The translations under genes and the position numbers were made by a program. A stretch of DNA of 64,000 bases from Acidobacteria bacterium Ga0077534. Lineage in GTDB: Bacteria; Acidobacteriota; Blastocatellia; Pyrinomonadales; Pyrinomonadaceae. This document shows, piece after piece, positions 1 through 64,000 of this stretch. The stretch covers positions 248,001 through 312,000 of the forward strand of contig LNEI01000018.1 in NCBI GenBank assembly GCA_001464455.1, in the 5' to 3' direction. Positions within the stretch are counted from its first letter, which is position 1; each line of letters starts with the position of its first letter. The notes beneath the pieces are model-generated. The model did not search any database, was not told the origin of the DNA, and worked only from the letters and a program-made list of their open reading frames with translations.

Positions 1-495
1 TTCGTCGGGGTAAAAAAATGAGCCATTAAGGCTCATCCAACGCTTGTTCATCAGATCGTACGCGACCGGCAGCCTGAAATACTGGCCATTCTGCCTCGCA
101 ACGTACTGCTCAATGCGGCGAGAACCGACCGTTCGCTCGACTTTGTACGATTCCTTTTTCCCGTCCGGGTAGGTCAGATCGATGAAATACCCTGGGCCGC
201 GACGCTCCATCTTCGCCCTGACACCTAGATAGTCGAAAACATTGTTCTTTTCAAAGTCGCCCTGCACGGTTTCGGCCGATGCTTCTTGCGTCATGCGGCT
301 GTGGTGGGTCCGTCGCCAGGAGGCGAAATGATCTTCGTGACAGGTGCGGCATTCAGTGGAGCGGATATAATTCTCGTCAGCCTTCCCCGCTCTTACCCCC
401 ACATAATCCGCGCGAAGAGCGAGCACCGCCGAAGCGATACCCCCAATCACGACCAGCGTGACCAGTGCAGCCTTTAAAAGCACGCTCTTGTTCAA
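1..495 (-). CDS. Membrane-anchored haem c protein, multihaem cytochrome family (3' end outside window)
   Basis: About 165 N-terminal residues are visible and the gene runs off the left edge. Residues 5-27 form one hydrophobic segment, either a signal anchor or an uncleaved signal peptide. A CRTCH haem-binding motif follows at residues 49-53. A basic, His-containing stretch after it (HEDHFASWRRTHHSRM) resembles multihaem cytochromes of the c554 type, so more CxxCH motifs may lie beyond the edge. The proposed start is TTG at 493-495, six bases after the stop of the upstream CorC gene; no strong ribosome site is visible and GTG at residue 5 is an alternative. Its exact redox partner cannot be told from the fragment. 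Confidence 0.7.
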   Translation of the reverse strand, partial: MNKSVLLKAALVTLVVIGGIASAVLALRADYVGVRAGKADENYIRSTECRTCHEDHFASWRRTHHSRMTQEASAETVQGDFEKNNVFDYLGVRAKMERRGPGYFIDLTYPDGKKESYKVERTVGSRRIEQYVARQNGQYFRLPVAYDLMNKRWMSLNGSFFYPDE

Positions 496-500
496 ATCAG

Positions 501-1919
501 TTATGCCGCCGCAGCTTCTGGTTCGCGTTCGACTTTTGGTTGCATTTTGACGCGGACAATTCGATGTTTCTCAACTTTTTCAACCCTAAAGATATGTCCG
601 TTAAATGGGATCATCTCGCCCTCCGAAAGGATCTGTCCCGCCTCGGACATTAGAAATCCGGCGATCGTCGTGTAGCCTTCCGACAGCGGAATATTCATCC
701 CGAGCCGCCGGTTCAGGTCACGAACGGCAAGGCCACCGTCCAGGATAAAGCTCCCGTCGTCCTGTTCGCCTATCTGTTCATTGACCTCTTCGTCATGCTC
801 GTCGGAGATGTCGCCAACGATCTCTTCCAGAAGGTCTTCGATCGTAATGATGCCTTCGATGCCGCCGTGTTCGTCGACGACAAAGCCGAAATGAAACTTC
901 TCGGACTGCATCTGTCGTAAAACGTCTTCGAGCCGTGCCGTGTCCACTACGTAATTCGGCTTAATGATGATCTCTTCGATATTGAAGGCCTCGGGGCGGT
1001 TGACGTAGCCGACCAGGTCCTTGCTGTGGATGACGCCGGCGATGTCGTCGAGCGATTCGCGATAGACCGGCAGGCGAGAAAACCCGCTGTCACCGAACAT
1101 TCTCGCTATCTCAGTCAGCGAGCTGGCCAGCGGCACGCCGATAACCTCGGTTCGCGGGATCATCGCTTCTTTGACAGTTGTTTCGGAAAATTCGAATACT
1201 TTATCGATCAGACGCTGCTCTTCCTCATTCAAATGCCCGCTCTCCTGCGACATTTTCACGAGGCTGCGGATCTCTTCTTCGGTATAGCTCGAGATCGTTT
1301 CCTGACCGACCTTGAAGCCGAGCAGCCTTACCGTCTTTCCGCCGCTCCATTCCAGTAAGCGGATCGGATAATAAAAGATCAGGTAGAAAATTCGCAGGAC
1401 TGGTGCGGTCAAATAGGCGATCCGCTCGGTCATCTCGAGCGCGATGGTCTTCGGAGCAAGTTCTCCAAAAACGATCAAAAAGAACGTTACCAGCGAGAAC
1501 GATATTACAAACGAGATCGTCTGCAAGACCGTTCCCGAAGCGAGTATAGAAAGGCCGGTTGCTTCCGCGACCCAAATGAAAACTGGCTGCAGCAAAGCCG
1601 CCACGGCAGGCTCACCGAACCATCCCAGGGCGAGTGAGAATAACGTAATGCCGAGCTGGGTTGCTGAAATGTACCCATTCAGGTTATTCAGCATGCCGAG
1701 CAGTTTCTGAGCGGAAACGCTTCCGTCAGCAGCGGCGGCTTCGATACGTGACTTTCGGACTGCCACAAGGGCAAATTCGGTCGCTACGAAAAAGCCGTTG
1801 CCGAGCACCAGCAACGCAACAAGGCCGAGATTAAGCAGCGTCTTTGAAGACGCGATCTCACCAAACGTAGAAACGGTATCGGTCGCTAAGAGAAGGAATA
1901 TACTAGCAGGGTCGTCCAT
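501..1919 (-). CDS. CNNM/HlyC-CorC family membrane protein with CBS domains
   Basis: The 472-residue protein has the usual family order. A DUF21 (CNNM) transmembrane domain with about four hydrophobic helices covers residues 1-200. A CBS pair follows at about 215-345, and a CorC_HlyC transporter-associated domain at about 360-445. Family members are linked to magnesium or cobalt transport, often named hemolysin only for historical reasons. Length and domain order are typical. The gene lies immediately upstream of the haem c protein on the same strand with a gap of five bases, so the two are probably cotranscribed, although no functional link is obvious. The C-terminal tail is rich in Glu and Ala. 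Confidence 0.88.
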   Translation of the reverse strand: MDDPASIFLLLATDTVSTFGEIASSKTLLNLGLVALLVLGNGFFVATEFALVAVRKSRIEAAAADGSVSAQKLLGMLNNLNGYISATQLGITLFSLALGWFGEPAVAALLQPVFIWVAEATGLSILASGTVLQTISFVISFSLVTFFLIVFGELAPKTIALEMTERIAYLTAPVLRIFYLIFYYPIRLLEWSGGKTVRLLGFKVGQETISSYTEEEIRSLVKMSQESGHLNEEEQRLIDKVFEFSETTVKEAMIPRTEVIGVPLASSLTEIARMFGDSGFSRLPVYRESLDDIAGVIHSKDLVGYVNRPEAFNIEEIIIKPNYVVDTARLEDVLRQMQSEKFHFGFVVDEHGGIEGIITIEDLLEEIVGDISDEHDEEVNEQIGEQDDGSFILDGGLAVRDLNRRLGMNIPLSEGYTTIAGFLMSEAGQILSEGEMIPFNGHIFRVEKVEKHRIVRVKMQPKVEREPEAAAA

Positions 1920-2049
1920 TGCGGATCAGAGAGATCTTTTGTCGCCGTTGTTAATTGTGACGGCGGGCACCAAACTCCTTGGTCAGGTCAATATTTCGGG
2001 TATGCTGAACCCAATGTGCGGAAGTATAGCACACAAGGATTGCGATTCG

Positions 2050-2601
2050 TCACGCGTCAATGATCTCCTGGATCAGCATCCTGCACGAGCCGCAGCCGGT
2101 CCCGGCATTCGTATTGAGGCCTACCTGCTCGACGGTTTTAAGAGCATATTCATTTATCGCGGTCACGATCCGGTCTTCGGTCACGCCAAAGCAGGTGCAG
2201 ATGAGAGCCTTCTCGCCGCTAAATTCTTCGATCTGTCGCAAACGGAAATCGGCAAATGCGGCTTTGACCGCGGCGATAGATGCAGAAACGCATGCCGCAC
2301 GCTCGATCTCGACGGGTCCAAGCCTGTTCAGCATCTCGCTATCTGATAGCCCGTGCAGATCACCTAGTTCTTTACCGTCGAGAAACTTACAAATGATCTC
2401 GGCCGACGCGACCATCCATCCGCAGCCATTTGTCACAAACTTCGCCTCGCGGACGATCCGACTTTCCAGATCGATAGCGAGGCCGATCCGCACGACGCAG
2501 CCGCATGAGAAGTTCGCGTCCTTTCCAACACAATTGGCGGCTTTATTATCCGCGTGTCGCAGATCGTCGAGAATTCGTACTATTGCGGGCGGATAGATCA
2601 C
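2050..2601 (-). CDS. NifU/IscU-like scaffold domain fused to a BFD-like [2Fe-2S] domain
   Basis: Residues 1-115 resemble the N-terminal scaffold domain of NifU/IscU. Cys33 (FSCGC), Cys60 (NGCGW) and Cys104 (RAACVS) sit where the three cluster-binding Cys of IscU are expected. Residues 133-180 carry the four-Cys pattern of the bacterioferritin-associated-ferredoxin (BFD) domain: Cys135, Cys137, Cys170 and Cys173. This matches the first two domains of nitrogenase NifU, but the C-terminal Nfu domain is missing. A role in Fe-S cluster assembly or transfer is inferred. No cysteine desulfurase is adjacent. The gene is divergent from the TlpA-like gene, with 90 bases shared for both promoters. Confidence 0.75.
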   Translation of the reverse strand: MIYPPAIVRILDDLRHADNKAANCVGKDANFSCGCVVRIGLAIDLESRIVREAKFVTNGCGWMVASAEIICKFLDGKELGDLHGLSDSEMLNRLGPVEIERAACVSASIAAVKAAFADFRLRQIEEFSGEKALICTCFGVTEDRIVTAINEYALKTVEQVGLNTNAGTGCGSCRMLIQEIIDA

Positions 2602-2691
2602 GCTTCAGATATTACGCCGAAGCGAAACAAATACGTAAATCCAGCGCCGAATGCGTTTACAATTGAAAGCCAACAAACTAGGATAAAAGTT

Positions 2692-3270
2692 ATGAAGACC
2701 GCAGTTTTATTGGTTTCGGTAGTGCTCCTTCTTATAGCATCCGGATGTCGCCCGGCGGCGGCGCCTGTCACTGTTGGCGATAAGCCCATCTCGATAAACG
2801 AACGGCGAACGACCAACGCTCCGCTTCCTCCGACCAAACCGTTTGTCGAGATGAGCTGGACAAGATCGGACGACCGCGTGCAAAAGTTGGGAGATCTCGC
2901 CGGGAAGGCCGTGATACTGGATTTTTGGGCCACTTATTGTGAACCCTGCAAACGTGCGATACCTCACCTCAATTCGCTGATCGCAAAACACGGGAAGGAC
3001 AACCTTGTCATCGTCGGCCTCAATGTAGGCGGCGAAGAAGACCGGATAAAGATTCCCGAATTCGTCGCTAAAACAAAGATCGACTACGACATCGCCTGGC
3101 CGGAAGATGCCTTGACGAGCTTTATTTTCTCCGAGCGCAGCGACATCCCGCAGACCGCGATCTTCGACCGAAAAGGCCGTATGGTCAAGAAGATCGTCGG
3201 CTTCAACGACCAGATCCAAGCCGAGATAGACGCGACGGTGCTCCAGGCTTTGGCAACGCCGGCGAGCTAA
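2692..3270 (+). CDS. TlpA/ResA-like thioredoxin-fold lipoprotein
   Basis: The ATG at 2692 is chosen because it begins a classic lipoprotein signal: a positively charged Lys, a hydrophobic core, and the lipobox IASGC with Cys19. A GGAT-type ribosome site lies just upstream. After a Pro-rich linker, the thioredoxin fold carries the redox motif CEPC at residues 83-86 and a cis-Pro region (DIPQT) about 70 residues later. Proteins of this type reduce disulfides outside the cytoplasmic membrane, often for cytochrome c maturation or extracytoplasmic thiol proteins. The product is 192 residues, normal for the family. The many c-type cytochromes in this window would fit such a role, but that link is inference. 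Confidence 0.85.
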   Translation: MKTAVLLVSVVLLLIASGCRPAAAPVTVGDKPISINERRTTNAPLPPTKPFVEMSWTRSDDRVQKLGDLAGKAVILDFWATYCEPCKRAIPHLNSLIAKHGKDNLVIVGLNVGGEEDRIKIPEFVAKTKIDYDIAWPEDALTSFIFSERSDIPQTAIFDRKGRMVKKIVGFNDQIQAEIDATVLQALATPAS

Positions 3271-3286
3271 AGTGTTCTAGCTGATT

Positions 3287-5227
3287 ATGCGTGACATCCC
3301 GGTCGGAAACGGCAGTTTGCTGGTTACTTTCGACGACAAATATCAGATCCGTGACATCTATTTTCCGCACGTTGGGCAGGAGAACCATACGGAAGGGTTT
3401 CCATTTCGTTTTGGGGTATGGGCGGATGGGGAATTCTCGTGGGTTTTCAGCGACGTTTGGGAGCGGTCGCTAAGGTACGTTCCCGACACGCTCGTTACCG
3501 ACGTTGATCTTTCGTGCGAAAAACTCGGGATCGAGATCACATGTAACGACACGGTCGCCGGCCGCGAGAATATTTATCTTCGCCGCGTGGTCGTAAAAAA
3601 CACTGCCGAAAAGACTCGGGAGATCCGCGTTTTTCTGCATCATGATTTCCGCCTGTATGAGAACAAGGTCGGAGACACCGCTTTTTATGACCCGGACACG
3701 CTATCGCTCATTCATTACAAAAAGAATCGCTACTTTCTCATTAACTCATCACCGCATTTTGACGAGTTCGCGACCGGACGCAAGGCGTTCCGCAACAGCG
3801 AGGGCACGTGGCGTGACGCGGAGGATGGACACCTTTACGGTGCAGCGATAACTGAGGGTTCGGTCGATTCGACGATCGGCGTTTTCAAAACGCTCGATGC
3901 CGGCGAGTCTTTCGAGTTCTATTATTGGATAGCCGCAGGAACGTCCCGTCACGAGGTCGCAGCTCTTAACGCTCATGTCCTGACCCGCGGCCCCGAGAAC
4001 TACTTCCTCGAGTCCGAAGGACACTGGCGGCAATGGGTGAATCATCCTGATATCTACGATGGGGAATTGCCCGAAGCGGTCACTGACCTCTACAAACGCA
4101 GCCTGCTGATCATTCGCACACAGATCGACAACGGCGGAGCGATCATCGCCGCCAACGATCACGATGTGACCGAGCGTGCTACCGATCATTACAGCTATCT
4201 ATGGCCCCGCGACGGAGCGTTTGTGGCAAATACGCTTGACCTCGCCGGTTACCGCGACTTGTCACGAAAGTTCTTCGAGCTGTGCGGCACTATCGTCGAA
4301 GATCGCGGCTATTTCCTTCAAAAATACAATCCTGACGGCAGCGTCGGCTCAGGATGGCACGCGCACTGGGACAAATATCGAAAACAGCGACTGGTCCCGA
4401 TCCAGGAAGATGAAACTGGCCTGGTTTTGTGGGCTTTGCGGCAGCATCACGAGATCTATCCTGATTCGGTGCTGGTTCACGACCTTTACGAACGGGTCGT
4501 AGTCCGGTGTGCTGATTTTATGGCGGACTATCGAGACGAGGCGACCGGCCTGCCGAAACCGAGCTGGAACCTTTGGGAAGATCGCCTCGGCATCCATACC
4601 TTCACCTGCTCAACCGTCGTCGCCGGATTGCGTGCGGCTGCTAAGTTTGCAAATGAAAAGGGCGACCACTCGCGGTCAGGCCGCTATGAGACTGCCGCCG
4701 CTGAAATAGTTGAAGGAATGTGTTCGCGTCTTTTCGATACCGGCCGCGGCCACTTTCTGCGTGCCCTCACCGCTGGCGATGACGGCTCGCTTTATCCCGA
4801 CTCGACGCTCGACGCTTCGGTTTTCGCAGTCTTTTATCTGGGATGCCTCGAAGCTGACGATCCAATGGTCGTGGGGACGATGGAAGCCATTGAGAAAAAG
4901 CTCACCAACAAAACCAAGATCGGCGGCGTGATGCGTTTCGAGGAGGATGGCTACATGCGTGGAGCCGAGCCGCTTCCGCCGAATTCGTGGGTGATCACAA
5001 CGCTCTGGCTGGCCGAGTATTACATTGCGCGTCGACAGATGGACAAGGCTTTAGAGCTGCTAAGTTGGACCGCAAAACACGCTCTGCCGTCAGGAGTTTT
5101 GGCCGAACAGATCGACCCGATAACTGGCGAACCTCGTTCCGTATCGCCGCTTACGTGGTCGCACTCGACCTTCGTAGCGACAGTTTTGTCGTATTTGAAG
5201 AAATTGCGAGAGCCGGAGACTCATTAA
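3287..5227 (+). CDS. Glycoside hydrolase family 15 protein (glucoamylase/trehalase type)
   Basis: The 646-residue protein has the two-part GH15 layout: an N-terminal beta-sandwich (about 1-260) and an (alpha/alpha)6 barrel (about 280-640). Barrel landmarks are YLWPRDG, a stretch ending QEDETGLVLW, SWNLWEDRLG with the probable catalytic Glu, and LTWSHSTFV near the end. GH15 enzymes release glucose from alpha-glucans or, in some bacteria, split trehalose. No signal peptide is visible, so the enzyme is probably cytoplasmic and acts on glycogen-like or trehalose substrates. It starts 17 bases after the TlpA-like gene, and pyruvate kinase follows. Substrate specificity cannot be read from the sequence. 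Confidence 0.87.
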   Translation: MRDIPVGNGSLLVTFDDKYQIRDIYFPHVGQENHTEGFPFRFGVWADGEFSWVFSDVWERSLRYVPDTLVTDVDLSCEKLGIEITCNDTVAGRENIYLRRVVVKNTAEKTREIRVFLHHDFRLYENKVGDTAFYDPDTLSLIHYKKNRYFLINSSPHFDEFATGRKAFRNSEGTWRDAEDGHLYGAAITEGSVDSTIGVFKTLDAGESFEFYYWIAAGTSRHEVAALNAHVLTRGPENYFLESEGHWRQWVNHPDIYDGELPEAVTDLYKRSLLIIRTQIDNGGAIIAANDHDVTERATDHYSYLWPRDGAFVANTLDLAGYRDLSRKFFELCGTIVEDRGYFLQKYNPDGSVGSGWHAHWDKYRKQRLVPIQEDETGLVLWALRQHHEIYPDSVLVHDLYERVVVRCADFMADYRDEATGLPKPSWNLWEDRLGIHTFTCSTVVAGLRAAAKFANEKGDHSRSGRYETAAAEIVEGMCSRLFDTGRGHFLRALTAGDDGSLYPDSTLDASVFAVFYLGCLEADDPMVVGTMEAIEKKLTNKTKIGGVMRFEEDGYMRGAEPLPPNSWVITTLWLAEYYIARRQMDKALELLSWTAKHALPSGVLAEQIDPITGEPRSVSPLTWSHSTFVATVLSYLKKLREPETH

Positions 5228-5234
5228 TATCTTA

Positions 5235-5268
5235 TCCCCCTTTGCGTCTCCGCGTCTTTGCGTTAGAT
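5235..5268. repeat. Dispersed GCGTCTTTGCGTT-type intergenic repeat fragment
   Basis: The segment consists of short CTTTGCGTCTCCGCG-like units resembling those at 55442-55541 and 63021-63110. It lies just after the GH15 stop codon. The rest of the 137-base gap before pyruvate kinase shows no gene. Confidence 0.45.
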
Positions 5269-5364
5269 TCCTTGTTTATATTCGTTTACCTTGAGAAGGT
5301 AATTGACGTCCCACAAAGGGATCACAAAGTTTCTGTTTCGATCAACTTCCGTTAAAATCACGTA

Positions 5365-6876
5365 ATGCGTAAAGCAAAGATACTCGCTACTCTCGGCCCC
5401 TCATCAGATCAGCAATTTGTCATCGAATCGATGCTAAACGCCGGGCTCAGCGCCGTTCGCATAAACATGTCGCACGGCACACAGGAGCAGCACGAGGCCA
5501 CGATCGCCCTTGCCAGGAAGGTCGCATCCGAAATGGGAACTGCCCTTTCAATACTCGTCGATCTTTCGGGGCCCAAGATCAGGACGCGAACGCTGGAAAA
5601 TGGTACGCCGGTAGAACTGATCGAGGGTCAGGCTTTTGTAATTACGACCCGCGAGATCGTCGGAAATTCCCGCGAAGTATCAACAAATTTCAACCAGCTT
5701 CCTGATGCGGTCGAGCCCGGCTCGAGGATCCTGATCGACGATGGAGCACTCGACCTAACGGTCGAATCGAAGACTGCGACGGATGTTATATGTCGCGTGG
5801 TGACAGGCGGAATACTATCCGAACGCAAAGGCATTAATCTCCCTAACACGCCGCTGCCCATCCCGTCGATGACCGAGAAAGACCATACCGACCTTGTTTG
5901 GGCGATGGGCCAAAATGTCGATTATATTGCTCTCTCCTTCGTCCGGACAGCCGAAGATTGTACGAAGGTCAAAGGATTGATCAAGGACCTAAATAAACGA
6001 AAACTTGGCCGAGCCCTGTTAGTGGCAAAGATCGAGAAAGCAGAGGCGATCGAGAATCTCGATTCGATAATCGAAGCGACCGACGGCGTAATGGTCGCCC
6101 GCGGCGATCTGGGTGTCGAGACCAGCGTCGAACTCGTACCCGTCTATCAGAAACTGATCATCGAAAAGGCTATTGCGGCGGATAAGTTTGTCATCACCGC
6201 AACCCAGATGCTGCAGTCGATGATCGAGAATCCATTCCCAACCCGTGCCGAAGCCTCTGACGTCGCGAACGCGGTTTGGGATGGAACCGACGCGGTGATG
6301 CTTTCGGCGGAAACCGCTTCCGGTCGATATCCCATCGAGGCGGTCAAGACCATGGGCCGAATCATCGATTCCGCTGAAACATTAAAGCCGCAGCAGCTCA
6401 GAAAGCCCGTAAAATTCTCTCAGGCTCCGTCTGGACGAACGAGTCAGGCATTGTGCATTGCGGCCGCCTACGCGGCCAGAGAAGTTCAGACGGAGAAGGT
6501 CGCGGTCTTTACAGAATCCGGATTGATGGCCCGGCGTTTGTCTGCTTTTCGCTCGGGTTTGCAAACCTTTGCTCTGACGACGTCGGCCGACGCCTATAAT
6601 CAGCTGTCTCTTATCTGGGGAGTTCAGCCGTTTTTTGACGGGGAACTCAGCATGTCAGCTGGCTCAAACCTCGGTGAAGTAACCCTGATGGACGTTATGA
6701 GTTCTGACACAGACGCTACCGACGCGATGCTGAAAACTGGTGAAAAGACTCTCCGCACGGCAGATGTCGTCAATGAAGGCGAGACGCTCATCATGCTCGC
6801 GGGCCGTCTTTCTGGTCTCGGGCTGTCGAGTTCGGTCGTGGTCTGGACCATCGGCGAGAGCGTTCCGCGGCGTTGA
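5365..6876 (+). CDS. pyk: Pyruvate kinase
   Basis: The enzyme converts phosphoenolpyruvate and ADP to pyruvate and ATP in the last step of glycolysis. The 503-residue protein opens with RKAKILATLGPSS and then RINMSHG, both standard. The active-site region reads VAKIEKAEAIENLD followed by DGVMVARGDLGVE, and ITATQMLQSM plus PTRAEASDVANAVWDGTDAVML matches the family signature and the catalytic barrel. The C-terminal domain (about 355-500) has the usual regulatory-domain length. The gene is convergent with the VIT1-like gene; the two stop codons abut at 6876/6877 with no spacer. Confidence 0.97.
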   Translation: MRKAKILATLGPSSDQQFVIESMLNAGLSAVRINMSHGTQEQHEATIALARKVASEMGTALSILVDLSGPKIRTRTLENGTPVELIEGQAFVITTREIVGNSREVSTNFNQLPDAVEPGSRILIDDGALDLTVESKTATDVICRVVTGGILSERKGINLPNTPLPIPSMTEKDHTDLVWAMGQNVDYIALSFVRTAEDCTKVKGLIKDLNKRKLGRALLVAKIEKAEAIENLDSIIEATDGVMVARGDLGVETSVELVPVYQKLIIEKAIAADKFVITATQMLQSMIENPFPTRAEASDVANAVWDGTDAVMLSAETASGRYPIEAVKTMGRIIDSAETLKPQQLRKPVKFSQAPSGRTSQALCIAAAYAAREVQTEKVAVFTESGLMARRLSAFRSGLQTFALTTSADAYNQLSLIWGVQPFFDGELSMSAGSNLGEVTLMDVMSSDTDATDAMLKTGEKTLRTADVVNEGETLIMLAGRLSGLGLSSSVVVWTIGESVPRR

Positions 6877-7572
6877 TCAGACAATCGTATCGAATATTTT
6901 ACCGACAAGTGCTGTTCCCGCCATAGCGATCGCTCCCCAAAACAAAACGCGGGCTGATCCAATCAACATCGGAGCACCGCCTGCATTAGCGGCGATCGCA
7001 CCGAGAGCTGCGAGAAAGATAAGTGAAAACAGGCCGACTGGCCAGATCAGTATCTCGACCGGCGATGCCCAAGCGACTGTCAGAGGCAAAATGGCGCCGA
7101 TCGCAAAACTCACTGCCGAAAACAAAGCGGCCTGTATGGGCCGGGCGGACATGACTTCTGAAATGCCGAGCTCGTCTCTCGCATGAGCGGCGAGGGCGTC
7201 GTGAGCGGTTAACTGCTCGGCGACCTTTCTAGCAAGATCGGGGTCGAGGCCTCGCGACTCGTAGATCTCAGCGAGTTCGTTCAGCTCAAATTCGGGCTCG
7301 TCATTCAGGTGTTTCTTTTCAAGCTCAATATCCGCCCGTTCCGTATCGGCCTGCGAATACACCGATACATACTCGCCTGCCGCCATCGACAATGCTCCCG
7401 CAAATAGGCCAGCTACGCCGGCAAGCAATACAGATTCGTGAGTCGCGGATGCTGACGCAACACCGATCACGAGACTGGCGGTCGATACTATCCCGTCATT
7501 TGCTCCGAGCACAGCCGCACGCAGCCATCCGATACGGTGCGAGCGGTGCATTTCATTGTGGTGTTTCGTCAT
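6877..7572 (-). CDS. VIT1/CCC1-family iron or manganese transporter
   Basis: The 231-residue protein starts with HHNEMHRSHRIGWLRAAVLG and then GANDGIVSTASLVIGVASA, the signature of the VIT1/CCC1 family. About five transmembrane helices are visible. A charged cytosolic segment at about 75-130 holds several Glu/Asp (ELEKKHLNDEPEFELNEL) that in this family bind divalent metal. Members move Fe2+ or Mn2+ across membranes. It lies 18 bases downstream of the FMN reductase gene on the same strand and is likely the last gene of that run. Confidence 0.9.
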   Translation of the reverse strand: MTKHHNEMHRSHRIGWLRAAVLGANDGIVSTASLVIGVASASATHESVLLAGVAGLFAGALSMAAGEYVSVYSQADTERADIELEKKHLNDEPEFELNELAEIYESRGLDPDLARKVAEQLTAHDALAAHARDELGISEVMSARPIQAALFSAVSFAIGAILPLTVAWASPVEILIWPVGLFSLIFLAALGAIAANAGGAPMLIGSARVLFWGAIAMAGTALVGKIFDTIV

Positions 7573-7590
7573 TCCGACGAACAGAATAAT

Positions 7591-8169
7591 CTATTTATGG
7601 TATTTCGAGGAAACGTTCTCGCGGCCCCAGCGAAGAGTTTTTGACATCCAGATAAGTTCATCGAGAAACGCTGCTGCTCTCTTGTCGAACTCCCTGTCGA
7701 GCATCTCGCCATCATCGTCGAATAAGGTATGAACCCGCGGAAAATTCAGATCGGTAAACGTCGCGATCAGGCCGAGCTCCCGCACCATCGGAACCATCGC
7801 CTCGATAACCCTTGTCCCGCCCCAAACCTGAGCCGAGACGCCGACGAAACCCACGGCTTTGTGGATATACTCCTTCAAAAGCAGATCCAGTACGCTCTTT
7901 AACGTACCAGGATAGGCGTGATTATACTCAGGTGCGACGATGATCAGGCCATCGGCACGGATGATCGCATCGCGCCACTCTGGAAAGTTTGCACCGATCT
8001 CGGTTCCATAGTGATCTCGCGGAAGATCGAAATCGCGGACATCGAAAAGCTGCGTTTCTATTTCATCGCGTGCTTCGATCTGTGAGAGCAGCCATCTGGC
8101 CACATTCTCGCTTTTCCGGTCTTTTCGGGGCGTGCCTAGAATTATGGGCAAAAAAAGTGCGTTCGACAT
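7591..8169 (-). CDS. NADPH-dependent FMN reductase family flavoprotein
   Basis: The ATG at 8167-8169 starts MSNALFLPIILGTPR, which fits the first beta strand of the flavodoxin-like fold; a TTG 51 bases further out would add an unrelated tail. The phosphate-binding GTPRKDRKSENV loop and the flavin-contacting stretch VAPEYNHAYPGTLKSVLD are typical of the FMN_red family. The family reduces flavin, quinones or chromate with NAD(P)H. Length (192 residues) is normal. It lies between a methyltransferase and a metal transporter, and context gives no specific substrate. Confidence 0.85.
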   Translation of the reverse strand: MSNALFLPIILGTPRKDRKSENVARWLLSQIEARDEIETQLFDVRDFDLPRDHYGTEIGANFPEWRDAIIRADGLIIVAPEYNHAYPGTLKSVLDLLLKEYIHKAVGFVGVSAQVWGGTRVIEAMVPMVRELGLIATFTDLNFPRVHTLFDDDGEMLDREFDKRAAAFLDELIWMSKTLRWGRENVSSKYHK

Positions 8170-8223
8170 GATACGAATATTACTCGAACGAGCTGAATTA
8201 TTCCGTTCGGTCGCCGACAAACC

Positions 8224-9093
8224 TCATTTCTTTGTCAGAACGCACATGATCTTATTTTTTGCGAGGTATTTAGCATTGCGGTAGAAAAGGCTGCCTGCAA
8301 GTTTTACGATCGGGTTCGTAATGCCCATATTTCGCATGTAAAAACTCGCAGGCATCGTGTATTCGCTGGTTTCGCGGTATTTTTCGATCGTAAGGCCGCT
8401 CGTCGCAACGACCATCTCAAATGCCTTGCGCGACCATATCTGGAGATGATAGATCGACACCGTACCGCGAAGTATCTTGGCGTAGAGTGACTTGGAGCTC
8501 AGTTTTGAGGTGGGATAGAGCCAGAATTGTTTTGGTGTATCGATAAAAATGCGGCCGCCCGGTTTGAGCTTCTCGGCAAGCTGTTTAAGAACGCCTTTCG
8601 GATCGCTGACGTGTTCGAAAACGTCGTTCAGGAAGATCAGATCGAATTTCGTGCCATCGTCCGCAAAATCTGCGAACGGGATCTGTATATTCATCGCTCG
8701 CCACTCATCGAGCAAAGCGTCGTCAAAGATATCTGTTATGTAAACGCTAGCCTCGGGAAAATGCGATTTGCAGACAAGAGCGAACTGCCCGCCGCCCCCA
8801 CCGAAATCTAGAATATCCAGGCTTCGTCCTCGAAACGACTCGTCCGCCGCGTACCGAAGCATCTGCGTGAAATTTGCGTGATTTAGAAACGAGGATTCCG
8901 AATACCACTCGAGAGCGTTCGCCACGGGCCAGCTCTTCTTTTCGCCGGCCGCGATCAACTCGTCATCGCTCTTGGGATACGGCCAATAAAGCAAAACCCT
9001 ACACCCGCGGCAATGGGCAGTGTGCTCGAAGATCTCGAGATCAGCACTCTGGCAGATCTTGCATTGAGCATCTGTTGAGCCCGCCTCTGGCAT
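8224..9093 (-). CDS. Class I SAM-dependent methyltransferase with N-terminal zinc-finger-like motif
   Basis: Residues 11-31 carry two CxxC pairs (Cys11/Cys14, Cys28/Cys31) that probably form a small metal-binding knuckle. The central domain has methyltransferase motif I ILDFGGGGGQF and the post-motif LNDVFEHVSDP, typical of Methyltransf_23-like enzymes found beside sugar or cell-envelope genes. The product is 289 residues. The gene follows the radical SAM gene with a 15-base gap on the same strand, so the pair may act on a shared substrate. The substrate is unknown. Confidence 0.8.
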   Translation of the reverse strand: MPEAGSTDAQCKICQSADLEIFEHTAHCRGCRVLLYWPYPKSDDELIAAGEKKSWPVANALEWYSESSFLNHANFTQMLRYAADESFRGRSLDILDFGGGGGQFALVCKSHFPEASVYITDIFDDALLDEWRAMNIQIPFADFADDGTKFDLIFLNDVFEHVSDPKGVLKQLAEKLKPGGRIFIDTPKQFWLYPTSKLSSKSLYAKILRGTVSIYHLQIWSRKAFEMVVATSGLTIEKYRETSEYTMPASFYMRNMGITNPIVKLAGSLFYRNAKYLAKNKIMCVLTKK

Positions 9094-9108
9094 AGATGTG
9101 TTTGAAAC

Positions 9109-10134
9109 CTAGTCCGCGTTCAAAACCTGAGCGACCGTCTCTTTCTTCAACCCGCCTCCGTACCGCTTTGTGTAGTCAGTGGCCGATATCTGCGGGTCAC
9201 GCCAGGCGTCGAGATGGCCGACCTGGTGGACGCATTGGATGGTGCAATTTGGGGCGCACCATTTTTCGGTGTGATATTCGCGGTGCATGTCGGCGTGGGT
9301 GTATTCGAGCAGCGGAATGCCCGGCGTGCCGCGTTGCTGCGAGCACCAGCTGACGATCCCGGCTTCATCGATGTAAAGATAGCGCGATCCGGCACGGCAA
9401 CGCCATTCATACGTTCCGCCGTCGACGAGCGAATCCTGAAACCAATTCCAGCGGGCGTAGCTTTTTGTGCCCTTGCTCTTTATCTCTTTGTAAACTTCTT
9501 TCTCGCGAGGTGTTAGCCCTTTCAGCAAACCGTCGCCGTCGTGGATAACCCCGACCGTCGACGAAAACCCAAGTTCGCGAGCACGGTTTGCGATCTGTAA
9601 GGCTTCTTCCGGGTTTGCTACACCGCCGCCAACCACCGAGTTGATATTGACCTTGAACTTGGCGTGATCGCGCAGGTTTATCAGTTTCGAGTCGAGTACT
9701 TTAAGACTTTTCTTCGAAACGTCGTCGGGCGTGACGTTGTCGATCGATATCTGCAGATAGTCGAGTCCCGCTTCGTTAAGCTTCTTGACCTTTTCGGGCT
9801 GGAAGTAATATCCATTCGATATCAGCCCTGCGATCATTCCATGATGGCGAATGCGCGCGATGATCTCGTAGATCTCCGGGTGCATCATCGGCTCGCCGCC
9901 CGAAATGGTGATGACCGACGAGCCGAACTCAGCAAGTTTATCGATCCGCTTGAGCATCACGTCGATCGGCACCGGATCGCTCGTCTTGTCGTATTCGTTG
10001 CAGTAGGTACACGACAGATTACACCGTCGCATGGGCACTATATGCACCAAAACGGGATGCTTCGTCGAAGCAAACGCTTTGATCGTATGCTTGACCCCGC
10101 GGGTAAATCTGCTGAAACTGCTGGCTTTTGGCAT
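9109..10134 (-). CDS. Radical SAM enzyme with C-terminal Cys-rich region
   Basis: CNLSCTYC at residues 38-45 gives the CxxxCxxC triad that holds the [4Fe-4S] cluster for S-adenosylmethionine cleavage. [10 protein letters not shown] follows as the SAM-binding GGE motif. The C-terminal third contains further Cys ([23 protein letters not shown]), consistent with a SPASM or twitch-type extra cluster domain. The start codon overlaps the LolA-like stop codon (TAATG), so the two are translationally coupled. The closest broad groups are MoaA/HpnH-like radical SAM proteins, but the product cannot be assigned. Confidence 0.85.
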
Positions 10135-10838
10135 TAGACCTTTATTGTCTTCGCATTCTTCGGAACGCTGAGAGCGAAGATACTCACGTCGATGGTCTGA
10201 TTCTCCTTTATATTGGCGAGTATCACCGTCGTCGTGTCATTTGTCTGCTCCAGCACCTTTGCCTGGATCGGCATCCCGTTAGGGGCGACCCAGAGTTCGG
10301 CACTCTTGTAATTCGCCGCCGCCTTTGGCGTAAGTTGAAGCTTCCAGGTCATCTGGCCGGCCGCATTTTCCTCGCCAAGATAAACGATATTATAGTTCGC
10401 CTTCAGCTGATCCTTCGACATATTCATGAAGGCCAAGGCGTTTCCGGCCCCGGCGGAGCTTTTTGCCCGGTTGACCTTACCAACATAAAGCTGATTAATG
10501 CCGGGCTTATAAAGCTTGTAATCATCGCCGATGACGACCATGTTTTCTACGCTCGGCTTTTTCCAATCGAGCCGGACGTACATCTTTCCTTTCGCCTTCG
10601 GAAGATAACTCGTCGAACCGGTGTACGTATCGGTGGTGCCGAGCTGAGGATTATGTTTCAGCATCGTCACGTCTGCCTGAACCGACTGAAGCGATCTGTT
10701 AAAAGAATCCATGCGATTCAGGATCTGCCCAAGTGGGCCTTGAGCCGAAACGCTGCTCGCCGAAGCGACGAGCATCGCAAAACCGAGGCTTATACCCAGA
10801 AAACTATTGCGTACTATTTTCTTCATAACATTACTCAT
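10134..10838 (-). CDS. LolA-like outer-membrane lipoprotein carrier family protein
   Basis: A signal peptide of about 32 residues ends near SVSAQG. The mature part has the LolA-type layout: an early helix ([20 protein letters not shown]), an antiparallel sheet with [10 protein letters not shown], and a [12 protein letters not shown] strand pair. LolA proteins carry lipoproteins or lipids through the periplasm. The gene sits in a run with a LolD-like ATPase and a second large lipoprotein, suggesting a dedicated lipid or lipoprotein export path. The family is divergent, so the annotation is by fold-like features and context. Confidence 0.7.
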
Positions 10839-10870
10839 TTCGATGTCCGCTAAAAACGCGGCATTCGAGG

Positions 10871-11032
10871 TTACTCAGCTTTGACGGCCGCTGCGGGCTG
10901 CGGGGTTGCAGGCGTTCGGGCCGTGTTGAACCATTCCTTCGGCGTCGCAAAGATAAAGATCATGATCAGGATGCAGAGAACATCCCATTGCCAGGATGCT
11001 CGTTCGTAGTTCCAATTGATGATGTTCTTCAT
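10871..11032 (-). CDS. Small single-pass membrane protein, 53 residues
   Basis: An ATG at 11030-11032 opens a 53-residue frame ending with TAA at 10871. A hydrophobic helix at about residues 17-30 (WDVLCILIMIFIFATP) is followed by a Pro/Ala-rich tail. It is located 32 bases upstream of the LolA-like gene and in the same direction. Length, composition and tight spacing suggest a real gene. No family was recognised. Confidence 0.55.
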   Translation of the reverse strand: MKNIINWNYERASWQWDVLCILIMIFIFATPKEWFNTARTPATPQPAAAVKAE

Positions 11033-11041
11033 CTATTTATA

Positions 11042-11122
11042 ATTGCAAAAGCCCGCGCGTGAGCAAGGGCGATACCTTCAAGTTGCGTGTTCCGCCCTTG
11101 CTTACGCGCGGGCTTTTGCAAT
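11042..11122. repeat. Intergenic palindrome, GCAAAAGCCCGCG family, copy 1
   Basis: Two 30-base arms (11042-11071 and 11093-11122) are complementary with a single mismatch, around a 21-base centre. The same arm sequence recurs at 31085-31146 and 45038-45114, always between genes. It may also act as a transcription barrier between the ATPase and the genes that follow. Confidence 0.85.
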
Positions 11123-11141
11123 CTCCGATTCTAAGCAACAT

Positions 11142-11819
11142 TCAAACAATATGACCATCCCGCATATTTATCGTCCGCGTACATACCGCGGCGGCCTCAG
11201 GATTGTGCGTGATCATGATGATCGTCTGGTTAAACTTCTCGTTCAGTTCCTTGAACATATCGAGCACGACCTGCGAATTCTCTGAATCAAGGTTCCCCGT
11301 CGGTTCGTCGGCCAAAATGATCGCCGGCGAATTTACGATCGCTCGTGCCAGTGCGACCCGCTGCTGCTCGCCGCCCGAAAGTTCGAGCGGTTTGTGATGC
11401 ATCTTGTTTTCAAGTTTCAGCAGCCGCAAAACTTCGCGGCGGCGGTCGCTGTTCCGGCTGCCGTTGCCCGTGTGGATCTTCTCGGCCAGTTTCAGATTCC
11501 CTTCAGCCGACAGCGTCGGAAACAGATTGAACCGCTGAAAAACAAATCCGATCTTTCGCCGGCGAATATCCGTACGACGAGCATCCGAAACCTTAGCCAG
11601 ATCTTCGCCATCGATCAGAATACTGCCGCTCGTCGGGCTTAGCAATCCGCCGAGTAGATGCAGCAACGTCGATTTCCCGCATCCGGAAGGCCCCATTATA
11701 GCGACAAACTCGCCCTCCTCGACCCGCATCGACAGGCCGCGGAGAACCGGAACTTCCAGTTTCCCTACCTTGTATGATTTCTTCAGATCGCTGGTCTCGA
11801 GAATGGTCTTCATCTGCAC
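11142..11819 (-). CDS. ABC transporter ATP-binding protein, LolD/MacB-like
   Basis: All ATPase motifs are present: Walker [11 protein letters not shown]-loop [10 protein letters not shown], signature [14 protein letters not shown], Walker [13 protein letters not shown] and the H-loop ITHNP. The closest subgroup is LolD/MacB/FtsE-type, which powers lipoprotein release or efflux. The product is 225 residues. It lies three bases after the large lipoprotein gene. No cognate FtsX-like permease is present in the window, so the membrane partner must be elsewhere. The nearby LolA-like gene supports a lipoprotein-sorting role by context only. Confidence 0.9.
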
Positions 11820-11822
11820 GCC

Positions 11823-12902
11823 TTACTGGAAGCTGTTTGCCCCCGTTTTCACAGCATTGCTTGTTGGCCCGTCGATCTTTACCTCGCTCAGCCGCTTGTC
11901 GAGATCGACCTCTTCGAGATTCCACGAATTCTGTAGTACAAACGCTGCATCCGGGAATTTGTTCCCGATCGTTACCAACTCAGGATTTTGGTACGAGAGC
12001 TTGATCGCGTATTTTTCTTTTGGCCGTGTCACCTGTATCTCGAGCGGCAGCTTTGTAAACTCGGTGCCCTCGGTCAGCTTCCCTTCCTTTCCATATACGA
12101 TGTCCGATTCGATCTCGCCCGCAGCATCAAATAGCTGCTGCCTCGCAAGCCTGATACCACCAACGCGGTCGAACCAGAATCGGCGAAGGATTCGCATCGA
12201 ACCGTCCTCGGACTTGCCATACTCGTCCAGCATGTAATAACCGCGCATCACTCGTCGTATCGGCGATTTGCTATTGACCGTCTGATCGTCTTGCTCCTCA
12301 AATATCGTGCTCGTAGCGTAAATATTCGCTTCGGACGTCGGACGGACAAGCATCGCATCGGTAAAATGCTGCGGACGAAGATTGGCAAAGGCATTTACAT
12401 TCTCCTTCGCGGCCTTTACGTCGCCGTTGCCATTTCCGGGTGTGCCAAGCGTTTTCTGAAGCCTCGAATAATCGGCATTATTGGTGCCTTTAACAAACTT
12501 CTTGAATTTTCCCGACCCGCCGTCGTTTAGGATCGCCACCCGAAAGCCCACGCCATCCGAGGTCATCTGGGCGATGTCTGAGCGGATAAAAGGTGCCTGA
12601 ACCTTAAGCAGTATCTGTCCCGGCCTCTGCACGACAAGTTCGCTATCTGCGGCCCGATACGCCTCTTTCGTACCAAATTCGGCAAAAGAGTTATCCTCAA
12701 ATTTGAGGTCCATTTTCGCACGCATCGAACCGACGCGGGCAAAACGGTTCACCTCCTTCATAAGCTCGGATTGGGTCGCGGTCTCGGTGCGAAGCAGTAT
12801 AGGCGTTTTGCTTTCCTTCTTCACGATATTGCAGCTCGTCCCGAAGGCTACGCAAAGCAGTATCGTCGGGAAGAACAACGCTTTGAATGGAAAAACTTTC
12901 AT
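11823..12902 (-). CDS. Large lipoprotein, LolA/LolB-like or DUF4292-like
   Basis: The 359-residue protein has a lipoprotein signal ending in the lipobox FGTSC, with Cys at residue 24. Sequence after it (MKEVNRFARVGSMRAKMDLKF) and repeated hydrophobic beta strands (YRAADSELVVQRPGQILLKV) suggest the half-barrel fold shared by LolA, LolB and DUF4292 proteins. This is a fold guess from pattern, not a clear family match. It begins a run containing the LolD-like ATPase, the 53-residue membrane protein and the LolA-like protein, so it may be an acceptor in lipoprotein transfer. Confidence 0.6.
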   Translation of the reverse strand: MKVFPFKALFFPTILLCVAFGTSCNIVKKESKTPILLRTETATQSELMKEVNRFARVGSMRAKMDLKFEDNSFAEFGTKEAYRAADSELVVQRPGQILLKVQAPFIRSDIAQMTSDGVGFRVAILNDGGSGKFKKFVKGTNNADYSRLQKTLGTPGNGNGDVKAAKENVNAFANLRPQHFTDAMLVRPTSEANIYATSTIFEEQDDQTVNSKSPIRRVMRGYYMLDEYGKSEDGSMRILRRFWFDRVGGIRLARQQLFDAAGEIESDIVYGKEGKLTEGTEFTKLPLEIQVTRPKEKYAIKLSYQNPELVTIGNKFPDAAFVLQNSWNLEEVDLDKRLSEVKIDGPTSNAVKTGANSFQ

Positions 12903-13081
12903 TCGTGTCAGATGACCGTTATGTGGTCGCGGTTGCTATCACTTAAATCCTTGTAACAAACCCGTGAAATCCTCAAACGCAAGATGATAACACGTCAAAA
13001 ACGCATATTCCAGCCAACGAAAGATCGGTTGGCGGCGCGATCTGCTTCCAGATCGGGTACAGACTCCTACCAACAACAAAA

Positions 13082-13118
13082 GACGCGGAGCCGCGTACGA
13101 ACCGCATTGCTCCGCGTC
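13082..13118 (-). terminator. Rho-independent terminator after the cox operon
   Basis: On the minus strand a perfect 9-base stem (GACGCGGAG with CTCCGCGTC) encloses a 19-base loop and is followed by TTTTGTTGTT. It lies 21 bases beyond the stop of the oxidase subunit IV gene and would end the respiratory transcript. A second small hairpin (cgatctg/cagatcg) lies near 13038-13055. Confidence 0.7.
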
Positions 13119-13138
13119 AAACCGAAAATATCTGGAGA

Positions 13139-13474
13139 TCAGCCTCCGAAAACTCCCGAGCCTCGTGTCATATAATCCTGCATCGTGTACGCGAACATGA
13201 TCGCGAGCCAGAAAAAGCTGGCGACAGCCGCGAGCCAGATCATCCGTTTGCTCCAATAAACGTGCATAAAAAAGAGCATGACGAACGTCATCTTGGTAAA
13301 CGCGATCAGAAGGGCAAGCAGCGTATTCGCCCCCGGAAAGATCACGTCGAGATCCCAACTCGCAGTGATATAGGTCAAGATCGTACCGACGACAAGTATC
13401 ATGAAGATCCCGATATACTTCGGAATATTCATGTGCTCATGATCGTGGTCGTGTTCGTTATGTGTATCAGCCAT
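13139..13474 (-). CDS. ctaF: Cytochrome c oxidase subunit IV
   Basis: This 111-residue protein has a His/Asp/Glu-rich N-terminus (NEHDHDHEHM) and three hydrophobic helices, the pattern of bacterial caa3 subunit IV (COX4_pro). It is the last gene of the oxidase operon, 16 bases after subunit III. The subunit is small and non-catalytic and is thought to support assembly or stability. The acidic His-rich leader could bind metal, but that is speculation. Confidence 0.85.
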   Translation of the reverse strand: MADTHNEHDHDHEHMNIPKYIGIFMILVVGTILTYITASWDLDVIFPGANTLLALLIAFTKMTFVMLFFMHVYWSKRMIWLAAVASFFWLAIMFAYTMQDYMTRGSGVFGG

Positions 13475-13489
13475 CTTGTAAGCCTCTGC

Positions 13490-14452
13490 CTAGTGTAAAA
13501 AGTGCCGTCCCAGCAGGTATAACAGCGGGAACAGGAAGATCCAAACGATATCGACAAAGTGCCAATACAAACCGGACATTTCGACCGGCATGTAATACTC
13601 CGCACTATACGTACCTCGCCAAGCCATCCAACCAAGCCATGCCATCAGGCCGAGGCCGACGATCATGTGAAGAGCGTGAAGGCCGGTCATCACAAAATAA
13701 ATGTAGTAGAAGATACGGATCTTGTCCCGGTATTTGTTCGGGTCAAAGACACCGTTCGAGAAATAACCGGTACGTTCCGCCTCTGTAAGGTACTGCTTGC
13801 CAGTCTCTTTCTCTTTTGCCAGCCCGTAATCGATAACGTGCGTACCGTAATTCCACTGGAATTCGCCCTTTGGATTAAAGTATGTTTTTGAGTGCGACGC
13901 ATCCGCTGCATACGCTCGAACCTCGAACGGCAACACAAACTTTGGCGAGCTGGCTGAAGATTTATTGCCAGAGTCCGATTCGCCGGCGGCCTTTTGCTCA
14001 ACGGGCGGCTCCATTCCCTTAGGTGTCTTTTTATTTAGCCCGGTGATCGGAACCAGCCCATTGTTGTACTTGTCCGTATACTCGATCACCTTGACGCCGA
14101 GGAACACCGTGCCGAAGAACATCGTCAGCACGATCATAATGACCTGTAGATTGCGGTTGCCCTTCTGCGCGTAATAGACCGTCAAAGCCATCGTCAACGA
14201 ACTGACGATAAGCACGAGAGTGTTCAGCCCGCCCCAAAACGCGTCGAGATGGTTACTGGCCTCAGCAAACGCAAGAGGAAAACGTGACCGGAAGACCAGA
14301 TACGCAGTAAACAGCCCGCCGAAGAACATGATCTCCTGCACGAGAAACAGCCACATTCCAATTGTGACGCTCTCTTCCTGCTGGCCCATGTCCTCAAACT
14401 GGTGTTGAAGACCGGGCTGATGATGTTCGTTATGATCTGAGTGTGTCGACAT
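13490..14452 (-). CDS. ctaE: Cytochrome c oxidase subunit III with an enlarged soluble loop
   Basis: Subunit III is a membrane subunit of haem-copper oxidases. The N-terminal part has the normal motif region around [17 protein letters not shown]. The C-terminal part has [10 protein letters not shown] and [18 protein letters not shown]. Between them, about residues 125-235 form a long hydrophilic section rich in Lys, Ser and Ala, which makes the protein 320 residues against about 200 for common bacterial caa3 subunit III. The gene follows coxA after 79 bases that contain a repeat. The insertion appears in frame and intact. Confidence 0.93.
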
Positions 14453-14463
14453 TATTTTATTTT

Positions 14464-14530
14464 TTCATTGAGTCATTTGTTCAATTATTCATTTCGAATT
14501 ACCAGCTGAATAAATGGATCAATGAACAAA
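14464..14530. repeat. AT-rich inverted repeat between coxA and coxC
   Basis: A TTCATTGAGTCATTTGTTC-like left part (14464-14494) and a TGAATAAATGGATCAATGAAC right part (14506-14530) are partly complementary. The unit is low in GC compared with its surroundings and resembles short dispersed intergenic repeats elsewhere in the window. Confidence 0.4.
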
Positions 14531-14531
14531 T

Positions 14532-16205
14532 TTAAGCTACGGTAGCCAAATCGCGTTTTCGTGCCTCTTCTAAATCAAGCCCGCTCTCTTCGCCAAATTC
14601 ATACGCCTCCCAGGTGACATGAGGCATTTTTTCAAAATTCTCGGTCGGCGGCGGCGAACTGGTCCTCCACTCAAGGCCCGGATGCATGTACGGGTTGTCC
14701 CCAGCCTTCTTGCCAAAAACAAGCGAATGAGCAAGGTATACCGCCGGCATCAGTAGACCGATACCAAGGACCGAAGCCCCGGCGGTCGAGAAAATATTGA
14801 GTACCTGCATCTCCTCAGGATAGGCTGCGTAGCGACGCGGCATTCCCTGATAACCGAGAATGAACTGCGGGAAAAACGTAAGGTTGAAACCGACAAAAAC
14901 AAGCATCGCCGATATCTTGCCCCAAAATTCCGAGTACATCCTGCCGGTCATCTTCGGCCACCAATAATGGATACCGCCGAGGTACGCGATGACCTGACCA
15001 CCAACCATAACGTAGTGGAAGTGGGCAACGACAAAATAGGTCTCGGTCAAATGGACCGTCAGCCCCATCGCCCCTAGAAACAGTCCGGTAAGCCCGCCGA
15101 TCAGGAACAAGCCCATGAAGCCCATCGCATAAAGCATCGGCGTGTCGAACGAGATCGAGCCTTTATAGAGCGTGGCCGTCCAGTTGAACATCTTGATCGC
15201 CGACGGTACCGCGACGACCATCGTCAGGAATGAAAAGACCATTCCGGCATACATTGACTGGCCGCTGACAAACAAATGGTGTCCCCAAACCAGGAACCCG
15301 AATACAGCGATCGCGATCGATGAGAAAGCGATGAATTCGTATCCGAAGATCTTCTTTCTTGCGAAATTTGATATCAGTTCCGACACGACTCCCATTCCGG
15401 GGAGGATCATGATGTAAACGGCCGGGTGCGAGTAGAACCAAAAAAGATGCTGGAAAAGGATAGGATCGCCGCCGATGGACGGGTCGAAGATACCGACCTT
15501 GGCGAGGCGTTCGATCGCAAGCAGCAAAACTGTGATCGCTACGACCGGCGTTCCCAGGATCATCACAAGGCTCGTCGCGTAATGTGCCCAGACAAACAGC
15601 GGCAACCTAAACCAGGTCATTCCGGGCGCACGCATCGTGTGGATCGTGACGATAAAATTGAGCCCTGTAAGGATCGAAGAGAATCCGTTGATAAAGATGC
15701 CGAGCCCCACCAGCATTACGTAGGAATTTGAAAAGGTCGTGCTGTAAGGAGCGTAAAACGTCCAGCCAGTATCCACGCCGCCCTGCATGAGGGCGAAAAG
15801 AACCAAAACTCCCGCGATCCAGTAAATATAGAGACTGAGAAGGTTGACCTTCGGCAGAGCCAGATCCTTTGCCCCGATCATCAGCGGCAAAAGAAAATTC
15901 CCGAGTATCGCCGGTATAGACGGGATCAGGAAGAAAAAGATCATCAGGATACCATGCTGCGTGAATACCCTGTTGTAGGTCGCCGTCTCAACAAGATCGC
16001 TGCCAGGCGTTAGCAATTCAAGACGAATGGTCGCCGCATAGAGTCCGCCAGCGAAGAAAAACACGGATACCGAGATCAAGTACATGATCGCGATCCTTTT
16101 GTGATCCTTCGTAAGCAGCCAGGATTTCAGCGTCGAACCATTCGTCAAATAGTTCGGCTTGGGATCGCTCGCGTTACCTGCGGAAATTGCGTCGTGCGTT
16201 TGCAT
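14532..16205 (-). CDS. ctaD: Cytochrome c oxidase subunit I
   Basis: This catalytic subunit reduces oxygen to water at the haem-CuB centre and pumps protons. The 557-residue protein has about 12 helices. The CuB and haem ligands are visible in [20 protein letters not shown], in WGHHLFVSG, and in [33 protein letters not shown] carries the low-spin haem His. The position in the operon, after the subunit II gene with a cytochrome c domain, identifies a caa3-type (A-family) oxidase. Confidence 0.97.
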
Positions 16206-16220
16206 ATTCTTAGTAAAACC

Positions 16221-17270
16221 CTACTTGTTGCTGTTGCCCGCCGGCGCTGCCGGTTTAGGGGCTGAATTCGTGTTTGCGGCCATCGGAGCCGCACTGTTAG
16301 TCGCCGGTGCTGTTGCAGCTCCAGTCGCTGCGTTTGGAGACAACGACTTGATGTACGCCACCAGCGAATTTAGCTGTTCCTCGGTCACCTGCCCCTTGAA
16401 TGTGGGCATGATCGGCTGGTACCCTTCGACGACCTGAGCTGAGGGGTTGAGGATCGAGTTCCTCAGATACTGATCATCGCGGGTCAAAGACGTCCCACCG
16501 ACCAGTTTCACATCCTTGCCGACGATACCCTCGAGGACAGCTCCACGCTGTCCCTGGCCGCCCGCGTGACAAGAAGCACAGCCGAGCTTGTTCTCAAAAA
16601 GGTCCTTTCCGGCCTCAACAGGCGTCTGTCCAGAGACAGTTCCGCTTAGCCAATTATCAAAATCCCGCTGCTCCATCACGATGACCGACCCGATCATCCC
16701 CGAATGGTTAAGGCCGCAGTACTCGGCGCAGAACAGGTGATATTTACCCGTCTTGGTCGCTTCGAACCACAGGTAAGTGTAGCGGCCCGGCACCACGTCG
16801 GCCTTTGTTCTAAAGGCCGGAATGTCGAAATCATGGATCACGTCCTCGGTCGTCATCGTCAACTTGACCTTACGACCAACCGGAACGTGCAGTTCGTTGA
16901 TCTCCCGCTGGCCGGTTTGGTGCTGGATCTTCCACATCCATTGCTTACCGACCACGTAGATCTCCATCGCATCGTCGGGCGGCGTGTACTGATTGAAGAA
17001 AATTATCGCCCCACCGAGAAAGATGGTCATCGAAATGACGAATGGAATGATCGACCAGACCGTCTCGAGGACCATCGAACCGTGCATTTCTTCCGGCGTC
17101 GCGAATTTCTCAGTCTCGCGATACTTGAGTGCGAAAAAGACGATCGCCGCGACGATCGGCACCGTAAACGCGATGCTCACCGCGATCAGGTAAAAATACA
17201 ATGCATCTACCTGCCAGGCGAATGTCGACGCCTGTTCCGGAAATAATGGTACCCACGATGTAGTCTGCAT
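16221..17270 (-). CDS. ctaC: Cytochrome c oxidase subunit II with C-terminal cytochrome c domain
   Basis: Two N-terminal helices anchor the protein, followed by the CuA cupredoxin domain with CAEYCGLNHSGM carrying the CuA ligands. A cytochrome c domain at about residues 225-315 has CASCH and a later Met (YQPIMPTFKG). This fused layout defines caa3 oxidases and lets the enzyme take electrons directly from complex III-type cytochromes. The last 35 residues are Ala/Pro/Asn rich and look unstructured. The gene is downstream of SCO, which delivers copper to the CuA site. Confidence 0.95.
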   Translation of the reverse strand: MQTTSWVPLFPEQASTFAWQVDALYFYLIAVSIAFTVPIVAAIVFFALKYRETEKFATPEEMHGSMVLETVWSIIPFVISMTIFLGGAIIFFNQYTPPDDAMEIYVVGKQWMWKIQHQTGQREINELHVPVGRKVKLTMTTEDVIHDFDIPAFRTKADVVPGRYTYLWFEATKTGKYHLFCAEYCGLNHSGMIGSVIVMEQRDFDNWLSGTVSGQTPVEAGKDLFENKLGCASCHAGGQGQRGAVLEGIVGKDVKLVGGTSLTRDDQYLRNSILNPSAQVVEGYQPIMPTFKGQVTEEQLNSLVAYIKSLSPNAATGAATAPATNSAAPMAANTNSAPKPAAPAGNSNK

Positions 17271-17358
17271 AACTGTCAGTTGTCAGTAGCCAGTGGCTAG
17301 TGGCCAGGGATCAAATGCCCGCTCCACTTTTCACTTTTCACTGTTCACTTTTCACTGT
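17271..17358. repeat. Dispersed CAGTGGCTAGTGG / CACTTTTCACTG repeat block
   Basis: Two tandem-like units are seen: CAGTTGTCAGTAGCCAGTGG at about 17275-17305, and CACTTTTCACTTTTCACTG units at about 17325-17358. The second block overlaps the 3' end of the SCO gene, so its last codons (TVKSEQ) come from repeat DNA. Confidence 0.6.
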
Positions 17359-18246
17359 CTTCTTATTTCGCCGCCAAAAAACAAATCCCATTGCTCCAAG
17401 CCCAAGCAGCGTCATTACGCCGCCAAGGCGAACAAAATTCAAAATTGCGAGCCCGTATTTCCCAGTCGACGGGTCGTAGTGGAAGCAATAAAGCAATAAC
17501 TGATCGACCGGACTTCCGACCTTGCTCTCGGCCGATTCCATGAGGCCGAGTTTCAGATCCTTCGGAGCATAATCGATACCGTACAAATATCTCGAAAGCT
17601 TTCCTTCGGGCGTCAAGATCATCACCGCCGAAGCGTGTGCGAACTGCCCTGACTTCTCGTCCCATTCAAAGCTGAACCCCGCAGCCGAGGTCGCTCGCCG
17701 GATCGATTCTTCGGAACCTGTCAAAAAATGCCAGCCCTTCTCCGTTCCCGGGCGGCCGTAGCGCTCCATGTAGCTCGCCTTCTTATTCGAGGCCAGACCC
17801 GGTTTGTCGTTTTCTTTCGCGTCAAAGCTGATGGCAACGACGTCGAATTCCTTCCCGGCGTCGAAATTGATCCCCTTCAGGGACCCCGTCAGGCCATTCA
17901 GCACCTGGTTACAGAGCATCGGGCACTCGTAATACACAAAAGCGATGATAACTGGACGGCCATTGTTAAAGTAAGAACCAAGTTTTACCAGATCCCCGTT
18001 CTCATCCTTGAACTCCGCATCTAGCGGCATCTGCTCGCCAAGTTTCTGTTCGATACCCGACTTCTTTAGAGGGTCGGGCAATCCGTTGGCAGTCGTGACC
18101 GTCGGATCGTACTTCTTTGGCGAATAGAGCGGCGAATTGTAGTGCTCGTTCTTTTGTCCGCTCACGGATGTAAGCGGAAGCAGGAACAAGACGCCGATCG
18201 CCGTCGCCCTGATAAGCTGTTTAGTTTTCGCTAATGCTCGATTCAC
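17338..18246 (-). CDS. SCO1/SenC family copper chaperone, membrane-anchored
   Basis: The protein delivers copper to the CuA centre of cytochrome oxidase. It has an N-terminal signal (about 1-30), a thioredoxin fold with the copper-binding motif CPMLC, and a downstream His in the FAHASAVM stretch. A second membrane anchor is at the C-terminus (GGVMTLLGLGAMGFVFW), followed by a short charged tail. Two-membrane-anchor SCO proteins of this type are common in ACIII-caa3 operons. It lies between the 178-residue protein and CoxB. The final residues derive from a dispersed repeat. Confidence 0.92.
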   Translation of the reverse strand: MNRALAKTKQLIRATAIGVLFLLPLTSVSGQKNEHYNSPLYSPKKYDPTVTTANGLPDPLKKSGIEQKLGEQMPLDAEFKDENGDLVKLGSYFNNGRPVIIAFVYYECPMLCNQVLNGLTGSLKGINFDAGKEFDVVAISFDAKENDKPGLASNKKASYMERYGRPGTEKGWHFLTGSEESIRRATSAAGFSFEWDEKSGQFAHASAVMILTPEGKLSRYLYGIDYAPKDLKLGLMESAESKVGSPVDQLLLYCFHYDPSTGKYGLAILNFVRLGGVMTLLGLGAMGFVFWRRNKKTVKSEQ

Positions 18247-18254
18247 AATATTTC

Positions 18255-18791
18255 CTAACGTCGCGTAGCGGCGGCCATTCTGCCTGCACTGGCATCAGTG
18301 ATCGACTGCAGGGAGTCCTTGAGGAGTTTCTCAGCCTCAGGCCCCGATCTCGCTTTTACACCCTGGGCAATCAATTTCTCTTTGGCCTCGTTGATCGGCA
18401 TTACTACGACAGTGCCCGTAGCAGCATCTTTCTGGCCTTTCGCCCAAAGCTCTTTCCACTGCTTCTCAAGTTCCCAGTATTCGGCTTGAGGTGCCATTAA
18501 TTCGAGGTTTACCCAGCCCTTCGCGGAATCCACGCCGAATCCGGGCGCACCCTGCAGCCTTGGCTCTGGCGGAAGCCGCTCCCGCTCGCTCACCTGCATC
18601 GGATTCTTGACCTGATTCTCCTCGCTGTAGTCCTTAAGTACATTAAGGAAGGCAAACATCAGTCCGAAAGTCACAACTATCAGCAAAGTCAGGCCAATGG
18701 CAAAGCCCATGATGCCCTTTAGCTGGATATCATTTTCTTCGTACGGAATGTTGAGGTCTACCGCAGTGTCAGTATGTTTCTTTGACGCCAT
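18255..18791 (-). CDS. Single-pass membrane protein of the ACIII-caa3 operon, unknown function
   Basis: The 178-residue protein has one helix at about residues 27-50 (IMGFAIGLTLLIVVTFGLMF) with a short cytoplasmic N-terminus. A long outer part holds the PPEPRLQGAPGFGV and MPINEAKEKL stretches. PPEPRLQ-type motifs are seen in small proteins in ACIII and caa3 operons, where they have been grouped as accessory subunits. The gene lies 12 bases after ActF and 8 bases before SCO, so it is probably a subunit or assembly factor of the supercomplex. No known catalytic motif is present. Confidence 0.65.
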   Translation of the reverse strand: MASKKHTDTAVDLNIPYEENDIQLKGIMGFAIGLTLLIVVTFGLMFAFLNVLKDYSEENQVKNPMQVSERERLPPEPRLQGAPGFGVDSAKGWVNLELMAPQAEYWELEKQWKELWAKGQKDAATGTVVVMPINEAKEKLIAQGVKARSGPEAEKLLKDSLQSITDASAGRMAAATRR

Positions 18792-18803
18792 AACCTTGTA
18801 TTA

Positions 18804-20024
18804 TCAGTGTCCTTGCCCGTGCTCAACGGCCTCTTCGAAGTAAGGATCGTTCGCCGGAACGATCGGCCGCTTCATCAACTCACCTAAAAACCACCACAAC
18901 CAGATACCACCAACTGCTATAGGTGCGACAAAATCCATCCAGCTAACGTAGAACGCTCCCTTCTCCAGCATGCCCGGATCAACTCGCGGAGTTGGCCCGA
19001 TCTGGTAGAACATATCCACGAGGCGCATAAATAGTATGAATCCGCCGATCGAAGCGAGCAGCTTTGCCTGTCGCTTGAGATCTCGTTTCAAAAGCAGAAG
19101 GTACGGAAAAACGAAGTGGAAAAGTATTAAAGCAATTCCGATATAGGCCCAACCGCCCTTCATTCGCGTCAGGAACCAGCCAGTCTCTTCGGGTAGGTTA
19201 CCCGACCAGATGATGAGGAACTGCGAAAAATTGAAGTATGCCCAAACCATAGTTAGAGCGAGCATCAATTTGCCGATGTCGTGAAAATGCTTCTTTCCGA
19301 GAACCGCGTTCATCGGAGATCTGTCCATCAACCAGGCCAGAACGATAACGCAGAAGCAGAATGTGCTAAGCCCCCAGCCGGCGACAAAGAGAAGCCCCCA
19401 AATGGTCGAGAACCAGTGCGGGTCGAGCGTCATCAGCCAGTCAACGACCGCAAAGGTGACAACCAGGGCATAAATGACCATCGTCGGCCCAGAGAATCGC
19501 GAAGCCCGCTCTAAAATGAGACGCGACTCTTCAACCGTTCCGGCCTTATCCTGATCGCGACCCCATTTGTTCAGCAAATAAACCATTATGCCGAACAATG
19601 CAAAATAGATCGCCGACCGAAGTATCCAGAACCACGAGGTCATGTACGCCCCGCGATGGACCATTGAATAATCGTCCGGCGGCAGATGGGTCCACTCGTA
19701 TGCCTTTCCAAAGTAGACGCCCAATGCGAGCGGGATAAAAAGGATCACCATGAGCGGAAGCGTTCTCGATCCCGCCTCAACAATACGGCGGATCACAACG
19801 CCCCACGCTCCGCCGGTCAGGTACTGAAGCATCAGCACGCCAAGCGAGCCAAAACATAGGCCGCCCCAGAAAATGTATCCCAGAAGCCACGAGCGAATTG
19901 CTTGCTCCGTATTAAAATACGCACCGACCGCGACGGCGAGAAGAGCGATGCCGCCTACGCCGAGGGCCACCGTCCTTAAACCGCCGATCTCGGCAGGAGC
20001 TTTGTAATTTTCAGGATTCGCCAT
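18804..20024 (-). CDS. actF: Alternative complex III subunit ActF (NrfD-like)
   Basis: The 406-residue protein has about ten hydrophobic helices. Conserved stretches such as WLLGYIFWGGLCFGSLG, DYSMVHRGAYMTSWFW and ALTMVWAYFNFSQFLIIWSGNLPEE mark the quinol:cytochrome c oxidoreductase quinone-binding subunit. In ACIII structures, ActC and ActF are NrfD-like subunits related to each other; quinol oxidation is assigned mainly to ActC, and ActF is implicated in proton movement. The gene follows actE with only a two-base gap. It is intact. Confidence 0.93.
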   Translation of the reverse strand: MANPENYKAPAEIGGLRTVALGVGGIALLAVAVGAYFNTEQAIRSWLLGYIFWGGLCFGSLGVLMLQYLTGGAWGVVIRRIVEAGSRTLPLMVILFIPLALGVYFGKAYEWTHLPPDDYSMVHRGAYMTSWFWILRSAIYFALFGIMVYLLNKWGRDQDKAGTVEESRLILERASRFSGPTMVIYALVVTFAVVDWLMTLDPHWFSTIWGLLFVAGWGLSTFCFCVIVLAWLMDRSPMNAVLGKKHFHDIGKLMLALTMVWAYFNFSQFLIIWSGNLPEETGWFLTRMKGGWAYIGIALILFHFVFPYLLLLKRDLKRQAKLLASIGGFILFMRLVDMFYQIGPTPRVDPGMLEKGAFYVSWMDFVAPIAVGGIWLWWFLGELMKRPIVPANDPYFEEAVEHGQGH

Positions 20025-20026
20025 TT

Positions 20027-20770
20027 TTACGGTTTTCCTCCGGTTGGTGTATCGCCCGACTTCGGAGGTGCTGAGCCCGGCCCAGTCTTAGTAGTATCTG
20101 TTTTCAAAGCATTTTCCGGGTTCTGACTAACCTGAAGTGCCCTGATGTATGCGACGATCGCCCAGCGATCGGCAGGCTGGATGACGTGAGCGTAGCCATT
20201 CATCTTTCCCCAGCCATTACTTATTACGTCATAAAAGTGGCCGACCGGTGCATTTCTTAAACGGTCGTCATTGTACGTCGGAGGCTTGGAAAAACCCCGG
20301 CGAACGATCATTCCGTCGCCGTTGCCGAGTGGGCCGTGGCAAACGATGCAGTAAATGTTGTAACGTTCCTGCCCACGGTCGACCAATTCCTTGGTTACCG
20401 GGATCGGAAACTCGTCGATCGCATTTGGAAACGAAGTTACAAGCGTGTTGCCCGTCGCGTCCATCGTGGTAGCGGCCTGTGCCGCAGGATTAGGATTGTC
20501 TACCTTGCCCGTGTAGAAGGCCTTGTTTTCGCGAAGCTGGCCACGCGGAATAGTACCCTCGACCATGTCACGCGAACCGCGCTTGTCACTAAAAAACTCG
20601 CTCTTCTTATAGGCCTTGTAACGCGGCTGATCCTGCATGTCGGATCGAACGCCGCACGCTGTGAGGAAGGTGAAAGTCAAAAGGCAGAAGGCAAAACCCA
20701 AGCGCTTGAAGACATCTTTGCCTTTAGCCTTTCGCCTTTTGTCTTGAACTGCGAGGTTATTCATCAACAT
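20027..20770 (-). CDS. actE: Alternative complex III cytochrome c subunit ActE, lipoprotein
   Basis: The ATG at 20770 is chosen because AGGAGG lies six bases upstream. The protein has a lipoprotein-type signal ending in TACG and a single cytochrome c domain with CIVCH and a later Met. It would accept electrons from the ActA/ActB Fe-S and haem chain. The start overlaps the end of actD by 14 bases. The signal peptide and the basic stretch before it (KRRKAKGK) are encoded by a dispersed GGCAAAAGG-type repeat, which is unusual; see findings. Confidence 0.9.
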   Translation of the reverse strand: MLMNNLAVQDKRRKAKGKDVFKRLGFAFCLLTFTFLTACGVRSDMQDQPRYKAYKKSEFFSDKRGSRDMVEGTIPRGQLRENKAFYTGKVDNPNPAAQAATTMDATGNTLVTSFPNAIDEFPIPVTKELVDRGQERYNIYCIVCHGPLGNGDGMIVRRGFSKPPTYNDDRLRNAPVGHFYDVISNGWGKMNGYAHVIQPADRWAIVAYIRALQVSQNPENALKTDTTKTGPGSAPPKSGDTPTGGKP

Positions 20771-21290
20771 CGAACACCTCCTGAGCATTAAGGCCTTCCA
20801 TAAACTTTCTGGTTTCTGAGTAATCGTATTTCTCGTCCTTCGCTTCGATCAGCAAGAAAAATTTTTCTCTGGTCGCCAGTGCAAATCGCGGCACGTTAAA
20901 GACCGGATGGTACGGCGATGGAAGCCCGTTCATAAACAACATTCCAAAGACCGCGACAAAGGCCGCGAAGAGGATCGTTAATTCGTAAGCGGGCGGCACA
21001 AATGCCGGAAGGCTAAAGTGCGGACGGCCTCCGACGATGATCGGCCACTCAATAACGTGCACAAAAACCTGCAGGCCGATGCCCGCACAAAGGCCGGTGA
21101 CACCGCCGGCAAAGATCAAATACGGCAGGATGCTTCGCTTGATCCCCAAAGCCTCGTCGATCTCGTGCAGCGGAAACGGCGAGAACGCATCGGTCTTCGT
21201 GTATCCCGCATCGCGCACCGCTCGAGCGGCGTCGACGAGTTCCGTCGCCGTGTCGAATTCAGCCATTATGCCGTGAAGTTTGCTTCCCAT
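20757..21290 (-). CDS. actD: Alternative complex III subunit ActD (DUF3341)
   Basis: The 177-residue protein begins with a small soluble alpha/beta part (GIMAEFDTATELVDAARAVRDAGY) followed by FSPFPLHEIDEALG and two hydrophobic helices, exactly the DUF3341 layout of ActD. A C-terminal soluble tail ends near NAQEVFDVDE. ActD is a membrane subunit of ACIII without cofactors. The neighbours, ActC and ActE, confirm the assignment. Confidence 0.92.
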   Translation of the reverse strand: MGSKLHGIMAEFDTATELVDAARAVRDAGYTKTDAFSPFPLHEIDEALGIKRSILPYLIFAGGVTGLCAGIGLQVFVHVIEWPIIVGGRPHFSLPAFVPPAYELTILFAAFVAVFGMLFMNGLPSPYHPVFNVPRFALATREKFFLLIEAKDEKYDYSETRKFMEGLNAQEVFDVDE

Positions 21291-21330
21291 AACAGTTTTC
21301 GATGACCAATGTCGGGGACTTAAAGATCTT

Positions 21331-21361
21331 ACTGACCACTTGCCACCGACTGCTGACCACT
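21331..21361. repeat. Dispersed CTGACCACT-type repeat between actC and actD
   Basis: CTGACCAC occurs twice with a related TGCCACCGACTG unit between the copies. This repeat style (AGTGGTCAG read on the other strand) is like the unit at 17275. It abuts the actC stop codon at 21360. Confidence 0.45.
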
Positions 21362-22811
21362 ATTTCTTCGGCGGATCCGTCTTGTCGTACGTATCCTCAA
21401 CCTCGTTTACGTTCTCCTCAAAATCCTGATGATGCCCGTGCACATGGGCGTCCGGCAAAAGCGTACGCACTTCGAAGATCGAAATGATCGGCACGAAACG
21501 CACGAACAGGTACAGCAGCGTAAAGAACAGACCTATCGTTCCGATGAACATCGACCAATCCCAGATTCGCGGGCTGTACATTGCCCACGATGATGGCAGA
21601 AAGTCACGGTGCAGGCTTGTGACGATGATCACAAATCGTTCGAGCCACATACCGACCGATACGATGATCGAGATCACGAAGAGCCAGAATTCGCTGTTCC
21701 GGAACCGCTCGAACCACAAAAGCTGGATCGACGCTCCGTTACAGAAGATCAGCAACCAGTACGACCACCAATACGGGCCTTCCCAGATGCGGTTCTTGAC
21801 CATGAACACTTCGTACTGCGAAGCGCTGTACCAGCCAAAGAAGCCTTCCATCGCGTAGCCGTAAACTACGATCAAGCCGGTCGCAAGCATGACCTTGGCC
21901 ATGTAGACGAGGTGCTGATGGGTAATGAAATCCTGCATCCCGTACCAACGCCTAAGCGGGATACAAAGGATGAGAACCATCGCGAACCCTGCAAACACAG
22001 CTCCCGCAACAAAGTACGGCGGGAAGATCGTCGCGTGCCATCCCGGAACCTGTGAAACCGAGAAGTCGAACGAAACGATCGAGTGAACCGATAGAACCAG
22101 CGGCGTCGAAAGCCCGGCGAGAATGAGATACGTGATCTCATATCGATGCCAATGACGGGCCGAGCCGCGCCATCCCCACGAGAGGATGCCGTAAGCAAAT
22201 TTGAAATACTTATTCTTTGCCCGGTCGCGAAGCGTCGCAAAATCGGGTATCAAACCGACGTACCAGAACAAAAGCGACACCGTCGCATAGGTCGAAACAG
22301 CAAAAACGTCCCAAATAAGGGGCGAGCGGAAGTTCGGCCAGATGCCCATCGTATTCGGATACGGGAACAGCCAGTACGCCGCGAGCCAAGGACGGCCTGT
22401 ATGAAGCAGCGGAAACATCGCGGCGCAGGCCACGGCGAAGAGCGTCATTGCCTCGGCAAATCGGTTGATCGACGTTCGCCATTTTTGGTTCATCAGCAGC
22501 AGGATCGCTGAGATGAGCGTTCCGGCGTGGCCGATGCCGATCCACCAAACAAAGTTGATGATGTCGAAAGCCCAACCGACTGGCTGGTTATTTCCCCAAA
22601 CCCCGATACCGTTAGCCAAAAGCCAGATCACGCTGAAAAGCAGAAGCTGCGCGACCATGAACGAGATACCAAAACCGATGAACCAATGAAAGGGCGTGCG
22701 CTTCTTGAGCGTGATATCACTGATCTTGTCAGTGACACTCGCAAAGTCGTGCGTACCTTCAACCATTGCCGGATGAAGTTTTTCTTGAAGTTCTTTATCT
22801 TCGATCTTCAT
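21360..22811 (-). CDS. actC: Alternative complex III subunit ActC (NrfD-like quinol-oxidising subunit)
   Basis: The 483-residue protein has about ten helices in the NrfD/polysulfide-reductase membrane fold. Regions such as NFVWWIGIGHAGTLISAILLL (shown in part), WYVGLIPDFATLRDR and SVHSIVSFDFSVSQVPGWHAT match the ACIII large membrane subunit, where the conserved His and Asp residues line the quinol site. The stop of actB and the start of actC share one base (22811). Length and order agree with known ACIII operons. Confidence 0.95.
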   Translation of the reverse strand: MKIEDKELQEKLHPAMVEGTHDFASVTDKISDITLKKRTPFHWFIGFGISFMVAQLLLFSVIWLLANGIGVWGNNQPVGWAFDIINFVWWIGIGHAGTLISAILLLMNQKWRTSINRFAEAMTLFAVACAAMFPLLHTGRPWLAAYWLFPYPNTMGIWPNFRSPLIWDVFAVSTYATVSLLFWYVGLIPDFATLRDRAKNKYFKFAYGILSWGWRGSARHWHRYEITYLILAGLSTPLVLSVHSIVSFDFSVSQVPGWHATIFPPYFVAGAVFAGFAMVLILCIPLRRWYGMQDFITHQHLVYMAKVMLATGLIVVYGYAMEGFFGWYSASQYEVFMVKNRIWEGPYWWSYWLLIFCNGASIQLLWFERFRNSEFWLFVISIIVSVGMWLERFVIIVTSLHRDFLPSSWAMYSPRIWDWSMFIGTIGLFFTLLYLFVRFVPIISIFEVRTLLPDAHVHGHHQDFEENVNEVEDTYDKTDPPKK

Positions 22812-25800
22812 TAATGAGCTTCGCCTCCCGCCTTCTTCTCGGTCTTAGGAGCCGCCTTTTTCTTTTGAGGCGGCGGAACTTTGTAATCCGGCATTTCCTT
22901 ATTCTGGTTCTTAAGGCTCGACATGTATGTCGTTCTCGGCTGCGTGTTCAACTCGTTGAGCAGCTTGTAATCGCGATGATCTTTCTTTGCCTTCGCGATG
23001 TTGCTGTTGGCATCATGAAGATCGCCAAAAATGATCGCACCGGTCGGGCAGGCCGATTGACACGCGGTCATTACCTCGCCGTCACGGACCTTGCGTCCAT
23101 CTTTCTCAGCCTCGATCCTGGCAGCAGAGATACGCTGCGTACAGAAAGTGCATTTCTCCATTACACCGCGGCTTCTGACCGAAACCTCAGGGTTTCGCAT
23201 CAGCTTGTACTGCGGCGTGTTCCAATCCTGATACAGTAGGAAGTTAAAGCGTCGAACTTTGTAAGGGCAGTTATTCGAACAGTAACGGGTCCCGACACAG
23301 CGGTTGTAGACCATGTCGTTAAGCCCTTCGGCACTGTGGACGGTAGCGTGTACCGGACACACGACCTCGCACGGAGCCTGTTCGCACTGCATACAGAGAA
23401 CGGGCTGGAAATGCGGGCCCTCAGGGCCGTTGATATCTCCGGCGTAGTACGCATCGACGCGAAGCCAGTTCATTTCGCGGCTTCGCTCGACTTGTTCCTT
23501 GCCAACCACCGGAATGTTGTTTTCCGATTGGCAGGCGATAACGCAGGCATTGCAGCCGACACAGGAATTGAGGTCGATCGACATCGCCCACTTGTAATTC
23601 TGGTTGTAAACGGCCTGATGCTCTTCGTAGGGGTACATCGACTTGGGATATTCGTCGTGCTGATGTCCCATGTCCGGATGAGCCTTGTAATCTTCGAGAT
23701 CCCAAACGCGTAGCAGGTCGCGGCCTTCCATGTTGAAATGGATCTGTGTCGATGCCACGGTCCCTTGCTCGCCTGTTCGCGTCACCTCGCCGAAACCGTA
23801 GTTCATGGCATCCGAGCGGCGAACGTCAAACGCGTTGTAACCGATGCCGGTGCCGACCTTTCCGGCCCGTGTGCGGCCGTAACCCATATGGATCGTGATG
23901 ACATCATCCGGTTGGCCGGGCGTGACCCACATCGGAACCGGCTTCTGAATATCGGCACCCTGATACTTTAAGGTAACAAGGTCGGAGAACTGATTGCCGC
24001 CTTTTGTATTGATAAAACTCGCCCCTTGGGCGCCACCGGCGTACTCGCGGTCATCATTCCCCGCGTTTATCCCGAGACGCTTTGCGGTAGCTGGGCTGAT
24101 GAGTGCAACGTTTTCCCAGGTGACCTTGTTGATAGGGTTGGGAAGTTCCTGGAGCCAGCCGTTGTTAGCAAATCGGCCGTCATAAATGCTCGGATCCGGG
24201 AGAATGCTGATCTCTAGCGGGCCGCTCGCCGTCGGCTTTACTTCGGGCTGAGCAAGAAATGCGGTTGTCGCCGTGACCGTTTTCGGAGCTGCTGCCGTTC
24301 CCGGAACAACACCATCGTGCACAGCTTTTCTCCAATTATCTTCAAACGTCTTTGCCGCACCAGCCGCTGGGGCCGCTGCCGGAGTTGCCGTCGCAACCGG
24401 GGTCGCTGACGCTGCAACCGGCGGCTTTGTCTCAGTTGTCGGAGCACTTTTCGCAGGATCACCTGCCGTTGTGGTTTCAGCCGCCTGTGTATTTGCAGGA
24501 TCCTTTGGCTCGGCTGGCTTGGCCGCAACCGCGGCTGCCGGCTTGATATCAGTCCGCTGCCAATATTCCTTTACGATGTCGTAGTCTTTCTTATCAAAGC
24601 CCTCTTTGAAGAAAAGCTGAACGATCTCGTGAACGCTTCGGCTGTCATAGAGCGGAGCGATGAGCGGCTGGGTCAGAGATGCGGTGCCATCGTAAGCTCG
24701 ACCGTCGGTCCAGGTTTCGAGGTAATGTTTCTCGCTGACGTGCCAGAAACACTGTTCAGCGGTCTCGTCGAAATACTGGCCGAGATGAACCGTCACTCCG
24801 GCTTTCCGCATGCGTTCCGCGTTCAATTTCAGGTCAGCGGGGGTATTGTAAACCGGGTTTCCGCCAAGGATCACCAGGAGCTTCACTTTTCCGCCATCGA
24901 TGTCGGCGATCAGTTCTTTTAACTGTTCAAGCTGCGTTCTTTCAGAGTTTGGCGAAAGCGGGTCAATGTAGGTTACCGTTTCACCGATGTTCCCCAGAGC
25001 AGAATTGATAGCGTGAGCAACCGCATGGACCATCGCCGGCTGATTGTCGCCTGCAACCACGAGCGACTTGCCCTTGTAAGCCGCGAGGTCTTTCGCCATC
25101 GCCGCTATCCAGGCGGCGTTCTCCGTATAGGTGGAGTTTGCACCTGCAACGCCTAGAGCCTTCGCAACCGCCTTGGCAACCTCGCCCATTTGACTCGGCT
25201 TGACCGCAATGCGGTGTTCAGCTTTCGCTCCGGTGAGGGTTATCGTAGTTTCGATCGAATAGAGGCGATTTGTGGTGTCCTTTCCGTCTCCGTAGCGGCG
25301 GCCGTCCGCAAAATCCTTGATGTAGGCAACGTTGAAGCCCGAAAAAATGTCAGCATCAAGCGAAAGGATGCGTTCGGCCTTCTCAAACTTGTAAACAGGC
25401 TGAACCGGCGAGCCAAATGCCATCTTCGTCCCTGCGAGGACGTTATCCTGATTGACCGGCTCGTACTGGACCCACTTTGCGTTGGCAAATTCAGATTTAA
25501 GGCGAGTGAACTGATCTATCAGCGAAGGCGATGTGACGGTTTCGGTCAAGAACCTAATGCCGGCCCCGCCATCTACCCGATTCTGCTCGATCGCAGCCCG
25601 GAACTCGGGAACAAACATTTCCCAGGTCTTCGGATTGCCACGATAATTGATCTCCTGGGACCGGTCCGGGTCGTACATTCCCAGCAGCGATGCCTGTGCG
25701 AGAACGTCCGTGGCCCCGCGGCTTCCCGGGTGATCGGGATTGCCTTCGATCTTGACCGGACGGCCGTCGTATGACCTTGCGAGTAGCCCCACCGAAACGC

Positions 25801-26134
25801 CTGACAGCGTCATCGTGGTCGCAAAAAAGTTCGCCTTGCCGGGCAACATGCCTTCGACGGGATTGACGTACGGGACGATCTTTTCGGGCGGTTGGATGAC
25901 GCATCCGCTGAGCCCCGCGAGAGCAAGTGACGCTCCCATCACCTTAACGAAATTGCGGCGGCTCAGGCTGCTGTCCCATTGCTCGATCTCATGCGGATAT
26001 TCCTCGGCGATCAGGCGTCTGAACTCCGGAGTATCGGCCTGCTCTTCGAGGCTTCGCCAGTATTCTTTCCCCTCTTTAGCGAGTATCTGGTCGCGTATTG
26101 AGGCAAAATTTGTTTTGCTTGCTGGGCTCGACAT
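22811..26134 (-). CDS. actB: Alternative complex III Fe-S/molybdopterin-like subunit ActB (fused form)
   Basis: The 1107-residue protein has an N-terminal Tat-variant region with SRRNFVKVMG and a lipobox-like LSGC. A molybdopterin-oxidoreductase-like domain (about 100-760) follows; in this family it lacks molybdenum cofactor. A ferredoxin-like domain at about 840-1060 has Cys clusters CVGCNACVIAC, CMQCEQAPCEVVC, CVGTRYCSNNC and CTFC...CQSACP, enough for four Fe-S clusters. The protein oxidises nothing by itself but relays electrons from quinol to ActA and ActE haems. A Pro/Ala/Thr-rich insertion at about 515-590 is unusual. It follows actA in the same direction. Confidence 0.95.
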   Translation of the reverse strand: MSSPASKTNFASIRDQILAKEGKEYWRSLEEQADTPEFRRLIAEEYPHEIEQWDSSLSRRNFVKVMGASLALAGLSGCVIQPPEKIVPYVNPVEGMLPGKANFFATTMTLSGVSVGLLARSYDGRPVKIEGNPDHPGSRGATDVLAQASLLGMYDPDRSQEINYRGNPKTWEMFVPEFRAAIEQNRVDGGAGIRFLTETVTSPSLIDQFTRLKSEFANAKWVQYEPVNQDNVLAGTKMAFGSPVQPVYKFEKAERILSLDADIFSGFNVAYIKDFADGRRYGDGKDTTNRLYSIETTITLTGAKAEHRIAVKPSQMGEVAKAVAKALGVAGANSTYTENAAWIAAMAKDLAAYKGKSLVVAGDNQPAMVHAVAHAINSALGNIGETVTYIDPLSPNSERTQLEQLKELIADIDGGKVKLLVILGGNPVYNTPADLKLNAERMRKAGVTVHLGQYFDETAEQCFWHVSEKHYLETWTDGRAYDGTASLTQPLIAPLYDSRSVHEIVQLFFKEGFDKKDYDIVKEYWQRTDIKPAAAVAAKPAEPKDPANTQAAETTTAGDPAKSAPTTETKPPVAASATPVATATPAAAPAAGAAKTFEDNWRKAVHDGVVPGTAAAPKTVTATTAFLAQPEVKPTASGPLEISILPDPSIYDGRFANNGWLQELPNPINKVTWENVALISPATAKRLGINAGNDDREYAGGAQGASFINTKGGNQFSDLVTLKYQGADIQKPVPMWVTPGQPDDVITIHMGYGRTRAGKVGTGIGYNAFDVRRSDAMNYGFGEVTRTGEQGTVASTQIHFNMEGRDLLRVWDLEDYKAHPDMGHQHDEYPKSMYPYEEHQAVYNQNYKWAMSIDLNSCVGCNACVIACQSENNIPVVGKEQVERSREMNWLRVDAYYAGDINGPEGPHFQPVLCMQCEQAPCEVVCPVHATVHSAEGLNDMVYNRCVGTRYCSNNCPYKVRRFNFLLYQDWNTPQYKLMRNPEVSVRSRGVMEKCTFCTQRISAARIEAEKDGRKVRDGEVMTACQSACPTGAIIFGDLHDANSNIAKAKKDHRDYKLLNELNTQPRTTYMSSLKNQNKEMPDYKVPPPQKKKAAPKTEKKAGGEAH

Positions 26135-26167
26135 TTTCGTTTTGCGTTTCCTTCTGTATTTGCAGCT

Positions 26168-26827
26168 CTACCTATGACAGGTTGAGCAGCTCGTCAACAT
26201 CTCTTTACTTCTGATCTTTAGGTCTGATTTCAGATCTAGCCGTTCTTTCGCATCGAGATCGCCATCTTTCCACTTCATGTTGTAGATCTCAGATTTCGGC
26301 CTGATAAACTTCTCCGGCTCACGGTGACAAGCGAGGCACCATTCCATTTGGAGCGTGTTCTGCTGATAGACCGCCGGCATGTTGTCTATCTCGCCGTGGC
26401 AAGTCGAACACCCGACGCCTTTTGCTACGTGAATGCTGTGGTTGAAGTAGGTGTACTCCGGCATATCGTGCACACGCTCCCACTCGATCGGCTTATTGTC
26501 ACGAAAACTTGCCTTTACGGGCTCCAGATATGGGCTGTCCGCCCAGATCTGGCTGTGGCAGTTCATACACGTCTGCGTCGGAGGCATACCGGCCGAGGCA
26601 GTCGTCTCCACAGTCGAATGGCAGTAACGGCAGTCAATTCCGTCGTCCCCGACGTGGTGTTTATGACTGAATTGTACAGGCTGCTGCTTTTCAACAAACT
26701 GACCCGTCAAATAAGAAGACCTGGCGAGCTGGGTGAAGGCAAATCCGCCCAACGCAGCTAGGACAACGCCCATGACCATGCTGATCCGGGCTATGTTGTT
26801 TGCACTTTTATTAAAAAATTGAGCCAT
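26168..26827 (-). CDS. actA: Alternative complex III pentahaem cytochrome ActA
   Basis: Five CxxCH motifs are visible: CRYCH, CMNCH, CSTCH, CLACH and CSTCH, the number known for ActA. An N-terminal hydrophobic helix (about 14-32) anchors the protein to the membrane. It is the first gene of the Act operon, so transcription should begin upstream of 26827. The protein carries electrons from the complex to downstream carriers. The length of 219 residues is normal. Confidence 0.95.
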   Translation of the reverse strand: MAQFFNKSANNIARISMVMGVVLAALGGFAFTQLARSSYLTGQFVEKQQPVQFSHKHHVGDDGIDCRYCHSTVETTASAGMPPTQTCMNCHSQIWADSPYLEPVKASFRDNKPIEWERVHDMPEYTYFNHSIHVAKGVGCSTCHGEIDNMPAVYQQNTLQMEWCLACHREPEKFIRPKSEIYNMKWKDGDLDAKERLDLKSDLKIRSKEMLTSCSTCHR

Positions 26828-26960
26828 TTTCGCAAACTCTCGTCAAGAACCTTACCTTACAGCGATCAGGCCTCGACCCATCCTCTTTCCTTTGCAGGAA
26901 GTCGAGAAGAATCCGTGAGGCCGCAGCTTTGCCGAATTGCTTACCGTAAAACTGTTTACG

Positions 26961-26988
26961 ATTCTACTAAAACTCAGAAAAACCGCAA
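26961..26988 (-). promoter_or_regulatory. Possible sigma-70-like promoter for the act-cox operon
   Basis: Reading the minus strand, TTGCGG (26983-26988) is separated by 16 bases from TAGAAT (26961-26966). It lies 134 bases upstream of actA. The region between actA (26827) and the ROK gene (27087) otherwise shows no gene. The match is only moderate, so this is a candidate. Confidence 0.35.
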
Positions 26989-27086
26989 ATTCCACTACTC
27001 AAAAATAATCTACCCCCTATCCAGCAGCAACAAGGGTGAAATAAGTTCCATTAATAAGTCGGATTATTCTTTTCAATCCCAATTAA

Positions 27087-28013
27087 TCAAGCCGCCTCGC
27101 GGCCAATAAAAGCCGCCCCGATAGCCGCCGCATTTGGCCCGAGCTCACCGGCAACGATGCTCGTGGCTTCGAACGACGGAGCAAACGAGAGCTCGCGTGC
27201 TCGGCTGATGATGCCGTTCAAAACTGCCTTTTTTGCCTGCATGATCGTACCGCCGATGACGATCCGCTCGATATTCAGGAGATTTATCACGCTTGCGATC
27301 GCTGTGCCGACGTAATGCCCCGTCCTGCCGAGCATCATCTGCGCAAAATCGTCCTCGCTTCTGGCTGCCTCGATGATATCAACTAGCTTCAGCGATTCCT
27401 CGCTAAGTTTCCCCAGCGATGACGTGCTGTCCTGATGAAACCTGCTGCGAGTTCGCCTTACCACGTTGTCTGCCGATGCAACATCCTCGAGCCTCATACC
27501 TTCGGAATTGATCGTCACGTAACCAAATTCACCTGCAAAACCCGAAGCCCCGTGCCATATCTCGCCATCAAAAATGAACGCACCGCCTACCCCGACGCCG
27601 AGTGTCGCATAGAAAAGGTCACGAGCACCGCGGCCAGCTCCGCAGCAAAATTCCCCGTACGCGGCCGCATTTGCGTCGTTCTCAAGCACAACGTCGAGGC
27701 CGGTCGCTTCGGTTATCGCTGCCCCGAGTTGCATTTCCGAGTGATCCGGAATGATCGCCGAATATGCCACCCGTCCCGAAGACCGATCTACCAATCCTGG
27801 TATGGCGACGCCGATCCGCGCGATCGGCTCTCCCGCCGGCTGCAGATCACGGACGATCTCGGCGAGCCGCGCCACTGTGTCGTCGGATCCGAGGATCTCC
27901 ACATCCGTCGACTTCTCGACGGCCCCATCGGGACTGAGCAATACAGCCCGCATCGAGGCGCTCGAAATTTCAACACCAATGCTGCGGGACGAACGATCCG
28001 GGGTACTAGCCAT
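27087..28013 (-). CDS. ROK-family sugar kinase or regulator
   Basis: The 308-residue protein has the ASKHA fold of ROK proteins. ATP-binding GVEISSASMRAVLLS-type phosphate 1, the FYATLGVGVGGAFI stretch, and VLENDANAAAYGE with catalytic Asp are visible. WHGASGFAGEFGYVTI is the segment where many ROK proteins carry zinc ligands, but the CGRRGC-like Cys cluster that follows in classical ROK proteins is not seen. There is no N-terminal DNA-binding domain, so it is likely a glucokinase-like enzyme. Substrate is uncertain. Confidence 0.85.
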   Translation of the reverse strand: MASTPDRSSRSIGVEISSASMRAVLLSPDGAVEKSTDVEILGSDDTVARLAEIVRDLQPAGEPIARIGVAIPGLVDRSSGRVAYSAIIPDHSEMQLGAAITEATGLDVVLENDANAAAYGEFCCGAGRGARDLFYATLGVGVGGAFIFDGEIWHGASGFAGEFGYVTINSEGMRLEDVASADNVVRRTRSRFHQDSTSSLGKLSEESLKLVDIIEAARSEDDFAQMMLGRTGHYVGTAIASVINLLNIERIVIGGTIMQAKKAVLNGIISRARELSFAPSFEATSIVAGELGPNAAAIGAAFIGREAA

Positions 28014-28171
28014 AAAAATTTTCTATCGGTTTGGGCGGAAACTAGCGCGATTTTAGACAGTACGAGCAGAGGTGTCAAATACCTTGCTCGAAGCGAGATG
28101 ACAGCGTCGTCGGGCACCCGCTTTCTACCTTTTTTCGGACCGTGGCGCAGTTTTCGGGGTATCGGGGCGTT

Positions 28172-28201
28172 TTGACTCTATCGCCCTGCTAAAGATACTC
28201 T
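28172..28201 (+). promoter_or_regulatory. Candidate promoter for the dedA gene
   Basis: TTGACT (28172-28177), an 18-base spacer and TACTCT (28196-28201) lie 47 bases before the DedA start codon. The match to the sigma-70 consensus is partial. The 235-base gap (28014-28248) holds no other feature I can support. Confidence 0.35.
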
Positions 28202-28248
28202 CTCAATGGCAGATTGCAGACGCCTGCCGCTGCCGGTTCAGTTTCTGT

Positions 28249-29046
28249 ATGGATCATCAGTTCCAAGATCTCATCGCACAGTACGGCATTTATGCCGTAT
28301 TTGCGTTATGCACGGTCGAGGGCGACATTACGTTGCTCGTTTCGGGAACGATGGCTCACGGTGGTTTTTTTGGGGAATGGGGCTTTTTGAAGGTATTCCT
28401 TGCGGGAACGCTTGGCGGTGTCGTAGGCGATTCGGTCGGCTACGGCATTGGCCGGATTTTCCACGAGAACGCCAAGAATTACCGGTTTTATCAAGTAGCC
28501 CAACCACGAGTTGAGAAGCTGATCGACAAGTTCGGCGGGTCGGCGATAATTATTTCCAAGTACATTTACGGTATAAGAGCAGCTGTTTGTATATTCTATG
28601 GTGTCGCTAAGATGCCGTATCTTCGATTCCTGGGTCTAAGCGCGTTGAGCTGCTCGGTCTGGGTCTTTGTACTCGCGGGACTGGGCTATTTCTTTAGCGG
28701 AGCGATCACGTCGATGATCGGGGATTTTCAGCAAGTCGGATTTGTGCTGTTCTTCCTTGTGATGTTCGGTATCATCGGGTTTTATGTTTTGGAACGTTAC
28801 TGGTTGTCCGAAAAGGTCGAAGACGCCGACCCGGAAACGATTCAAAAGATCGAAGAAACGCTGCACGCGGTCGAAGAGGTCGGTAAATCAACGCTTCAGG
28901 ACCTGACCGAACGTCTGCACCTGACCCGTGAGCCGAGTCGCGACGATATTCCCGAGCCGGAAGCGGGGAATAAAGCTGAGAAGCCGCCGGAAGTTGAGAA
29001 AGAACCCGGCCAGAAATTAAACGAACGTCCTTCGAAGGCGAACTAA
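28249..29046 (+). CDS. DedA family membrane protein with acidic C-terminal tail
   Basis: The protein belongs to the DedA/SNARE-associated (VTT) superfamily, which flips or transports phospholipids and undecaprenyl phosphate. Residues 1-185 contain re-entrant and transmembrane helices with GTLGGVVGDSVGYGIGR and KYIYGIRAAVCIFYGVAKM, in which Asp, Gly and Arg are conserved family residues. After the last helix, residues 190-265 form a long hydrophilic tail rich in Glu, Lys and Pro, longer than normal. The gene is followed 21 bases later by the GHMP kinase. Confidence 0.87.
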   Translation: MDHQFQDLIAQYGIYAVFALCTVEGDITLLVSGTMAHGGFFGEWGFLKVFLAGTLGGVVGDSVGYGIGRIFHENAKNYRFYQVAQPRVEKLIDKFGGSAIIISKYIYGIRAAVCIFYGVAKMPYLRFLGLSALSCSVWVFVLAGLGYFFSGAITSMIGDFQQVGFVLFFLVMFGIIGFYVLERYWLSEKVEDADPETIQKIEETLHAVEEVGKSTLQDLTERLHLTREPSRDDIPEPEAGNKAEKPPEVEKEPGQKLNERPSKAN

Positions 29047-29067
29047 GCCTTCTCGAAAACACTAAGA

Positions 29068-30075
29068 ATGCTGATCGAATCATCCGCCCCCACGAGGGTC
29101 GACCTCGCGGGAGGTACAATTGATATTCCGCCTCTTTTCCTCTTCCACGAAGGGGCAGCTACGGTTAATTTTGCGGTGAGCATGCTCGCTCACTGCCATA
29201 TCGAAACCCGCGATGATGACAGGATAATCCTCGAATCGGTAGACCAAAAAGCATCGCTGGAAACCACTGTCGATAACATCGCGTCTCTGCGCGAAGAGCC
29301 GACGCTAGAGCTTCTCGCGAAGCTGGTCTATTTCTTTCGACCGACGGTTGGCTTTAAGATGACGACCGAGTCGGAAGCTCCGGCCGGTGCGGGCCTTGCC
29401 GGTTCGTCGACGCTAAACATCGCGTGTATCGGAGCTTTGAACAAGCTTGTCGGCGACCGCTACGCGCCCGACCGCTTCATACCGATCGCAGCGAATGTCG
29501 AATGTCAGGTCATAAGAGTGCCGACAGGTTTCCAGGATTACTACTCGGCCCAATACGGTAGCGTAGCATCGATCAACTTTGGCCCGGCTGGAATAGATCG
29601 CGAAGCTCTCGCGATAGATACCGCTACCCTCGAACGCCGCATCGCGATCTGCTATACCGGGGAACCCCGAAATTCCGGCATCAATAACTGGGAGATAACC
29701 AAAAGGCACATCGACGGCGACCGCGAGATCTTCGATATTTTTGAAGGTATCCGCGACACCGCCGTCGAGACCCGAAAGGCTCTGCTGGCTGATGACTGGG
29801 ATGAGGTCGGCCGCATCTTGGCAGGAGCATTTCCTGCCCGCAAACGCCTATCGCCAAACATAACGACCCCTCAGATGGATCGCCTGATCGAAGCCGCGCT
29901 GGCAAATGGTGCGATAGCTCCAAAGGTTTGTGGAGCCGGAGGCGGTGGGTGTATCGCATTTTTCTGCGAGGATGGTCGCCGTGCAGACGTCGAAGCCGCA
30001 CTTGCGGCTGAAAATGGGGCAAAGGTGCTTCAGTGGACGCTCAACCACGACGGACTCACCGTAAAGGTGAGCTGA
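29068..30075 (+). CDS. GHMP-superfamily kinase
   Basis: The 335-residue protein has the GHMP layout: APTRVDLAGGTIDIPP near the N-terminus, the phosphate-binding loop APAGAGLAGSSTLN at about residues 105-118, and the C-terminal motif KVCGAGGGGCIAFFCED. GHMP members phosphorylate galactose, homoserine, mevalonate or heptose phosphates. The DLAGG start and the TGFQDYYSAQYG stretch look closest to sugar or heptose-7-phosphate kinases, but a specific substrate is not clear. Probably cotranscribed with dedA. Confidence 0.85.
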   Translation: MLIESSAPTRVDLAGGTIDIPPLFLFHEGAATVNFAVSMLAHCHIETRDDDRIILESVDQKASLETTVDNIASLREEPTLELLAKLVYFFRPTVGFKMTTESEAPAGAGLAGSSTLNIACIGALNKLVGDRYAPDRFIPIAANVECQVIRVPTGFQDYYSAQYGSVASINFGPAGIDREALAIDTATLERRIAICYTGEPRNSGINNWEITKRHIDGDREIFDIFEGIRDTAVETRKALLADDWDEVGRILAGAFPARKRLSPNITTPQMDRLIEAALANGAIAPKVCGAGGGGCIAFFCEDGRRADVEAALAAENGAKVLQWTLNHDGLTVKVS

Positions 30076-30098
30076 TCTAAAAATTTGTCATAATCCGT

Positions 30099-30154
30099 TG
30101 CCCTCCGGTGTCCTGTATTTAGAAACCAATTTCTAAACACTACTTCGGAGGGCA
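30099..30154 (+). promoter_or_regulatory. 5' leader hairpin that pairs with the ribosome site
   Basis: A 9-base perfect stem (TGCCCTCCG 30099-30107 with CGGAGGGCA 30146-30154) contains the Shine-Dalgarno GGAGG for the gene starting at 30160. An inner 8-base hairpin (TTTAGAAA/TTTCTAAA, 30118-30125 and 30130-30137) lies in its loop. Translation would be blocked while the stem is closed. Trigger unknown. Confidence 0.55.
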
Positions 30155-30159
30155 TACTT

Positions 30160-31050
30160 ATGAATTCTATTGCAAAAAATCTACGATATTTTGGCATCGC
30201 GGCTATTGCGGCCGTGATCGGCATCACCGCAACGACGGCACTTTCTCAGGTAAACATCGACACCGCTAAACTCAAGCAGTACGCAGAATACAAGGGCGAA
30301 TATAGTTTTTGTTCCAATAACAACTGGTCGAATAACGAAAAGGTCTCGACCAGCGATCTTCGCGAGATCACAGTCGCATCGACCGGTTCGATCAACGTTG
30401 ACGCCGGCAAAAATGGCGGCATTAGCGTAAAGGGCGAGGATCGCAGCGATGTCTTGATCAGGGCATGCGTTCAGGCCTGGGGCGTGTCGGAAGAAGCGGC
30501 TCGTGCTTCTGCTTCGTCAGTAAGAATTTCGACCGGCGGCGAGATCAAGGCCGACGGGCCTCAGGACGGAAACTGGTCTGTTTCGTATCAGATCCTTGCT
30601 CCGCGAAACACCAACACATCCCTGACCGCGATCAACGGCGGTATCTCGCTGTCCGGCCTCGAGGGAAAAGCCGAATTCACCACTAAGAATGGCGGGATCA
30701 ACATCGGCGACCTCGCAGGGGACGTTGTCGGAAAAACCTCAAATGGCGGGATCAACGTTAAGCTTTCGGGCAACTCGTGGAAAGGCCGCGGCCTCGATCT
30801 GCAGACGACAAATGGCGGAATTAACCTCGTGCTGCCGGAAACCTATGCGGCAAACGTCGAGACCGGAACGGTCAACGGCGGATATAAGAGCGACATTCCG
30901 GCCCTAAACGTTACGACGGAAAACATAAAGGGCGACGACACGTATCGTTCCCGTTCGAAGCGCATCCAAACCAACCTGAACGGCGGCGGTGCTCCGATCA
31001 AAATTGTCACAACTAACGGCGGCGTAAAAATATCGACGCTGAAGAATTAG
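30160..31050 (+). CDS. Secreted beta-repeat protein, DUF4097-like
   Basis: A signal peptide (about 1-30, ending TALSQ) is followed by a beta-rich protein with repeated NGGI-type units: INGGISLSG, KNGGINIGD, SNGGINVKL, TNGGINLVL and TNGGVKIST. The repeats are spaced by about 20 residues, as in the DUF4097 right-handed beta solenoid. Function is unknown; such proteins are exported or surface-bound. Residues 35-115 form a distinct N-terminal region. Translation may be controlled by the hairpin just upstream. Confidence 0.75.
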   Translation: MNSIAKNLRYFGIAAIAAVIGITATTALSQVNIDTAKLKQYAEYKGEYSFCSNNNWSNNEKVSTSDLREITVASTGSINVDAGKNGGISVKGEDRSDVLIRACVQAWGVSEEAARASASSVRISTGGEIKADGPQDGNWSVSYQILAPRNTNTSLTAINGGISLSGLEGKAEFTTKNGGINIGDLAGDVVGKTSNGGINVKLSGNSWKGRGLDLQTTNGGINLVLPETYAANVETGTVNGGYKSDIPALNVTTENIKGDDTYRSRSKRIQTNLNGGGAPIKIVTTNGGVKISTLKN

Positions 31051-31084
31051 GTGCGAAAAGCATGCTGCGCACTGCGGCATCAAA

Positions 31085-31146
31085 CAAGGGCGATACTCAC
31101 AACAATTGAGAGTATCGCCCTTGCTCACGCTCGGGCTTTTGCAAAT
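31085..31146. repeat. Intergenic palindrome, GCAAAAGCCCGCG family, copy 2 (partial)
   Basis: A 14-base perfect stem (31085-31098 with 31110-31123) is followed by CTCACGCTCGGGCTTTTGCAAAT, matching the right arm of copies 1 and 3. The left outer arm is degenerate. It separates the convergent genes ending at 31050 and 31154 and may serve as a bidirectional terminator. Confidence 0.75.
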
Positions 31147-31153
31147 CGTGTGG

Positions 31154-31861
31154 CTAAGCGGCGGATTCGACCTCGGCGATGGCCTTTGTAAGCGATCTGA
31201 AGATATCGCGGCCGTCATTGGAACCCAGCATCTCCTCACACGCACGCTCGGGATGCGGCATCATGCCGAGGACGTTTCGGTCGACGTTGCAGATGCCTGC
31301 GATATTCGAGCGAGCTCCGTTGGGGTTGGCGGCGTCGGTCACTTCGCCTTTTTCATCGCAGTAGCGGAAGACGATCTGACCGTTTTCCTCAAGCTGCTGA
31401 AATGTAGCATCGTCACAAGTGTAATTCCCCTCGGCATGAGCGATAGGGATCGAAAGCACTCTGGCAGGATCGACTTCGGTGGTGAAAGGCGTATTTTGAT
31501 TTTCCAGCTTGAGATTGACGTGCTTGCAGATAAAATGCAGCCCTTCATTCCGCATTAGAGCACCGGGAAGAAGTCCTGCTTCGCAAAGGATCTGAAAACC
31601 GTTGCAGATACCAAAAACAAACTTCCCTTCGGCTGCAAAATCCTTGATCGACTGCATCACCGGCGAAAATCGGGCAAGCGCACCGCACCGCAGATAGTCC
31701 CCATACGAAAACCCGCCCGGAATGATCACAGCATCGAAACCACTTAGATCAGTTTCCTTATGCCAGATAAAATCGACCGGCTGCCCAACGTGCTTCGAGA
31801 TCACGTGATAGGCATCGTGATCGCAATTGGAACCTGGAAATACGACGACACCAAACTTCAT
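31154..31861 (-). CDS. purQ: Phosphoribosylformylglycinamidine synthase subunit PurQ
   Basis: PurQ is the glutaminase subunit of FGAM synthase in purine synthesis, working with PurS and PurL. It starts [17 protein letters not shown] and has the class I amidotransferase triad: Cys in [10 protein letters not shown], and the His-Glu pair in [11 protein letters not shown] near the end. Length (235 residues) is typical. The start overlaps the purS stop by four bases, so they are coupled. PurL is not in the window. Confidence 0.96.
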
Positions 31862-32115
31862 GCTTCGATCTCCACCCGATAATCCTCGATAACCGGATTT
31901 GCAAGAACGTCTTTAGCGATCCGTTCAATCGATGTTCGAGCGTCGGAAATATCCATTGCAGGGTCGAGAGATATCTCAAAATACTTGCCCTGGCGAATGT
32001 CGCCGATGCCCGAATAACCGAGCGAATCGACGGAATGGTGAATGGCCTTGCCCTGCGGATCTAGAACACTGGGTTTGAGGGTAACAAAGACTTTTGCTTT
32101 CATCGGTCGCTCCAA
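31858..32115 (-). CDS. purS: Phosphoribosylformylglycinamidine synthase subunit PurS
   Basis: The 85-residue protein has the PurS pattern: [20 protein letters not shown], then [17 protein letters not shown] and a Glu-rich end (VEIEA). PurS is a small bridging subunit that transfers ammonia between PurQ and PurL. It precedes purQ with a four-base overlap. Confidence 0.95.
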
Positions 32116-32211
32116 AATAAATTGTTGAATCTAGCGTAATTTCTTGTAATTATCAAAGGCTTGTGTTAGATTTCACGTTAAATTTCTGACGAAAATCAAA
32201 CTGATAACTAA

Positions 32212-32228
32212 TTTAAGGAGACCTTAAA
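32212..32228 (+). promoter_or_regulatory. Short hairpin over the ribosome site of the DUF4870-like gene
   Basis: TTTAAGG-AGA-CCTTAAA forms a 7-base perfect stem around the GGAG ribosome site, ending five bases before the start codon at 32234. It may modulate translation or be incidental. Confidence 0.35.
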
Positions 32229-32233
32229 AACTT

Positions 32234-32599
32234 ATGGATAACTCTGGAAAGTCGTCTATTGGACTCGATGGCAATGTCGCGGCGCTAATAGGCTGGATCA
32301 TCGGGATTGTCGCACTCGTGCTGATATTTATCGAAAAAGATAACAAGTGGGTAAAATTTCAAGCAATACAGGCCGTGCTGTTTCACGTCGGATTTTTTGT
32401 CATTTATTTCGCGCTGAGCATCCTCGTCGTGATCTTGGCCCAGGTATCCGCAGCTCTTGGATTTCTCGGATTGTTGCTGTTGCCCTTGTGGCTTGTGTGG
32501 CTCGGCGGGATGATCTTTGGAGCGGTCAAGTCTTTCCAGGGGGCAAATTTCAAGTTTCCTATCATAGGCGACATGGCCGAGAAATGGGCTAACGGCTAA
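32234..32599 (+). CDS. DUF4870-like small membrane protein
   Basis: The 121-residue protein has three hydrophobic helices. The sequence LDGNVAALIGWIIGIVALVL then EKDNKWVKFQAIQAVLFH matches the Tic20-like DUF4870 family, in which a basic/aromatic loop between helix 1 and helix 2 is conserved. Function is unknown. It is monocistronic, 119 bases from the divergent purS. Confidence 0.8.
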   Translation: MDNSGKSSIGLDGNVAALIGWIIGIVALVLIFIEKDNKWVKFQAIQAVLFHVGFFVIYFALSILVVILAQVSAALGFLGLLLLPLWLVWLGGMIFGAVKSFQGANFKFPIIGDMAEKWANG

Positions 32600-32662
32600 T
32601 ATCGGACGTACAGACTTTCGTTGCGGGTTCTTCCAAAAGAGCCCGCAATTTTTCTGTCCACG

Positions 32663-33100
32663 ATGAGAATCTATCTCGACAACTGCGTTTACAATCGCCC
32701 CTTCGACGACCAGTCACAGGAAAGAATAAAGAGTGAGACTGATGCCGTATTCCTAGTCAAAGATCTAGTCGAAACCTCGAAGGTCGAATTGATTTGGTCC
32801 TACATTGTTCAGTTTGAATTGTCGAGAAATCCTTTCCCGAAACGTAGAGAATCAATCGCACAATGGCGACAGATATCATCGAAGGAGGTCGGCCCGTCTG
32901 TCTCGATCGTTTCGAAGGCACTTGATTTTAGGAATCTCGGCTTGAAGGAAATTGATTCACTGCACGCAGCGTGCGCTGTCGCGGCAGAGTCCGACTATTT
33001 TGTAACCGTCGACGATGGTATACTTCGTAAGAAAGCGAGGATAACGGAAATTTCCATCATTGGGTTATTGGATTTCGTTTCGATCTTGGAGGAGCTATGA
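32663..33100 (+). CDS. PIN-domain protein, putative toxin ribonuclease
   Basis: The ATG at 32663 gives MRIYLDNCVYNRPFDDQ, the typical start of a PIN domain with the first catalytic Asp at residue 6. Further acidic residues lie in KEIDSLHAACAV and the DYFVTVDDGIL stretch near the C-terminus, as required for Mg2+-dependent RNA cleavage. The stop overlaps the start of the next small gene (ATGA), suggesting a toxin-antitoxin pair in which the partner is downstream, the reverse of the usual VapBC order. Confidence 0.75.
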   Translation: MRIYLDNCVYNRPFDDQSQERIKSETDAVFLVKDLVETSKVELIWSYIVQFELSRNPFPKRRESIAQWRQISSKEVGPSVSIVSKALDFRNLGLKEIDSLHAACAVAAESDYFVTVDDGILRKKARITEISIIGLLDFVSILEEL

Positions 33101-33315
33101 ACGAACAGATACAAATTCGAGAGAGAGGATTGAACGCGTTGATAGCCGAACTAGGCCGTAGCGATGCGGATGAATTTCTGCGTATGATGGCCAACGATCG
33201 AAATGATTATACAAAATGGCGAGAATATCTGTTTCACGGAATGACCGTCGAGGAAATAAGCGCAGAAGCCGAAAAACTCTGGATAACTTCCGAGTCGAAA
33301 AGTCCGGCTTCCTAA
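33097..33315 (+). CDS. Small partner of the PIN protein, putative antitoxin
   Basis: This 72-residue protein overlaps the end of the PIN gene by four bases. It is helical and moderately charged with no clear DNA-binding motif. The WREYLFHGMTVEEISAEAEKLW stretch is probably a helix pair. It is inferred to be the antitoxin from coupling and size alone. The gene ends four bases into the convergent purB gene. Confidence 0.5.
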   Translation: MNEQIQIRERGLNALIAELGRSDADEFLRMMANDRNDYTKWREYLFHGMTVEEISAEAEKLWITSESKSPAS

Positions 33316-34601
33316 AAAACTCTCCCAAATACCTCTTCAACATTCCTAAGATAATGTTTCAAATCAAACACCCTCGATATTTCATTCGCTGAGAGCGTTG
33401 ACGAAATATCTGTATCGCTTTTTACTAGTTCCTTATAAACTCCGCCTTCATCCCAAACCTTCATTGCATTCCGCTGTGTCCAGACATACGCATCTTCGCG
33501 TGAAACACCTTTTTGAGTAAGGGCAAGCATTAGCTGTCCGCTGAAGACCAGGCCTCGCGTCAGATCGAGGTTTTTGAGCATGTTTTCGGGATAGACGACC
33601 AGCGTATCGAGCAGGCTCGTGGCTTTTGCAAGCAGGTAATCGAGAGTCGCGGACGAATCCGGGAGAACGATGCGTTCGGCGGATGAGTGAGATATGTCGC
33701 GCTCGTGCCAGAGTGCTACGTTTTCGAGACCGACGATGGCATTTGCCCGCACGGTTCGGGCCATTCCGCAGATGCGCTCGGACAAGATCGGATTCCGCTT
33801 GTGCGGCATCGCCGAAGAGCCCTTCTGGCCTTTCTTAAACGCCTCCTGAGCCTCGCGAACCTCGGTCCGCTGCCAATGCCTGACCTGTAAGGCGATCTTC
33901 TCAAGCGAAGACGCTATTATCGCGAGCGTTGTCAGATATTCGGCATACGATTCTCGCTGGATCACCTGCGTCGAAACATTCGCAGCTTCGATCCCGAGCT
34001 TTTCGCACACACGCCTTTCAACATCGGGCGAAAGATGGGCAAATGCCCCGACGGCCCCTGATATTTTCCCTTTTGAAACCGCGGCATTTGCTCGTTCGAG
34101 CCGTTCGCGGTTATGCTTCATGTCCTCAAACCACAATGCCCACGTCAAACCGAAGGACGTGGGTTCCGCGTGAATTCCATGCGTGCGGCCGATCTGTGGT
34201 GTGTCTTTGAACTCGTAAGCCCGCCGCTTGAGGACTTCCATCAGCCCATCAACTTTGGCAAGGAGAATATCGCACGATTCTTTCAGCAGCAGGGCGTTGG
34301 CGGTATCCACCACGTCACTCGAGGTCAGCCCGTAATGAACGAACCGCGAAGCCGGGCCGATGTTCTCGGCCAGATTCGTCGTAAATGCGATCACATCATG
34401 ATCCGTAGTTTTCTCGATCTCATTGATCCGCTCGACCGTAAACGCGGCTTTCGACCGAATATCGTCGAGCGCCTTGACCGGGATCGTTCCATCCTCGGCA
34501 TGCACCTCGCACACCGCGATCTCAACATCGAGCCACTTTTGAAACTTGTTCTGAAGCGACCATATCGCAGCCATTTCAGGTAATGTGTAACGTTCGATCA
34601 T
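33312..34601 (-). CDS. purB: Adenylosuccinate lyase
   Basis: The enzyme acts twice in purine synthesis, releasing fumarate from SAICAR and from adenylosuccinate. The 429-residue protein has GLTSSDVVDTANALLLKE, TPQIGRTHGIHAEPTSFG with the catalytic His, and the signature GSSAMPHKRNPI at about residues 268-279. It begins MIERYTLPEMAAIWSLQNKF, typical of the bacterial family. The gene follows the AI-2E permease in the same direction with 18 bases between. Confidence 0.96.
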   Translation of the reverse strand: MIERYTLPEMAAIWSLQNKFQKWLDVEIAVCEVHAEDGTIPVKALDDIRSKAAFTVERINEIEKTTDHDVIAFTTNLAENIGPASRFVHYGLTSSDVVDTANALLLKESCDILLAKVDGLMEVLKRRAYEFKDTPQIGRTHGIHAEPTSFGLTWALWFEDMKHNRERLERANAAVSKGKISGAVGAFAHLSPDVERRVCEKLGIEAANVSTQVIQRESYAEYLTTLAIIASSLEKIALQVRHWQRTEVREAQEAFKKGQKGSSAMPHKRNPILSERICGMARTVRANAIVGLENVALWHERDISHSSAERIVLPDSSATLDYLLAKATSLLDTLVVYPENMLKNLDLTRGLVFSGQLMLALTQKGVSREDAYVWTQRNAMKVWDEGGVYKELVKSDTDISSTLSANEISRVFDLKHYLRNVEEVFGRVF

Positions 34602-34619
34602 AAGTAAATTAACGGGCGA

Positions 34620-35750
34620 TCACGATCCAATCTCGTCCCCGTGCGAATCGCTCGCTTCAACCGCAACTGGTTCCGCCTCGTCATGTAGGTCACTCGCCGC
34701 GAGCTTATCCCCGAGCACATCCTCTAAATAGACCATCTTCACGACCACGACCACGATCGCCAGCAGCGGCGTCGCGAGGACCAGGCCGAGTCCGCCGATC
34801 ATGGCTCCAAGTACGAGCTGAAATACGATGGTCAGTGCCGGGGCGAGTTCAACCGTCTCTCGCTCTATGATCGGTGTGACGACGTTTGATTCGATCAACT
34901 GAACTCCGACATAGAGCCCCAAGACATAGACCGCCGAGATCGGGCTATCTATGAACGCCAAAAGCAAAGCCGGGATCGCAGAAATTATCGGGCCGAAATT
35001 CGGAATGAATGACAACAGCCCCGCGATCAGCCCTAACGTCAAAGCGAGCGGAACGCCAAGTATCGACAGACCGATCCAAGTCAGAATCCCGATAAAGATC
35101 ATCGAGCCGACCTTACCGATCAACCACCAGCGGAGCGTGTGGTACATCGTGTTTAGCACCTCTGCCGCCCGTTTGCGTTTGGTAAGCGGGAAAAATCGCG
35201 TCATTCCCTCCGAGTAGAACCTCGGTTCGCTCGCCAGATAAATACCGAGCAATACGGTGACAAAAACATTTCCAACCGCCCCGATCGTCGAAGAAAAGAA
35301 ACCGCCGACGCTCGTGAGCATGCTCGACGCGTCGATCTTTGCCATCACCTCGTCAGCACTCGGAAGTTGAGCTAGCAGGGTTTGCCCCCACGAGTATCGC
35401 GAAATAAATTCCCCGGCCTGCTGTGCAGATCTTGGGACCTCAACTCGTAAAACCCTCACCTGCTCAGCGACGCTCGGCGCCAAAAGTGCAACCGCACCAG
35501 CCACGATGGCAAGCAGCAGAACCGCCACGATCAAAACCAGCCAACCCTCGCCGATCGGGATCCACCGGCGAAGAATATCCGCGAGCCCGCGCATAAAGAT
35601 CGCAAGCAGGGCGGCAGCAAATATCAGCAGCAATATATCGAATGTGAAATAGATCGCCGCGAGAACCAAGATAGCCAGGCACACTATCGCAACGGCGATC
35701 AGCACTCGCTGCACGTAGTTTTTTCCTGGCTCTTTCGTCTCAGCCATCAT
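34620..35750 (-). CDS. AI-2E/PerM family membrane permease
   Basis: The protein has two N-terminal helices (about 15-60), a periplasmic loop, and about five further helices with FIPNFGPIISAIPALLLAF and QLIESNVVTPIIERETVELAP, both family signatures. Members export autoinducer-2 or act as sodium/proton antiporters; the substrate here is unknown. The C-terminus is acidic. It precedes purB by 18 bases. Confidence 0.87.
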   Translation of the reverse strand: MMAETKEPGKNYVQRVLIAVAIVCLAILVLAAIYFTFDILLLIFAAALLAIFMRGLADILRRWIPIGEGWLVLIVAVLLLAIVAGAVALLAPSVAEQVRVLRVEVPRSAQQAGEFISRYSWGQTLLAQLPSADEVMAKIDASSMLTSVGGFFSSTIGAVGNVFVTVLLGIYLASEPRFYSEGMTRFFPLTKRKRAAEVLNTMYHTLRWWLIGKVGSMIFIGILTWIGLSILGVPLALTLGLIAGLLSFIPNFGPIISAIPALLLAFIDSPISAVYVLGLYVGVQLIESNVVTPIIERETVELAPALTIVFQLVLGAMIGGLGLVLATPLLAIVVVVVKMVYLEDVLGDKLAASDLHDEAEPVAVEASDSHGDEIGS

Positions 35751-35810
35751 GCCCCTAACTATCCACTAACAACTAAATGACTGTTAACTGAATAACATCG
35801 ACAATACTTA

Positions 35811-36851
35811 TTAGATCAGACCCTTCGATATCAACAATTCCGCGTTCAAAACCGCCGAGCCCGCCGCTCCGCGAACGGTGTTGTGGCTAAGGGCGACGAA
35901 ACGATAGTCAAAGATATTGTCGGGAAAGATCCGCCCAACAGTAATGGTCATTCCGTTACCATTGTCACGATCGAGTTTCGGCTGCGGTCGCGAAGGTTCG
36001 TCCGTCACCTCGATAAAGTTCTCAGGTGATGAATGCAGATCGAGCGAAGGAAACGTTTTCATCGCGTCCACGACCTCTTCAAGCGTCGAAGGCTGCCGCA
36101 GCTTTACGCGAACCGATGCGGTATGGCCATCGATAACATTCACACGAAAACATTGAGCAGACACAGTGAAATCAGCCTTCTGAATGCCGTTCGCACCCAA
36201 TACACCGAGGATCTTTTGCGCTTCAGTCTCGACCTTCGGCTCTTCACCGGCGATGTACGGGAAAACATTGTCAGTAATATCGAGCGAAGCGACGCCCGGA
36301 TAACCAGCACCCGAGATCGCCTGCATTGTCGTGACAAAAACCGACTCGACACCAAATTTGCGGTGCAAAGCCGCAAGCGGTGGTGCGAAGCTGACGACTG
36401 CGCAGTTCGGATTCGTTACGATAAAACCCTTGCCGAACCCGCGCCGCTCCCGCTGTTTTTCTATCAATCCGACGTGGTCGCCGTTGATCTCCGCGATCAG
36501 AAGCGGCACATCTTCGTCCATTCGATAGCTCGACGAATTCGAGATGACCGGATAACCGGCCCGTGCAAAAGCTTCCTCAGTCTCACGAGCGACCGACGAC
36601 GGCAGGCTCGAAAAAACGATGTCGCAATCCAGCGGCGGCTCGATCGGCGTGACGACAATGTCACGAACCGAAGCCGGAATTTTCCCCGGCAACTTCCACG
36701 CACAAGCCTCCGAATACGGCTTACCAGCCGACCGGTCGCTCGCCGCCATCGCCGTTATCTCAAACTGCGGATGCCCCTCCAAAAGCTGCGCAAAACGCTG
36801 TCCAACGGTGCCCGTAGCACCTAATATTCCAACTCGATATTTCTTAGCCAT
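35811..36851 (-). CDS. asd: Aspartate-semialdehyde dehydrogenase, archaeal/fungal type
   Basis: The enzyme makes aspartate semialdehyde from aspartyl phosphate, the branch point to lysine, threonine and methionine. The ATG at 36851 is preferred because [20 protein letters not shown] starts the NADP-binding domain. [12 protein letters not shown] contains the catalytic Cys, and the [17 protein letters not shown] region carries the substrate His. Length (346 residues) and the [20 protein letters not shown] stretch fit the archaeal-type family. A terminator separates it from the aminotransferase upstream. Confidence 0.95.
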
Positions 36852-36902
36852 GATCTTAAGGATTAAAACAAGATTCCATTGTATTTCATCGACCACAAAA
36901 TG

Positions 36903-36928
36903 AAAAAACGCGGCGTTTTAGTGCCGCG
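36903..36928 (-). terminator. Terminator between aminotransferase and asd
   Basis: On the minus strand CGCGGC and GCCGCG form a stem followed by GTTTTTTC. It lies about 30 bases beyond the aminotransferase stop, so asd is probably transcribed from its own promoter. Confidence 0.65.
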
Positions 36929-36958
36929 CTTTCATCAAAAAGTGATAGTAAATGACGT

Positions 36959-38110
36959 CTAGCCTCGGATAGCTTTTTTCATTCGAGCGACTCCCTCCGC
37001 CATCTTTTCTTCGGTATTGCAAAACGAGATCCGCAAAAAACCTTTCGCCTCGTCACCAAAAGCGACGCCGGGAACGGTGACGACACGGTTCTGCAAACAT
37101 TTTTCCGCGATCTCAACGTCGTCGCCTAAACTACGAACATCGAGCATCGTGTAGAAAGCCCCCTCAGGCGACGTGGCTCTCAGGCCGAGTTCTTTGTCGA
37201 ATAGATCTACGAGGAATTCGCCGCGTTTTTTGTAGACTTCGCGGGCGTGCTGCTTTGCGGCTTCGGCTTCGTCGCTCCAGCCGAGAAGTGACGCTTTCTG
37301 GGTGATCGTGGATGTGCAGACGGTCGTGAATCCATGGAGCACCTGAATGGCTTCCATGATCGCCGCATCTTTGCTCGCTGCCCAGCCGAGACGCCAGCCT
37401 GTCATGGACAAAGATTTGGATAAACCGCTGACAATAATGGTCTTATCGTAATACTCCGAAGCCGAATGCGGGCGTTCGCCAAAATAAAGATCGCTGTAGA
37501 TCTCATCGGAAATGAGCCAGATTCCCGTGCCATCGAGAGCCTCGGCTATCTGTTTAAGATCTTCGGGACGCATGATCTTGCCGGTTGGATTTGAAGGCGA
37601 GATCACTACCGCAGCTTTCGTTTTTTCCGTGATCCCAGCTTTGAAATTTGAAATATCAAATTTGAAATCATCGTCCGCCGGCATCCGGTAATAGACTGGT
37701 GTTCCCTGGGCGATACGCGTACATGCATCGTATGCCGGAAAGCTAGGATTCGGCAGCAGAACCTCGTCGCCCTGATCGACGACGCACATAAATGCATCAG
37801 TCATCGCTTCCTGCGATCCGCAGGTGACGACAACACCGGTTCGAGGCAGATCGAGATGCGGATATTGCTCCGCGATCTTGTCACGAAGAGCCGGTATTCC
37901 GGGGTGCGAGGTGTAACCATTCTGCTCATCCCGAGCGATCCTCGCCGCCTCGTCCCGCAAAAACTGCGGCGTCGGCAGATCAGGCTCGCCGAGCCCGAAA
38001 TTGATCGAATCAGGCAACGCCCGCTCAAAAAACTGACGGATCAAAGTCGGCTGCAGGCCGCGCATTCGGGCAGGTAACTGAAATTCCACTTTTTCTTTTG
38101 TCGCTGTCAT
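36959..38110 (-). CDS. Pyridoxal phosphate-dependent class I/II aminotransferase
   Basis: The 383-residue protein has NFGLGEPDLPTPQFLRDEA near the N-terminus, SPSNPTGKIM with the substrate Asn, and the PLP lysine in IIVSGLSKSLSMTGWRLGW. C-terminal VTVPGVAFGDEAKGFLRISFCN holds the carboxylate-binding Arg. It belongs to the AspC/DapC-like fold-type I group. Neighbours asd and dapD suggest it may act as N-succinyl-diaminopimelate aminotransferase, but amino acid specificity is not readable. Confidence 0.9.
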   Translation of the reverse strand: MTATKEKVEFQLPARMRGLQPTLIRQFFERALPDSINFGLGEPDLPTPQFLRDEAARIARDEQNGYTSHPGIPALRDKIAEQYPHLDLPRTGVVVTCGSQEAMTDAFMCVVDQGDEVLLPNPSFPAYDACTRIAQGTPVYYRMPADDDFKFDISNFKAGITEKTKAAVVISPSNPTGKIMRPEDLKQIAEALDGTGIWLISDEIYSDLYFGERPHSASEYYDKTIIVSGLSKSLSMTGWRLGWAASKDAAIMEAIQVLHGFTTVCTSTITQKASLLGWSDEAEAAKQHAREVYKKRGEFLVDLFDKELGLRATSPEGAFYTMLDVRSLGDDVEIAEKCLQNRVVTVPGVAFGDEAKGFLRISFCNTEEKMAEGVARMKKAIRG

Positions 38111-38113
38111 TCT

Positions 38114-38332
38114 CTAAGCTCTTTCGTGAAGTGCAATTGCAAGGTCGGTGGGAATGGCGAGCGGGTAAAAAATACTCGACTCGAACAAATAATCTTCGCC
38201 ATCCTCGTCAATTACGCGAATCATATCATCATTCTCCGCCTCGTCGTCCGCCACAACCTCATAGAGTTTTCCGACTTCCAGGGAAGCTTCAAAACCTTTG
38301 TTATTAACACAAACAGCAAATTTCGTATTCAT
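38114..38332 (-). CDS. Conserved small acidic protein, unknown function
   Basis: This 72-residue protein (FAVCVNNKGFEASLEVGKLYEVV) has an SH3-like or beta-barrel look and a central acidic stretch (DDEAENDDMIRVIDEDGEDYLF). Similar proteins recur in many bacteria without a name. It lies two bases from the broken gene 38335-38577 and ends next to the aminotransferase start. Confidence 0.6.
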   Translation of the reverse strand: MNTKFAVCVNNKGFEASLEVGKLYEVVADDEAENDDMIRVIDEDGEDYLFESSIFYPLAIPTDLAIALHERA

Positions 38333-38334
38333 AA

Positions 38335-38577
38335 CTAATCAAGCCAACGCTTTATTTTTCCGTTCCGTTTTCCGATCCCATGTGCTTCATACCAGTGGAT
38401 CTCAGCCAACCGGATGCGTCCATTTGAGATACGTTCAACGGTTGCCACGCCTTTCAACTTTCGCTATCTCCCTTTGCCAAACTGCTTGTTTAGAAAAGGC
38501 TGAACCCTGATCGAATTGCCTACAGCAATTATCTCGATCTGCTCAATGTCGCCGATGACGCGAAATCCTTCAAGCAT
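38335..38577 (-). pseudogene. Broken small gene with one in-frame TAG
   Basis: An 81-codon frame from ATG (38575-38577) to TAG (38335-38337) reads MLEGFRVIGDIEQIEII, is interrupted by TAG at 38464-38466 after GKGR, then continues RKLKGVATVERISNGR and AEIHWYEAHGIGKR. The amber codon replaces a position where the pattern GxxxWRK suggests TGG (Trp), so one G-to-A change would break the gene. A 37-residue peptide alone could be made. The family resembles small unnamed bacterial proteins. Confidence 0.6.
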
Positions 38578-38595
38578 TTACAGGCTCAAACCCTA

Positions 38596-38829
38596 CTACC
38601 AGCTTCCTCCCGCCGGATGTTCTTCCTCTTCCTGCTTCTCGAGATCTTCCTCTATCTCTTCTCGAATGGTGCCGACCTCGACGTTAAATTCGCCTTCTGC
38701 TTGGGCAAGCGGGTCGGCGTTGATGACGCCCGCGAGCGTCTCTATTTCACCGATGATCGTCTGGCCGAGGCCGCCGATCTTTTCGAGGATACCGTGTTTA
38801 GATTCGTCTTCTGTGATTTGATCGTTCAT
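38596..38829 (-). CDS. Small acidic protein, possibly CsbD-like
   Basis: From ATG at 38829 the product is 77 residues. GQTIIGEIETLAGVINADPLAQAEGEF faintly resembles the repeated helix units of CsbD stress proteins. The end is strongly acidic (EEIEEDLEKQEEEE). It is divergent from the photolyase gene with a 114-base gap, so the two could share a control region. The family call is weak. Confidence 0.5.
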   Translation of the reverse strand: MNDQITEDESKHGILEKIGGLGQTIIGEIETLAGVINADPLAQAEGEFNVEVGTIREEIEEDLEKQEEEEHPAGGSW

Positions 38830-38943
38830 TGTATAGATCTCCCTGAATCTTAATTTTAGGCTATTTCGAATGAATAATAAACGCGAGTGTTTTGCGTACC
38901 GTTTCAAGCTCGACGCCACTCTCCATTTAGACTCGCCTGACCA

Positions 38944-40416
38944 ATGAACGCAGTACTGATCTATCCACACCAACTCTTTCGAGATAACGCAGCAATAGAC
39001 ACGGGCGACTTGGTCTTCCTGATCGAAGAGCCGCTGCTTTTCACCCAATTTAGATTTCATCAACAAAAGCTCGTTCTCCACCGTGCGTCGATGAAATGGT
39101 ACGCTGAGCGGTTAGCGATCCGGGGCTGCAAGACTCGATACATAGACTCGTCCGAAATCGAAAAAACGAGCGATATTGGGCGGATCCTGTCGCAAGATGG
39201 GGTGTCGAGCGTCAAATTTATCGATCCCGTCGACGACTGGCTCGGACGGCGGCTGATCGATTCACTTGACCACGCCGGCATTTCTTACACGCGGTTAGAC
39301 TCGCCGATGTTCATGAATACGTGCTCGCAGATCGACGATTATTTTGTGGGACGCAGGTCGTATTCAATGGCACATTTCTATAAACGCGAGCGCGAAATGA
39401 GAAACATCCTGATGGAAAACAACGGACAGCCGGTCGGTGGGAAGTTTTCGTTCGATACCGAGAACCGCAAGAAATTACCTAAAGGAATTCGCTTGCCCGT
39501 CATCGAACGACCCAAAAGGAATAATCATGTCAGTGAAGCGATCAAATATGTGTCAGCGAATTTCTCCGACAACTATGGGAATGCTGAGGATTTTGATTAC
39601 CCGATCACCTTCGACGATGCGGACGCGTGGCTAGAGCAATTTTTGCACGATCGGTTGAATCAACTTGGTGATTACGAAGACGCGATCTCACCGAATGCCG
39701 ATTTTGTGTTTCACAGCGTACTGACGCCGATGTTGAATATCGGGCTGCTCACGCCGCAGGACGTGGTCGATCGGACACTCGCTTTTGCGGAAGGGAATGA
39801 CGTTCCGCTCAATTCCCTCGAAGGATTTGTCCGTCAGATCATGGGCTGGCGAGAATTTATGCGTGGTATTTACCTTTCGCTTGGCCGGAAGCAGCGAACG
39901 GCCCACTACTGGAAACATCATCACAAACTGCCGGAAAGCTTTTGGAATGCGACCACCGGAATCGAGCCTGTCGACGACGTCATTCGCAAAACCTTGCGAA
40001 ACGCGTACAGCCACCACATCGAGCGGCTGATGATAATGGGAAATTTCATGGTCCTGACTGAGGTCGAGCCGGACGACGCTTATCGTTGGTTTATGGAAAT
40101 GTACATTGACGCGTACGATTGGGTGATGGTTCCAAATGTTTACGGAATGAGTTTGCAATCGGACGGCGGCTCGATAGTTACAAAACCATACATCTCAGGT
40201 TCAAACTACATCCGCAAAATGTCTGACTACAAGCCCGGCCCGTGGTGTGAGATATGGGACGGTTTGTACTGGCGTTTTATCGCCAAACACGAAGATTTTT
40301 TTCGCTCAAACCACCGTTTATCGATGATGCCAATGCTGCTCGCCAAAATGGATGCCGCAAAACGTGAGATGCATATGAATACGGCGGAAAATTACCTCGC
40401 GACGTTTAACCGATAG
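38944..40416 (+). CDS. Cryptochrome/photolyase-family protein (PhrB-like) lacking Fe-S ligands
   Basis: The 490-residue protein has an N-terminal Rossmann domain and a helical FAD-binding domain with PLNSLEGFVRQIMGWREFMRG and YSHHIERLMIMGNFMVLTEVEP, typical of the bacterial (6-4) photolyase group (FeS-BCP). In studied members four Cys near the C-terminus bind a [4Fe-4S] cluster. Here the equivalent segment reads SDYKPGPWCEIWDGLYWRF, with only one Cys, so the cluster is almost certainly absent. Lesion specificity is unknown. Confidence 0.88.
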   Translation: MNAVLIYPHQLFRDNAAIDTGDLVFLIEEPLLFTQFRFHQQKLVLHRASMKWYAERLAIRGCKTRYIDSSEIEKTSDIGRILSQDGVSSVKFIDPVDDWLGRRLIDSLDHAGISYTRLDSPMFMNTCSQIDDYFVGRRSYSMAHFYKREREMRNILMENNGQPVGGKFSFDTENRKKLPKGIRLPVIERPKRNNHVSEAIKYVSANFSDNYGNAEDFDYPITFDDADAWLEQFLHDRLNQLGDYEDAISPNADFVFHSVLTPMLNIGLLTPQDVVDRTLAFAEGNDVPLNSLEGFVRQIMGWREFMRGIYLSLGRKQRTAHYWKHHHKLPESFWNATTGIEPVDDVIRKTLRNAYSHHIERLMIMGNFMVLTEVEPDDAYRWFMEMYIDAYDWVMVPNVYGMSLQSDGGSIVTKPYISGSNYIRKMSDYKPGPWCEIWDGLYWRFIAKHEDFFRSNHRLSMMPMLLAKMDAAKREMHMNTAENYLATFNR

Positions 40417-41875
40417 CTGCAAAATCGATAAAGCCTGTTCGAGGGTCAGCCGAAACCAATTTTACCCTGACTTTCTCGCCTACCTGAAGCCCGCGTTCGC
40501 CCTGCTCGATGCGGCCGTCAACCGGCGGACGCAAGATGCGGGCAAATGTGCCGCTCGCGGTGACGCCGGTGACGATCGCGTCGAAATTCTCGCCGACGTG
40601 CCGCTGCATTACGGTCGCGGCGACGACCTTACGCATTTTTCGTTCGACCTTGCGGGCAGATTTTTCCTGTAGGTTGCAGTGTTCGGCGATATCGGCAAGT
40701 TCATCGTCTGAGTAAGGCGACGGTTGGTTTGCGATGACGGCCTTCACTAGCCGCTGGACGACCATGTCAGTAAACCGCCGGTTCGGAGCCGTCGAGTGTG
40801 CATAGTCGCGAACCGCAAGGCCAAAATGCCCGCCTGCGTCCTCGCCCAAACGTTCGACGACGTATTCGCCGCCGCCGATGAGCTTCACGATGGAAAGGGA
40901 AAGGTCTGGAAAATGCTCAGGGTCTGCCGCTCGTCTTTTGCCTAGAAACGCTGCCAACGCTGGTTGGTCCGGCGTTTCCGGCAAATTTTCGCCGTATTCG
41001 CTGGCGATCCGCCGGATCCCGTCCCAACGCTGAGGCTCTTTTACAACGCGTCGCAGCGAGGCGAAGCCTTTTGCCTCCAAAAACTCCGCCATCTCGACAT
41101 TAGACGCGACCATGAAATTTTCGATCAGCTTTTTTGCTGAGTTTGAGCGCACCGAAACCAACCCCTTGATCTCGCCATCCTCAACCACTGCCGAAGATTC
41201 GATCGACTCAAATTCGAGCGCACCTTTTTTCTCACGATACGCAGCAAGACGTTTTGCGGCTTCCCGCTGCAGTTCGATCTGCGCTTTCAACTCCGGCGAA
41301 CGCTGTAATTCTTCCGGCATCTCGCCGTCGCCATCGAGCCATTCGCCGATCTCTTCGTACGAGAATTTCGCGTGATTGTGGACAAACGCTCGGAAAAACG
41401 CGCTTTCGGGAACATCGCCGTTCGCCTTCACGATCATATCCGCAACGACTGCGAGACGGTCTTCGCCTTGGTTGAGCGAGGTCATGTCGGTGGAGAGTGC
41501 CTCGGGCAGCATTGGAAATATCTTGCTTTGCGTATATACCGTGACCGTATTCTGAGCGGCGTGAACGTCGATCGGCGTGCCCTTGGCGACAACCGCATCA
41601 ACATCCGCGATGCCTACAAGCACACGAATATCACCATTCTCCAAACGCTCAGCCCACTCAACCTGATCAAGATCGCGCGAGGTTCGATTATCTATCGACG
41701 ACCACAACAAATGCCGCAGATCCTGAACATCCGACCCGCGATGAGGCTGTCCGCCATCCACGATCTTGCGAAGCTGTGCGTAAACTGCATCCGAAAATTC
41801 CGGCTCAAATCCATTATCGAGCATTGCCTGATGTGCCCGCTCGGTCAGCCAACTGTTGTTGTGATGGTCGCTCAT
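40406..41875 (-). CDS. RNB-domain exoribonuclease (RNase II/R-like)
   Basis: The RNB domain is recognisable from ADVDAVVAKGTPIDVHAA, TVYTQSKIFPMLPEALSTDM and TSLNQGEDRLAVVADM, the order of motifs in RNase II. The catalytic Asp residues are in VGIADVDAVV. DYAHSTAPNRRFTDMVVQRL is the second core motif. A short S1-like domain may lie at the C-terminus (FDAIVTGVTASGTFARIL). At 489 residues the protein lacks the full N-terminal cold-shock domains of RNase R. It overlaps the metallophosphoesterase by four bases. Confidence 0.88.
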   Translation of the reverse strand: MSDHHNNSWLTERAHQAMLDNGFEPEFSDAVYAQLRKIVDGGQPHRGSDVQDLRHLLWSSIDNRTSRDLDQVEWAERLENGDIRVLVGIADVDAVVAKGTPIDVHAAQNTVTVYTQSKIFPMLPEALSTDMTSLNQGEDRLAVVADMIVKANGDVPESAFFRAFVHNHAKFSYEEIGEWLDGDGEMPEELQRSPELKAQIELQREAAKRLAAYREKKGALEFESIESSAVVEDGEIKGLVSVRSNSAKKLIENFMVASNVEMAEFLEAKGFASLRRVVKEPQRWDGIRRIASEYGENLPETPDQPALAAFLGKRRAADPEHFPDLSLSIVKLIGGGEYVVERLGEDAGGHFGLAVRDYAHSTAPNRRFTDMVVQRLVKAVIANQPSPYSDDELADIAEHCNLQEKSARKVERKMRKVVAATVMQRHVGENFDAIVTGVTASGTFARILRPPVDGRIEQGERGLQVGEKVRVKLVSADPRTGFIDFAAIG

Positions 41876-42705
41876 AAATGCTTCATTTCACGGCTTATGC
41901 GTTCCCAACCGCTGCTGGTTTGCTTGAAGATCTTGTGCTCAGCCGGGAGAAATCCGTCCTCGACCGAGCGGCATTCCAAACGCTCGATCCTCAGCCATGG
42001 ATGGTCAAACTCGATCGTATTGAACGAATGCGGCTCACCGCGAACACGCGCGGAGGTCGCGGTTCCGGCCTGAATTATCAGAGCGACGCGTCCATTATCG
42101 AGTTCGTATCGTTTTGCTGTCGTTTCGATATTGCTGACGTGCAAATGTCCTGCCAGAAATACATCGCCACCACAATCCGCGATCATCGGCATCGCTTTTT
42201 CAGCATGCCCAACGACATCGTCTTCGTCATGACCATCGGGCAGGTCAAATGGATGGTGCGTCACCACGACCTTCAACATTCCGTCATGCAGGTCGCGAAA
42301 TTGGCCCTGTATGAACGCGATCTGTTCATTACTGATCCGCCCGCCCTTGATAGTGAAAGACCGTGCGGTGTTCACTCCAACGATCGCGATCTCGTCGTCA
42401 ATATAGGTCGGCGTCAGATCGCTCGTGATGTATTTTTCGTACTTGTCGAGCTTTCGCAAAAATCGGTCGAGCACATTGTAAAGCGGCACGTCGTGATTGC
42501 CCGGAACGATGATCTGCGGCTTAGGCAAACGGTCGAGAAAGGCTCTTGCTTGCTTAAATTCTTCGCTCTTTGCTCGCTGCGTCAAGTCACCCGAAAGAAC
42601 CACGACATTCGGTGCCAGCTCAGCGATTTTGCTCACGACTAGCTCAACGACCGCCGCGTTTGCCGTTCCAAAATGGACATCGGAAATGTGAACAATTCTA
42701 CGCAT
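41872..42705 (-). CDS. Metallophosphoesterase, 3',5'-cAMP phosphodiesterase-like
   Basis: The ATG at 42705 gives MRRIVHISDVHFG, carrying the first metal-binding Asp and His. Further motifs LSGDLTQRA, VPGNHDVPLYN, TIKGG...VVTHHPFDLPD and FLAGHLHVSN complete the binuclear metal site of calcineurin-like phosphoesterases. The closest group is the CpdA-like cyclic nucleotide phosphodiesterases. The gene overlaps both its neighbours, upstream lipid kinase and downstream RNB gene, so it is part of a coupled three-gene run. Confidence 0.9.
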   Translation of the reverse strand: MRRIVHISDVHFGTANAAVVELVVSKIAELAPNVVVLSGDLTQRAKSEEFKQARAFLDRLPKPQIIVPGNHDVPLYNVLDRFLRKLDKYEKYITSDLTPTYIDDEIAIVGVNTARSFTIKGGRISNEQIAFIQGQFRDLHDGMLKVVVTHHPFDLPDGHDEDDVVGHAEKAMPMIADCGGDVFLAGHLHVSNIETTAKRYELDNGRVALIIQAGTATSARVRGEPHSFNTIEFDHPWLRIERLECRSVEDGFLPAEHKIFKQTSSGWERISREMKHL

Positions 42706-43615
42706 TTTCCCCCGTCTCGATCTCGATCTTTGGCACCAAGACCCGCAGAGCTTTTGGCAGTATCTTGTATTGCAGGGGTGTCTCCATCGTATAAACCTCG
42801 CCGTCAAAGGCCACGTGCATTCGCTTTCGCCGCGTCTGGATGGAAACGGTTTCTGAGAGAACCTCTTCGAACTCACGCCATTGCTTCGCTGTTCCCGCTA
42901 TTGTGCGTAATAGTAGTGAGATAACTCCGAGCCGGCCGCCCCGGTGAAGGAAATAGACACTCAATTTCCCTTTGTCCATTGCCGCCCGACGCCCGATGTT
43001 GTAAAAATCCATGTCATATTCGTTGTTCCCGACAAATACAAATGGTGTCTTACGCAGAAAGAATTTTCCGTCAACAACAATACCAACTTTCAAAAAAGGC
43101 GAGATGCGAAACATCCTCAAGGTAGCCCAAAACGCCGCCCTCCATTTTCCGTAGCCAAGGCGTTGCTGTTGCTGCACACGATTGCGAACGATACGAGGAT
43201 AAAGCCCGATGCTCGAATTGTTTATAAAAACGCGGCCGTTGAGTTCCGCAAGGTCGATCTCCGCAGTGTTGCCATCCGCGATGATGCGGATCGCTTCGTC
43301 GATATCCTGCGGGATCTGTAAATCTTTTGAAAAGTTATTGAGTGTCCCAAGCGGCAGAACGCCGAAGGTTTTATCTGTTTTCGAAACGATCGCGGCTACG
43401 GAACTAATTGTTCCGTCTCCGCCGCCTGCAACGATTATTTCAGCATCACTCTTTGCCGCAGATTCGGCAAATTCGCCGATCTGCGGGCCTGTTTTGGCAA
43501 GTCTGATGTTGGCGTCGAGACCGTTAGCTGCAAAAGCATCTTTCAGCTTTTGCTCCGTCTCGTTTTCGACAAAACTGCCGCCGGCAGCGTTAATAATTAC
43601 TTCTATCGGCGGCAT
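42698..43615 (-). CDS. Diacylglycerol/sphingosine kinase-like (YegS-type) lipid kinase
   Basis: The ATG at 43615 begins MPPIEVIINAAGGSFVENET, matching the DAGK catalytic domain start. The nucleotide-binding loop IIVAGGDGTISSVAA and the VLPLGTLNNFSKDL motif are present. The RIIADGNTAEIDLAELNGR stretch begins the C-terminal domain. Enzymes of this family phosphorylate diacylglycerol or related lipids. It overlaps the phosphoesterase start by eight bases. Confidence 0.9.
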   Translation of the reverse strand: MPPIEVIINAAGGSFVENETEQKLKDAFAANGLDANIRLAKTGPQIGEFAESAAKSDAEIIVAGGGDGTISSVAAIVSKTDKTFGVLPLGTLNNFSKDLQIPQDIDEAIRIIADGNTAEIDLAELNGRVFINNSSIGLYPRIVRNRVQQQQRLGYGKWRAAFWATLRMFRISPFLKVGIVVDGKFFLRKTPFVFVGNNEYDMDFYNIGRRAAMDKGKLSVYFLHRGGRLGVISLLLRTIAGTAKQWREFEEVLSETVSIQTRRKRMHVAFDGEVYTMETPLQYKILPKALRVLVPKIEIETGENA

Positions 43616-43637
43616 AAAGTAGTCGTGGTTTTTACTA

Positions 43638-43904
43638 TTAACTACGCATATAAATGTTACGACGATGCCCGATGAATCGAACCTTAATAAGCTCTTCGTC
43701 GTGAAACACTTCGTAAACGACTCGATAATCTCCTTCACGGAGTTTCATCTTACCAGCCAGGTTGTCACGTAATCCAATGTGTTCGATGGTTGCGGCATTT
43801 TCCGCAAGCCAAAGAATCTTACGATGAATTCGACGAGCGATTTCTCGGTCAAGTTTCGCGAATGAACGCCGAGCCTCTTCCATGAATTCAACTCTATAGG
43901 TCAT
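43638..43904 (-). CDS. RelE/ParE-superfamily toxin
   Basis: The 88-residue protein has the RelE/ParE pattern: YRVEFMEEARRSFAKLD, HRKILWLAENA and LREGDYRVVYEVFHDEELIKVRFIGHRRNIY. Basic residues and the YRVVYEV strand lie where the ribosome-dependent ribonuclease residues are found. The preceding gene (43938-44162) on the same strand is the likely antitoxin, 33 bases away. Confidence 0.85.
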   Translation of the reverse strand: MTYRVEFMEEARRSFAKLDREIARRIHRKILWLAENAATIEHIGLRDNLAGKMKLREGDYRVVYEVFHDEELIKVRFIGHRRNIYMRS

Positions 43905-43937
43905 TGAGTAAAGAAAATGAAACCGTTCCGCGTAGAG

Positions 43938-44162
43938 CTACAATCCTAACTCCTTCATGACCTGCTCCATCGGCACACCTTTTTCTCCATTGCGGATTCG
44001 CTCATCCTGATTTTTCATTAACTCCACAAAATCTTCGCGGTATTCAAGTCCAGCGTCAGGATCGGAGTATCGAGCCAGACGATCGTCAACTACATCGGCT
44101 ACGACCTCCGAGATTAGCTGTCGCAACTCACCGATGGACATTTGTGAGACTGTTGTTTCCAT
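43938..44162 (-). CDS. Putative antitoxin of the RelE/ParE pair
   Basis: The 74-residue, acidic helical protein (MSIGELRQLISEVVADVVDD) has the size and position of RelB/Phd-type antitoxins. EYREDFVELMKNQDERIRNGEKG could wrap the toxin. It lies upstream of the toxin on the same strand. Confidence 0.7.
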   Translation of the reverse strand: METTVSQMSIGELRQLISEVVADVVDDRLARYSDPDAGLEYREDFVELMKNQDERIRNGEKGVPMEQVMKELGL

Positions 44163-44183
44163 ACCCGCTGATTATACAAGAAT

Positions 44184-45014
44184 CTAACGTAAATAGTCTT
44201 CAAGTTTCGTCGAAGCATCCGTTTTTTCGTCGCGATATTTGACGATGATCGGGCAGTAGATCGACAGCCCGTTCTCTTTCCCAAATCCGCTGGTCACCGC
44301 ACGCGATCCCTGAACGACCACAGCTCCCGCAGGAATTTCCAGCGAGTTTCCGCCTTCGGATTTAATGATGCGGTTGTTCGGCAGGTCAAAAACCGGGGTC
44401 GAACGCGTCAAAATAACTCCGCTCGCGAGCACCACGCGTTCGCGCACGATCGTGCCTTCGTAAACGCCGGTGTTTCCACCCACGAGTACGTCATCCTCAA
44501 TAATTACGGGTGTCGCGTTGACAGGTTCTAACACGCCGCCGATCTGCGCGGCTGCTGAAAGGTGTACGCGTTTCCCGATCTGTGCGCACGACCCGACAAG
44601 AGCGTGCGAATCGACCATCGTTCCCTCGTCAACATACGCACCGACATTTATATAAGCCGGAGGAACCACAACGACGCTCGGAGCGACATGCGAACCGTCG
44701 CGAATAGCCGAACCGCCCATCACGATCCTCACGCCGTCTTCCAACGTCATCGGCCGCAGCGGAAATGTGTCTTTGTCAAAAAATTGAAGGGTTTCCGTCG
44801 GTTTCGACATCTCGACCATCTTTCCCATGCGAAACCCGAGCAGAATTCCCTGTTTTACCCAGGCGTTGGCATTCCAATTCCCGCTCGCATCCTTTTCAGC
44901 CGAACGAATTTCACCTCGACGGAGTGCAGTTTTAAATTGCTCGTATATTTCCCGGTCATCGGAAGTAAATTCCGACTTCGCAAATAGTTTTTCTATCTCG
45001 TTCTGTAAATTCAC
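44184..45014 (-). CDS. dapD: 2,3,4,5-tetrahydropyridine-2,6-dicarboxylate N-succinyltransferase
   Basis: The enzyme adds succinyl to tetrahydrodipicolinate in the succinylase branch of lysine/diaminopimelate synthesis. The 276-residue protein has DdAsxDRS-type helix N-terminus and the left-handed beta helix with hexapeptide repeats ([33 protein letters not shown]). [16 protein letters not shown] precedes the helix as in DapD. It fits with dapA, dapB, the M20 deacylase and the aminotransferase nearby. Confidence 0.95.
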
Positions 45015-45037
45015 AAATTCCTCAGTCTACGATTCGT

Positions 45038-45114
45038 TGCAAAAGCCCGCGCGTAAGCAAGGGCGAAACTCGCAACTTGAAAGTATCGCCCTTGCTCACG
45101 CGCGGGCTTCTGCA
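45038..45114. repeat. Intergenic palindrome, GCAAAAGCCCGCG family, copy 3
   Basis: Left arm 45038-45066 and right arm 45083-45114 match copy 1 closely; TGCAAAAGCCCGCGCGTAAG is one arm. It sits between the dapD start and the stop of the next gene, in the upstream region of dapD. Confidence 0.85.
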
Positions 45115-45116
45115 CC

Positions 45117-45503
45117 TTATCGATCAGCCAAGACCGCCCGAGCGATCAATCCAATTCCGCCCGCGAACAAAACCAACATAATTATCGTGTTAAAAAGGCT
45201 CGTGGGTTGGAAATATATTTGTAGGTTCATCAAAATGCCTGACGCGATGACGATCAAGCTGATCGCGATCAGGATCCAGCCAATTATCGATTTGCCGTTA
45301 AAGAAAACAAAGGCGATCCCAAAGATCAGCGGCACGAGCGACAGTCCAAAAGTGTTGTAACCGCCCCAATTCCAAAACGCGCTGGTCACGATCACGCGGC
45401 TGATGAGCATATATCCGCCCGCGATGGTCATGATGAATCCGATCACGAACTCCACCAAACCTCCCGAAGTCCCGCCCGGTTTTTTAAGATCTTCGAAGTC
45501 CAT
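45117..45503 (-). CDS. Small four-helix membrane protein, unknown
   Basis: The ATG at 45503 starts MDFEDLKKPGGTSGGLVEF. The 128-residue protein has four hydrophobic helices and no catalytic motif. It may be a small integral membrane protein of unknown role. Its start is 65 bases from REP DNA and its stop abuts the palindrome copy 3. Confidence 0.6.
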   Translation of the reverse strand: MDFEDLKKPGGTSGGLVEFVIGFIMTIAGGYMLISRVIVTSAFWNWGGYNTFGLSLVPLIFGIAFVFFNGKSIIGWILIAISLIVIASGILMNLQIYFQPTSLFNTIIMLVLFAGGIGLIARAVLADR

Positions 45504-45517
45504 AAAAACATCCCCGA

Positions 45518-45690
45518 GCCCGCGTAGCGGGCAAAAAGCATGTAGCCCACGGCCCAAGCCGTGGGGAAAACGGTATTAAGTCAGCCGAGCTATCGTAGAT
45601 AGCGGCACCAATCCCTTGCAGCTGTTCTGTCACCGGCACGAGGGCTTCGCATGATTCTACCGCGATCCATATAGCGAAGCGCTATGCCTA
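45518..45690. repeat. REP cluster left of the RAYT-like gene
   Basis: Three hairpins are seen: GCCCGC-GTA-GCGGGC at 45518-45532; GTAG followed by CCCACGGC-CCAA-GCCGTGGG at 45542-45565; and GCTATC-GTA-GATAGC at about 45590-45604. A degraded ATAGCG-AAG-CGCTAT hairpin lies near 45671-45685. GTAG next to the hairpin foot is the REP hallmark. Confidence 0.8.
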
Positions 45691-45718
45691 TCGAACCTAA
45701 CGACAACTCGCCAATGGA

Positions 45719-46165
45719 TCATTTCCAAAGATACTTCTCGTCGAAACCAATACTTGCAGCCCGCAGCATATCTTTGAACTCCTCATCAAATATCTGCTTT
45801 ATGTGATGCTGTTTTTGATTCTGCACATAGCGTCGTACGGTTGGCAACTGAGATTCTCCGACCGTGAAAGCCCCATAACCTGTTTGCCATTCGAATTTTG
45901 GATCGATAACGGTTCTAGCCCAGTTTGTAATGGCCGGTTTCAGTTGCTCCAGGAACTTCGAAACGTTGAGCGTCGGTTTTAGCCTGACGATTATATGAAC
46001 ATGATCCGGCATTCCGCCGATCTCAATGCAAACTCCATTCAATCCTCTTACCACGCCGCCAATATATTCATAAAACCTTTCTTCGTATTGTTGTGAAATA
46101 AATGGATAACGCTCTTTCGTCGCGAACACTATGTGAAAAAGAAGATTGGTATATGTATGCGGCAT
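45719..46165 (-). CDS. REP-associated tyrosine transposase (RAYT), IS200/IS605 TnpA-like
   Basis: The 148-residue protein is a Y1 HUH nuclease. GMPDHVHIIV at residues 51-60 has the two His (55 and 57) that hold metal, and Tyr113 in VRRYVQNQ is the likely nucleophile. The flanks carry GTAG-hairpin REP sequences on both sides, the hallmark of RAYT genes. RAYTs mobilise REP sequences; no second tnpB gene is present. The gene is intact. Confidence 0.9.
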   Translation of the reverse strand: MPHTYTNLLFHIVFATKERYPFISQQYEERFYEYIGGVVRGLNGVCIEIGGMPDHVHIIVRLKPTLNVSKFLEQLKPAITNWARTVIDPKFEWQTGYGAFTVGESQLPTVRRYVQNQKQHHIKQIFDEEFKDMLRAASIGFDEKYLWK

Positions 46166-46220
46166 TTTAAGGTCCTCGCATCGGAAAACTAATGAAAAAA
46201 GATCTGACCCGCGTTGCGGC

Positions 46221-46404
46221 TAAAAACATGTAGCCCACGGCCATAGCCGTGGGAAAATGATTAAATTCGAAACGAGCTATCGTAGATAGCGACCGAGCAC
46301 CCGCGGATCGGGCTGCCACCCGTTTCACGGGCTCGATTCATAATATTCGAACGTTCCCATAGCGAAACGCTATGGGCTACATGCTTTTCACCCGCTACGC
46401 GGGC
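46221..46404. repeat. BIME-like REP pair right of the RAYT-like gene
   Basis: GTAG (46230-46233) precedes hairpin CCCACGGC-CATA-GCCGTGGG (46234-46253). The inverted partner CCCATAGCG-AAA-CGCTATGGG (46356-46376) is followed by CTAC (46377-46380). GCTATC-GTA-GATAGC and an ending CCCGCTACGCGGGC also occur, matching the left cluster. Confidence 0.85.
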
Positions 46405-46432
46405 ATTTGATATCCGAATCGAATGATAAAAA

Positions 46433-47341
46433 CTAGGCTGTCTTGATTCCAACCCCTTTCATCACTTCCCGTAGCATTTTCCTGCTCGCGTCCGTCACCG
46501 GAACTAGCGGCAATCTCAAATTCTCCTCACACAAACCCATTTCCTTCATCACAAACTTACACGGAGCTGGCGAAGATTCCACAAAGTTCGCCTCCATCAG
46601 CGGCAGGATCTTGTAATGGATCTTGCGGGCGAAATGGAACGATCCGTTTAGAGCGTGATCGACCATCTTGACGGTTTCTTTTGGAATTTCATTCGCACAG
46701 ACCGATACCAAACCGTCGGCTCCTAGCGAGATCAGCGGTATAGACGACGCGTCGTCGCCTGAAAGGACTTTGAAGTTCTTCGGCCGCTTCGCGATTGTCT
46801 CCATAATTTGCGAATAGTTTCCCGAAGCCTCTTTGGTCGCGACGATATTTTCAAACGCGGCTGCCAGACGCAGAGTTGTTTCGGCGGAAATATTCGACGC
46901 CGTACGCGACGGAACGTTATAAAGCACGATCGGAAAGCCTTTCACTGACTTCGCGATCTCCGAATAGTGTGCAAAAAGGCCCTCCTGGGTCGGTTTGTTG
47001 TAGTAAGACGCCACGATCAAAGCCGCATCGGCTCCGGCTTCTCTGGCGGCACGCGTATGGTCGATCGCGGCGGCTGTATTGTTCGTCCCCGTACCGGCGA
47101 TCACCTTCGCACCGTTCTTATGAGCTACCTCGACGGTCAAGCGGATCAAATGAGCCTGCTCGGCAGATGTCATCGTCACGTTTTCACCCGTGGTGCCGCA
47201 CGGAACGAGCAATTTTACCCCGCCCTTTATCTGCCGCTCGACGAGTTTCTGAAAACACAAATCATCGATCGATCCGTCTTTCCTAAAGGGCGTAACAAGT
47301 GCCGTAGCGGTTCCGCGAAGCCAATCTAATTTCATTGTCAT
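46433..47341 (-). CDS. dapA: 4-hydroxy-tetrahydrodipicolinate synthase
   Basis: DapA condenses pyruvate with aspartate semialdehyde in lysine synthesis. The 302-residue protein has GTATALVTPFRKDGSID, PCGTTGENVTMTSAEQ, the Tyr in VLYNVPSRTASNIS and the Schiff-base Lys in VATKEASGNYSQIM. The fold is the DHDPS TIM barrel. MTMKL and MKL are equally possible starts. The gene lies between the REP cluster and the trpF-like gene. Confidence 0.95.
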   Translation of the reverse strand: MTMKLDWLRGTATALVTPFRKDGSIDDLCFQKLVERQIKGGVKLLVPCGTTGENVTMTSAEQAHLIRLTVEVAHKNGAKVIAGTGTNNTAAAIDHTRAAREAGADAALIVASYYNKPTQEGLFAHYSEIAKSVKGFPIVLYNVPSRTASNISAETTLRLAAAFENIVATKEASGNYSQIMETIAKRPKNFKVLSGDDASSIPLISLGADGLVSVCANEIPKETVKMVDHALNGSFHFARKIHYKILPLMEANFVESSPAPCKFVMKEMGLCEENLRLPLVPVTDASRKMLREVMKGVGIKTA

Positions 47342-47430
47342 AACGAAGTTCAGTATATTCTCAGCCGTGCGGAACTTACAAAAATAAATACGAGGAATTT
47401 ATGGCTGTTATAAGAAAAGCTTGACGGTAT

Positions 47431-48096
47431 CTAGTTCGTGGCGGCCGAAATAAATCGTTCCAATTTGAACAGATCAAGGTTCCCATCGGTCCGTACACCA
47501 GAACAAATGTCCAAACCGAATGGCTGAACCACTTCGATGGCTTCTCGAACGTTTTCAGCGTTAAGTCCGCCGGCTAAAAATACTGGTTTGCCGCAAGTTT
47601 CAACGATCTTTCGCGACAACCGCCAATCATGCCGCCTTCCTGTGCCGCCTAACTCTTTCACAGCGAGCGTAGGATTTCCGCTATCGAGCAAAATAGCATC
47701 GACATGTTCCGCGATTTCCGCCGCCTCGTCCACAGAACTTTCCCCGACCACGTGAATAACCTGCACAAGCTTTACCTGCGGCACTGCTGCACGTATCGCC
47801 GCGTATTCACGCCCCAAAAGTTCGTCGACGATCTGGATAGTACTTGTATGCGTCCGCTCATGATGAGCAACGATGTTTTCTGCGGTTTGCTCACTCGTCA
47901 ACAAAAAAGTAGCCACCGGCGGCGGCACTGAAGCCGCAATTGTCCTAATTAGTTCATCCGCGATCGGCCCCGGCCCACTAGGCATCTTCCCAACTAATCC
48001 AATTGCGGACGCACCGAAGGAAATAGCGTGCGCAGCTTCTTGGACGCTTGAAATACAACAAATCTTGATTCTTGGGCTGAAGCAGTTTGAAACCAC
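47431..48096 (-). CDS. TrpF-like phosphoribosylanthranilate isomerase family protein with altered start
   Basis: The protein has the TrpF barrel pattern: KICCISSVQEAAHAISFGASAIGLV, DAILLDSGNPT with the catalytic Asp and FLAGGLNAENV near the phosphate site. The first motif is KICCISS instead of KICGIT. The start is unclear: no ATG lies near, GTG at 48096 inside a dispersed repeat or TTG at 48126 are the options. Genes like this exist as a TrpF paralog family, so tryptophan synthesis is not certain. Confidence 0.75.
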   Translation of the reverse strand: MVSNCFSPRIKICCISSVQEAAHAISFGASAIGLVGKMPSGPGPIADELIRTIAASVPPPVATFLLTSEQTAENIVAHHERTHTSTIQIVDELLGREYAAIRAAVPQVKLVQVIHVVGESSVDEAAEIAEHVDAILLDSGNPTLAVKELGGTGRRHDWRLSRKIVETCGKPVFLAGGLNAENVREAIEVVQPFGLDICSGVRTDGNLDLFKLERFISAATN

Positions 48097-48618
48097 AGAT
48101 AAATACAGATAAACACAGAAAATCAACCGAGGACAACTCGCTTTATTTCAACACGCGGATTGCCAAAATTGATCAGAAGACAAATTCGTGCACCCGTCGC
48201 ACGCAAGTAATTCATACATTGAGCGATATGGACCTCAGTCAATATCTTAACTGCTTTGAGTTCGACCATTACCAGGCCGTTGACCACCAGGTCAGCCTCG
48301 TATATTCCGACCGTCACCCCGTCGTATACAACCGATAATCGATGCTGTTGAACTACCTCATAACCAGCCTTCCGAAGTTCATGCGCCAGAGCATTTTCAT
48401 AAATAACTTCCAGAAAACCACACCCAAGCGTGTTTGAAACTGTGTACGCACAGCCAATGATCGCCTCGGTAATCGGATTGATCTCCCCGAAGCTTGCCGA
48501 TCTAAGCGTTCCGCGACCGGAGTTAACAAAATCATTCATGATCATTTAACGTCATTAAAAGCCCACGCAAAAGATAAGGCAAATCTATTTGTGTTCATCT
48601 GTATTTATCTGTGGTTTC
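48089..48618. mobile_element. Candidate element: GxxExxY gene between 29-bp inverted repeats
   Basis: GAAACCACAGATAAATACAG-type repeats occur at 48089-48117 and, inverted, at 48590-48618, with 28 of 29 bases equal. They bracket the GxxExxY gene. The repeats enter the ends of both neighbouring genes. Target-site duplication was not clear. Confidence 0.5.
48123..48545 (-). CDS. GxxExxY protein, PD-(D/E)XK-like fold
   Basis: The 140-residue protein has the name motif GFLEVIY at residues 43-49 and a nuclease-like core EADLVV...VMVELKAVK, the D-(x)n-E-x-K pattern. HIAQCMNYLRATG and CLLINFGNPRVEIKRVVL complete the family pattern. Function is unknown; the fold suggests nuclease activity. It lies between inverted dispersed repeats and shares its stop with the TTG start candidate of the trpF-like gene. 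Confidence 0.85.
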   Translation of the reverse strand: MIMNDFVNSGRGTLRSASFGEINPITEAIIGCAYTVSNTLGCGFLEVIYENALAHELRKAGYEVVQQHRLSVVYDGVTVGIYEADLVVNGLVMVELKAVKILTEVHIAQCMNYLRATGARICLLINFGNPRVEIKRVVLG

Positions 48619-49313
48619 AATTCAATGATCTGGTTTAGGATGTCCGTAAACTCAAAGAATCCTTGCTTTCCTACAACCCACTCTGTCGCATGAAGCGCTC
48701 CGTGAGCGAAGCCTTCTCTAGAACGGGCGGTGTGTTCTAGCAGTATCTGATCTGCAGGGCCGTCGAAGCCTACCCGATGAGTTCCGGGAATGTTTCCGGC
48801 ACGGGTTGCGGCGATGGTGAAGTCTTTTTTGATGTGTTCGGCGACGATATCCTTTAGTTTTAGGGCCGTACCGCTCGGGGCGTCGAGTTTGCGGGAGTGA
48901 TGCTGTTCTTCGATAAACGTTTCGTACTGCGGAAACTTCGAAAAAAGCTCGGCGGCAAAGTCTGCAATGCGGTAGAAAAGATTTACACCGATCGAGAAGT
49001 TCGCCCCGTAAACCATCGCCCCGTTTGCATGCGTGACCATGCGGGAAATTGCTTCGAGATCTTCGTTCCAACCCGTCGTACCTTCGACAAGCGGAACGTG
49101 CGAAGAAAGACACGCCTCGACATTCCGCCGAACTGCCGAAGCGGTCGTAAAATCTATCGCGACATCGCACCCGTAAAGTTTCCCCGCGATCTCCGCCGGC
49201 GTACGCTCGGCATCCGATTCGTCAACAATCGCCGCGATCTCGTACCCTTTTTCAACGGCCAGCCGTTCAATAAGTTTCCCCATCGCTCCGTAACCAATTA
49301 GTGCGATCTTCAT
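48585..49313 (-). CDS. dapB: 4-hydroxy-tetrahydrodipicolinate reductase
   Basis: DapB reduces hydroxy-tetrahydrodipicolinate with NAD(P)H in lysine synthesis. From ATG at 49313 the protein begins MKIALIGYGAMGKLIERLA, the nucleotide-binding fold. VEGTTGWNED and the active-site EEQHHSRKLDAPSGTALKL are present. The last eleven residues (LKPQINTDEHK) come from a dispersed repeat. An outer start at 49319 is also possible. Confidence 0.93.
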   Translation of the reverse strand: MKIALIGYGAMGKLIERLAVEKGYEIAAIVDESDAERTPAEIAGKLYGCDVAIDFTTASAVRRNVEACLSSHVPLVEGTTGWNEDLEAISRMVTHANGAMVYGANFSIGVNLFYRIADFAAELFSKFPQYETFIEEQHHSRKLDAPSGTALKLKDIVAEHIKKDFTIAATRAGNIPGTHRVGFDGPADQILLEHTARSREGFAHGALHATEWVVGKQGFFEFTDILNQIIELKPQINTDEHK

Positions 49314-49325
49314 AAGCATTTTTGG

Positions 49326-49388
49326 CACGAATGAACACGAATAACACGAATTCAAGCGCTCTGATTCGTGATATTCGTGTTATTCGTG
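49326..49388. repeat. CACGAATAACACGAAT-type inverted repeat
   Basis: CACGAATGAACACGAATAAC (49326-49351) and ATTCGTGATATTCGTG (49364-49388) are near inverted copies, so a hairpin of about 25 bases per arm forms. The right arm is inside the M20 gene and encodes its last residues. Confidence 0.75.
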
Positions 49389-50383
49389 GCTAATAATTTC
49401 TTAACCAAGTTAGTGTAAAGCTCAACAGAGATCTCAAGATCTTTCTTCAAAACAAATTCATTCTTCGTATGGGCGACGAGGATCGAACCGGGACCCAAAA
49501 GCAGCGGCTGGCCCCAGTTTGTTAGGTGCGGGATGTCGGTTGTGAATCGGACCACCTTTTGCTTAAAGCCTTCGACTGCCAGCATTTTTACCGGGAGGCT
49601 GTACGACATGATTTCCAGCTCGCCGCGGTCGCGGATGAGGCTGTTTAGGGCGTTTACTATGGGTTCTTCGGGTGTGGTTAGACGTATCAGGATGCCTGCT
49701 TCTGCATTTGGCGGAATTACGTTCAGAGCGATGCCGCCGTCGAGCGTTGCGATGTTGCAGGTGGTCTCACCGAAGAATTCGTCGTGTGGAAATTTTGTAT
49801 GACGAACGTCTTCGAGAATGTCGAGCAGCTTTTCTATCGCCGAATCTCCCTGCTCAGGATACGCCGAATGAGCAGCCTTTCCCTTTGTCTTGATCTTCGC
49901 CCGAAACGCACCCTTCGAACCGATCGCGAGATCATTATCGGTCGGCTCGCCGTTGATCATGTATTCACACCTCGCGGCGAGCGGGTGTTCGTTCGCAATT
50001 TTTGCTCCCGTCGACGCACGCTCTTCTTCGACGGTGTAAAGCAGGCCGATGTCTTCGATTCCCTCTTTTCGCAACAGTTCCGCAGCCGTGATCTGCGCCG
50101 CAATGATCCCCTTCGCATCACAAGAACCTCGCCCGTAGATCTTTTCGTCATCCTCAGTCGGCGCGATAAACGGGGGAACCGTATCCATATGCGTCGAAAG
50201 CCAAACCCGCGGCGTTTCGTTCAAATACGCGATCACGTTGTTCTGGTTTTCGCTTACCTTTTGCAGTTCGACTGTCCAGCCGAGCTCAGTCAAATAGTCG
50301 AGAAGCCAAAAGCCGACTGCTTCTTCATCGCCGGAGGTCGATGGGATCGACATCAACCGTGTTGTTAGTTTAAAAAGATTCAT
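49352..50383 (-). CDS. M20-family metallopeptidase/deacylase, candidate DapE or LysK/ArgE-type
   Basis: The ATG at 50383 has AAAGGA seven bases upstream. STHMDTVPP, YGRGSCDAKG and TVEEERASTGA mark the binuclear zinc site of M20. PGSILVAHTKNEFVLKKDLE holds the last ligand. The neighbourhood of dapA, dapB and dapD makes succinyl-diaminopimelate desuccinylase likely, but the sequence also resembles LysK/ArgE deacetylases. The final residues NTNITNQSA are encoded by a dispersed repeat. Confidence 0.85.
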   Translation of the reverse strand: MNLFKLTTRLMSIPSTSGDEEAVGFWLLDYLTELGWTVELQKVSENQNNVIAYLNETPRVWLSTHMDTVPPFIAPTEDDEKIYGRGSCDAKGIIAAQITAAELLRKEGIEDIGLLYTVEEERASTGAKIANEHPLAARCEYMINGEPTDNDLAIGSKGAFRAKIKTKGKAAHSAYPEQGDSAIEKLLDILEDVRHTKFPHDEFFGETTCNIATLDGGIALNVIPPNAEAGILIRLTTPEEPIVNALNSLIRDRGELEIMSYSLPVKMLAVEGFKQKVVRFTTDIPHLTNWGQPLLLGPGSILVAHTKNEFVLKKDLEISVELYTNLVKKLLATNNTNITNQSA

Positions 50384-50606
50384 AACCTGTCCTTTCAACT
50401 GGATCGAGATCGGGATATTGCGAATAAACGGGCTTTAGCAAATCAAGGTCTATGCGGCCTATTGAGAGTCCAATTCCGCGCTTAACAACGTTGAACTCTT
50501 CTTTCGAACACGCTTTCTCTATCTGATCGACCTCCAGAATTGAAACTAATTCTCGAATTGCCAACTCACCCCTCGCTATAATCTTCTCAGCCGTTACTCT
50601 GTCCAT
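50370..50606 (-). CDS. Small protein of unknown function upstream of the M20 gene
   Basis: This 78-residue protein overlaps the M20 start by 14 bases. It is helical with VERTGYESF at the end and no recognised domain. Tight coupling suggests it is real. Confidence 0.45.
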   Translation of the reverse strand: MDRVTAEKIIARGELAIRELVSILEVDQIEKACSKEEFNVVKRGIGLSIGRIDLDLLKPVYSQYPDLDPVERTGYESF

Positions 50607-50731
50607 AATCGGAAACCCCTCTCACTTCGGTATTCTCGCTAAAAAGTGTAAGCGTCGCCACTCCAAAATTGAAGGTTGACAGGCGTTTAGATACTGTTGT
50701 AGCGTTAAAGAGTCCTGAAAGGACGGTTCCG

Positions 50732-50809
50732 ATGACGAAAAACATCATTCACATTACCGCTTGCTGTCGCCATATGATTATGGGCGTCACGCTTGCGGTT
50801 GCTGAATGA
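50732..50809 (+). CDS. Leader peptide with tandem Cys codons, 25 residues
   Basis: ATG at 50732 opens 25 codons ending TGA. The peptide is MTKNIIHITACCRHMIMGV plus a short end. It contains adjacent Cys codons (TGC TGT) and two Met codons. A hairpin GTCCT-GAA-AGGAC (50712-50724) with AGGA lies before it. It precedes a terminator and the methionine operon, so ribosome stalling at Cys or Met is suggested. Confidence 0.5.
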   Translation: MTKNIIHITACCRHMIMGVTLAVAE

Positions 50810-50937
50810 ACTCGTTAATTTCGGGACATTGAAAACCAAAAGCGTGGCGATTTAAGGCAACTTGCTCCACGATAAAAACTGCTAAAGCGTTTCGACGAGA
50901 TTTAAACCGTCCGTCGATAAAACGAAGATCTTTTAAG

Positions 50938-50973
50938 AAAAGCTCTCGTGCACACTTTAGCACGAGGGCTTTT
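50938..50973 (+). terminator. Attenuator terminator before the methionine operon
   Basis: A 14-base stem (50938-50951 with 50960-50973), one G-U pair, eight-base loop, then T residues. A competing pairing exists: ACGAGA (50895-50900) can pair with TCTCGT (50944-50949) in the left arm, and the same ACG can pair in hairpin 50892-50917. Confidence 0.7.
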
Positions 50974-50982
50974 TTGCGTTTG

Positions 50983-51082
50983 GTCAGAACCCGCTCGCGT
51001 GAGTGGCGGGCAATGTTCCTGACCCGCGAGAGATGCTCTATCTGAACCAAACTTGCCGCCCGCTTACGCAGGCGGTTCTGAC
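50983..51082. repeat. GTCAGAACC palindrome pair directly before the PLP gene
   Basis: Left arm 50983-51013 and right arm 51053-51082 are mostly complementary, both starting from GTCAGAACC. It ends ten bases from the start codon at 51092. The remaining bases of the 485-base gap (50607-51091) are the leader and the repeat. Confidence 0.75.
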
Positions 51083-51091
51083 AGAAACTTT

Positions 51092-52339
51092 ATGGCTAAA
51101 CGATCTATCGAAACTGAATTTGTACACGCGGGCGAACGCGCCCCTTTGCCGCAGGGCCTGCCGAACTCGACGCCCATCTTTGCCAATTCGACCTACAGCT
51201 ACGAGTCGATGGAAGAGGCGGAACGCGTTTTTACCGGCGACCTGAAGGATTACATCTACACCCGTTATGGCAATCCGACGGTCGATTCGCTGCAGGAAGC
51301 GGTTCGCGTTTTGGAAAACGGAGCGGTCGCCAGAGCTTACGCCTCCGGAATGGCCGCCCTGCACGCAGCCTTGCTCGCCAGCGATCTGGCTCCCGGCTCG
51401 GTTGTTCTCGCGTCGCGTGATCTTTACGGAGCGAGCTTTGATCTGCTTTTCAATGTTTTCGGGCCTTTTGGCGTGAAAACCCAGTTAGCCGACTTTTCCG
51501 ACCTCGACGACCTTAGAGCAAGAGTCGCCGAACTAAAACCACGCGTCCTGCTCGGCGAGACTATCTCAAATCCACTGTTGAAAGTGTTGGACATCGCAGC
51601 GGTTGCTGAGATCGCTCATTCCGTCGGTGCCAAGTTTATCGTGGACAGCACGTTTGCTACGCCTTTTCTGGCGAGGCCGCTCGATCTCGGGGCCGATATC
51701 GTTGTCCACAGTGCGACAAAATATCTAGGCGGGAGTGCAGACGCGATCGGCGGAATCGCCGTTGCTCGTGACATTGCTGACGAAGCGGCACTGACGAGTG
51801 CAATGAAGCTCGCGGGCGGGATCTTGAGCGTGTGGGAAGCTCATTCGATATCACGCGGCCTGCGAACTCTGGCTTTGAGACTCGAAAGGCAATGCTCGAA
51901 CGCCGAAAAATTAGCGGTCGAATTGGGCAAGCGGCACGATATCAAGTTGGTTCACTACCCGAAATTCGCGACCGACGGTGTAACCGAAAAAGTACTTCGC
52001 GAGCCTTTTGGCGGGGCTTTGGTCTCGATCGTTCTCGCGGACGACACACGGGAAGCGGCGTGGAGATTCATGAATGCTCTTGAACTCATCGTCCGGGCGA
52101 CGACACTCGGTGACGTGTTCACGACGGTTTCCCACTCGGCGTCATCATCACATCGCGAACTTACGGAAAAGCGTCGAAACACGCTCGGAATCACGGAAGG
52201 ATTGGTGCGAATTTCGGTCGGCATCGAGTCGGTCGAAGACTTGCTAGCCGACATCGATCAAGCTCTAGTCTCTGTGTCAGAACCGGGAACGGTAGTGACC
52301 GGGTCAACGATCGGCGGAGATCAAGGAGCGGCGGCATGA
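51092..52339 (+). CDS. Cys/Met-metabolism PLP enzyme (cystathionine gamma-synthase/O-acylhomoserine sulfhydrylase-like)
   Basis: The ATG at 51092 gives MAKRSIETEFVHAGE. Typical fold-type I features are YTRYGNPTVDSLQEAVRVLE, ASGMAALHAALLA, the Asp-Ser-Thr-Phe-Ala-Thr motif (IVDSTFATPFLARPLDLGAD), and the PLP Lys in VVHSATKYLGG. Enzymes of this family form cystathionine or homocysteine from O-acetylhomoserine. MetX and a sulfur-carrier system downstream suggest direct sulfhydrylation. Confidence 0.92.
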   Translation: MAKRSIETEFVHAGERAPLPQGLPNSTPIFANSTYSYESMEEAERVFTGDLKDYIYTRYGNPTVDSLQEAVRVLENGAVARAYASGMAALHAALLASDLAPGSVVLASRDLYGASFDLLFNVFGPFGVKTQLADFSDLDDLRARVAELKPRVLLGETISNPLLKVLDIAAVAEIAHSVGAKFIVDSTFATPFLARPLDLGADIVVHSATKYLGGSADAIGGIAVARDIADEAALTSAMKLAGGILSVWEAHSISRGLRTLALRLERQCSNAEKLAVELGKRHDIKLVHYPKFATDGVTEKVLREPFGGALVSIVLADDTREAAWRFMNALELIVRATTLGDVFTTVSHSASSSHRELTEKRRNTLGITEGLVRISVGIESVEDLLADIDQALVSVSEPGTVVTGSTIGGDQGAAA

Positions 52340-52788
52340 TCAAGCTAAGCAAAGAGCATCTCGGAGAGATCAGGGCCCACGCCGAGGCCGATTATCCCCA
52401 CGAATGCGGCGGCCTTCTGCTCGGCCATCTCGACGGCACGACCAAAACGGTCGTTGAAACCTTGCCGATGGAAAACACGGCGGCAGAAGAAACGCGGCAC
52501 GACCGAGTCCTGATCGACCCGCGAGCGTTGATGCTTGCAGAACGAGCAGCCCGGAAAAAAGGGCTCGATGTGATCGGCTATTACCATTCGCACCCGGATG
52601 ACGAGGCGGTCCCGTCGCAGTTCGACCTCGACCACGCCCTGCCGGTCTGGTCGTACATTATCGTCTCGGTCCGCAACAAAAAGGCGGTCGATTGGAACTC
52701 ATGGGAAATGCTTAGCGACCGTTCGAAGTTTCTTTTGGAAGATGCATTAGTAGGGGAGAAAGAAGAACAGCTGGTAGCTGCCAGCTAA
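52336..52788 (+). CDS. JAMM/MPN-domain metalloprotease (M67, Mec/HcyD-like)
   Basis: The 150-residue protein is a stand-alone JAMM domain. Glu23 and His84-x-His86 with Ser94 and Asp97 (HSHPDDEAVPSQFD) complete the zinc site. Such proteins cut C-terminal tails from ubiquitin-like sulfur carriers to expose Gly-Gly. The gene overlaps the PLP gene by four bases and precedes a fused carrier gene, so that is the likely substrate. Confidence 0.9.
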   Translation: MIKLSKEHLGEIRAHAEADYPHECGGLLLGHLDGTTKTVVETLPMENTAAEETRHDRVLIDPRALMLAERAARKKGLDVIGYYHSHPDDEAVPSQFDLDHALPVWSYIIVSVRNKKAVDWNSWEMLSDRSKFLLEDALVGEKEEQLVAAS

Positions 52789-52817
52789 CAGGCTATTAGC
52801 CACAATTATTTAGTTTT

Positions 52818-54257
<1,440 letters not shown>

Positions 54258-54267
54258 CTTAGTGGTC

Positions 54268-54338
54268 TTTGTGTCTTAACTCTGTGTCTCCGTGGTGAAA
54301 AGATCTTTTACCACAGAGACACAGAGAGAAGACACAAA
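54268..54338. repeat. ACCACAGAGACACAGAG-type hairpin
   Basis: Left arm 54268-54296 and right arm 54310-54338 are complementary with a few mismatches, around a 13-base loop. It is located between the carrier fusion and metX. Confidence 0.8.
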
Positions 54339-54358
54339 ACACGCAGAGGGGAAAAAAG

Positions 54359-55435
54359 ATGTACGAGATAGATCTGACGCTGAATGAACCATTTCGCCTG
54401 GAATCAGGCGAGGTTTTGGATGAAGTGAAACTGCGTGCGACCGTTTACGGCAAACTCAACGCCGACCGGTCGAACGCGGTGCTTGTTTTCCACGCCCTTA
54501 CGGGAAGCTCCCGTATCGGCGACTGGTGGAACGGGCTGATGTGTAGCGGCTGCGCTCTCGACACCTCCGAATTCGCCTTCATTTGCGTCAACTATCTCGG
54601 CTCCAGCTATGGCTCGACCAGTGCGAGTCAGTTGAAGAAACGCCGAGCGAAAGGTACGAGGGCCGCCGAACTGCCGATCGTTACGACGCGTGACATTGTT
54701 CGCACGAATGTCCTTCTCCTCGAACATTTGGGCGTTAAAGCGCTCAAATACGTCATCGGCGGGAGCGTGGGCGGCATGCTCGCCCTTCAGTTTGCTGTCG
54801 ACTATCCCGAGGTCGCCGAGCATTGCGTTTCCATCGCGGCGACACCGCTTTCGGCGATGGGGCTCGCCCTCAACCATCTGCAGCGCCAGGCGATCAAGCA
54901 GAACGACCTCGAGCTGGCCCGCAAGATCGCCGTTGTTTCGTATAAGTCGCCCCGCAAGTTTGGTGAAAGATTTGGCCGAAACCCGAACCGCAACGGCGAA
55001 AACCCAAAGCAAAATCGCAACGACCGCTTCGACGTGGGTGGATATCTGGATCACCAGGGAGATCTATTTAAGGACAGATTTGAGATCGACAGCTACGACC
55101 TGATCACCAAAGCGATGGACCTCTTCGACCTTTCGAACAATGATCTGAAACAGATCCGTTCCAAGATATCGCTCGTCGGCATATCGAGTGACTGGCTGTT
55201 CCCGGCGGCGGACGTCAGGGCTCTGAAAGATCGGCTGGTTGGCTCCGGTGTCGACGCAAACTATCACGAGATCAGGTCGGAAGACGGCCACGACGCATTT
55301 CTCAGCGACGTCGCCGAAACTTCACGCGTTCTTCGGCACATTCTCGGCGAACCTGACGAGGAGATGACCGTCAATAGTTTTGTCGGATATCGGCGGCCAC
55401 TCGATCAACTGCGCGGCTGCTATAAGGTTCTGTAG
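54359..55435 (+). CDS. metX: Homoserine O-acetyltransferase
   Basis: MetX makes O-acetylhomoserine (or O-succinyl- in some) from homoserine. The 358-residue alpha/beta hydrolase has VFHALTGSSRIGDWW, the nucleophile Ser in VIGGSVGGMLALQF, and SEDGHDAFLSD with catalytic His. The family identity is firm; acyl donor specificity is not certain. It supplies the acceptor for the PLP enzyme in this operon. Confidence 0.93.
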   Translation: MYEIDLTLNEPFRLESGEVLDEVKLRATVYGKLNADRSNAVLVFHALTGSSRIGDWWNGLMCSGCALDTSEFAFICVNYLGSSYGSTSASQLKKRRAKGTRAAELPIVTTRDIVRTNVLLLEHLGVKALKYVIGGSVGGMLALQFAVDYPEVAEHCVSIAATPLSAMGLALNHLQRQAIKQNDLELARKIAVVSYKSPRKFGERFGRNPNRNGENPKQNRNDRFDVGGYLDHQGDLFKDRFEIDSYDLITKAMDLFDLSNNDLKQIRSKISLVGISSDWLFPAADVRALKDRLVGSGVDANYHEIRSEDGHDAFLSDVAETSRVLRHILGEPDEEMTVNSFVGYRRPLDQLRGCYKVL

Positions 55436-55441
55436 ATCTCT

Positions 55442-55541
55442 TTTTTGCGTCCTCTTTGCGATCTTTGCGGCCTTTGCGTTAAATCCCCTTCTTGCGAACG
55501 ATTCTTGATCGTGTATGACAAGAAATTTTTAACGCAAAAAA
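55442..55541. repeat. TTTGCGGCCTTTGCGTTAA-type dispersed repeat
   Basis: TTTGCG units at 55442-55483 and an inverted TTTAACGCAAA near 55528-55538 flank an unrelated centre. The type resembles 5235-5268 and 63021-63110. Confidence 0.55.
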
Positions 55542-55605
55542 GCATTGGCGTTTGCCCGTTCAGTTTTGCTTATGGCCACTATATGATTTAATTTTACTTT
55601 CTATT

Positions 55606-56967
55606 GTGACTGAAGATCTGCACCCTGTCGTAATGAAATTCGGCGGCACGTCGGTTGGTGACGTTGCCGCTTTTGAGCGTGTTTTTGGGATCGTTTCGAG
55701 CCAGCTCGATCGACGGCCAGTCGTTGTCGTGTCGGCGATGACCAAGGTAACCGATGCTCTGCTCGCAGCTTTTGAGATCGCTCGTAGCGGTCAGGCGGAG
55801 GATGCGTTCTCGTCGCTCGAACCGCATTTTGAACGCCATCTCGAGATCACACGCCGCTTTGAGATCGCTGAATCCAGCCCTTTTCACAACGAACTCACCT
55901 ACGCCCGCGAGGAACTCGCCGACCTGTTAAAACGCGTGTCACGCCGTAGCCTTCCGCTTTCCATGCTCAAGGATGCCGTCGTTTCCTACGGCGAGCAGCT
56001 TTCGTCGCGGCTGCTTGCGGAGGTTTTAAAATCTAAGGGAGTCAACGCGAGACAGGTCGATTCGCGGCGCCTGATCGTCACCGACGACGAATACGGCTCA
56101 GCCCAGCCTCTATGGGACGAGACCGAGCGACTCATCAAGCTCGAACTCGCTCCGATGATCGCAGATGACGAGGTGCCGATCATGGGCGGCTTCATCGCAG
56201 CCAGCCGCGGCGGCGAAACGACGACTCTTGGCCGCGGCGGTTCCGATTACTCGGCCGCACTCGTCGCAGCCGCTCTTCGAGCGAATGAACTGCAAATATG
56301 GACGGATGTCACAGGAGTCATGACCTGCGACCCGCGAATTTGCAGTTCCGCCGTAACGATTCCGGTCCTTTCATACGAAGAGGCTGCCGAGCTGGCCTAT
56401 TTCGGGGCAAAGGTCCTGCACCCGAAAACGATCAAGCCCGCCGTAGACACAAACATTCCCGTCCGCGTCTGTAATACATTCGAACCAAACGAGATAGGCA
56501 CCATGGTGCTCGCCGATTCGGGCGAAACGCCAAACAAAATAAAGTCCATCGCCTCAAAAAAGAACATCACGATCCTGCGCATAACGTCAGCCCGAATGCT
56601 CGGCAGTTATGGCTTTATGAGTGCGTTGTTCCAGGTTTTCGAGCGATATCGCACGGTCATAGATGTCGTTTCTACATCGGAGGTCTCGGTCGCTTTAACG
56701 CTCGACAACACCGATTCCCTCGAACAGATCGTCACGGAGCTTTCCCGGCTAGGCGAGGTTGAGGTCGAGCGCGGGTACGCCGTCGTCTGCGTCGTCGGCG
56801 AAGGCTTGCGAGAAAGCACGGGCCTCGCCGCAAAGGTTTTTTCGACGATAGCTGACGTAAACATCGCCCTCGTCTCACACGGAGCGTCGAGCGTTAACCT
56901 AACCTTTGTTGTCAAAGAAGAGCTAGCGGCTGGAGTGATCAAGAAGATCCATCGACAACTTCTTTAA
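55606..56967 (+). CDS. lysC: Aspartate kinase
   Basis: The enzyme phosphorylates aspartate, first step to lysine, methionine and threonine. Proposed start is GTG at 55606; ATG at 55633 is also possible. VVMKFGGTSVGD starts the kinase domain, with GGFIAASRGGETTTLGRGGSDYSAAL holding the substrate site. Two ACT domains for feedback control follow at about 300-450. The gene closes the methionine operon. Confidence 0.95.
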   Translation: MTEDLHPVVMKFGGTSVGDVAAFERVFGIVSSQLDRRPVVVVSAMTKVTDALLAAFEIARSGQAEDAFSSLEPHFERHLEITRRFEIAESSPFHNELTYAREELADLLKRVSRRSLPLSMLKDAVVSYGEQLSSRLLAEVLKSKGVNARQVDSRRLIVTDDEYGSAQPLWDETERLIKLELAPMIADDEVPIMGGFIAASRGGETTTLGRGGSDYSAALVAAALRANELQIWTDVTGVMTCDPRICSSAVTIPVLSYEEAAELAYFGAKVLHPKTIKPAVDTNIPVRVCNTFEPNEIGTMVLADSGETPNKIKSIASKKNITILRITSARMLGSYGFMSALFQVFERYRTVIDVVSTSEVSVALTLDNTDSLEQIVTELSRLGEVEVERGYAVVCVVGEGLRESTGLAAKVFSTIADVNIALVSHGASSVNLTFVVKEELAAGVIKKIHRQLL

Positions 56968-57036
56968 AATCGAAGTATTCAACGCTCTCCGTCTCTCTGC
57001 CTATATCATCGCGCCCACTGCCGCGGCCAAAGGCAA

Positions 57037-59973
57037 TCATTCCAGACCTACAAGATCAAGATTTGCTATGCTCGAACTTATCGGCAGCGTCCGCGGGCTG
57101 AATCTATATCGCTTCGAAGCTACCGTTAAAGTATGAGTTTGTCCGGTCGCTACATTGGCGAAAGAATAGGTGCCGAATGAGCTCGTTGTCGCAGTGCGTC
57201 GCACATTTTGCGGATCGATCAAACTAACTACCGCATTCCTGAGAGCCTGTCCTCCTGGGGTCGTGACCCTGCCGCTGATCGTTGCCGACGCCTCGAGACA
57301 TTTGCCCGCCGCACCGGTTCCCGCATTTCCGGCATTGAAGATCGCCTGTATTTCAGTAGCCGTCAACGCCCGGTTGTAAATGCCGACCTCGTCGAGTGCT
57401 CCTTTAAACGCATTGTAAGTTGCCGTGGTATTTACATTACCTAGTCCGAGGCCGTACTGAGCCGGATCGAAATTACCGTACGGCCTCAGCGTAGTCGTGG
57501 TTTGATTCGCCTGCACACCATTAATGTAAAGTCTCATCACCCCCGTCGCGTTGTCGAGAGTTGCCGCAAAATGGACAAATTGGCCCACCGGAATCGTCGA
57601 CAAGACAGTCGAGACGCCGGCCGTAGTCCCATTTGGCGCGTTTGCTATTGAAAATGTCACTCTCGAATTCACCACATAGATCCAGTACGCCGGGAACCAC
57701 GCTCCTGTCACAAAGGTTGTCGGTCCACGTGAAATTATGCTGCGCGTGTCGGTATTCTCATCCATCCGCAGCCAGCCCTCGATACTGAGCGACTGAGTAA
57801 TCGCGAGCGATTGCGAATCCGGAATATTTACCCGGCTCCGTGCAACGCCATCGCCGACAAATCCGCCAGCTACCTTTCCAGCACCGATCGCCATTCCATC
57901 GAACAGCACTCCGTCGTTAGATCCCACGTGATCTTTGGCATTGCCATCGGCTCGCCACCATGCGACATTGCCCGCGGGATTTGCCGCACACGCGGTTGTC
58001 GCGGCGGCCTGAGTTACGGTCAGTGTACGCCCTTCGACCATTACAGTGCCGGTTCTCGGCGTCGAAGAGTAATTCGGCGACGCCAAGATCCTTACAGATG
58101 AATCTTCCGTCGGAAGCGGCGTCAGCCAAGGGGCATCCGTGGTCGAACGCAGTCTGCAGCCGGCTTGCGTGTTAACCGCCGCCGTCACCAAGCCTCCGCT
58201 CGAGGATACGCTCACCGTCGGCTGCGGCAGATCGAATGTGCAGCCGACGTTCACTTCGACACTAACGTCGAGACTTTGCGGCGTTGTATTTCCAAAGCCC
58301 ACAACCGTAAACCTGATCCGGTTCTGATCGTCCAGGAAATTTTGCCCGATCTGCAAAGCGGCATTATTGCCATTCCCCCCGGGAGTGATATCCAACAGCT
58401 GCGTATAACCCTCAGCCCCGCCAACCTGCGTCGGTGTGAAATAATGCCACCGCATCGCTACGCCGTTCATCAAGTTCGGATCGGCGGTAAATTTTTGCCT
58501 AAATTCCAGCCAGTAATCTCTCAAACCGTCTTTTCGCACTCGAATAGCTCTCGCTCCGGTTGAAGGATTTATGTCGTGGCGAAATATTCTGTACACGCCA
58601 TTTTCCGTTACGGTGGTCACGTCAGCACCTGTCAGCCAATCAAAACGATGTTTGGTCTTTGTGTTGAAGTGGTATCGGAGATCCGCGTTCACTCCGAGGG
58701 CTCCCATAATATCGTGAGGGTCTCCATACTCGAGAGATTGGGCCGCTCCTATTACCGAACCGTCGGTTGTCTGCCACAGATTGGCATGATTTGATCCAAA
58801 ATTGTGGCCGATCTCGTGCGTCGAAACTCTGAAATCAAAGAAACCCCACCACCACATACCCTTCGCGCCGAGAGCTCCCTGTCCGCCTGCGGCAACCTGA
58901 TTGTTAGGATCGCTGACGACTACGACGTCCAGCTCATAATTATTTGTCTCGAACCCCAAAGCGCGAGCGGCGTTCCGCGCGTCTGTGATCATCGAGTTGT
59001 TACGATTTATTTCGCTTTCGGCAATGTAGGATGCCCACGTACGTGGCATACGCATAACGGGTGTGATCGCACCGAATTTCACGGAAGTCTTGCCATAGGA
59101 ATTCTCGATATAAAACGGATCGATCTGTTGCGAGAACAGGTCTTGCGCACGTTGCGGGGTAAACGGCCCGTTGGGGTCAGTCGGGGTTCCGGGCTGATCC
59201 GCAAAATCCAGCAGCATTAAAAGCACGCGTTTTGTCCCTTCAGTCCACGCGGACTCCGGCCTTTGGTTCGGATCTCTCCAGTCAAAAGGCCCCGGGCCTA
59301 TCTTGCTTTCCCATTCGATCTGGCGGCTTAAAAAATTATCAAATTCCCCTTTCGACGCGAAGACCTCGGTCTTTCCGCCGACATCGGCCACGGGCTTTTC
59401 GGGCATTGATAGGTTGAGATCACGGAAAGGGCTTTCAGTTAAAACGACCTTGTCACCGAGCAGAACGCCGTTGAGCGGGATCGCGGTCTTGGTCGTCATT
59501 TCCAATCGCCTGCCGTACACGATCGCCGGATATCTTACGCCATTGAGTGTTACAAAGCGCTCAAGGCGTGAACCTGTGAAGTTTCCCTGCGCGTCCGCAA
59601 TATCGGTATAAACCACCTCGTAATCGCTGGTAAAACTGACGGGCTCCTCGACAAAAACTTTTATTTCGTCGGGCAAAAATCGATGATCGTCCACCCCGAT
59701 CGCGTTATCAATAACCGCTTTTGGATCGCTTACCACCAGGCGCTGCAACCTCTCAAGCCGCATCGCCGCCAGGACTTTTCCTTGTTCAACATTAGTCTGA
59801 CCGTTACGAAAACGTCCGAGCCAGTCACTGAATTCGACGATAACCTGATAGTCATTTTTCTGCTGGGCCGAGACGGCATCCCCGAACTGCCCGAAACTCA
59901 AATAACTGACAAAAGCCGCAACCGTCAAGACCGTCGCTGTAACCGAAAACTTACCGTAAATAGATCTCATCAT
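57037..59973 (-). CDS. Secreted zinc metalloprotease (M6-like) with BACON-like, LamG and C-terminal carboxypeptidase-like domains
   Basis: The 978-residue protein has a signal peptide (about 1-37). The zinc motif HEIGHNFGSNH near residue 385 marks a gluzincin/metzincin-like protease related to M6/gametolysin. After it come a BACON-like beta domain (about 570-660, TPRTGTVMVEGRTLTVTQAA), a LamG-like domain (about 665-870) and a carboxypeptidase-regulatory-like beta domain (about 885-978). It is likely secreted and degrades proteins. Confidence 0.85.
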   Translation of the reverse strand: MMRSIYGKFSVTATVLTVAAFVSYLSFGQFGDAVSAQQKNDYQVIVEFSDWLGRFRNGQTNVEQGKVLAAMRLERLQRLVVSDPKAVIDNAIGVDDHRFLPDEIKVFVEEPVSFTSDYEVVYTDIADAQGNFTGSRLERFVTLNGVRYPAIVYGRRLEMTTKTAIPLNGVLLGDKVVLTESPFRDLNLSMPEKPVADVGGKTEVFASKGEFDNFLSRQIEWESKIGPGPFDWRDPNQRPESAWTEGTKRVLLMLLDFADQPGTPTDPNGPFTPQRAQDLFSQQIDPFYIENSYGKTSVKFGAITPVMRMPRTWASYIAESEINRNNSMITDARNAARALGFETNNYELDVVVVSDPNNQVAAGGQGALGAKGMWWWGFFDFRVSTHEIGHNFGSNHANLWQTTDGSVIGAAQSLEYGDPHDIMGALGVNADLRYHFNTKTKHRFDWLTGADVTTVTENGVYRIFRHDINPSTGARAIRVRKDGLRDYWLEFRQKFTADPNLMNGVAMRWHYFTPTQVGGAEGYTQLLDITPGGNGNNAALQIGQNFLDDQNRIRFTVVGFGNTTPQSLDVSVEVNVGCTFDLPQPTVSVSSSGGLVTAAVNTQAGCRLRSTTDAPWLTPLPTEDSSVRILASPNYSSTPRTGTVMVEGRTLTVTQAAATTACAANPAGNVAWWRADGNAKDHVGSNDGVLFDGMAIGAGKVAGGFVGDGVARSRVNIPDSQSLAITQSLSIEGWLRMDENTDTRSIISRGPTTFVTGAWFPAYWIYVVNSRVTFSIANAPNGTTAGVSTVLSTIPVGQFVHFAATLDNATGVMRLYINGVQANQTTTTLRPYGNFDPAQYGLGLGNVNTTATYNAFKGALDEVGIYNRALTATEIQAIFNAGNAGTGAAGKCLEASATISGRVTTPGGQALRNAVVSLIDPQNVRRTATTSSFGTYSFANVATGQTHTLTVASKRYRFSPRTLPISSSIANLDLVGLE

Positions 59974-60113
59974 TACCCCTCGCTAAGCGGTAAAGCCCAC
60001 GCAAATAGTCACTCGGACGATTTACAGCCCGGCCGCCGTATATCCTTTAGATTTATCCCACAACTTGAGCGTCCGCTGCCTCGCTGCCACCGCGTCGCAC
60101 GTTTCGACGAGCC

Positions 60114-60914
60114 TTAACCACAAAGTACCGCACCGCCATTGATGTTTAAGATCTCTCCTGTTATGTGCCGCGACCAGTCAGATAGCAAAAAGCAGATCGC
60201 GACCGCAATGTCGTCTGTCGCCGCCATTCGATTGAGAGGGATCGACTTCAGAACTTTCTGCTTGTATTCCTCGTCATCAAAAACCTCGCGGACCATCGCG
60301 GTCTCGATCCAGCCGGGAGCGACAGCGTTGACGCGGATCTTCGGGCAGAGTTCGCTGGCCAGAGCTTTGGTAAATGATATTTGCCCGCCTTTCGAGGCGG
60401 CGTAGTTTGAATAATTCGCTTCGCCCCGCTGTCCGGCAGTCGACGAGACCATCACGATCGCCGCCGAAGCCTGCTTCTTCATCGCCGGAACGCAGGCCTT
60501 TGTCATCGCCCACGCTGATTTGAGGTTCGTATTTATGACCTTGTTCCAAAGCTCCTCGGACATGTCCTCGATCGGCGCTCCGTCCCAAATACCCGCGTTG
60601 CACACTAGTAGATCGATCCGTCCAAAAGCCTCCAGCGTTTGCGTCGCGATCTTGGCAGCCTCGTTAAAGTCCGAGACATCTGCTTTCACGGCGATGGCCC
60701 CGACGCCTTTGTTCTTGCAAAGCTCAACCGTCTCAAACGCCTCGACGTCGTTGCTCAAATAATTAACAACAACGTTCGCCCCCGCCTCAGCCAACCGCAA
60801 CGCCGTCGCCCGCCCGACGCCTCGCGAAGCACCGGTAACAATAGCGGTTTTGCCCGCAAAAAGATTGGAGGGAAGAGATATTTGAGCTGCGTTTTCGATC
60901 ACTTTTGCTCCCAT
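60114..60914 (-). CDS. Short-chain dehydrogenase/reductase (FabG-like)
   Basis: The 266-residue protein has TGASRGVGRATALRLAEAGA for NAD(P) binding, NAGIWDGAPIED, the catalytic Ser in IVMVSSTAGQRGE, and YAASKGG with Tyr and Lys. The family reduces 3-oxoacyl-ACP or other carbonyls. No operon partner is present, so its substrate is unknown. Confidence 0.9.
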   Translation of the reverse strand: MGAKVIENAAQISLPSNLFAGKTAIVTGASRGVGRATALRLAEAGANVVVNYLSNDVEAFETVELCKNKGVGAIAVKADVSDFNEAAKIATQTLEAFGRIDLLVCNAGIWDGAPIEDMSEELWNKVINTNLKSAWAMTKACVPAMKKQASAAIVMVSSTAGQRGEANYSNYAASKGGQISFTKALASELCPKIRVNAVAPGWIETAMVREVFDDEEYKQKVLKSIPLNRMAATDDIAVAICFLLSDWSRHITGEILNINGGAVLCG

Positions 60915-61066
60915 CTTTCGTCATCCTCGCCGACGCAGGTGCCTTCGGGCAAAGCTTGAACGACGATCTTCGAAAATAGTTTGTGACATAAGATTGCCGC
61001 AAACCCATTGATAAATCAAAAGGGTAGATAAAGAATCTATAGCTCGAATATTATGCTCCGTTCGAG

Positions 61067-61287
61067 GTCGCCAACGGCGACAAACATTAAAGCCCCTGGG
61101 GTGAAGCGAGTCCTCGAGCGAAACCCTAGGTAGCATCAACCTTGTCGCAACGTCCCTGAAGGGGACGAATAAAACCTCTCGGCCTATATTGCTCGCCTTC
61201 AGCGAGCGAGTTCCTTTCGCGTTGGCACCTAGGGTTCCGCCGAAGCGTCTCCACCCTAGGCTTTAATGTTTGTCGCCGGTTGGCGAC
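61067..61287. mobile_element. MITE-like element with about 60-base terminal inverted repeats
   Basis: GTCGCCAACGGCGACAAACA (61067) and the inverted copy ending at 61287 frame a 221-base unit. Arms carry ACATTAAAGCC and CCCTAGGT blocks. Two inner hairpins (CGTCCC/GGGACG, GCTCG/CGAGC) are present. It has no gene and holds most of the 486-base gap 60915-61400. Confidence 0.75.
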
Positions 61288-61400
61288 TGAAGCCTCTAGT
61301 CTCCGAGTTGTTTCTCAGATCACCCGTATAAAGGCTCTGTCAGAAAGACCTAGCATCGATTATTTTACGGCCTCTGAACGTGGTATTTTTTACTATTCTG

Positions 61401-62990
61401 ATGAGTGTTGCCACGCAAACCGAAGAACTCACACGACCGAGGTCAAATCCGCTCCCCACCGCGGGTTTCATTTCCGTCTGTGGTCTATTTGTGTATTCAT
61501 TTCTCTTCAAATTCCCACTGACGCCGTTTCTTCGCGACGCAGATCAGTCGATCTTCATATACGAAGCCGAGCGGATGCTCAATGGCGATGTGATGTATCG
61601 CGATTTTTTTCAGTTCACCTTTCCCGGAACGCAGGCATTTTATGCGGGGCTTTTTTCGATCTTCGGCGTCAGATACTGGATCGTTGCGGTGGTTACTCTC
61701 GTCATCGCTCTGGTTACTGCTTGGCTAATGGTGAAGATCGCTGAGCGATTCCTTCCATCGCCGCTCACCTATTTTCCGGCTCTGCTATACATTTTTTTCG
61801 GCTTCCGATGGTTCGGGCTCGACGGCTCGCACCGGATGTTTAGCCCGATATTTGTTTTGCTCGCGATCCTTCTGCTGATGAGGTCGCGTTCCGTGCTAAG
61901 CCTCATCGCGACCGGCGTTTGTCTCGGACTCTGCTCGTTCTTTACGCAGCAACGCGGTTTCGTCGTGTTCGCAGCGATCGTCGCGTTTCTTTTTGTCGAA
62001 CGGATCTACGAGTCCAACAGCTGGAGCGTCTTTCTGAAGCGTTCAGCCATCATCGGGACGAGTTTCGCAGCATCACTTATTTTGTTAATGGCTCCGTTTG
62101 TCGTCGCGGCGGGCTTCGAGACATTCTTTGCGGCAGCGTTTGTTTACCCGGCTAAGTATTACAGCTACGGGCATCCGAACAGCTTCGGCATATTTTTCAT
62201 CGACCTGCAAAAGGCTTTTACGGTCACTAATATTCCCGACATTATCGAACTCGGGCCCGTAGTCTTCCATGATTTTGTCGTTCCGCTTGCGTCGCCGGTC
62301 GTTCTGCTTTGGTTTCTGTTCAAAAGGCGTTTGCTGGATTGGCAGATCTGGCAATATCCGGTTCTCGTCGCTCTCGTCGGAATGTTTTTGACGCTCAGCA
62401 CAACGGCTCCGAATCAGTTTCGCCTCTTCCAGATCTCGGGGCCGTCGCTGATCGCACTGGTTTGGTTGTTCCAACGAGCGATCGACTCTAAGGCGATCAA
62501 AAACAAGATAATGGCAGCAGTATCGGCGGTGGTCCTTCTGCTCGCCGCTGCGCAGGCGATACGTGTTCAGACCTATTGGCAAACCGTACCGCTCGACACG
62601 CCTTCCGGCCACGTCGCCGCGATCGAATCGCCGCTCTCACGCCGCTACGAATGGCTGCTGAAAAATACCAAGCCCGGCGACTACATCTTCGAGGTCTACG
62701 AGCCTTTCGTTTACCTGCCGCTCGGCCTGAAAAACCCGACCCGCTTTGGCCAGATATGGCCAAACGGCTATACGCGGCCGGAACAGATCGAAGAGGTCAT
62801 CCGCGACCTGACAGCCAGGCCGCCGCAGTTTATCCTATGGGATAACGCCTATCTGCCGACCGGCAACCCGCGAGAAGAAGGCGACCACACCGGCCCGCTC
62901 GCCGACTTCGTCCACGCAAACTATCGCCCCGTCGGCGAGATCTACGAAATGGACGGAAGGCCCGTGCAAGTCTGGGAAAAGATCGAATAA
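61401..62990 (+). CDS. Multi-pass membrane glycosyltransferase-like protein (GT39/ArnT-like)
   Basis: The ATG at 61401 is preferred. The 529-residue protein has about ten helices. ADQSIFIYEAERMLNGDVMYRDFF is the early Asp-Glu-containing loop that resembles GT39/ArnT-type glycosyltransferases using lipid-linked sugars. The C-terminal soluble part has YIFEVYEPFVYLPLGL. Substrate is unknown. Confidence 0.75.
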   Translation: MSVATQTEELTRPRSNPLPTAGFISVCGLFVYSFLFKFPLTPFLRDADQSIFIYEAERMLNGDVMYRDFFQFTFPGTQAFYAGLFSIFGVRYWIVAVVTLVIALVTAWLMVKIAERFLPSPLTYFPALLYIFFGFRWFGLDGSHRMFSPIFVLLAILLLMRSRSVLSLIATGVCLGLCSFFTQQRGFVVFAAIVAFLFVERIYESNSWSVFLKRSAIIGTSFAASLILLMAPFVVAAGFETFFAAAFVYPAKYYSYGHPNSFGIFFIDLQKAFTVTNIPDIIELGPVVFHDFVVPLASPVVLLWFLFKRRLLDWQIWQYPVLVALVGMFLTLSTTAPNQFRLFQISGPSLIALVWLFQRAIDSKAIKNKIMAAVSAVVLLLAAAQAIRVQTYWQTVPLDTPSGHVAAIESPLSRRYEWLLKNTKPGDYIFEVYEPFVYLPLGLKNPTRFGQIWPNGYTRPEQIEEVIRDLTARPPQFILWDNAYLPTGNPREEGDHTGPLADFVHANYRPVGEIYEMDGRPVQVWEKIE

Positions 62991-63020
62991 CATGTACTCG
63001 ATACGCAAGCCGCGAATTCA

Positions 63021-63110
63021 ATTTGCGGCTTCCTTGCGGCTTCGCGGCTTTGCGGGAGACCGCCGTTTCCCTCCCGCCGCAGCCGCAAAGGGCGCAAAGG
63101 ATCCGCAAAG
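63021..63110. repeat. TTGCGGCTTCGCGGCTTTGCGG-type inverted repeat
   Basis: Units of TTTGCGGC on the left and GCCGCAAAG on the right are inverted and can form an imperfect stem. It follows the GT39-like gene by about 30 bases. Confidence 0.6.
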
Positions 63111-63171
63111 AAGCATCTCGAACACCAGGCACAGTAGTGCACCACAGCTTTTAAGAAAATCCCGTTTTAGC

Positions 63172-63200
63172 TTGACTTTTTGCACTCCTCGTGCTATCTT
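63172..63200 (+). promoter_or_regulatory. Promoter for a leaderless small gene
   Basis: TTGACT (63172-63177), a 17-base spacer and TATCTT (63195-63200). The expected start site, six to eight bases on, is the ATG at 63208, so the mRNA would be leaderless. Confidence 0.6.
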
Positions 63201-63207
63201 TGCGACA

Positions 63208-63438
63208 ATGTTTCACGCTTTTACCCGCATTGATCTAGGAATATCCCGTAACGTCAGTTTGCTCCTACACTTACGCGAAAAGCCATGCGTCTTGACGGAG
63301 CGTTCCACTTCCGGTGTCGCGATTTTACAAGGTGGAACGATTTTTCTCGCTAACCACAATGCAGTCAATGAGTTACCCGTTCCACTTTCAGCACGGAAGT
63401 GGAACGATTTTACGCGTTTAGTTCGTGGGACTTTATAG
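63208..63438 (+). CDS. Small protein of unknown function, leaderless transcript predicted
   Basis: The 76-residue frame MFHAFTRIDLGISRNVS to RLVRGTL has no recognised domain. Internal GGAACGATTTT units repeat. A strong promoter precedes the ATG directly. It may be real but is not certain. Confidence 0.4.
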   Translation: MFHAFTRIDLGISRNVSLLLHLREKPCVLTERSTSGVAILQGGTIFLANHNAVNELPVPLSARKWNDFTRLVRGTL

Positions 63439-63456
63439 ACGCATGAGGTAAAATCG

Positions 63457-64000
63457 ATGGAAATGAACGACACAAACCTCCTAGAAGACCAACCCATCGC
63501 CTGGACCCCAACGCCCGAAGTCATCGAACGCGCGAGGCTGACCCAATTCATGAAACAAGTCGGCGTCTCGACCTGGGACGAGTTGTATGCGTATTCGATA
63601 AACGATGTCGAGAAGTTTACGGAAGAGGTTCTGAAGTTTCTCGACATAAAATTCGACCCGCCGTATGAGAAATTGCTCGATACGTCGGGCGGGATCGAGT
63701 TTCCGGTCTGGTTTCGGAGCGCGGACACTCCTGTCCGCATGAACGCCGCTTCGGCGTTCAAAGAAAATTTGGCAAATGAGCAACCTCGGCAGAAACAAGA
63801 CCTCGAAATTGCCCCATCTTCTCTCGCCGGAGGAACCGGCGATGCGGACAAGAGTGTCCGCTCTCCGTCCGCCGGACTCAACATCACCGAAATGTGCCTC
63901 GACCGCTGGCAGACAGACGAGATGAAAGATCAACCGGCGGTGATTTGGGAAGCAGAGGAAGGACATGTGCGTAAACTCACTTACACTGAGCTCGAGGGCG
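63457..64000 (+). CDS. AMP-forming acyl-CoA synthetase, N-terminal part with in-frame repeat
   Basis: GAGGT lies seven bases before ATG 63457. Residues 10-86 (AWTPTPEVIERARLTQFMKQ) and 141-181 (ITEMCLDRWQ) match the N-terminal domain of acetyl-CoA synthetase-like enzymes. Residues 87-137 are a 51-residue insertion encoded by a palindrome pair. The gene runs off the right edge and its AMP-binding core is not seen. Confidence 0.8.
   Translation, partial: MEMNDTNLLEDQPIAWTPTPEVIERARLTQFMKQVGVSTWDELYAYSINDVEKFTEEVLKFLDIKFDPPYEKLLDTSGGIEFPVWFRSADTPVRMNAASAFKENLANEQPRQKQDLEIAPSSLAGGTGDADKSVRSPSAGLNITEMCLDRWQTDEMKDQPAVIWEAEEGHVRKLTYTELEG
63715..63867. repeat. REP-like palindrome pair inserted in frame in the synthetase gene
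   Basis: GCGGACA-CTCC-TGTCCGC (63721-63738) and GCGGACA-AGAG-TGTCCGC (63844-63861) are inverted, each next to a GGAG/CTCC foot. Inner hairpins GAACGCCG/CGGCGTTC (63741-63759) and TCGCCGG/CCGGCGA (63824-63842) follow. Length 153 is 51 codons. Confidence 0.85.

What the first reader, a model, noticed from the sequence alone, without database searches (positions are those of the whole stretch)
51092..56967. Methionine operon built on a protein-thiocarboxylate sulfur carrier
A PLP sulfhydrylase-like enzyme, a JAMM protease, a ThiS-MoeB-rhodanese fusion, MetX and aspartate kinase lie head to tail. The set matches the parts of the HcyS/HcyD/HcyF route known from Wolinella succinogenes, where sulfur for homocysteine comes from a thiocarboxylated carrier. 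Here carrier, activating enzyme and sulfur donor domain are on one chain, and the operon runs from aspartate kinase to the sulfhydrylase. The family roles are established; their joint use for methionine here is inference.
Basis: partly seen in the sequence, partly recalled or inferred. Interest (0 to 1): 0.85.

Follow-up and report, generated by a model that had tools for sequence, protein, structure and literature searches.

The report
Sulfur-carrier cassette rewired toward homocysteine
A bacterium (by its relatives an acidobacterium) carries a ubiquitin-like sulfur-delivery cassette of the kind other bacteria use to make cysteine, but with a different enzyme in the last step and a homoserine-activating gene beside it, so it probably delivers sulfur to make homocysteine, the precursor of methionine.

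Summary
The interpretation needs changing. The carrier domain matches CysO (the M. tuberculosis cysteine route) rather than the Wolinella operon type, and 34 of 40 relatives' JAMM loci inspected hold a CysK/CysM-family gene or fragment in the cluster. In the window a gamma-type PLP enzyme stands in its place; four relatives have both enzymes. In this genome searches found no CysK/CysM, no CysE over cut-off, no MetY and no MetA, but CBS and a CGL/CGS-like enzyme, so homocysteine is the likely entry point of sulfur. The cassette sits upstream of metX, where a congener has metY; of 19 genus/family genomes only these two have MetX. The carrier's GG is kept in 29 of 29 fusions, inside the chain, so it must be cut free, probably by the adjacent JAMM. 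Weak points: the other PLP-bearing relatives lack MetX/MetA, the closest PLP relative has no JAMM, a hairpin separates the cassette from metX, and the aspartate kinase belongs with lysine genes. That the donor is the thiocarboxylate and not free sulfide is inference. A new variant of a known kind.

The parts
51092..52339 (+). Gamma-family PLP enzyme (PF01053), 415 aa; proposed acceptor enzyme (O-acetylhomoserine + carrier thiocarboxylate)
   Evidence: below the cut-offs of all 25 NCBIfam families shown of 46; own clade in tree; K210 (Schiff-base lysine by recall) and other residues invariant
52336..52788 (+). JAMM/JAB metalloprotease, 150 aa; proposed to free the carrier and to release the amino acid from it
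   Evidence: E23, H84-x-H86, S94, D97 kept in at least 97% of 41 rows; closest PDB 2kcq
52818..54257 (+). Carrier-E1-rhodanese fusion, 479 aa
   Evidence: 29 fusions aligned
52818..53090 (+). CysO-type carrier domain, residues 1-91, ending in Ala-Gly-Gly
   Evidence: phmmer of residues 1-96: 4n6e_B 4.1e-20, CysO chain 3dwg_C 1.1e-17; both chains end at this GG
53085..53090 (+). Gly90-Gly91 (before Ser92): predicted cut and thiocarboxylate site
   Evidence: GG in 29 of 29 fusions, variable linker after it
53148..53852 (+). E1 (ThiF/MoeB) adenylating domain, residues 111-345
   Evidence: PF00899 1.5e-84; C287 and the C270/C273/C344/C347 set conserved
53952..54227 (+). Rhodanese domain, residues 379-470, active-site loop CKGGVRS with C436
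   Evidence: PF00581 6.3e-15; C436 conserved
54268..54338 (.). Inverted repeat with 33-base arms between fusion and metX
   Evidence: 88% complementary; pattern search found only these two arms in the window
54359..55435 (+). MetX-family homoserine O-acyltransferase (acetyl model scores above succinyl, neither cut-off met)
   Evidence: 288.7 vs 231.1 bits, cut-offs 500 and 560; found in 2 of 19 genus/family genomes at E 1e-30
55606..56967 (+). Aspartate kinase, lysine-sensitive type; neighbour, syntenic with dap genes in relatives

Best explanation
This is a CysO/Mec+-type protein-thiocarboxylate cassette in which a gamma-family PLP enzyme has taken the place of CysM. Proposed working, in order: (1) JAMM cuts the fusion after Gly91 and frees the carrier (inferred). 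(2) The E1 domain adenylates the carrier's C-terminal glycine (inferred from conserved sites). (3) The rhodanese domain hands over sulfane sulfur, giving the carrier thiocarboxylate (inferred from MoeZ). (4) MetX makes O-acetylhomoserine (family inference). (5) The PLP enzyme replaces the acetate with the carrier's sulfur, giving carrier-homocysteine (inferred). (6) JAMM hydrolyses this and releases homocysteine (inferred from Mec+). Homocysteine then feeds methionine and, through CBS plus the CGL/CGS-like enzyme, cysteine. Shown here: gene content, order, intact sites, the alternatives not found, and relatives with CysM only, both enzymes, or the PLP enzyme only. That CysM came first and was replaced is inferred from these arrangements and the fusion and JAMM trees.
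For: Carrier domain closest to CysO, ending at the same GG. Of 40 JAMM loci that I chose from the 129 matching genomes, 34 hold a CysK/CysM-family gene in the cluster (2 of these only fragments) and 4 the PLP enzyme, 2 of the 4 together with CysM; two named contigs, L178 and L179, also have CysM, PLP, JAMM and fusion (CysM cut in L179). The own fusion and JAMM group with those of five PLP-bearing relatives (100/100 and 100/98). At E 1e-40 only CBS matches the CysK/CysM model in G000 and in G219, which also has PLP-JAMM-fusion. CysE over cut-off in 0 of 19, MetA in 0 of 19, MetX at E 1e-30 only in G000 and G275; the distant MetX of G283 still scores 321 bits with this query, so the search is not blind. 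G275 has MetY-MetX-SDR-kinase; the window has PLP-JAMM-fusion-MetX-kinase and no MetY, so the cassette stands where MetY stands. G283 has CysM-JAMM-fusion-MetY-MetX. In G025 the PLP enzyme is followed by a lone rhodanese. GG kept in 29 of 29 fusions; of 9 separate carriers 2 end at GG, 4 have two more residues and 3 have longer tails. M. tuberculosis MoaX, a fused carrier, must be cut at Gly82-Ser83 to work (PMC4326299, abstract).
Against: No chemistry is shown. Six other PLP-bearing relatives (G038, G114, G219, G086, G291, G025) have no MetX at E 1e-30 and no MetA, so there the enzyme cannot use O-acylhomoserine unless an unrecognised transferase exists. The closest relative of the window's PLP enzyme (G291, 71% identity, 100/100) has no JAMM in its genome, so the enzyme can live without the cassette, and the window's trio is not a plain copy of the other members' trio. 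Sequence and fold put it nearest methionine gamma-lyases, with CGL, CGS and sulfhydrylases close behind. A lack of CysK/CysM beside CBS is not special to cassette bearers: 7 of 19 genomes show one match only. The CysE model is over its cut-off in only 8 of 14 control genomes, so a divergent CysE could be missed. A hairpin lies between cassette and metX. Co-transcription was not tested and MetE/MetH were not searched.
Confidence: 0.55

Rival explanations
1. The PLP enzyme is an ordinary sulfhydrylase that uses free sulfide with O-acetylhomoserine; the JAMM and carrier-E1-rhodanese fusion beside it serve something else (molybdopterin, thiazole, tRNA thiolation or cysteine).
For: G291 has the closest PLP relative and no JAMM; MoeZ in mycobacteria serves both MoaD and CysO (PMC3227635, passages); the fusion passes two MoeB cut-offs, PRK08762 and PRK05690.
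Against: 4-base overlap of PLP and JAMM genes; six clusters with PLP, JAMM and fusion besides the window's (G038, G114, G219, G086, L178, L179); JAMM proteases are not needed for molybdopterin or thiazole (recalled); no CysM found in G000 or G219; the genome has a separate ThiS, a MoaD-like gene and a second E1.
Confidence: 0.22
2. The PLP enzyme works upstream: as a gamma-lyase it strips sulfur from methionine, homocysteine or cystathionine and the carrier system passes that sulfur on.
For: Nearest solved sequences and Foldseek matches are methionine gamma-lyases; MetX and MetA were not found in the other PLP-bearing genus/family genomes; CysM is the acceptor beside it in G038, G086, L178 and L179.
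Against: In G000 and G219 no CysM was found as acceptor; in the window MetX is adjacent and no other enzyme found could use its product by direct sulfhydrylation. The residue at the gamma-lyase Cys116 position is Ala (position and role of that Cys are recalled).
Confidence: 0.13
3. Methionine is made by forward transsulfuration: MetX plus the CGL/CGS-like enzyme (G000 C24) as cystathionine synthase, with the window's PLP enzyme as the lyase; the carrier is for cysteine.
For: The C24 enzyme passes the PRK07811 cystathionine gamma-synthase cut-off, 527 vs 513 bits.
Against: By score (519-537 bits with PF01053) its counterparts are in 18 of 19 genomes while MetX is in 2, so its usual role does not need acylhomoserine; with CysK, CysM and CysE not found cysteine itself seems to come from homocysteine.
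Confidence: 0.07

Closest known systems
CysO-CysM-Mec+ cysteine route with MoeZ (M. tuberculosis, PMC3227635); operon type 4c of Iyer, Burroughs and Aravind 2006 (PMC1779556), which lists an acidobacterium, Susi
   Same: CysO-type carrier with terminal GG, E1 fused to rhodanese, JAMM protease, one cluster
   Different: CysM replaced by a gamma-family PLP enzyme; MetX next door; carrier, E1 and rhodanese on one chain (the same fusion occurs in the 28 relatives aligned)
[quoted passage not shown] Wolinella is listed under type 4e of PMC1779556
   Same: Carrier + JAMM + E1 + gamma-type PLP enzyme, O-acetylhomoserine presumed substrate, carrier that needs C-terminal trimming (recalled for HcyS)
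   Different: E1 has a rhodanese domain; no SirA or sulfate-reduction genes seen beside it, no sulfite reductase found in the genome; PLP enzyme not MetY-type
[quoted passage not shown]
   Same: Carrier-E1 fusion near a homocysteine enzyme
   Different: No JAMM or rhodanese named in the passage read; ThiF-type fusion
MoaX, cleaved MoaD-MoaE fusion (M. tuberculosis, PMC4326299, abstract)
   Same: Carrier domain ending Gly-Gly-Ser inside a fusion, cleavage after the second Gly needed
   Different: Fused to MoaE, protease unidentified, molybdopterin pathway

Membership tests
CysO-CysM-Mec+ (type 4c) | CysO-type carrier ending in GG | tested here: met
   3dwg_C and 4n6e_B; GG 29 of 29
CysO-CysM-Mec+ (type 4c) | E1 fused to rhodanese, with JAMM in the cluster | tested here: met
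CysO-CysM-Mec+ (type 4c) | CysM/CysK-family acceptor enzyme | tested here: not met
   Not in the window cluster and not found in the genome; in 34 of 40 relatives' loci inspected
CysO-CysM-Mec+ (type 4c) | Carrier thiocarboxylate and carrier-amino acid adduct | not testable with these tools
   Needs mass spectrometry
HcyS/HcyD/HcyF (type 4e) | E1 without rhodanese, SirA and sulfate-reduction genes in the cluster | tested here: not met
   Rhodanese present; no such genes among the ORFs read at 45-62 kb (by eye); no PF01077 match in the genome
HcyS/HcyD/HcyF (type 4e) | MetY-type PLP enzyme | tested here: not met
   TIGR01326 298 vs 495 bits; MetY branch separate, 100/100; 3ri6 176 bits over residues 26-235
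HcyS/HcyD/HcyF (type 4e) | Source of O-acetylhomoserine | tested here: met
   metX-family gene 101 bases downstream, curated cut-off not reached
Molybdopterin MoeB/MoeZ | Passes the curated family models and serves MoaD | tested here: inconclusive
   Passes PRK08762 and PRK05690, fails PRK07411, MoeZ PRK07878 and TIGR02355; use by MoaD not testable; second E1 exists
Methionine gamma-lyase | Passes the family cut-offs | tested here: not met
   326 vs 666 and 307 vs 549.7 bits

The most novel reading that the evidence does not exclude
A cysteine-making ubiquitin-like sulfur carrier system changed its product by exchanging only the acceptor enzyme: CysM (beta-type) was replaced by an unnamed clade of gamma-type PLP enzymes that take sulfur from a CysO-type carrier cut out of a carrier-E1-rhodanese precursor by its own JAMM. 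In the window it was then coupled to MetX and took the place of MetY as homocysteine synthase; in the MetX-less relatives the same enzyme would use another activated homoserine, such as O-phosphohomoserine.
Probability: 0.4. Interest if true: 0.75.

Novelty: new variant of a known kind. Interest (0 to 1): 0.6.

Why it matters
It would show how a protein-thiocarboxylate pathway is re-plumbed: one carrier module, two amino-acid products, the choice set by which PLP enzyme sits beside it, with genomes that hold both enzymes still at hand. It would add a second, independent case of carrier-dependent homocysteine synthesis besides Wolinella, and a testable case in which a JAMM protease both matures a fused ubiquitin-like carrier and releases its product, as deubiquitinases do for ubiquitin precursors. 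It also warns against predicting methionine auxotrophy in such bacteria from missing metY/metB.

Tried and rejected
Wolinella kinship: rejected (see membership test). Chance neighbours: rejected for PLP, JAMM and fusion, since the three recur together in G038, G114, G219, G086, L178 and L179 (CysM also present in four of the six). MetX and kinase as old members of the cassette: rejected; the panel found neither in the loci L059-L062 of the relatives. Riboswitch: no Rfam family reached its gathering score in the window. Promoter and terminator scan: no more sites than in shuffles. The PLP fold search did not separate lyase, synthase and sulfhydrylase: Z 51.5-54.7 over the 50 rows shown; Wolinella MetY 3ri6 is not among those rows, which excludes nothing. 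The AlphaFold model of the fusion (three sequences) failed, mean pLDDT 31.9, and was not used. L180 (3.5-kb contig) shows no JAMM. Three PF00291 hits (L018, L020, L021) were named by eye only (threonine synthase, TrpB, threonine synthase). Papers: the Wolinella paper (PMC3089676) is not held; what I say of HcyS trimming is recalled.
Full report
WHAT IS THERE. The window is G000 contig C18, 248001-312000, of a 4.2-Mb genome at 97.9% completeness. The five genes at 51092-56967 are intact. The PLP and JAMM genes overlap by four bases, JAMM and fusion are 29 bases apart, fusion and metX 101, metX and kinase 170. Pfam and NCBIfam confirm the families. The PLP enzyme passes none of the 25 NCBIfam cut-offs shown of 46 matches: it lies between methionine gamma-lyase (326 bits of 666) and O-succinylhomoserine sulfhydrylase (324.5 of 510).

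WHAT KIND OF CASSETTE. The first 91 residues of the fusion match the ThiS/MoaD-family chain 4n6e_B (Amycolatopsis by recall) and M. tuberculosis CysO 3dwg_C (cfp10A in the record; CysO by recall), both of which end at the GG where the window's protein runs on for 388 more residues. JAMM relatives were found in 129 of 297 sampled genomes of the phylum, among them 4 of 13 of the genus. I fetched 40 of the matched loci, favouring near relatives. In 34 of 40 a CysK/CysM-family gene lies in the cluster (two of them only fragments); not in L060, L061, L078, L094, L096, L097. In 4 of 40 the window's type of PLP enzyme is there: G219 and G114 (no CysM), G038 (CysM-PLP-JAMM-fusion) and G086 (PLP-CysM-JAMM-fusion). 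CysM of G038 and G086 scores best with TIGR01138 cysM, 365 and 387 bits, cut-off 394. Two named acidobacterial contigs, L178 and L179, have CysM-PLP-JAMM-fusion, the CysM of L179 being cut. So the cassette is the CysO-CysM-Mec+ type (type 4c of PMC1779556) with a second acceptor enzyme beside or instead of CysM. In trees the own fusion and JAMM fall with those of five PLP-bearing relatives (100/100; 100/98), inside a wider group that otherwise has CysM. The own JAMM sits on a longer branch (1.02 against 0.11-0.22 in those five) and has lost an Arg that is the same in the eight other sequences aligned; that could mean a changed substrate or only relaxed constraint.

THE PLP ENZYME. Sixteen proteins, from contigs titled Acidobacteria, Bacillota, Chloroflexaceae and Rubrobacteraceae and from the related genomes, form one clade (100/100) apart from MetY (100/100), the CGL/CGS-like enzymes and a gamma-lyase-like enzyme. 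References in that tree are labelled by family models, not by assay. All 16 have G-D where the CGL-like enzyme has G-G (MetY has G-D too), and where that enzyme has Glu they have mostly Thr, else Ala or Pro (that this Glu marks cystathionine enzymes is recalled). The window's enzyme is sister to that of G291 (71% identity, 100/100), which lies at the aspartate kinase locus between SDR and a CysK-like gene, in a genome without JAMM. So the window's PLP gene and its JAMM-fusion pair may have separate recent histories. In G025 the enzyme is followed by a lone rhodanese scoring 130 bits with the window's rhodanese domain. In one Bacillota contig (L185, 42% identity) it is followed by genes that look like MetE halves and a homocysteine methyltransferase (by eye). 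The company it keeps is thus sulfur transfer and methionine, but its reaction is not settled by sequence or fold.

THE GENOME AROUND IT. Full-length PF01053 members found: this enzyme, a CGL/CGS-like enzyme and an alanine/glutamate-racemase-like one; no MetY. The only CysK/CysM-model match at E 1e-40 is CBS (TIGR01137 485.5 bits, cut-off 510.25); 7 of 19 genomes are like that. CysE gave only a weak partial match (39 bits, cut-off 210.65); 8 of 14 controls are over that cut-off. MetA: 0 of 19. Sulfite reductase PF01077: none in this genome; 11 of 14 control genomes ring. MetX at E 1e-30: 2 of 19, G000 and G275. In G275 the order is MetY-MetX-SDR-kinase (MetY passes PRK08248, 733.6 vs 726 bits). 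The window has PLP-JAMM-fusion-MetX-kinase, with the SDR on the other strand at 60114-60914. In G283 a CysM-JAMM-fusion cluster is followed by MetY and MetX. With CBS and the CGL/CGS-like enzyme present and CysK, CysM and CysE not found, cysteine most likely comes from homocysteine, and the window's enzyme is the only candidate found to make homocysteine from MetX's product by direct sulfhydrylation. G219 shows the same gaps but lacks MetX, which is the strongest single point against one simple story for the whole clade.

THE CARRIER MUST BE CUT FREE. In 29 of 29 fusions the GG is kept and the linker after it varies in length and letters; of 9 separate carrier genes, 2 stop at GG, 4 have two further residues and 3 have longer tails. 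E1 chemistry needs a free C-terminal glycine (established for ThiS, MoaD, CysO). The JAMM has the full E, H-x-H, S, D set. In M. tuberculosis a MoaD-MoaE fusion must be cut between Gly82 and Ser83 to work (PMC4326299, abstract), and Mec+ releases cysteine from CysO (PMC3227635, passages). Assigning both jobs to this JAMM is inference.

MOLYBDOPTERIN AND THIAZOLE. The genome has its own ThiS (TIGR01683 over cut-off) beside a ThiG-like gene, a MoaD-like gene (TIGR01682 42.5 bits, cut-off 66.15), a MoaE-like gene and a second E1 without rhodanese (ThiG and MoaE named by eye). The fusion need not serve them, but mycobacterial MoeZ serves both MoaD and CysO, so a second role is open.

THE KINASE. 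It has dap genes downstream on the same strand in 10 of 14 relatives' loci, and the slot upstream of it varies: a CysK-like gene in 8 of 14, MetY-MetX in G275, the PLP enzyme plus CysK-like gene in G291 (one of the 8), none of these in others. The window's cassette plus metX fills that slot. The place looks like a recurrent landing site for sulfur amino-acid genes, and the kinase is no evidence for a dedicated methionine operon.

LITERATURE. Iyer et al. 2006 (passages) predicted the operon classes. Price et al. 2018 (PMC5764234, passages) and PMC6225789 (passages) cite the Wolinella route; GapMind (PMC7311316, passages) does not hold the word thiocarboxylate in its main text. By titles and abstract starts, searches listed no paper on a CysO-type cassette with a gamma-type PLP enzyme; the library is partial and the listings capped, so this is no proof of absence.

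VERDICT. Observation confirmed; interpretation partly supported; a new variant of a known kind, with a clear bench test.

Noticed in passing
L071:6034-7890 (G259): One 618-residue ORF joins JAMM, carrier, E1 and rhodanese in a single chain, i.e. protease, carrier and activating enzyme together.
   Followed up: no
L084:5774-7186 (G014), L087:7070-8476 (G175): CysK/CysM-family domain and JAMM fused in one ORF of about 470 residues.
   Followed up: no
L261, L263, L265, L266, L269, L270, L272, L273: A CysK-like gene of 354-383 residues stands directly upstream of the aspartate kinase in 8 of 14 relatives' loci; its role beside this kinase is unexplained.
   Followed up: partly
window:44184-50398: dapD, dapA, trpF, dapB and a dapE/argE-like gene (named by eye) on the minus strand; in relatives such genes follow the kinase on its own strand, so the locus has been rearranged here.
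   Followed up: partly
L059:2462-3394, L060:10317-11228, L061:4691-5617, L178:1529-2440: In four PLP-bearing relatives the cassette lies a few genes from a lipoyl-synthase-like (LipA) gene, another sulfur-inserting enzyme; named by eye. Not so in the window.
   Followed up: no
window:54268-54338: Inverted repeat with 33-base arms between the fusion and metX, only one copy in the window; looks like a small inserted hairpin element.
   Followed up: partly
window:45719-46165: ORF resembling an IS200/REP-associated tyrosine transposase (by eye).
   Followed up: no
G000 whole genome: No sulfite reductase (PF01077) was found, so the source of reduced sulfur for the carrier is open: thiosulfate, cysteine desulfurase or imported sulfur compounds.
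   Followed up: no
window:52336-52788: The JAMM sits on a longer branch than its close relatives and has lost an otherwise constant Arg in the NAREE stretch.
   Followed up: partly
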